A DNA stretch of 21,245 bases from a virus. Location: positions 1 to 21,245 of the IMG/VR virus record IMGVR_UViG_3300025151_000368; one strand, written 5' to 3'. Position numbers and translations under genes: made by a program. The notes under the pieces are model-generated. The model did not search any database, was not told the origin of the DNA, and saw only the letters and a program-made list of their open reading frames with translations. Shown here piece by piece: positions 1 through 21,245 of this stretch. The number at the start of each line of letters is the position of its first letter. The stretch's first letter is position 1.

Positions 1-642
1 TACGTTGTAGCCATACCATTGATTACCTTTACCTGTATTTAATACAGAAGATAATTTATATATGTGGCTAAACGATGGTGGAGTATATGGACCATTCTTA
101 CCATCTAAACTAATAGACTTCATCATGGAATTCCACTTCCTGCTAATCTTACCCTGTGATGAGCTCATTGAAATCATCGCAGTTTCAGAACCTCTATCAC
201 TTTTAATAATTACAAAGTGTTGGCCAACAGTTAAAATGTAGTTACCATTTTGTAATCTGTCTTTACCATCAGGTCCTTTTGTAGTTTTGTCTAGAATATC
301 CGAAGTATCTGGATAGATCTGTTCAGGTCTACCTGAACCTGTACCATAGTCTGCCCATTCTTGGTATTCTAATCTGTAGTAACATGGAATTACAAAAATT
401 CCTTTGTCACCATCATATAACTGTTTCGTAACAGTGTTTAAGAACATACCAGGTTCTGCACCTTCTACGTAATTTTGATTACGCTTCTGTGCTTCTGCTG
501 ATCCGTTCTGTAAGAGTTTAAGAATTGGTGGAGCCAGACTATCTGTCTTCACATTCTCAAAACCCATTTGTGCATCTGCTTCGAATAAACCTGCAGATGG
601 TAGGTTGTCTTTTTTAGTGGTCACTTGTTTCGCGTCACTCAT
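1..642 (-). CDS. Conserved phage protein of the replication/recombination module, C-terminus cut by window edge
   Basis: An open frame of 214 codons runs from an ATG at 642 to the window edge with no stop, so the C-terminus is missing. The start is supported by a Shine-Dalgarno AAGGAG about nine bases upstream. The N-terminus is polar and Lys/Asp-rich. It is followed by a segment reading LAPPILKLLQNGSAEAQKRN, then EGAEPGMFLNTVTKQLYDG and later ISRKWNSMMKSISLDGKNG. This pattern (PPxLKLLQ, GMxLNTVT, SRKWNSMM) is one I recall from conserved proteins of marine and other phages that lie near helicase and recombination genes. I know of no firm function; single-strand DNA binding or a recombination accessory role is a guess from context. 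The gene starts two bases after the stop of the 184-residue gene at 645-1199, so the two are probably cotranscribed. Confidence 0.75.
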   Translation of the reverse strand, partial: MSDAKQVTTKKDNLPSAGLFEADAQMGFENVKTDSLAPPILKLLQNGSAEAQKRNQNYVEGAEPGMFLNTVTKQLYDGDKGIFVIPCYYRLEYQEWADYGTGSGRPEQIYPDTSDILDKTTKGPDGKDRLQNGNYILTVGQHFVIIKSDRGSETAMISMSSSQGKISRKWNSMMKSISLDGKNGPYTPPSFSHIYKLSSVLNTGKGNQWYGYNV

Positions 643-644
643 TT

Positions 645-1199
645 CTAGTTTCTCCTTGTTATCTTTGTTTGGTTACCCTCAAACGGTTTAAACAGGTCAG
701 ATGGAACGTCTTGTCCAGACTCTAGACGCTCCCTGACCAGTGCTTTAAGTGTCATAGGATTTACACCAATCTTTTGAACTGGTTCAAAACCTTGACCCTT
801 TGCAAGGTCAGCATATGCTGCTGCCTTGTTATCTTCGCCACGACCAAAGGTAACAGTAATGTCATTTTTAATAACATCACCTAGACCGTTGTTACGAAGC
901 CATGTAAAAGCTGCTTCCTGTTGATCTTTAGGAATAGTAGCGCCGTAGATTTTTTTTATCTCTACTTGTTCACCATCTTTCAGCTTTAATTTTGTTATCT
1001 GCATATCGTCCATCATTGCAGGTATTTCTATCGATGAAACTACTTTTGCTTTCTCTTTTAATTTTTTAAGAGACTCTTCTGCGTTTGCAATCTCATCTTC
1101 TAAATTTTTTAATTCTATAACTTTGTCTGATAATCGTTTAGCAGAATCTATCTGCTCCACCGATTGCATTCTATCGTTTTCAAAATCTATTTTTGTCAT
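645..1199 (-). CDS. Conserved phage protein with N-terminal coiled coil, function unknown
   Basis: This is a 184-residue soluble protein with no signal peptide or membrane segment. Residues about 17-52 are rich in Lys, Glu and Leu in a heptad-like pattern (KVIELKNLEDEIANAEESLK), suggesting a coiled coil. The rest is a compact domain containing IYGATIPKDQQEAAFTWLRN, ITVTFGRGEDNKA and the C-terminal PMTLKALVRERLESGQDVP. I recall similar arrangements, with a short coiled coil followed by SIPKDKxxEAFxWLR and FGRGED, as small conserved phage proteins next to the family encoded at 1-642, but no function is established that I can name. It is separated by two bases from the downstream gene. The upstream purine-rich stretch GCGAGAAAG is a weak ribosome site. 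A promoter-like sequence lies just upstream at 1218-1244, so the pair may be transcribed from there. Confidence 0.75.
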   Translation of the reverse strand: MTKIDFENDRMQSVEQIDSAKRLSDKVIELKNLEDEIANAEESLKKLKEKAKVVSSIEIPAMMDDMQITKLKLKDGEQVEIKKIYGATIPKDQQEAAFTWLRNNGLGDVIKNDITVTFGRGEDNKAAAYADLAKGQGFEPVQKIGVNPMTLKALVRERLESGQDVPSDLFKPFEGNQTKITRRN

Positions 1200-1217
1200 A
1201 ACTTTCTCGCTTTCTTA

Positions 1218-1244
1218 CATATAGGTTTATAATATATTTGTCAA
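1218..1244 (-). promoter_or_regulatory. Candidate sigma70-type promoter for the 1199-1 gene pair
   Basis: Read on the minus strand, a perfect TTGACA lies at 1244-1239 and overlaps the TGA stop of the preceding gene. It is followed by TATATG at 1223-1218 after 15 bases, or TATGTA at 1221-1216 after 17 bases. Neither -10 candidate is ideal in both sequence and spacing, so the call rests mainly on the exact -35 box and the A+T-rich context. The resulting leader would be very short. Confidence 0.4.
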
Positions 1245-1576
1245 GTGCTATATAAATTTATTTTTACAGGGTAGTATTTCCTCTCTTGTTTATCCCATTT
1301 TAATAGGTTGTATTTTCCATTTGTGATATCTGATACGATAGAACAGGCCACACCAATTATGGCAGGATCACCTGTAAGTAGTAAATAATCTGTTTCTTTA
1401 TATTCTTTTAATTTTTGTTTTAAAGTTTGTATTACATAAGAAGGACTCAAAATGATCTGTGAGTTTTCTGGTAGTAAAACTTTTAAATCACCAAACTCAG
1501 TGGCACCAATAATATTAATTTTAGGTGTTCCTACTTTAGTTCCCGGTATGTCTTGTATAACAAAGACTGTTGCCAT
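1241..1576 (-). CDS. Conserved small phage protein (111 aa), function unknown
   Basis: I start this gene at the ATG at 1576 rather than an upstream in-frame ATG at 1609. AAGGA lies about ten bases before 1576, and the protein then begins MATVFVIQDIPGTKVGTPKI, an opening I recall from small marine phage proteins. The upstream extension (MLLNVKKDILL) would run through the ribosome site. The 111-residue product is soluble. Motifs are GATEFGDLKVLLPENSQI, then YLLLTGDPAIIGVACSI, then KYNLLKWDKQERKYYPV. The TGDP-x-x-IG-x-A element and the LLKWDKQERKYYPV tail seem characteristic of the family, but I know no biochemical role. It lies at the head of the minus-strand replication-type genes and diverges from the helicase gene across 71 bases. 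Confidence 0.75.
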   Translation of the reverse strand: MATVFVIQDIPGTKVGTPKINIIGATEFGDLKVLLPENSQIILSPSYVIQTLKQKLKEYKETDYLLLTGDPAIIGVACSIVSDITNGKYNLLKWDKQERKYYPVKINLYST

Positions 1577-1592
1577 TAGTAATATATCCTTC

Positions 1593-1621
1593 TTGACATT
1601 TAATAACACATAATGTATATG
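1593..1621 (+). promoter_or_regulatory. Strong sigma70-like promoter for the plus-strand helicase gene
   Basis: TTGACA at 1593-1598 matches the -35 consensus exactly. It is followed after 17 bases by TATATG at 1616-1621, a four-of-six match to the -10 box. A transcript starting near 1628 would have a leader of about 20 bases before the ATG at 1648. This is the expected promoter for the only plus-strand gene, and it uses host-type RNA polymerase signals. Confidence 0.55.
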
Positions 1622-1628
1622 CTTCCAA
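1600..1628 (-). promoter_or_regulatory. Weak candidate promoter, divergent and overlapping the helicase promoter
   Basis: On the minus strand TTGGAA (1628-1623) and TATTAA (1605-1600) are 17 bases apart, placing a start near 1593 and a short leader with AAGGA before the ATG at 1576. The match is only moderate. It overlaps the plus-strand promoter at 1593-1621, so the two could not be occupied at the same time. Confidence 0.25.
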
Positions 1629-1647
1629 TAGAAAGTTAAAATATATT

Positions 1648-3072
1648 ATGCATTACAAATATAAAAGCAAGCCTTTTGCTCATCAAGAAAAAGCCCTTGA
1701 AATGTCATGGGATAAAGAAGTATTTGCGTACTTTATGGAGATGGGTACAGGTAAATCAAAGGTATTAATCGATAATATTGCTATGCTTTACAATGCTGGC
1801 AAGATAAATGGTGCTTTAATTATTGCACCAAAAGGTGTGTATAAAAACTGGTTTGACTCAGAAATACCAAATCATATGCCTGATTATATACCTATAAAAG
1901 TAGGTCTTTGGAAAACTAATCCAAATGCAGAAGATTTAAAACCTATGTTTTCCACAGGCGCTGAACTTCATATATTAATTATGAATGTTGAAGCCTTCTC
2001 TACTAAAAAAGGTATGCAATTTGCAGAAAGATTTTTAAATAGTCACAACACTTTAATGGGTATAGATGAGTCTACAACAATAAAAAATCCTGCTGCTAAA
2101 AGAACTAAAAATATAGTTTCTTTAAGAACTCTTGCAAAATATAGAAGAATACTTACTGGCTCACCAGTTACTAAATCACCTTTAGATTTATTTACTCAAT
2201 GTTATTTTTTAGATCCATATTTACTAGATCAATCATCTTATTATGTTTTTAGAACTAGATACGCAATATGTAGAAAAATAAATGTGTCCGGCAGATCTGT
2301 AGAAATAGTTGTTGGATATAGAAATCTAGGAGAGTTATCAGAAAAATTAAAACCTTTTTCATATCGTGTATTAAAAGATGATTGTTTAGATCTACCTAAA
2401 AAAACATATATGAAAAGATCTGTGGATTTAACAGAGGAACAAAAGAAAGTTTACAAACAAATGAAACAAGAGGCTATTGCATTTTTAAATGGTAAGATGG
2501 TTACGTCTGCAACTGTAATTACACAGCTTATGAGATTACATCAAATAACTTGTGGTCATTTTAAGTCTAATGATGGTGTAGTTCAAGATCTTAAAAATAA
2601 TCGTATTACACAACTTATGGATATACTGGATGAGGTCGAAGGCAAAGCTGTAATATGGGCTCATTATAGACATGACATAGAAAAGATTGTAGAGGCTATA
2701 TCAAAAAAATATGGTGAAAATACAGTAGTTACATATTATGGTGACACAACAACAGATGATAGACAAAAAGCAATTAAAAAAATACAGGATAAAAAATCAC
2801 CAGTTAGATTTATAATTGGCACACCACAAACAGGTGGTTATGGTATTACACTTACAGGTGCATCAACAATGATTTATTATTCTAATGGTTATGACCTTGA
2901 AAAAAGACAACAATCAGAGGCCAGAATAGATCGTATTGGTCAAGAAAAACCTATGACTTACATTGATATTATTGCAGAAGATACTATTGATACTAAAATT
3001 GTTAAATCACTTCGTAATAAAGTTAATATTGCTACGGAGATTATGGGTGAAGAATTAAAAGATTGGATTTAA
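1648..3072 (+). CDS. SNF2/DEAD-like superfamily 2 helicase (DNA-dependent ATPase)
   Basis: This 474-residue protein carries the superfamily 2 motifs in order. Walker A is GTGKS at residues 33-37 (MEMGTGKSKVL), motif Ia is LIIAPKGVYKNW near 57-68, and motif II is IDEST at 139-143, followed by IKNP. Motif III is LTGSP at 169-173, motif IV is AVIWAHYRHD near 334-343, motif V is GTPQTGGYGITLTGAS near 391-406, and motif VI is QQSEARIDRIGQ at 421-432. The DES-x-x-IKN and SEARIDRIGQ forms are typical of SNF2-type ATPases, and the length suits the compact phage versions. It probably translocates on double-stranded DNA during replication, recombination or remodelling. No nuclease or DNA-binding extension is visible. 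It is the only plus-strand gene, has its own promoter-like site at 1593-1621 and only a weak ribosome site (GAAAG). Its TAA overlaps the stop of the convergent gene at 3069. Confidence 0.92.
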   Translation: MHYKYKSKPFAHQEKALEMSWDKEVFAYFMEMGTGKSKVLIDNIAMLYNAGKINGALIIAPKGVYKNWFDSEIPNHMPDYIPIKVGLWKTNPNAEDLKPMFSTGAELHILIMNVEAFSTKKGMQFAERFLNSHNTLMGIDESTTIKNPAAKRTKNIVSLRTLAKYRRILTGSPVTKSPLDLFTQCYFLDPYLLDQSSYYVFRTRYAICRKINVSGRSVEIVVGYRNLGELSEKLKPFSYRVLKDDCLDLPKKTYMKRSVDLTEEQKKVYKQMKQEAIAFLNGKMVTSATVITQLMRLHQITCGHFKSNDGVVQDLKNNRITQLMDILDEVEGKAVIWAHYRHDIEKIVEAISKKYGENTVVTYYGDTTTDDRQKAIKKIQDKKSPVRFIIGTPQTGGYGITLTGASTMIYYSNGYDLEKRQQSEARIDRIGQEKPMTYIDIIAEDTIDTKIVKSLRNKVNIATEIMGEELKDWI

Positions 3073-3278
3073 TTCATAAACAAATTAAACAAACCTACTA
3101 GTGTTAGTATAGTTGTAAACGCACCACCAACAATCCAATAAATTACAGTGTCAGTTTTTCTTTCTAGCTTTCCTACGTCTTGATGTAAATGATCTATTTG
3201 TCGTTTAAAACCTTGCACATAACCATATAAAGATACTAAATGTTCGCCAGTTGTCTTTGGTGGTTTTCCGTTAGGCAT
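3069..3278 (-). CDS. Small coiled-coil/membrane protein, holin-like (XhlA-type architecture)
   Basis: This 69-residue protein has a polar, Lys-rich N-terminus and a central amphipathic stretch with heptad spacing (FKRQIDHLHQDVGKLERKTD, about 24-43). One hydrophobic C-terminal segment follows (VIYWIVGGAFTTILTLVGLF, about 45-64) and the tail is short. A coiled coil followed by a C-terminal membrane anchor is the architecture of XhlA-type haemolysin/holin-associated proteins, and small proteins of this type often serve in phage lysis. The function is inferred from architecture and from its place at the end of the virion genes; no endolysin is visible in the window. It could also be a small membrane protein of another kind. 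Its stop codon (3069-3071) overlaps the stop of the convergent helicase gene, leaving no room for a terminator. Confidence 0.6.
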   Translation of the reverse strand: MPNGKPPKTTGEHLVSLYGYVQGFKRQIDHLHQDVGKLERKTDTVIYWIVGGAFTTILTLVGLFNLFMN

Positions 3279-3283
3279 AATTA

Positions 3284-3841
3284 TTAAAAAGTATCGGCAC
3301 CTAAATCACCTAGATTGCCGCCTCCTCCATAAGATTGTTCAGAAGCAAAAGATTCAGCAGCTGACGATCTGCCACCACCACCGTCAGGGAAGTTGTCATC
3401 TGCGCTACCGCCAGGTTTTTCAGGAGCTGCCATGATTCCAAAGTCTGCAGTTATGTCTAGTCTACCTTTTCTTCTATCTTGAAAGTTTTTAAATGCATCT
3501 AAAAGATTACCGCCTAAAAGACTGGCTATACCAGCAACAGGGCCACCAGCCATTGTTGCTAAAATTGTTCTAGGTGTTCTAAATCTTGGATCAGTTGCAA
3601 AATTTTTTGCTTGTGAACCAAGATTACTTATTAAATCTAATATTCCTTTTCTTTCATTATCTTGTTTTACAAACTCATCAAAAGTGTCAGCTTCTTCATT
3701 TATTATAGTAGGTTGAAAATTAAAATTAGGGAAAGTTATATCTGGTGCCTTTTGTTTAAGGGTATTAAAAAACATAGGATCATCCAAGACATTCTCGTCA
3801 AAATAACTAAATGCATCTCCTAAATTATATCTCATTGCCAT
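3284..3841 (-). CDS. Probable virion-associated protein with Gly/Ser-rich tail
   Basis: I do not recognise this 185-residue protein by family. The N-terminal half is acidic and aromatic (GDAFSYFDENVLDDPMFFNT). The middle has a small-residue-rich, hydrophobic stretch, ILATMAGGPVAGIASLLGG, about 92-110, that could be an amphipathic or membrane-interacting helix. The C-terminus is Gly/Ser-rich and likely disordered (DGGGGRSSAAESF and YGGGGNLGDLG). There is no signal peptide. The ATG at 3841 shares one base with the TAA of the 1406-codon gene (TAATG), implying translational coupling, and a GAGGG ribosome site lies upstream. Position immediately after the giant virion protein suggests a structural or ejected protein; this is inference. 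Confidence 0.65.
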   Translation of the reverse strand: MAMRYNLGDAFSYFDENVLDDPMFFNTLKQKAPDITFPNFNFQPTIINEEADTFDEFVKQDNERKGILDLISNLGSQAKNFATDPRFRTPRTILATMAGGPVAGIASLLGGNLLDAFKNFQDRRKGRLDITADFGIMAAPEKPGGSADDNFPDGGGGRSSAAESFASEQSYGGGGNLGDLGADTF

Positions 3842-6800
3842 TATACAAGCCCTCTATTTTTAAGTGTAATCATCTTCTCTTCCTCAGATAATAACGCTTG
3901 CTCTGTCATAGTCAAGCCTGTTTGAGTTATTGGAGCAGATCCTGTTCCTTGTACTATTGCTGTATTTGGCATAGGTTGATCTGGTAAAGGTGGTATCATA
4001 CTAGTTTTTTGTGGCTCCTCTAAAAGATATTTTTGTTCATCAATTATGAATTCTTGATTTAATTTTAATTTAAATAAGTCATCTTGTATTTTTTCTAATT
4101 GTCTTAAAACTCTTCTGTTTAAAGGATTAGGTATATTTTTTTCTTCAGATTCTTTTTCATAGGCTGCTATAACGTCAGAACTAACACCAAAAGGTTGAAA
4201 TTTGTTATTTTCTATAAAACCATATAATGTAGATGCATTTCTATCAGCAAACTCTTCTTCTATTTTTTTATCCCTTAAACCTAAAACTTTTACAGCGTCA
4301 TACAATCTACGCATTTTACTATATGTTTCATACCTTTGTTTATTTGCATAGATATATTGTTTTATAATTTTATTTATGTCTGTTACTGGATCACCACTTC
4401 TAGTATCTTTATAAATTAAATTACGTTCATTACGCTCGTTTCTTTTAAATTCTTGTATTCTAAAATTTAATGTTTTTTCAAGGTTAAGTGGCACTTCTCT
4501 AAACCCAAAAAGACCCATTAACTCACTAGGCACTTCGTATTTTTCACCTTTTACAGTTTCGTCTAATATAGCTTTATATAATCTAAACACCTGCTCTCTA
4601 GAACCTGGAGACAGTTCTTTAGTTGCATATTTAAAAGCTTCATAAAATTTATCGCCCGGAGACATTCTTTCATTCCATATTTGTCTACCTTCTTTTGTTC
4701 TTCCGTCTCTTGCAAAAATATCTAACACAACACCTGCCCAAATTGATTCTTGTACAAAAGGCTCAAACACTTTTGCTGTAGCTTTAGTCATAGCATCTAA
4801 TAACTGCGGAACTAAAGGCGCATTTGGATTTCTTTGCACAACTGCTAATGTGGTTTGCACTGGTTGGATCATGGTGTCATAGAAAAATCCGTGACTAAAA
4901 TCTATGTATTTGTATTTACCATCTTCATAAATAGGTAGAATTGTATTATCTTCTGACCAGGTAGGTAATACTTCTCTTATAGCAGACAATTGTTGTCTTG
5001 TTATTCCGTATAAACCCCTAAATGTTTCTACTAATAATGGTGGTAAAGTAGCATAAGTAAATGCTTGACCTACTAAACTATTATAACCAATTTGTTTTCT
5101 TACAGGATCTTTAATTTCTTTTAACGCTCTTGCAGTTGTGTTTACACCTGTTCTAAAAATTTCTGCAGGGAAAGCTGCGAAACTTCCAAGTGGTGAACGT
5201 CTAACACTTTTTACAAAATCAGAAACATAAGCATAGTTTGGCACAGTTTCTCTTACAATCTGCGCTGCTTCTTTCATAATCTCAAGATCAGAGGGTTTTG
5301 TTCTTTGTGTTATAACTTTACCATCTATGCCTTTAATACCATTTTTAATTGCATTTTCAAAAGCAGTATCTAATTTGTGCGCCTCTGCTAAAAAGTTATA
5401 AACTCTAAATACATCATCTTCCGCAGTATATAAGTCTTGCGCGACATCATACAGTCTTTTAAATTTACGTGTACCAGTATTTAATATTTTATTAAAAAAT
5501 TGATCAGCTCTCATGTTATTTGTTCTAACTTGCGCTATATCAGAAAATATTCCCTCTAATTCTCGTCTAATTATATTTTGATTTACAACACCTTCTTCTA
5601 ATAAAAATCTATATAGGCCTTGATCCTCTGGCATATTTCTAAACTTTGGATTACCTGTCAGTCTATACAATAATTGTGGTTGTGTGGCTTTTACAGATCT
5701 ACTGATAAAGTCAGCTACTTTAACAGGTGGTATTAAAATATTACCTCTATGTATTGTAGTAAACATAGAAGAAAAAAAGTTTCTCATGTGTGTAAAAGGA
5801 CCTAGAATAGTTTTTGCAGCTTGTGACAAACCTTTTGGTATTAGCATACCTATTCTCCAAGCTAAACTTCTTGTAAGAGGACTACCTACTACAGCATCTC
5901 CAACTCTTATAGCTTCTGCATAAGGTATGGTTGTAAAATAACCATCTAATGGACTTTTGTATATTGTATCAGGTAAAGCTGTTTTTAAACTTAAAGGTGT
6001 GGATGTTATTCTTTGATTAGGTAAATTAACAAGAGCCGAGTTGTAATCTTTAAAAAATATTGGTCTACCTATTTTACCAGCATCTCCTCCAGCTTTTAAT
6101 TTTTTTGCAATGTCGTCTGAGCTTTTTAACAATTCACTATAAAATTTATCTCTACTTATTACCTCTGCCATTTCAGACATAACATTATATATACCTTTTT
6201 GTGCATCTCTATATTCACCAAATAAATCTTTAAAAGCATTTAAGTCTGATTTTGTTTGTATTAATCCACCTTGACCATCAGGTTTAAATTTACCTGTAGT
6301 AATATATTTACCAATATTTATTCTTTGAACTGGTTTATTTGCTAAAGCACTTAGCGTGCCTATATCAAATACTAATGAGTTTGTGGCTTTATCTTTAAAT
6401 GCATTTTTAGTTATGTCGTTTACTAATTTCATAGCAGTTTCATCATCCAAAGTTTTATTATTATTTCTTGCATATTTTTGTATAACTTTTACAACTGAAC
6501 TCATGCTTTCAGATGTAGGCACATAACCATTAAACAAACCTCTATTGTCATCAATTATTCTATAGTCAACTGATAAAGTATTTTTAACTCTTTCATTTAA
6601 TATTTTATTTAATTTTTCAGAAGCTCCAAAAACATTTTTACTTGAACTGATTAAAGTTTTTAATCCTGCTACTGTATTTCTAAAAGCAGTAGAATCATTT
6701 ATAATGGCTTGCACATTGCTTTTAGGTACACCTAATTTTTTTAAAGACTCTTGAAACCTATTCAATGCTGGTTTTGAAAAACCAGGAAATATTATTTCTT

Positions 6801-8061
6801 TTTTCTTTACTATATCATCTGTAGATTTAAATAAAAACTCAGATATAGTTTTTGAAAAAGTATCTGGGTCTTTTATTGCTAGAGCTGCGCCTTTAGTTGC
6901 TTTTGATATTTCTCTTAATCTATCATCAAAATTTCTAGATGCATCTTTAGCTAAAACTTTTATTGCAGATTTTTTACCCTCTAATTTTTGTATACCATCA
7001 AATAATTCTTGTGTCTTATTACTTCTAGATCTAAAAGGTTGACCAACAAATCGATCTACCCATCTCTCTAACATACTATCACTGTATGCAAGATCTTTAC
7101 CTTTTTGCACAAGAAGTTTACCTATTTTACCTGTCCCCACTACAAAAGGCACAATTGGAAAACCTAACTCTGATCCAAATTTTAATCTATTTAATAGTTG
7201 TCTTTGTGCATCATCAGCACCTTGTTCTCTCTGTTCTCTGTCTAGTCCTGTTGGTAAAAAATCTAAAAAGTCCCAATCACCAAATGTACCAATATCTTCT
7301 ATATTTGATACAATAAAACCACCGCCAACACCACCACCAACAGCAATACCTACAAACTTGTCTGTGCCTGTAATTTTATTTAAGTCATTGGCTTTTTTAA
7401 TAGCTTTTGCTGCACCTACATTATTCGTGGTTTTAACATATCTACCACCTTTAATAGCATTTACTAATTGTCTAACTTTTTGAGATCCTGCTGTTATAAC
7501 CGGTATGGCTGTTTTTTGTGCTATTTTACCTGCACCATATAGTTGACCAATAGCCTCTGTAATTTTACCAGCTGCAGTTTCTCTAGCAACTTCTTCAGCG
7601 GCATTTTCTATTTTACCTACAATGGTTTTATCAAAAGCTTCGTTAAATTGAGCTGTTAATGATTCATCTACAGGTATATTTTCGTCTCTAAATACATCAG
7701 CAAGTAAAGTTCCAAACGTAACTAATCCTTTTGGTATTTTTATACCAGAGCTAATTCCTGCACCTACTAAAGACTCTATAAGAGAAACATCCTGTTCTAC
7801 CTCTTTACCCTGAACTTTATCTATCATTTTAATAATAGACCTTGCAGTCTCTTCAGTAAAAGTTCCAGTTACGTTATCTTGTGAGATAATACCTTTTTCT
7901 TTTAATACATTTAAACCTGAAGGCTCTTCTGTTTGTTCTTCATCTACTATTTGTAAATTTAATTCTTTGTCTTTTGGTACTTCTTCGACTTTATTTTCTT
8001 CTAATAAAACTTCTTCGTCAAGGACTCCAAAACCTTCTGGTAGTTTGAATGTATCAGACAT
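3841..8061 (-). CDS. Giant virion-internal/ejection-type protein (1406 aa)
   Basis: At 1406 residues this is the largest gene in the window. It has an acidic N-terminus (about 1-48), then long helical, Lys/Asp/Asn-rich regions. Gly-rich hydrophobic patches lie at about 237-251 (VGIAVGGGVGGGFIV) and 299-315 (LGFPIVPFVVGTGKIG), and more scattered hydrophobic stretches occur further on, such as LVGQAFTYATLPPLLVETF. The end is Pro/Gln-rich and finishes LTMTEQALLSEEEKMITLKN, a tail I recall from large marine phage structural proteins. I see no lysozyme or transglycosylase catalytic signature by eye. Size, composition and position after the nozzle and Ala/Gln-rich protein resemble the large ejected internal proteins of podoviruses (compare T7 gp15/gp16), but a tape-measure role is not excluded. 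The start follows GGAG by five bases; the preceding gene's TAG directly abuts the ATG. Confidence 0.7.
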   Translation of the reverse strand: MSDTFKLPEGFGVLDEEVLLEENKVEEVPKDKELNLQIVDEEQTEEPSGLNVLKEKGIISQDNVTGTFTEETARSIIKMIDKVQGKEVEQDVSLIESLVGAGISSGIKIPKGLVTFGTLLADVFRDENIPVDESLTAQFNEAFDKTIVGKIENAAEEVARETAAGKITEAIGQLYGAGKIAQKTAIPVITAGSQKVRQLVNAIKGGRYVKTTNNVGAAKAIKKANDLNKITGTDKFVGIAVGGGVGGGFIVSNIEDIGTFGDWDFLDFLPTGLDREQREQGADDAQRQLLNRLKFGSELGFPIVPFVVGTGKIGKLLVQKGKDLAYSDSMLERWVDRFVGQPFRSRSNKTQELFDGIQKLEGKKSAIKVLAKDASRNFDDRLREISKATKGAALAIKDPDTFSKTISEFLFKSTDDIVKKKEIIFPGFSKPALNRFQESLKKLGVPKSNVQAIINDSTAFRNTVAGLKTLISSSKNVFGASEKLNKILNERVKNTLSVDYRIIDDNRGLFNGYVPTSESMSSVVKVIQKYARNNNKTLDDETAMKLVNDITKNAFKDKATNSLVFDIGTLSALANKPVQRINIGKYITTGKFKPDGQGGLIQTKSDLNAFKDLFGEYRDAQKGIYNVMSEMAEVISRDKFYSELLKSSDDIAKKLKAGGDAGKIGRPIFFKDYNSALVNLPNQRITSTPLSLKTALPDTIYKSPLDGYFTTIPYAEAIRVGDAVVGSPLTRSLAWRIGMLIPKGLSQAAKTILGPFTHMRNFFSSMFTTIHRGNILIPPVKVADFISRSVKATQPQLLYRLTGNPKFRNMPEDQGLYRFLLEEGVVNQNIIRRELEGIFSDIAQVRTNNMRADQFFNKILNTGTRKFKRLYDVAQDLYTAEDDVFRVYNFLAEAHKLDTAFENAIKNGIKGIDGKVITQRTKPSDLEIMKEAAQIVRETVPNYAYVSDFVKSVRRSPLGSFAAFPAEIFRTGVNTTARALKEIKDPVRKQIGYNSLVGQAFTYATLPPLLVETFRGLYGITRQQLSAIREVLPTWSEDNTILPIYEDGKYKYIDFSHGFFYDTMIQPVQTTLAVVQRNPNAPLVPQLLDAMTKATAKVFEPFVQESIWAGVVLDIFARDGRTKEGRQIWNERMSPGDKFYEAFKYATKELSPGSREQVFRLYKAILDETVKGEKYEVPSELMGLFGFREVPLNLEKTLNFRIQEFKRNERNERNLIYKDTRSGDPVTDINKIIKQYIYANKQRYETYSKMRRLYDAVKVLGLRDKKIEEEFADRNASTLYGFIENNKFQPFGVSSDVIAAYEKESEEKNIPNPLNRRVLRQLEKIQDDLFKLKLNQEFIIDEQKYLLEEPQKTSMIPPLPDQPMPNTAIVQGTGSAPITQTGLTMTEQALLSEEEKMITLKNRGLV

Positions 8062-8904
8062 CTAAACTCCTTTCAGTTCTATTAGTCTTCCTTTTGTATC
8101 ATCATATATGAAGAATTTATTTTCTTCAATAATGAAGTATGCTTTGTTAGGTTGAAAATCGCTTTTATCTTCAGGTATTAAAGTTCGCACCTCATCTCCT
8201 GATTTAAGTTTTGCTTTTTCCCCTTCTTTATAATCACTGCCTTGATAATAAGGGTCTTGTTTATCTATGATATCTAATAGTTTTTCATTTTTTGTTATTT
8301 TTGGTATAGCGGTTTGAATTAAGTTTTGTTCTATTTCTGAATATTTTTTCTTACCTCCAAAACTTTTAACTGCGCCAAGTTCTTTTTTCAATGCTTTACC
8401 TGCTTGAAATGCTTTTTCTTCATCAGAAGTTTCCTTTTTAAACAATTGTGTCATAGCATATTGTTTATTAAATTCGTCTTTACTTAAACCAGAATATTGA
8501 CCGTATTCTTTCCAAGCTTGTTCTGCTCCAGCTGATTTTGATTTGGATATTAAATTAGTAACTAATTTTCTATTTTGTAAATCTTTTAATTGTTGAGCTT
8601 TAACAGCAGTAGCTAAAGGTTTTTTAGTTGCACCTACAATTTCTTGTAATTTCGTGCCACCAGCAGATTCTCCACCTATTAAATTTTGACCTGTCTGTAA
8701 TAAAAATTGTGTCAACGGATCTCCTAATGGAGAGGTTGGCCCTGAAATTGCATCAATTAAATTCATTTTACGTCTCACATCAGATACAATACCCTCATCA
8801 CCCGGACCTAAACTATACATTCTTCTAGGCATAATACCAGTCATAACACCTTCCATGACTTCTCCACCTTTTCTAAACATTGGTCTTTTTAATACTCTGC
8901 TCAT
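8062..8904 (-). CDS. Virion-associated protein of marine phages (MSRVLKRPMFR type)
   Basis: This 280-residue protein starts MSRVLKRPMFRKGGEVMEGV, a basic Gly/Met-rich N-terminus I recall from proteins in the structural blocks of marine phage contigs. The remainder is highly charged and mostly helical in appearance, with stretches such as LKDLQNRKLVTNLISKSKSA and KFFIYDDTKGRLIELKGV at the C-terminus. There is no signal peptide, membrane segment or catalytic motif I can identify. The ATG at 8904 overlaps the TAA of the upstream gene by one base (TAATG), and the TAG stop directly abuts the ATG of the 1406-codon gene, so these genes should be made together. An ejected or head-internal protein is the likeliest role by position; confidence in a specific function is low. 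Confidence 0.65.
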   Translation of the reverse strand: MSRVLKRPMFRKGGEVMEGVMTGIMPRRMYSLGPGDEGIVSDVRRKMNLIDAISGPTSPLGDPLTQFLLQTGQNLIGGESAGGTKLQEIVGATKKPLATAVKAQQLKDLQNRKLVTNLISKSKSAGAEQAWKEYGQYSGLSKDEFNKQYAMTQLFKKETSDEEKAFQAGKALKKELGAVKSFGGKKKYSEIEQNLIQTAIPKITKNEKLLDIIDKQDPYYQGSDYKEGEKAKLKSGDEVRTLIPEDKSDFQPNKAYFIIEENKFFIYDDTKGRLIELKGV

Positions 8905-9731
8905 TACGTTATTTTAATCTGTTGTTGTGCTGGATTAATTAATCTGTAAATACCAGCTAATGTTGATGCAGTTCCTAAACCTGTTGCTAATGGTGATGGT
9001 GTAGCTGCCGGTGGTAAAATGTTTTCTCTACCAGGATATCCTGCAATTAATTGTGTAACACCAGAACCAAATTGTTGTGCTGCTTCTAATGGTTGTAACG
9101 CTTGTCTTGATGCAAGTTGTTGTCTGGCTGTTAACTCTTGTTGTGCTCTCGCTGCTTGCTGCGCGCCTAAACCTGTTAATGCTGAGATCTGTTGACCTAA
9201 CAATGCAGGTGTTTGTTGTGCTAAACTTAAATTTCTAGCAAAGTCTGCTTGAGCTAAATTTTGTGCTTGTGCAAAACCCTGTCCTAATAATTGAGCTTGT
9301 AGTGCAGCTCTATTTCTATCTGATGCTGCTTGGAATTCTGCTCTTTGTACACCCTCTCGTCCTCCGCCAAATGCTCCTGCACTAACAGCTTGAGCTGCTA
9401 ATGAAGGTAAACCTTTTGCAGCTTGCACGTCAAATTCTGCTAATGTTGTATCAATAACATCTTGTTGAAAAGGTGATAAATAAGATCGAAAAGCTGTAGG
9501 TCCTGTTAATTGTTGTGCTTGAGTTAAAAAAGGTTGAAAGCCACCAAGACCTGTTGCAAGTCCTTCTGCTTGTGTTGTTAATGCACCAGGTCCAGCAACA
9601 AACTGTGGACCCATAATAGTAGAGAGATCTGTGGTTTTAAAATCACCAATTGCTTTTGTTAGATCGTCAAGATATGTTTTTGCACCCGCTTCAATAAACT
9701 CTGCTGGGGCTGTTCTTACTACTTCTGCCAT
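8904..9731 (-). CDS. Ala/Gln-rich internal virion (ejection-like) protein
   Basis: This 275-residue protein is strongly enriched in Ala, Gln, Leu and Gly, especially at about 95-225. Runs such as AALQAQLLGQGFAQAQNLAQ and ALTGLGAQQAARAQQELTAR suggest long amphipathic helices. The segment YLSPFQQDVIDTTLAEFDVQ followed by QAVSAGAFGGGREGVQRAEF is one I recall as conserved in marine phages. Composition and size resemble the smaller internal-core/ejection proteins of podoviruses (compare T7 gp14), which help form the DNA channel through the cell envelope; that assignment is inference. It is joined to both neighbours by one-base TAATG overlaps, at 9731 and 8904, and sits between other presumed virion-internal genes. 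Confidence 0.65.
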   Translation of the reverse strand: MAEVVRTAPAEFIEAGAKTYLDDLTKAIGDFKTTDLSTIMGPQFVAGPGALTTQAEGLATGLGGFQPFLTQAQQLTGPTAFRSYLSPFQQDVIDTTLAEFDVQAAKGLPSLAAQAVSAGAFGGGREGVQRAEFQAASDRNRAALQAQLLGQGFAQAQNLAQADFARNLSLAQQTPALLGQQISALTGLGAQQAARAQQELTARQQLASRQALQPLEAAQQFGSGVTQLIAGYPGRENILPPAATPSPLATGLGTASTLAGIYRLINPAQQQIKIT

Positions 9732-10801
9732 TATGCTTTTCCTCCTGCCTCTAATCTTTTCATAGTATCATACATTCTTTGTGCGCCTAACTCAACGTCG
9801 CCATCTCCTGCACCTCTTACGGCATCAGCTGTAAATACAAATTCATTGTTTGATAACATCGCTGGAATGTCATCTTCTTTTTCTTTTATACCAACTGGTT
9901 GTATAAATCCACCAGTATTTCTAAGATCTAATTCTTTTACACCAGCTTTATTTTGTCTAATTGGAAGCCCCTCGATACCCGCCGCTTGCACAGCATTATC
10001 GCTAGGAGTATCCATTTTACCACCCATAGCCTTAGAATTTTTAACTTGATCAATTTCTGCTTGTGATGCTCCAGTAATATCTTTAATTAACTCATCATCT
10101 GCTCCTCTTGAAAGCATATCTTTTATCATTTGAATTTTTTTATCAGCTCCTTCATCAAAACCCACTCTACCACCTACAGCATACTCTGCTGTGTTTGTTG
10201 TAACAAATTCCATTACTTCTGCTTCTGTTGCGTTTGGATTTAAGTTTCTATAATATTTTTCTAAATATCCTGATGGATCTCTAGCTAGTTCTGCTTCAGC
10301 TTGTTCTGGTGGCATTCCTAATGAATCTGTTAAAAATTTAGATACTAGTCCTAGTGTGGCTAGTTTAGTTATTCCTCCACCCTGACCGCCACCTGTTACT
10401 ACACTCGCTAGTGAGCTTAAAGGTTTGTCAAAAAATTTAGCGAGAGGTCCTGATCTTGTTGGAACTTGCCCATAGTCTGCGACAGATTTTAAAATTCCTA
10501 ATTTTTTACCAGTGGTTGCTAAATTTGCAAAAACATTACTAGGAGATAAAAAACTACCTTTTCCTAAAAATTTAAAACCAGTTCCTGCTTGACCTGCACC
10601 TAAAGCTCCAAGTCCTGCTGTACCTGCATATAACAATGCAGCTTTACCAAGATCAGACTTTGCAATTTTCTTTACTGTTTTACCAACTTTCTTAGCGGCT
10701 TTTTTAATACCACCTAATAATGCTTGCTCTCTGGGTACGATATCCATAATACCACCACCCATACGTAATTGTCTTTTCATCTGTCCTCTTGTTATTGGCA
10801 T
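9731..10801 (-). CDS. Virion-associated protein with GGRVGF-type motif and conserved C-terminal domain
   Basis: This 356-residue protein opens with a basic Met/Gly segment (MPITRGQMKRQLRMGGGIMD). A Lys-rich helix follows (GGIKKAAKKVGKTVKKIAKS, 30-49), then an Ala/Gly/Leu-rich patch (AALLYAGTAGLGALGAGQAG, 54-73). Residues 207-220 read YAVGGRVGFDEGAD, a short motif I recall recurring in unrelated marine phage virion proteins. Residues about 310-351 form the most recognisable domain: DDIPAMLSNNEFVFTADAVR then GAGDGDVELGAQRMYDTMKR. This C-terminal domain is common in ocean phage structural blocks, but I know no experimentally defined role. The start at 10801 follows AAGGAT by about ten bases, and the stop overlaps the next ATG (TAATG at 9731). 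A virion component delivered or assembled with the neighbouring ejection-type proteins is likely. Confidence 0.7.
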   Translation of the reverse strand: MPITRGQMKRQLRMGGGIMDIVPREQALLGGIKKAAKKVGKTVKKIAKSDLGKAALLYAGTAGLGALGAGQAGTGFKFLGKGSFLSPSNVFANLATTGKKLGILKSVADYGQVPTRSGPLAKFFDKPLSSLASVVTGGGQGGGITKLATLGLVSKFLTDSLGMPPEQAEAELARDPSGYLEKYYRNLNPNATEAEVMEFVTTNTAEYAVGGRVGFDEGADKKIQMIKDMLSRGADDELIKDITGASQAEIDQVKNSKAMGGKMDTPSDNAVQAAGIEGLPIRQNKAGVKELDLRNTGGFIQPVGIKEKEDDIPAMLSNNEFVFTADAVRGAGDGDVELGAQRMYDTMKRLEAGGKA

Positions 10802-10850
10802 ATTTAATTAAATCCTTGTTGGCAGGCTTGTAAATCCTGAATTTATTAAT

Positions 10851-11021
10851 CTACTTGGTTTTAGGAAATAAATCAAGACTTGGCATAACCACCAAAACAT
10901 CCCTCCTAATATCCTCTGGAGACACACCTTTTGTCTTCCAGTCTTCTTCATTTTTGTACTTTTCTCCAGTCTTTTTGTTAGTTATGGTCTCTATTATCTT
11001 TTCTGGTTTTAGTTCTTTCAT
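10851..11021 (-). CDS. Conserved 56-residue phage protein (MKELKPEKI type)
   Basis: This small gene runs from the ATG at 11021 to a TAG at 10853-10851. The product begins MKELKPEKIIETITNKKTG, continues EKYKNEEDWKTKGVSPEDIR and ends with RDVLVVMPSLDLFPKTK. It is charged, soluble and has no membrane segment. The pattern KELKPEK...NEEDWKxKGVxPEDIRRDVxVxMPSLDLF looks like a real conserved small protein; I recall relatives at the same place in marine phage structural blocks. The ATG shares one base with the stop of the upstream 113-codon gene (TAATG), which supports translation. It may be a small assembly or adaptor protein; function unknown. The 49 bases after it (10802-10850) hold only the ribosome site of the next gene. 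Confidence 0.7.
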   Translation of the reverse strand: MKELKPEKIIETITNKKTGEKYKNEEDWKTKGVSPEDIRRDVLVVMPSLDLFPKTK

Positions 11022-11362
11022 TATGTGGTTACCTCTCTTGGCTGTATTTGTAATATAGAAGCTATAACGTGCAGCTCATTCGCGTCACTAGCTTGTACCT
11101 TTAATATCTCACTCTCCTCCACCACAAGAGGTTGAGTTAAAAGTTCAGTTGTCGTATTGGTTGCTATGGTCTTGGTTTTAAATAAACTAAACACATTACC
11201 AGAAGCATCGGTTAAAGTAACATCTAAATTACATCCAGAACCAGAATCGTTAGATACTAGTATTGATTTTACCAAAGCAACATTAGCACTTGGAGTTGTG
11301 TACAACGTTGTGTTGTCTGTTGATGTTAAATCTACCTTTGCGTTTACGAAACTATTTGACAT
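11021..11362 (-). CDS. Small beta-rich virion protein
   Basis: This 113-residue protein has a Ser/Thr/Asn/Val-rich composition and alternating hydrophobic pattern typical of beta-sandwich virion proteins. Recognisable pieces are KVDLTSTDNTTLYTTP, ALVKSILVSNDSGSGCNLDV, TTELLTQPLVVEESEILKV and the C-terminal NELHVIASILQI. I recall this layout (a SILVSND strand, a VTLTD strand, then LLxxPLVVEExDILKV) from small structural proteins of marine phages, possibly a decoration, adaptor or fibre-base protein. There is no signal peptide. It is coupled by TAATG overlaps to the 54-codon gene upstream and the 56-codon gene downstream. Confidence 0.65.
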   Translation of the reverse strand: MSNSFVNAKVDLTSTDNTTLYTTPSANVALVKSILVSNDSGSGCNLDVTLTDASGNVFSLFKTKTIATNTTTELLTQPLVVEESEILKVQASDANELHVIASILQIQPREVTT

Positions 11363-11526
11363 TAATTTAAAAAGAAGTTTTCAGCTTCTACCTCATCTTT
11401 TAATTCTTGTTGAAACGTTGTATTTAATTTTTGTATAATAGCATCAAGATCTCTTACTTGTGCATCAGCCACGTCTTGTCTATATTCTTTACTAGGTCTT
11501 GTTAATATTTGTACTATCTTTGCCAT
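11362..11526 (-). CDS. Small coiled-coil-like protein (54 aa) in the virion operon
   Basis: The frame runs from the ATG at 11526 to TAA at 11364-11362. The product reads MAKIVQILTRPSKEYRQDVA, then DAQVRDLDAIIQKLNTTFQQ, then ELKDEVEAENFFLN. The central region has helical, heptad-like spacing of Val, Leu and Ile and probably forms a coiled coil. The ATG overlaps the TAA of the nozzle-like gene, and its TAA overlaps the next ATG, both as TAATG, so it fits exactly between its neighbours with no leftover bases. That tight fit on both sides is the main evidence that it is translated. The role is unknown; a small assembly chaperone or connector protein is possible. Confidence 0.65.
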   Translation of the reverse strand: MAKIVQILTRPSKEYRQDVADAQVRDLDAIIQKLNTTFQQELKDEVEAENFFLN

Positions 11527-13682
11527 TATCTTCTTCCATCCGGTTGTATATCTAATCTAAATCCACCAAGTTTCCAACTTTGCTCTGCAGCTGTATTTGC
11601 AACTTTTAAAGATACCGCTCTAGCCCTAGCTCTCGTATCAACTTTTTCCGTTGACGATGAGATTGTAAAAGGACCAAGAGCTGAACTTGCCTCAGTATTA
11701 TTTGGAAAATTTCTTAAGTTTAATGTTATTTGTGTGTTACCTGTTTGTGATAAAAAGTCAGGAATAAATCTTCTAATCTTTGCAAAAAACTCACCATCAC
11801 CACCTTGACTTATATCAAAGTCTCCTGATTGTATGTTAGAAGTTACGGCAGTAGTTGCGGTAGATGTAACTTGATCTGTGCCTGTTTCATGTTCATAATA
11901 TATTGTACAACCGTCTGTATTACCAACAACATCATAAGAGTTGTTTGAGTCAGCATCATAATCTGTAGCGTGAGGTTTTCCAAAAACAGCAGAATCTTGC
12001 CACGTTGTTCTATCTAGTGTGCCCGTTGTCCATATTGGTCTTTGTGGTGAAGACTCAAAATAATTATATGTTACTACTCTGTCAACAACTGTTGATCCAG
12101 AAGAACAATAAAACCAATTAATTTCACCAAACAAATTATTTAGTCCAGCATTTATAAGTTGATTAGCTGTGGTGTTTAAATTATCAAAAACAAAATCTTC
12201 AACTAAACATGGTAAAGATTGTAGAGCACCAGCATATTTAAAGAAACCATTTTCTGAAAACCAATACGCAGCTCCATCAACCTCAATAGCAGCGTTTTGT
12301 CCTATCAATCCACAGTTTGTTCCTACTTGAGCAAAACCAAAAGTAAATGGTGGACCGATAAATCTTTGTGTAAATAAAGCCGTGTCAGTCCAAACATAAA
12401 TTGCATCTCTACCTCTAACTGCTCCCATAATTCTTGAACCATCTGCAAGCCTCTGTGTGCCGGCTGTATTCGTCGCTGTAGGTGTATAAGAATTAATATT
12501 TTCTTGATCAGAGAATCTAATAAACATTTGATCTTGCGAAGACTGATCTCCTATTGTTGTTTCTGTTCCAAAGAATACTAAGTGTCTGTCCGGTGTGGAT
12601 ACGATCATATCTCTCGATGCTGTTGGCGCACCTGTAATAATTGTAGCTCTGGTTGCATTTGCAGTGACTGAATCTGAGTTCCATTCAAAAACTTGTCCGT
12701 TATGTATCAATGCAATAATCTTACTACCAAAATTATCAATAGACCAAAGACCTGGATCAATAACTAAATCTCCAGATGCTGCCTCGCCCCACGCTACGAA
12801 GTCTGAAGTATTTGTTACAGTGGCTCCATCTGAGTGTGCAGCTCTTGTTGTGTTTCTAACCGCTCTTGTAATTCCTGTTAAGTTGTTGCCAGAAACTCCT
12901 GTGTAAGATATTTCTTCTGTTCCTACTTTTATAAAGTTTGTTCCTGCTGATGGAAAGTTTGTTGTGCTTGTTAACGTAATAGAACTTCCTGATCCTCCTG
13001 TTCCATTAGCATCATTTAACAAAGCGCCATTTAAAGTTGTTGTTTGTGGGTTTGCAGCTTCACCGCCCCAAGAACCTAAGCCCCAACCAAATCCAGGTAA
13101 TTGTTCTGCAGGTCCAACTGGATAATATATTTGAACTCTTATACCTCCAGACGTTGTAGCTCCAGATCCAGTCTCATTTGAAGGCATTGTAATTGTAATC
13201 GTTGTGTTAGTTGGTGCACTAACGACCATGAATTTTTTATCGTCAAAATCAGAGGCACTGTAATTAGAGTTTGTGATAGCTGTAAAATTATCTAATAAAA
13301 TTACATCACCAGCGTTTAAGCCATGACCCGTAGAAAAAGTTATGGTAACAGTTGGAGATCCATTAGTTGTGCTAAAAGCATTGGTTAAAGTTGTAGTGGA
13401 TTTAATTGGGTGTATATCATAAAACACTCCGCCTGAGTAAGCATATAGTATTCTGTTAGTTCCTATTATAGAATATTTTATACCACTACTATTTACAATG
13501 TGATGCATAGCTCTAGCAGCTCCAGTTATTTTATCAGTTCCTAGTTGTTGCCATCCACCTATTTTTTCAGGTGAGCCATATCTAAATCTAACATTATCAC
13601 CGTCAACCCACTGTCCTTCTGCTTGTGTTTCGGTAAGTTGTTTATTAAATCCAGGTAAAAATTGTACTTTTCGTAAAGCCAT
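11526..13682 (-). CDS. Tail nozzle/hub-like protein (P22 gp10 / T7 gp12-like), 718 aa
   Basis: The 718-residue product begins MALRKVQFLPGFNKQLTETQ, then GQWVDGDNVRFRYGSPEKIG, an opening I recall from marine phage tail proteins. The body is beta-rich with repeated blade-like pieces: RILYAYSGGVFYDI, KIIALIHNGQVFEW, RHLVFFGTE, DAIYVWTDTALFTQRFIG and GQNAAIEVDGAAYWFSENGF. That is what a beta-propeller nozzle protein such as P22 gp10 or T7 gp12 would show. Residues about 240-290 hold an inserted module (VGTEEISYTGVSGNNLTGIT) resembling small beta domains in phage tail proteins. The C-terminus is basic then beta-rich (VDTRARARAVSLKVA). No clear Shine-Dalgarno precedes the ATG at 13682, but a promoter-like site at 13713-13741 does. 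The fold assignment is inference from pattern and context. Confidence 0.75.
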   Translation of the reverse strand: MALRKVQFLPGFNKQLTETQAEGQWVDGDNVRFRYGSPEKIGGWQQLGTDKITGAARAMHHIVNSSGIKYSIIGTNRILYAYSGGVFYDIHPIKSTTTLTNAFSTTNGSPTVTITFSTGHGLNAGDVILLDNFTAITNSNYSASDFDDKKFMVVSAPTNTTITITMPSNETGSGATTSGGIRVQIYYPVGPAEQLPGFGWGLGSWGGEAANPQTTTLNGALLNDANGTGGSGSSITLTSTTNFPSAGTNFIKVGTEEISYTGVSGNNLTGITRAVRNTTRAAHSDGATVTNTSDFVAWGEAASGDLVIDPGLWSIDNFGSKIIALIHNGQVFEWNSDSVTANATRATIITGAPTASRDMIVSTPDRHLVFFGTETTIGDQSSQDQMFIRFSDQENINSYTPTATNTAGTQRLADGSRIMGAVRGRDAIYVWTDTALFTQRFIGPPFTFGFAQVGTNCGLIGQNAAIEVDGAAYWFSENGFFKYAGALQSLPCLVEDFVFDNLNTTANQLINAGLNNLFGEINWFYCSSGSTVVDRVVTYNYFESSPQRPIWTTGTLDRTTWQDSAVFGKPHATDYDADSNNSYDVVGNTDGCTIYYEHETGTDQVTSTATTAVTSNIQSGDFDISQGGDGEFFAKIRRFIPDFLSQTGNTQITLNLRNFPNNTEASSALGPFTISSSTEKVDTRARARAVSLKVANTAAEQSWKLGGFRLDIQPDGRR

Positions 13683-13700
13683 AGTGAACCATTATACTAT

Positions 13701-13714
13701 TTTTTGATCAAAAA
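13701..13714. promoter_or_regulatory. Perfect palindrome TTTTTGATCAAAAA
   Basis: A perfect 14-base palindrome lies at the predicted transcription start of the promoter at 13713-13741. It could be an operator half, a DNA bend or simply A+T-rich sequence. It lacks the G+C stem needed for a terminator. Confidence 0.3.
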
Positions 13715-13741
13715 TATAGTCCATTTATGGACCTTAATCAA
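13713..13741 (-). promoter_or_regulatory. Promoter-like site before the nozzle/ejection gene block, with a dyad in its spacer
   Basis: On the minus strand TTGATT (13741-13736) and TATATT (13718-13713) are exactly 17 bases apart, giving a start near 13706 and a leader of about 24 bases to the ATG at 13682. The spacer contains the dyad GTCCAT-AA-ATGGAC (13732-13719), which could be an operator. The same dyad followed by TATATTTTT could alternatively act as a weak terminator for the oxygenase genes. The place, between two gene blocks in the only sizeable gap of the region, favours a regulatory role. Confidence 0.45.
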
Positions 13742-13746
13742 GGATG

Positions 13747-14319
13747 CTACCAGACCCAACTTATGAAAGAATATCTTTTTCCTTTAGTTACGGGCTCTAC
13801 TTTATGTGGATATAGAAAAGAAGATGGAAATATTATTAAATCACCAGTCTTAAAATTAATTCTTTTATCCTCACAGATAATAAAATCACCACCTTCATAA
13901 TTATCATTTAACACTCCTAAACAACTTAGTATTGGAATACCTCTTGTTTCTCCATCAAATAAAGTTGTGATATGATCACAGTGTAGAGCCATCTTTTTCT
14001 TACTGTGGTATCTATTGTATCTTATTAGTGAGTATCCAGACCAACCTCCAAACCACGGCATATCTAAACCACTAATATAATTTTTAATACTGTGCCATAA
14101 TTCATCCATAATCTTTTTCGATAGTTTTAAATTACCATCGATTAGTATGTCATTTTCATATTTACCTGATACCTTTTCATATTTACGTGTTCGTTCATTA
14201 TGAAAAATATGTGACTCCCATTTTTTAGATTTTTCTATTTCTTTTATCCCCTTTTTACAGATATCTTTATCTAAAAAATTTTCTATTTTTATTATGTATT
14301 TTTCTAAATTTTTATCCAT
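13747..14319 (-). CDS. 2OG-Fe(II) oxygenase, PKHD/prolyl-4-hydroxylase-like (HxD type)
   Basis: This 190-residue protein has the classic facial triad: H113 and D115 in ALHCDHI, H172 in YPHKVEP, and a probable 2-oxoglutarate-binding R182 in GKRYSF, ten residues after the distal His. Surrounding elements support the family: RGIPILSCLGVLNDNYEGGD, then INFKTGDLIIFPSSFLYPH, then RYSFISWVW. I recall this pattern from PKHD-type hydroxylases of marine phages. Such enzymes couple decarboxylation of 2-oxoglutarate to hydroxylation of a substrate using Fe(II) and O2; here the substrate is unknown, with protein prolyl or other side chains most likely by similarity. The N-terminal 60 residues are Lys/Glu-rich. 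It is the last gene of the cassette; 64 bases of regulatory-looking DNA separate it from the nozzle gene. It starts two bases after the preceding stop. Confidence 0.85.
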   Translation of the reverse strand: MDKNLEKYIIKIENFLDKDICKKGIKEIEKSKKWESHIFHNERTRKYEKVSGKYENDILIDGNLKLSKKIMDELWHSIKNYISGLDMPWFGGWSGYSLIRYNRYHSKKKMALHCDHITTLFDGETRGIPILSCLGVLNDNYEGGDFIICEDKRINFKTGDLIIFPSSFLYPHKVEPVTKGKRYSFISWVW

Positions 14320-14321
14320 AA

Positions 14322-14936
14322 CTATAAAACTAACTCTCCATCCTTTTCACCTATTTTACCTTTTGGTAAAAAATTAGCAGCTATAGAATACCTTGTTGTG
14401 TTTGATTTATTAAAATCTATCTTATGATTAATATTCGCTGGGAAAACTATTAAATCACCTTTTGTTATTTCTTGTGTCCAAGACAAACAATTTAATTCAT
14501 TATAATGTATTATTGGTATGTCATAATGTTGTTTTATTTGTGGAAAGAATTTTATTCTATACTTATCTTTAGTCGTGCCGTGAGGATAATAACAACACGT
14601 AAACCAAAAATTATTATGTGAGTGTATTTCGCCTACAACACCTTTAGTTGTTTTTGTACCCCACATATTTACTAAATTAACATCTGTTTTATATTTAAAT
14701 ACTTCTTGAATTGCAGAACGCACATAAATTTCTAAAACATTTTTTAATTCTTTTCCCTTTTTTATTTTATTAAAAATTTTGTTACTTTTTGTAATTTCTG
14801 TTTGAGCAGCATCACATTTATCATATTTTATTTTTTTAAGTTCTTTATAAATTAAATTATGATCAAAATTTATATTAGAAAAAACAACGTAAGCCGAAGG
14901 GAATAAGTATTGAAAGCTAAATTTTTGTTCCATCAT
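14322..14936 (-). CDS. 2OG-Fe(II) oxygenase-like protein (HxH type)
   Basis: This 204-residue protein matches the general 2OG-Fe(II) oxygenase layout with an HxH proximal motif: H105 and H107 in GEIHSHNNFWFTCCYYPHG. The distal H171 is in VFPANINHKID and R182 is in TTRYSIAANFLP, 11 residues further on. The strand pattern ITKGDLIVFPANINH...RYSIAANF is typical of the distal half of the barrel. The motif HSHNN in place of HxHP suggests a divergent member of the TIGR02466/PF13759-like group. The double Cys in FTCCYY is unusual next to a metal site. Two ATG codons are in tandem; the first (14936) overlaps the upstream stop as ATGA. Substrate unknown. It could be a catalytically altered paralogue. 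Confidence 0.75.
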   Translation of the reverse strand: MMEQKFSFQYLFPSAYVVFSNINFDHNLIYKELKKIKYDKCDAAQTEITKSNKIFNKIKKGKELKNVLEIYVRSAIQEVFKYKTDVNLVNMWGTKTTKGVVGEIHSHNNFWFTCCYYPHGTTKDKYRIKFFPQIKQHYDIPIIHYNELNCLSWTQEITKGDLIVFPANINHKIDFNKSNTTRYSIAANFLPKGKIGEKDGELVL

Positions 14937-15469
14937 AGTTTATCAAAAGCTGCTTTTTCTACAGGATGCCAATTAAAAGCTAATCCATATTTAAATTTAT
15001 CTGTAATATTTCTCTTACAGCCGTGTTGAAGAAAAGGTGAGAATAATATAAATTTACCTTTTGCTGGTTTTATTTTTTGATTTATTTCTGGAAAGTCTAA
15101 AGTCTGATGATGGTCATTTAAATAAATCACTCCTGATATTGAAGCTGGAATATGATTATGCATTTTTGTATAGTGTGAAAAACCCTCTCTATATCCCCAA
15201 GCACTATCTAAGTAATAAGGATAAGATATTAAATTATCGTCAATAAAATCTAATAATGGTAATATAGTTTGTATAAATTTTTTATCTTCATTAAAGTATT
15301 TAGGTGATGTCATTGGAGCAATAACATTTGTTCTATAACTTGCATTATTAGATTCTTTAACACCTTTTTCTATTTGTTTAATAAAATATTTAACATCAGT
15401 GTTAGTAAATCCTTCAACAAAAAAATAATCTTTTTTTACTTTAGATAATATTTTATTTTTTATTTGCAT
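14933..15469 (-). CDS. 2OG-Fe(II) oxygenase-like protein (HxH type, Lys replacing the usual Arg)
   Basis: At 178 residues this is the second shortest in the cassette. The proximal motif is H104/H106 in KMHNHIPASISGVIYLN, whose SGVIYL continuation is the clearest family signature (compare SGVYYL in TIGR02466-type proteins). The distal His is H149 in LFSPFLQHGCK. At the position where relatives have R-x-S (11 residues on), this protein has K160-Y-G in FKYGLAFNW, so the usual 2-oxoglutarate-binding Arg is replaced by Lys. It may bind the cosubstrate through Lys, use a different cosubstrate, or be inactive. The ATG at 15469 lies ten bases inside the upstream gene in a different frame, and its stop overlaps the next ATG, so it is translationally embedded in the cassette. 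Confidence 0.72.
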   Translation of the reverse strand: MQIKNKILSKVKKDYFFVEGFTNTDVKYFIKQIEKGVKESNNASYRTNVIAPMTSPKYFNEDKKFIQTILPLLDFIDDNLISYPYYLDSAWGYREGFSHYTKMHNHIPASISGVIYLNDHHQTLDFPEINQKIKPAKGKFILFSPFLQHGCKRNITDKFKYGLAFNWHPVEKAAFDKL

Positions 15470-16116
15470 ATAGGTTGATCAATATCAAGCATAACATTAC
15501 CAGAGATACTTATACGTTCTTTATTAGAACTATAAAAAGGATAAACCACGTGTTGTAATTGAGAAGGAAAAAACACCATAGTGCCTTCATAGTCTTTATT
15601 TAATTTAAAATCATGAGCTGAAATTCTACCTAAACTACTAAGATATATAAATGAAAACTTACCAGCAGAAGGAGAATTAGAATGTTTTACAAAAGAAACA
15701 TCATATTCTTTTTTACAATCATACGGAATCTTTACCCAAATAACAAACGAGTATAAACCTGAGTGATTATGAATAGGATTAAATTCATTTTTCTTTTGAA
15801 AATTAACCCAAAGTCTGTCTAAATAAAATTTGCAGTCTTTATTTAATATAGTGGGATTAAATTCTTCACTAAATTTATTAAAAGCTTTGTTATAAATACT
15901 AATACAAGGTGTAATTAAACTTTCTTCAAACCATTTTTTATCATCAAGATTAAATGAATTACTTATGTTTCCAGCTAAAATATTATTAATTTTATTGTTT
16001 TTATTTTTAACAGTTTCCTTAACCTTTCTTTTAATTCTATCAAAATACTCTTTAGGTAATTTAAGTTTTAAATAACCTGGTGTTTGAAAAGGATGTGCTT
16101 CTATTTTTAAATTCAT
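15460..16116 (-). CDS. 2OG-Fe(II) oxygenase-like protein (HxH type)
   Basis: This is the longest of the six (218 residues). Its N-terminal half is Lys/Asn-rich and resembles the N-terminal domains of TIGR02466-type oxygenases. The core has RLWVNFQKKNEFNPIHNHSG with proximal H116 and H118, followed by LYSFVIWVKIP. The distal part reads MVFFPSQLQHVVYPF with H189, then ERISISGN with R201, 12 residues after the His. The family pattern H-x-H, FPSxLxHxVxP and ERISISxN is complete, so the protein could be active. The sequence between the two halves (KHSNSPSAGKFSFIY) is longer than in its neighbours and may form the substrate lid. Substrate unknown. The ATG overlaps the stop of the upstream gene as ATGA, and its last ten bases overlap the next gene. 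Confidence 0.78.
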   Translation of the reverse strand: MNLKIEAHPFQTPGYLKLKLPKEYFDRIKRKVKETVKNKNNKINNILAGNISNSFNLDDKKWFEESLITPCISIYNKAFNKFSEEFNPTILNKDCKFYLDRLWVNFQKKNEFNPIHNHSGLYSFVIWVKIPYDCKKEYDVSFVKHSNSPSAGKFSFIYLSSLGRISAHDFKLNKDYEGTMVFFPSQLQHVVYPFYSSNKERISISGNVMLDIDQPICK

Positions 16117-16754
16117 AATTTTGCGTAGGTTAGTTCTTCTTTTGAACCTACCTCTCCTGTTAAACGAGTGTTAAAAGCTAAACTAATTCTTAAATTATCT
16201 TCTTGCTTTTGTATTACTGAGTGTTCAGTGCCTGATGGAAATATAACTATTGTTGATGCATCCACTGGTATTGTCCAGTTATCACTATTCCAAACATTGT
16301 ATTCTTTATAATTTCTTAAATCAAAATTATAACCATAAGGTGCTCCAAATTTATGTCTGTAAAATCTTATGTTATCATATAATTTATTTGCTTTAATATA
16401 TAACACACCAGAAATATAACTATTTGGGTGAGCATGTTTATGGTGAAATTCTTTTTTTCTACTATAGTTTAACCAAGATTGTGTAAGATGAATTTTAACT
16501 TTATCTTCAATACGTAAGATGTGCTTCATGTATTCGTTTATATGGAACTCTACTTCTTTTTTAACACTTTTAAATACAGGTAAATTTAATATAAAATTAT
16601 TATTAGTTGTTCTATTACCTTCATTTTTATGTGTATCTATTTTAAAAGATTCAAATTTTTTAATTAATTTTTTATCTAAAGGTTTTTTCAAAGCTCTTTG
16701 ATAAATAGGTGTAGCAAATAAGCTGTGAATAATTATGTTTTCAATATCTTTCAT
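16113..16754 (-). CDS. 2OG-Fe(II) oxygenase, TIGR02466/PF13759-like (HxH type)
   Basis: This 213-residue protein is the most typical TIGR02466-like member of the set. Its N-terminus IHSLFATPIYQRALKKPLDK matches the LFxTPIY opening I recall for that family. The core reads QSWLNYSRKKEFHHKHAHPN with H107 and H109 of HAHP, followed by SYISGVLYI. The distal half reads STIVIFPSGTEHSV with H178, then LRISLAFNTRLTGEVG with R189, 11 residues later. All expected metal and 2-oxoglutarate residues are present. Members of this family are common in marine phages but their substrates are not established as far as I know. It starts one base after the stop of the first cassette gene and ends in an ATGA overlap with the next. 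Confidence 0.85.
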   Translation of the reverse strand: MKDIENIIIHSLFATPIYQRALKKPLDKKLIKKFESFKIDTHKNEGNRTTNNNFILNLPVFKSVKKEVEFHINEYMKHILRIEDKVKIHLTQSWLNYSRKKEFHHKHAHPNSYISGVLYIKANKLYDNIRFYRHKFGAPYGYNFDLRNYKEYNVWNSDNWTIPVDASTIVIFPSGTEHSVIQKQEDNLRISLAFNTRLTGEVGSKEELTYAKL

Positions 16755-16755
16755 T

Positions 16756-17241
16756 TTACATTTTTAAATTTATGTTTACGTTAACTCTTACAGTTTCATC
16801 TGTTTGATTAACAGAACAATGTTTTAATTTACCATCAAATAATACTAATTGATTAGCTAAAGATTTTATACGATCGCCATTTTTAAACAAGGTATATCCG
16901 TTATTAGTATTAATAGAGTACAAAGCAACTGTATGTTTATTATTAGGAAAATCTACATGATAAGCAGTTTGAATATGTTTTGGTTTTTTTGTGTAAAAAT
17001 TTAATTTAGCTCTAATAAGTTTAGTGAAAGTTAATTTATCTAACAAAGGCACTATAATATCTTTGTGGTAATCACTGTTTATTTTATCAAAATGATAAAA
17101 AATATGTGTGAACATATAATCAGATTTATCTTTTTTACCTGCTACTGTATCATGATAAAACAACGGAAAATTATCTCCAAATACAATATCATATATTTTT
17201 TTATGTATCTTACGATCTAAAAAATTGTTTATGACTTTCAT
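16756..17241 (-). CDS. 2OG-Fe(II) oxygenase, PKHD-like (HxD type), first gene of cassette
   Basis: This is the shortest of the six (161 residues) and close to a minimal oxygenase core. The N-terminus MKVINNFLDRKIHKKIYDIV fits the opening helix of prolyl-hydroxylase-like proteins. The triad is H95 and D97 in TAYHVDFPN, and H141 in LKHCSVN. R152 is in ETVRVNVNINLK, 11 residues later. ALYSINTNNGYTLFKNGD and ANQLVLFDGKLKH between them match the NTNxGYTxFxDG and ENRxVxFDxxxxH strands of phage PKHD-type enzymes. It should be catalytically competent; the substrate is unknown. It has a weak ribosome site (AAGAAAGA) and is preceded by a 45-base gap that contains a 19-base inverted repeat. It probably shares transcription with the tail genes upstream. 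Confidence 0.83.
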   Translation of the reverse strand: MKVINNFLDRKIHKKIYDIVFGDNFPLFYHDTVAGKKDKSDYMFTHIFYHFDKINSDYHKDIIVPLLDKLTFTKLIRAKLNFYTKKPKHIQTAYHVDFPNNKHTVALYSINTNNGYTLFKNGDRIKSLANQLVLFDGKLKHCSVNQTDETVRVNVNINLKM

Positions 17242-17266
17242 TCTTATCTTTCTTATATCTTATTTT

Positions 17267-17285
17267 AATACTTTTTAAAAGTATT
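17267..17285. repeat. Perfect 9-bp inverted repeat (AATACTTTT-T-AAAAGTATT)
   Basis: The two nine-base arms are exact complements around a single base and lie one base before the stop of the 154-codon gene, at the entry side of the oxygenase cassette. The arms are A+T-rich and no T-run follows in the direction of transcription, so it is a poor intrinsic terminator. It may be an operator, a weak RNA hairpin between the two blocks or a recombination scar. Confidence 0.4.
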
Positions 17286-17286
17286 C

Positions 17287-17751
17287 TTAAACTTCTTTTC
17301 TAGGTACCATTACCCAAGAAGTAGTCTCTTCATTCCATTCATAGTTGTCATTATCTAGAATAGTATTGCCTTCTTCATCTTTTAAAATATTTCCATTTTC
17401 ATCAAATTTATCAAGGTTTTGCGTATAAGTTATAGGTTCTGCAACTGGAGCTACATATATACATTTATCTTCATCTAAAACCCAAGAAGGATATGGTTTT
17501 GGTGGAATAAAGGCATCTCTGCTTTCATCATAGCTGTATCCAACACCAGCAAAATTTTTTCTAAAAGGTGTTCCACCTTTTAAATGTGTTCCTTCAAAAG
17601 TATCAGGATCTGTTTTTTTCCAAACGTGATCTGTTTTAAAAAGATTGTTTATAAAAGCAACACCTGCCTCCTCTGTAGGACACTCATTATCGTGAATAGT
17701 TATTCCTTTTACAACTATATTGAATTCATTTAATTTAACAAAATCTGCCAT
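17287..17751 (-). CDS. Tail-associated conserved phage protein (154 aa)
   Basis: This 154-residue protein is of a type I recall in many marine phages. The key segment is GGTPFRKNFAGVGYSYDESR, followed by DAFIPPKPYPSWVLDEDKC. Near the C-terminus is NDNYEWNEETTSWVMVP. Related proteins lie among tail-fibre genes of cyanophages and pelagiphages and are considered virion or tail-associated, without a defined function. The insert FDENGNILKDEEGNTILDND (about 115-134) is acidic and likely flexible. The ATG overlaps the TAA of the glycine-rich gene (TAATG), so both should be produced together, possibly as partners in the adhesin complex. It is the last virion gene before the oxygenase cassette. Confidence 0.7.
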   Translation of the reverse strand: MADFVKLNEFNIVVKGITIHDNECPTEEAGVAFINNLFKTDHVWKKTDPDTFEGTHLKGGTPFRKNFAGVGYSYDESRDAFIPPKPYPSWVLDEDKCIYVAPVAEPITYTQNLDKFDENGNILKDEEGNTILDNDNYEWNEETTSWVMVPRKEV

Positions 17752-18665
17752 TATGCTGTGTAACTCCCTGACCCAGTAAAAGTAATAATAGTATCACTAC
17801 CATCAGTTGCTGTTTGTGGTGATCCTGTAGTTTGGCTAGAAAAATTAGCAGTCGGAACTCTTAAAAGAACAACTCCACTACCGCCTGATCCTGATGAACG
17901 GAAAGGTCCGTCGTGGTGAGATCCACCTCCACCGCCTCCAGTGTTTGCTTGTCCTGATGTTCCATTTCTTGCAGGTGTTGGACCAATTGAGTGTGAACCA
18001 CCTTGTCCACCACCGCCTTGTCCGCCAGTTCCGGTATTTCTTTCACTACCTCCACCGCCGCCACCAGCTCTAAAAGTTTGTGATCCTGTGATTGCAGATT
18101 GTAAACCATTTCCTCCGCCACCACTGTTACCAAATCCTGGTGAGCTGTCTCCGGATGCTCCAGCTCCTCCGCCGCCTCCAGCTCCGTTTCCGGCACCAGA
18201 TCCGCCGCCATTACCTTCATTAGATGTACCTGACCCAGCTGAACCTTGAGCACCACCGCCGCCACCGGATCCTCCAGTTTGACCAGTTCCGCCAGGGCCA
18301 CCGCCACCACCGCCGCCGACTGTAGTTACATCTGTTATATTTGCTCCAGTGATAGAACTTGCTTGTCCAGTAGTTCCTGCAGAACCACTAGAGTTTCCTC
18401 CGCCGCCGCCGTTTCCAACAGTAATAGTGTATACTGTTCCAGCAACAAACTCTAAAGGTGTCTCTGTTGATGAACCAGCTCCTGATTGCTCAGAAGAAAA
18501 AGAATTTCTATATCCTCCTGCGCCGCCGCCACCGCCAGATCTATTGTTAGGTGTGTTTGTGGATCCACCGCCACCGCCGCCTCCAGCGACAACAACGTAA
18601 GAAGCTTGATATTTTGCTTTTGCGCCCCCAGATCCAAAACCTAGTACTTGATATCCAAAACCCAT
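17751..18665 (-). CDS. Glycine-rich tail adhesin-like protein (304 aa)
   Basis: The product begins MGFGYQVLGFGSGGAKAKYQ, then ASYVVVAGGGGGGG. About residues 27-265 are dominated by runs of Gly with Ser, Ala, Asn and Thr (for example SGGGGGAGGYRNSFSSEQS). The run is broken only by short beta stretches such as LEFVAGTVYTITVGNGG. It ends with a beta-like segment (GSGVVLLRVPTANFSS and IITFTGSGSYTA). The VVAGGGGGG...GGGGAGGY layout is common in phage tail-tip proteins. Long Gly-rich repeats can pack as polyglycine-II sandwiches, as known for T4-like gp38 adhesins. A receptor-binding or fibre-tip role is therefore likely but inferred. GGN codons make this region locally G+C-rich and keep other frames open. 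An AAGGAGG ribosome site precedes the start and overlaps the upstream stop. Confidence 0.78.
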   Translation of the reverse strand: MGFGYQVLGFGSGGAKAKYQASYVVVAGGGGGGGSTNTPNNRSGGGGGAGGYRNSFSSEQSGAGSSTETPLEFVAGTVYTITVGNGGGGGNSSGSAGTTGQASSITGANITDVTTVGGGGGGGPGGTGQTGGSGGGGGAQGSAGSGTSNEGNGGGSGAGNGAGGGGGAGASGDSSPGFGNSGGGGNGLQSAITGSQTFRAGGGGGGSERNTGTGGQGGGGQGGSHSIGPTPARNGTSGQANTGGGGGGSHHDGPFRSSGSGGSGVVLLRVPTANFSSQTTGSPQTATDGSDTIITFTGSGSYTA

Positions 18666-18669
18666 TTAT

Positions 18670-18676
18670 CCTCCTT
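18670..18676 (-). promoter_or_regulatory. Consensus ribosome binding site overlapping an upstream stop codon
   Basis: AAGGAGG four bases before the ATG at 18665 shares its first two A's with the TAA stop of the 405-codon gene. Termination of the upstream gene places ribosomes directly at this site, which should favour high expression of the glycine-rich protein. Confidence 0.6.
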
Positions 18677-19892
18677 ATAGATCGTTAGCAGCGTCTGTTG
18701 TGAAGAATAATTTAATTCCTAGTAATTTAGCATCAGCTGTTAAAGAATCATCTGATACGTCTCTTGAGATTTCAAAGAACACTTGATCGCCTGCTGCTGG
18801 TGTGCCTGCGATAGTTATTGCTCCACTTTCTGCTGTTACGTCTAAATCGTTTGCCGTACCGCTGTGAGCTTTTGCAGTTGGTGCAACTGCTGTTCCAAAC
18901 GCTACGTTACAAGTATCGTCATCAGAAACTGCAACTCCTGCTAAATCCCAAGATACAGTCCCTGTGTTTGTTGAATCTGCTGTAAAGAATGCTTGAAAAG
19001 TTACTGTGCCTTCATTCCATGATTTAGGAAAAGCAACAGAAAATTGTGCAAACTCGTCTGAATCTTTATCAAAATCTAAAGATTTAAGTTCAGGGCCGTT
19101 AGATAATTCTGTTTGTGCTAAGTCTGCACAGCCGTTTGTTGAGTTAGGATACATAGCATTAGCTGGAACCCAAATAGTTTCTTTACCTGCTATTTTAACT
19201 GCAGATACGTTTCCACCACTGTCCTCAGCTTTAATTACACCTGTTCCTTTTGTTTTAAGATCAATACCAATGTTTGTGTCTCCACCTGTTGCTGCGAAAG
19301 AGGGGTTACCTGTTGCAGCAGCGTTTGCTATTGTAACTTCGTTAACAGCTGAACTTGTTGCTGTTAAAAGAGCTAATTCATTTCCGTTGGTATCTAAAAT
19401 AGAAGTTCCGATTTTTGGTGAAGTTAAAGTTTTGTTTGTTAATGTGTCTGTTGATGAAGCTGTAATAAAACCAGTGTCATCGATATCTGGGTTAGTTCCG
19501 TCATTAGCTGTTGCGTAAACTAATTTTACTGCACCTGGTGCAATAGTTACACTGTCTCCAGATCCTGATACGTATTTAAATACTACGTTCTGTGATCCAC
19601 TTGTTGAATTTTTTAAAATATAAAAGTCTTGAACATCTTTTGGAATAGTAACGTTTCTACTTCCAGTTAGTGATCCTGTAAATTCTATAATTCTGTGTGC
19701 AAGAGTTGCACCAGTTGATCCATCAGATACAGAAAGATCTGTATCTCCAGAATCTGATACGGCTTGTGTAGTAAAACCACCGGCTATTTGTTCAATAAGT
19801 TGTAAATTTGTATTAGTTTTAGTTCCCCACGTTCCGGCATTTTCACCAGTTGCCTGGAGTTCAATACCTAGAGGTGTAAATGTTGATGCCAT
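18675..19892 (-). CDS. Tail fibre/minor structural protein (TPLGIELQATGENAGTWG type), 405 aa
   Basis: The 405-residue product opens ASTFTPLGIELQATGENAGT, then WGTKTNTNLQLIEQIAGG, a signature I recall from tail-fibre or virion-surface proteins of marine phages. The composition (Thr, Ser, Gly, Asp, Val) and alternating strands, such as HRIIEFTGSLTGSRNVTIPK and NVVFKYVSGSGDSVTIAPGA, indicate an extended beta structure. The segment TDTLTNKTLTSPKIGTSILD is the TNKTLTSPxI element found in many phage fibres. The C-terminal about 150 residues are less repetitive (TFQAFFTADSTNTGTVSWDL) and could be the distal domain. There is no signal peptide, as expected. The ribosome site AGGAGAT (19904-19898) lies five bases before the ATG. 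The gene is flanked by other probable tail-surface genes. Confidence 0.78.
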   Translation of the reverse strand: MASTFTPLGIELQATGENAGTWGTKTNTNLQLIEQIAGGFTTQAVSDSGDTDLSVSDGSTGATLAHRIIEFTGSLTGSRNVTIPKDVQDFYILKNSTSGSQNVVFKYVSGSGDSVTIAPGAVKLVYATANDGTNPDIDDTGFITASSTDTLTNKTLTSPKIGTSILDTNGNELALLTATSSAVNEVTIANAAATGNPSFAATGGDTNIGIDLKTKGTGVIKAEDSGGNVSAVKIAGKETIWVPANAMYPNSTNGCADLAQTELSNGPELKSLDFDKDSDEFAQFSVAFPKSWNEGTVTFQAFFTADSTNTGTVSWDLAGVAVSDDDTCNVAFGTAVAPTAKAHSGTANDLDVTAESGAITIAGTPAAGDQVFFEISRDVSDDSLTADAKLLGIKLFFTTDAANDL

Positions 19893-19905
19893 ATTTTATC
19901 TCCTA

Positions 19906-20814
19906 TTATGCAGCGTCAGTATAACTTGTATTTGATCCGGTTGCAACATCTGTATACGAAGAATTTGAACCTGTGTCAACATCAGAATATGCTTGAATTC
20001 CAAAGCCTGTAGCAGAGCCAAAAACAGCAACTGAAACAGTTGCAGAAACTCCAGTTAATCCCATAACGTCAGCAGGTGCTAAAGATCCCACTGCAGAAGT
20101 AGAAGCTACACCAGTTAATCCCATAACATCAGCAGGTGATAAAGATCCTACTGCAGAAGTTATCGCTTGACCAGAAACGTCTACAATAGGGTTTGTACTT
20201 ATTTCTGGAGATCCAACAGAAGATGTTGCAGAAACACCTGTTAGTCCCATAACATCTGCTGGTGATAAATTTCCAACAGCAGAGGTAGAAGCTACTCCTG
20301 TTAATCCCATTACATCCGCTGGTGATAAAGAACCTACAGCAGAAGTTGCTACGCCTGCTGAAGATACAGAAAATTCTACGTCACCAATTATTGTTGGTGA
20401 TCCAACTGAAGGTGTAGAAGATACACCTGTTAATCCCATTACATCTGCTACTGTTAATGAAAATATACCCCAACCTTGACCTCGTCCCCATGAAGCATCA
20501 TTCCAAGCGTTTGCAGATACATTAGATTGTATTGCATCAGGAGCAGTTAGTTCAACTAACATACCTGATTCGCCCCAGGTTTCATTACCCCAGGTATCTT
20601 GACCCCAACCTTTATTTATTTCTGTTGAAACTGTTACTGAACCAATACTAGAAGTTATTGCACTTGGCGCTGTAAGAGTAAATGTTACATTATTAAGTTT
20701 TCCCCATTCACCATCATTCCAAGCCTGTGCACCAAAACCTAATGTAAAAGCATCTTGTGTGCCCCAACGGCCTTCGTTCCAGGTTGTTCCGGACTGGTTC
20801 CAAGTATTAGGCAT
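19906..20814 (-). CDS. Repeat-rich, Trp-rich virion protein (302 aa)
   Basis: The N-terminal 115 residues contain 11 Trp in repeated small motifs (NTWNQSGTTWNEGRWGT, QAWNDGEWG, GWGQDTWGNETWGE, NAWNDASWG). Residues about 123-270 hold five copies of ADVMGLTGV followed by (S/A)(S/A)T-x-x-VG, arranged as nested repeats. Two 11-residue units (TGSNSSYTDVA-like) lie at the C-terminus. Such W-rich and short beta-repeat proteins occur in the virion-surface genes of marine phages; a fibre or shaft role is likely but unproven. The repeats can change in copy number and so may vary in length between relatives. A consensus AGGAGGT ribosome site overlaps the upstream stop, eight bases before the ATG at 20814. 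There is no signal peptide or catalytic motif. Confidence 0.72.
   Translation of the reverse strand: MPNTWNQSGTTWNEGRWGTQDAFTLGFGAQAWNDGEWGKLNNVTFTLTAPSAITSSIGSVTVSTEINKGWGQDTWGNETWGESGMLVELTAPDAIQSNVSANAWNDASWGRGQGWGIFSLTVADVMGLTGVSSTPSVGSPTIIGDVEFSVSSAGVATSAVGSLSPADVMGLTGVASTSAVGNLSPADVMGLTGVSATSSVGSPEISTNPIVDVSGQAITSAVGSLSPADVMGLTGVASTSAVGSLAPADVMGLTGVSATVSVAVFGSATGFGIQAYSDVDTGSNSSYTDVATGSNTSYTDAA
19915..19980 (-). repeat. Two 33-base tandem units encoding TGSN(S/T)SYTD(V/A)A
   Basis: Two adjacent 33-base units at the 3' end of the 302-codon gene code for near-identical 11-residue repeats; a weaker partial copy precedes them (DVDTGSN). They keep frame and probably arose by slippage or unequal recombination. 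Confidence 0.5.
20048..20449 (-). repeat. Nested direct repeats encoding ADVMGLTGV (five copies)
   Basis: Copies start near 20048, 20108, 20234, 20294 and 20423. The spacings are 60, 126, 60 and 129 bases. The first four copies form two 60-base pairs offset by 186 bases, a tandem duplication of a unit that itself holds a tandem pair. All spacings are multiples of three, so the reading frame is kept. The copies differ by scattered, mostly third-position changes. Confidence 0.75.
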
Positions 20815-20822
20815 AAGGGGAA

Positions 20823-20829
20823 ACCTCCT
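20823..20829 (-). promoter_or_regulatory. Consensus ribosome binding site (AGGAGGT) overlapping an upstream stop
   Basis: AGGAGGT lies eight bases before the ATG at 20814 and its first two bases are part of the TAG stop of the gene at 20828-21245. It links translation of the two virion genes. Confidence 0.6.
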
Positions 20830-21245
20830 ATGCTAGTCTTATGATAGCGTTTGTAGCGTCTGCTGTAGGGAATTGAATTGTAAACGTACCACTAGTTACA
20901 GTTTTGTCTCCACCAAAAGCTATCACCGCGCAAGCAGGATCTCCTGTTGCTGTGTCATTATAAATTAATGCACCGTTTGCAGTGAAAGTAGCGTCTGTGT
21001 AACTTACGTCTGAAAAATCACAAACTGCCGTCGTTCCAGAAGCAGCAGGTGTTACGCTTGTTAGCGTTGCTCCACCAGATGTGTAAGCCGTTCCAGATGT
21101 GTTAGTAATTTCGTTAGAAGATGAAAACGCTGTAGTTGAAGCTCCTAAAGTTGCAGAGCTAGTGTACAGAGCTATCTTGAAAGTGTTTCCAGTTGTAGCT
21201 GTAAAATTGTGAACTCCTTTTAATAGTTCTACTTTAAAACTTGTG
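20828..21245 (-). CDS. Beta-rich phage structural protein, N-terminus cut by window edge
   Basis: The visible 138 codons end in TAG at 20830-20828; the start lies beyond the window. The fragment begins TSFKVELLKGVHNFTATTGN, continues TFKIALYTSSATLGASTTAF, and further on reads ANGALIYNDTATGDPACAVI. It ends AFGGDKTVTSGTFTIQFPTA then DATNAIIRLA. This pattern (LLxGVHNFT, DTFKxALYTSSATL, GGxKTxTxGxFTxQFPTAD) is one I recall as very common in phage structural blocks, where the protein is annotated as a small structural or tail-surface protein. It is missing only its first few residues if it has the length I expect. It lies directly upstream of the Trp-rich repeat protein and is linked to it by a stop-overlapping ribosome site. 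Confidence 0.75.
   Translation of the reverse strand, partial: TSFKVELLKGVHNFTATTGNTFKIALYTSSATLGASTTAFSSSNEITNTSGTAYTSGGATLTSVTPAASGTTAVCDFSDVSYTDATFTANGALIYNDTATGDPACAVIAFGGDKTVTSGTFTIQFPTADATNAIIRLA

Follow-up and report, generated by a model that had tools for sequence, protein, structure and literature searches.

Six oxygenase-fold genes in a virion gene block

The window, a stretch of viral DNA 21,245 nucleotides long, carries six consecutive ORFs (p1 to p6) at 13747-17241, all on the minus strand and either spaced by no more than 2 nt or overlapping by 4 to 10 nt. A nozzle-like virion protein gene (phrog_3287; 11526..13682, minus strand) forms the fixed downstream border of a swappable island, the conserved upstream side of which is a tail-fibre-like gene (phrog_31104; 18675..19892, minus strand). 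Between the fibre gene and the array lie a Gly-rich protein, a putative distal tail adhesin (17751..18665, minus strand; PF21722, Gly_rich_2, 5.2e-16; 36% Gly), and p7 (17287..17751, minus strand), a small tail-associated protein assigned by PHROG match to phrog_7759, the 'MAHFA' family, which covaries with the array. By sequence, neither p7 nor the Gly-rich protein matched a solved structure, and the latter matched no solved adhesin. The nozzle is about 50% identical to those of HTVC023P, HTVC027P and 023Pt_psg01 and the gene order of the virion module is shared, so that the phage resembles the HTVC023P-type pelagiphages; the window is a 21 kb fragment of it and, judging from these relatives, the host is probably SAR11.

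The preliminary description had read the six ORFs as 2OG-Fe(II) oxygenase-like genes packed tightly into a virion gene block, and this reading held, including the coordinates. The PKHD-like oxygenase p1 (13747..14319; PF13640, 6.9e-13; phrog_61, 1.6e-31) matched the PiuC and Sbal_3634 PKHD hydroxylases in the PDB by sequence, while p2 (14322..14936; PF13759, 6.3e-10; phrog_81, 9.1e-24), p3 (14933..15469; PF13759, 3.8e-6), p4 (15460..16116; PF13759, 1.7e-11; phrog_81, 9.3e-34) and p5 (16113..16754; PF13759, 1.2e-19; TIGR02466) are 2OG-Fe(II) oxygenase-like. All five scored above the curated Pfam cut-offs, p3 barely (27.6 versus 27 bits); against the TIGR02466 cut-off of 62.5 bits, p5 reached 66.2, p2 and p4 34.8 each and p3 19.1. 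The PHD-like p6 (16756..17241) had no 2OG match in Pfam and was assigned through phrog_274 (3.4e-37) and its predicted fold.

AlphaFold (AF2) and Foldseek were applied to p6 and p3, the two weakest cases, and the double-stranded beta-helix was present in both predictions (pLDDT 92 for p6 and 94.7 for p3). The 50 best PDB matches inspected comprised 2OG dioxygenases and, apart from these, nothing but uncharacterised structural-genomics entries belonging to that family, and peptidyl-prolyl hydroxylases made up the majority of the nearest solved folds among them: p6 matched PHD2, Dictyostelium PHD and PiuC, and p3 matched 3bvc, the viral collagen prolyl hydroxylase 5c5t and 2rg4. The second-best distinct fold match of p3, vCPH of PBCV-1 (5c5t), is likewise a virus-encoded peptidyl hydroxylase, but a canonical 2OG prolyl hydroxylase from a eukaryotic virus, with only 19% identity to p3. 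Iterated profiles seeded with each of the six proteins converged on one common ORF pool, with 0 matches among reversed sequences. Thus, p1 to p6 are all 2OG-oxygenase-fold proteins, p1 to p5 by Pfam and p6 and p3 by predicted structure. Values of dN/dS against a related locus, L092, spanned 0.12 to 0.36 over five genes (p1 0.16, p2 0.15, p4 0.36, p5 0.12), indicating purifying selection. A recent tandem duplication was rejected as the origin of the six, the best match within the window being only 23% identical.

Metal-site residues and doubtful annotations

The motif reported earlier, His-x-Asp/His followed by a distal His and an Arg or Lys, was recovered in all six proteins with some nuance. 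HxD occurs in p1 (H113xD115/H172) and p6 (H95xD97/H141/R152), and the four others carry HxH...H (p2, H105xH107/H171/R182; p3, H104xH106/H149/K160; p4, H116xH118/H189; p5, H107xH109/H178/R189). An Arg or Lys about 9 to 12 residues after the distal His, the 2OG binding position, is present in 6/6 proteins; from the sequence, the likeliest candidates in p1 and p4 are R182 and R201, respectively. H95, D97, H141 and R152 are invariant among 17 relatives of p6; across the p3 family (33 relatives), HxH and the distal His are invariant and the Lys that replaces Arg is at least 90% conserved. On its own the motif is weak evidence, since it was found in 24 of 235 (about 10%) unrelated ORFs of the same size, versus 246 of 254 family members. 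The usual carboxylate ligand is absent from p2 to p5, which makes their catalytic activity uncertain; HxH also occurs, by alignment, in two homologues of solved structure, 2rg4 and 3bvc.

Two annotations in circulation appear doubtful. Both PHROGs and GenBank label the p6 family 'DNA endonuclease V', but an identity of p6 with T4 DenV/endonuclease V was rejected: the protein matched no endonuclease Pfam family, its HxD...H...R residues are invariant and its PHD-like predicted fold matches HIF prolyl hydroxylases. Similarly, neighbour genes of phrog_2954/3531 are labelled 'ferrochelatase', and PF00762 was absent at E<=1 from the nine members searched. A 2OG profile built without the proteins so labelled still detected 72 to 79 of 140 over three iterations (reversed sequences, 0), and HxD and H are invariant in this family, so these partner genes look like 2OG enzymes. 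These labels, both likely wrong, have shaped published haem and iron interpretations.

Oxygenase arrays in related phages

Of the 108 related loci in which p7 and the nozzle, the two flanking genes, were both visible, 104 had at least one oxygenase between the two (median 5; longest uninterrupted run 11) and 43 had at least six. In the subset recruited without any oxygenase query, 7 of 23 loci had at least six. The preliminary description had taken six in a row for an unusual local expansion; given these counts, and since oxygenase expansions in marine phages, this group included, had already been published (PMC9599517, PMC9602691), that claim fails. The oxygenases form 66 clusters at 40% identity across a few dozen loci, and the same interval in relatives also holds an FAD halogenase, a carbamoyltransferase, a sulfotransferase and a methyltransferase.

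HTVC023P-type pelagiphages, the group that the window matches in nozzle homology and gene order, are reported to carry eight non-orthologous 2OG genes that frequently lie close together and have 'ferrochelatase' partners (PMC9599517). In the accessible text of that report these genes are described as not adjacent and their partners as haem enzymes, with no link to adhesin swapping, whereas here they are directly adjacent, with up to 11 in one run, and are linked to the Gly-rich protein and p7. Cyanophage S-SCSM1 has 24 2OG genes (PMC9602691) and T4-like cyanophages have 1 to 5 (PMC3037559); these share families with the window (PF13640, PF13759) and show low identity between paralogues, but they are spread over a larger genome and, in the portions of these papers available, are read as host metabolism genes with no adhesin linkage. 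Not all oxygenases of cyanophages and HTVC008M occupy such a position, some being located beside psbA or ssb instead.

Further parallels are found in GenBank entries of two myoviruses, S-RSM4 and Mosig EXVC030M, in which a fibre gene and small genes precede 6 to 7 oxygenase-type genes, as here; the annotation given to some of these array genes is DNA endonuclease or ferrochelatase. In S-RSM4, p7 has a true homologue, and the order is Gly-rich protein, p7 and then a series of seven oxygenase-type genes interrupted by a single small gene, while Mosig EXVC030M has a different PHROG at the p7 position.

Co-inheritance with the putative adhesin genes

At 88/88 loci tested, one of the proteins encoded within three genes of p7 contained 18% Gly or more, versus 12% of background proteins, and in several phage families p7 comes after a Gly-rich protein whether oxygenases are present or absent. 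Because HTVC025P, CRP-207, Melnitz and Bellamy have p7 and Gly-rich proteins without adjacent oxygenases, the enzymes are not obligatory. The Gly-rich tips of phages Pam3 and S16 bind host receptors (PMC9608196), and there too a Gly-rich distal protein is followed by a small partner gene, an assembly chaperone (Pam3 gp24/gp25, S16 gp38); unlike in the window, no oxygenases are mentioned with these tips in the accessible part of that study.

The array follows the p7/adhesin module independently of the nozzle and the phage backbone. Where p7 similarity was at least 0.7, mean array similarity was 0.80 (22 pairs; minimum not under 0.56), and at a p7 similarity of at least 0.6 it was 0.68 (permutation p 0.0005), whereas a nozzle similarity of at least 0.8 gave 0.247 versus 0.24 expected (214 pairs, p 0.38). 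In one pair of loci (L246/L250), the array and p7 were 0.94 and 0.95 similar and the nozzle 0.19. The partial rank correlation over all pairs was modest even for p7 (0.17, 0/500), since most pairs are background. Covariation was weak when the adhesin was taken as the gene immediately upstream of p7 (partial 0.073, 74/500); the alternative definition, by which the adhesin is whichever gene near p7 is richest in Gly and under which an adhesin similarity of at least 0.8 gave a mean array similarity of 0.87 (11 pairs), was adopted after that result, and the covariation with p7 is therefore our primary result.

Block exchange is also visible at the borders. L092 shares matching Gly-rich, p7 and array genes at 82 to 85% nucleotide identity between differing neighbours, with p3 missing. 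Homology of relatives typically resumes where the nozzle gene begins (median -3 nt relative to its start codon), the upstream break for this window lies about 30 to 45 nt inside the Gly-rich gene in close relatives, and the fibre gene keeps about 77% nucleotide identity in relatives with a differing island. The linkage of the oxygenase array to the adhesin module appears to be unpublished.

Discussion

Co-inheritance of the array with tail genes thought to recognise the host suggests that the oxygenases chemically finish that part of the tail. We give a probability of roughly 0.47 to a swappable tail-adhesin module whose oxygenases modify the adhesin, a reading in which we infer the substrate, the catalysis, the role of the adhesin and the purpose. 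The module, from about 13,683 to 18,630, would consist of the Gly-rich putative distal adhesin, p7 and a variable 2OG-Fe(II) oxygenase array, and could work as follows: (i) it would be exchanged as a block by recombination at the nozzle start on one side and in the conserved fibre/adhesin N-terminal region on the other; (ii) late in infection, before the tail is assembled or while this takes place, the oxygenases would hydroxylate side chains in the adhesin, in p7 or in both; (iii) the halogenase and the carbamoyl-, sulfo- and methyltransferases of relatives may add to these hydroxylations or act beside them; and (iv) each module would thereby bring its own receptor-binding chemistry. The p7-array order in the cyanomyovirus S-RSM4 supports the module, and of the candidate substrates first proposed the co-inheritance favours the neighbouring tail proteins. 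On the other hand, co-inheritance is evidence of joint transfer, not of one gene product acting on another. Halogenase presence did not correlate with how much Trp the Gly-rich protein and p7 contain (13 versus 87 loci, p 0.76), nor array size with the Gly content of the adhesin. In the openly accessible literature we found no report of virus-encoded tail hydroxylation or of phage receptor-binding proteins modified by a hydroxylase and a halogenase.

Exchange between conserved borders would carry any passenger along with the adhesin, and it is conceivable, if unlikely, that the adhesin-nozzle interval is merely tolerant and recombination-prone and gathers low-GC accessory genes, with the oxygenases serving host metabolism. 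The GC content of array genes was below that of the nozzle in 102/102 loci (27.7% versus 36.9%), genes are gained and lost singly, as p3 in L092, 17 loci have an array that is inverted or has genes in both orientations, and other enzymes are intermixed, all of which fit such a collection. However, the gene content leans strongly towards a single fold (1162 oxygenase-type matches over 295 loci, recruited partly with oxygenase queries), the array genes are under purifying selection, and the p7-plus-array order is repeated in a T4-like cyanophage.

Somewhat less probable still is a remodelling of the host surface, in which the enzymes would modify the adhesin's receptor (LPS, surface glycan or protein), blocking superinfection or freeing progeny from debris. 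It predicts identical co-inheritance with the adhesin, the sulfo-, carbamoyl- and methyltransferases of the interval would also fit glycans, and 2OG hydroxylases acting on lipid A and Kdo exist (LpxO, KdoO), which counts in its favour. Nevertheless, profile searches of the six proteins gave no match to the LpxO/KdoO families, the best folds, those of p6 and p3, are peptide hydroxylases, and a place in the virion block is late for a receptor change in a lytic phage.

We consider it very unlikely that the role of the array is metabolic, through a drawdown of 2-oxoglutarate or some other reprogramming of the host's nitrogen or energy metabolism, as has been proposed for cyanophages (PMC3037559; PMC9602691) and as a rise in host iron uptake during HTVC027P infection (PMC12753301) might suggest, since a drawdown takes one enzyme, not 66 clusters, and the fixed adhesin-side placement and the co-inheritance with p7 would be left unexplained. 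Modification of DNA or RNA bases, another of the substrates first proposed, is highly improbable: HTVC023P-type phages do carry DNA hypermodification genes (PMC9599517), but the six proteins matched neither TET/JBP nor AlkB families in profile searches, the array adjoins adhesin genes in the virion block, and the 'DNA endonuclease V' labels in the p6 family are unsupported. It is equally improbable that some members are structural or regulatory, inactive oxygenase folds serving as tail parts or scaffolds, as the loss of metal ligands in one cluster (c7, with which the array begins in several relatives) and HxH in place of HxD in 4/6 proteins might suggest, given the invariant ligands of the p6 and p3 families and the purifying selection.

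If the adhesin is indeed the substrate, the module could be one of the mobile adhesin-tailoring cassettes of marine phages, in which every tail adhesin would be accompanied by hydroxylases, halogenases and carbamoyl-, sulfo- and methyltransferases of its own, building a combinatorial, RiPP-like post-translational chemistry on the receptor-binding tip; we offer this wider reading tentatively and with less confidence than the module itself. Since HTVC023P and HTVC027P are cultured, a function in finishing the tip is directly testable. In the ocean, few unexplained 'auxiliary metabolic genes' are as frequent as the phage 2OG oxygenases, to which a reprogramming of host metabolism is usually ascribed, whereas arrays that track the adhesin rather than the backbone point to a chemical finishing step on the receptor-binding tip, or else on its receptor. 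Were the cassette reading true, host-range diversity would gain a layer beyond amino-acid sequence.

Results

The window, an entire IMG/VR virus record of 21,245 bases, carries six minus-strand ORFs (p1 to p6) between p7, a small tail-associated gene (17287-17751; phrog_7759), and a nozzle-like virion gene (11526-13682), with neighbouring ORFs abutting or overlapping by 4 to 10 nt. Matches above the Pfam cut-off were obtained for p1 (13747-14319; PF13640, phrog_61) and for four members of phrog_81, a 2OG oxygenase family, that match PF13759: p2 (14322-14936), p4 (15460-16116), p5 (16113-16754) and, barely, p3 (14933-15469). The first gene in transcription direction, p6 (16756-17241), had no 2OG match in Pfam and belongs to phrog_274, labelled "DNA endonuclease V" in PHROGs. 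Iterative profile searches seeded with p1 to p6 in turn, over 1959 ORFs of related loci, recovered largely one pool (222 to 254 of a union of 261), with 0 matches to reversed sequences. In the p6 model (pLDDT 92), the PDB matches listed were 2OG dioxygenases or structural-genomics relatives, mainly HIF prolyl hydroxylases, and H95, D97, H141 and R152 are invariant across 17 relatives; the p3 model (pLDDT 94.7) best matched 3bvc, the viral collagen prolyl hydroxylase of PBCV-1 (5c5t) and 2rg4, with H104, H106 and H149 invariant in 33 relatives and K160 kept in at least 90%. The double-stranded beta-helix check, run on these two weakest members, thus found 2OG dioxygenase folds in both, and the preliminary description of six oxygenase-like genes is borne out: they encode real oxygenase-fold proteins by Pfam (p1 to p5), iterated profiles and predicted folds (p3 and p6). 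The HxH motif of p2 to p5, as opposed to HxD/E in most of the superfamily, is by alignment a family trait of these predicted oxygenases, because solved marine bacterial homologues share it.

Two family labels appear to be misleading. The "DNA endonuclease V" label of phrog_274 is widespread in marine phages (members: p6; L005:8316-8798; L097:6255-6767; L099:6107-6637; L336:6901-7380); for p6 it is ruled out by the PHD-like predicted fold and the invariant HxD...H...R, and modelling indicates a PHD-like 2OG-Fe(II) family. The "ferrochelatase" of HTVC023P-type phages (phrog_2954/3531, our cluster c1, alignment A3; e.g., L007:8295-8915 and L010:4846-5529) has invariant HxD and H, gave no ferrochelatase match in Pfam for nine members, and was picked up by a 2OG profile whose training set excluded it in 72 to 79 of 140 members (E<1e-3, three iterations; reversed, 0); it is likely a further 2OG oxygenase family. 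Separately, cluster c7 (alignment A8; L005:7826-8329, L007:6542-7045, L010:2460-3014, L032:4509-5012, L062:4082-4585), the first array gene in several relatives, is oxygenase-like with its metal-binding histidines lost, a candidate pseudo-oxygenase.

The window nozzle has about 50% identity with its counterparts in HTVC023P, HTVC027P and 023Pt_psg01, and these phages share the window's gene order. Viral contigs were gathered with the nozzle and several oxygenase families as queries (best 80 loci per query), leaving 295 fragments after de-duplication with 1162 oxygenase matches. Complete runs (same strand, gaps <250 nt) of at least six oxygenases numbered 31, the longest having 11 (L062). At least one oxygenase lay between p7 and the nozzle in 104 of 108 loci having both genes (median, 5; at least six in 43), and the 23 loci recruited by nozzle only gave the same median (at least six in 7). 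Among deposited isolates, Mosig EXVC030M has a run of six, and in S-RSM4 p7 is followed by seven oxygenase-type genes, with a single small gene interspersed. Since the literature also credits HTVC023P-type phages with eight non-orthologous 2OG genes (PMC9599517) and cyanophage S-SCSM1 with 24 (PMC9602691), the proposal that six in a row is an unusual expansion does not hold; p1 to p6 represent one version of an array that is hypervariable.

Two relatives (L010, L011) match the window at 86% (nucleotide) through the nozzle and 76 to 77% through the fibre gene (18675-19892), with no match between ~13,725 and 18,630; L092 matches over exactly that interval, at 82 to 85%, and its aligned sequence stops at the borders. 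L092 (8021-9279 versus window 14322-16116) lacks p3, cut exactly between overlapping stop and start codons, which is gene-wise gain or loss within arrays. In 106 locus pairs whose nozzles are near-identical but whose arrays are dissimilar, the point at which homology resumed had a median position of -3 nt relative to the nozzle start, and upstream homology was lost mostly near or before the start of the Gly-rich gene (32 to 44 nt inside it in 5 of 6 window pairs shown). Across 88 loci (3828 pairs; permutation controls kinship only in part), the 22 pairs with p7 similarity of at least 0.7 had a mean array similarity of 0.80 (minimum, 0.56), 18 of them with nozzle similarity below 0.7, whereas nozzle similarity of at least 0.8 gave 0.247, against 0.242 with permuted labels. 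Simple proximity does not explain this contrast, because p7 and the nozzle flank the array, one on each side; the array is co-inherited with the putative adhesin module. Array GC was below nozzle GC in 102 of 102 loci, and dN/dS against L092 was 0.12 to 0.36 for five window array genes, indicating purifying selection (p3 could be compared only with near-identical L091, which is uninformative). Other observations were arrays that stay in this interval although inverted or partly inverted with respect to p7 and the nozzle (L033, L239, L246, L250, L265, L266); a family of ~110 aa (f8; L246:1602-1931, L092:9870-10085) between array and nozzle in ~30 of 100 loci, with no match in Pfam or PHROG; and a late p5 start in a near-identical contig (L090:4984-5397; 138 aa versus 213), possibly 5' disruption or assembly error.

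Discussion

The order fibre-like gene, Gly-rich protein, p7, array and nozzle holds across the group. A protein with at least 18% Gly lies within three genes of p7 in 88 of 88 loci tested (12% of background proteins reach this Gly content), and in several phage families, whether or not oxygenases are present, homologues of p7 adjoin a Gly-rich protein. Pam3 and S16 are described as carrying variable receptor-binding loops on Gly-rich tips, the chaperone of the Pam3 tip being encoded by the neighbouring gene (PMC9608196), an arrangement resembling the window Gly-rich protein (17751-18665) with p7 as putative partner. From this vicinity and these tips we therefore infer, by analogy, that the window Gly-rich protein may be a distal adhesin and p7 its partner; a sequence search of both against solved adhesins gave no match. 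Upstream of the putative adhesin (18675-20814), a tryptophan-rich repeat protein (WGxxxWN, DVMGLTGV repeats) is encoded alongside the fibre-like gene.

Modification of this linked putative adhesin by the array enzymes is the best-supported function, at just under even odds (about 0.47). In relatives, the interval between p7 and the nozzle also holds (i) FAD tryptophan halogenases (PF04820), (ii) carbamoyltransferases (PF02543/PF16861), (iii) sulfotransferases (PF13469), and (iv) methyltransferase-like and JmjC/cupin proteins, a set resembling the tailoring of peptides or glycans, in which hydroxyls could be acceptors of carbamoyl and sulfo groups. The prediction that halogenase-bearing loci have more Trp in the adhesin failed. 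The contrast between p7 and the nozzle is accounted for by block exchange between conserved borders, which by itself is no proof of enzyme action on the adhesin. Passenger linkage of the array to the adhesin module seems improbable. Remodelling of the host receptor by the array enzymes is slightly less probable still, and adhesin modification ranks ahead of both.

A nitrogen hypothesis for phage 2OG genes has been put forward earlier (PMC3037559). If the "ferrochelatase" is, as is likely, a further 2OG oxygenase family, its relabelling touches published interpretations in which 2OG oxygenases are coupled to haem or iron metabolism (PMC9599517, PMC11561400).
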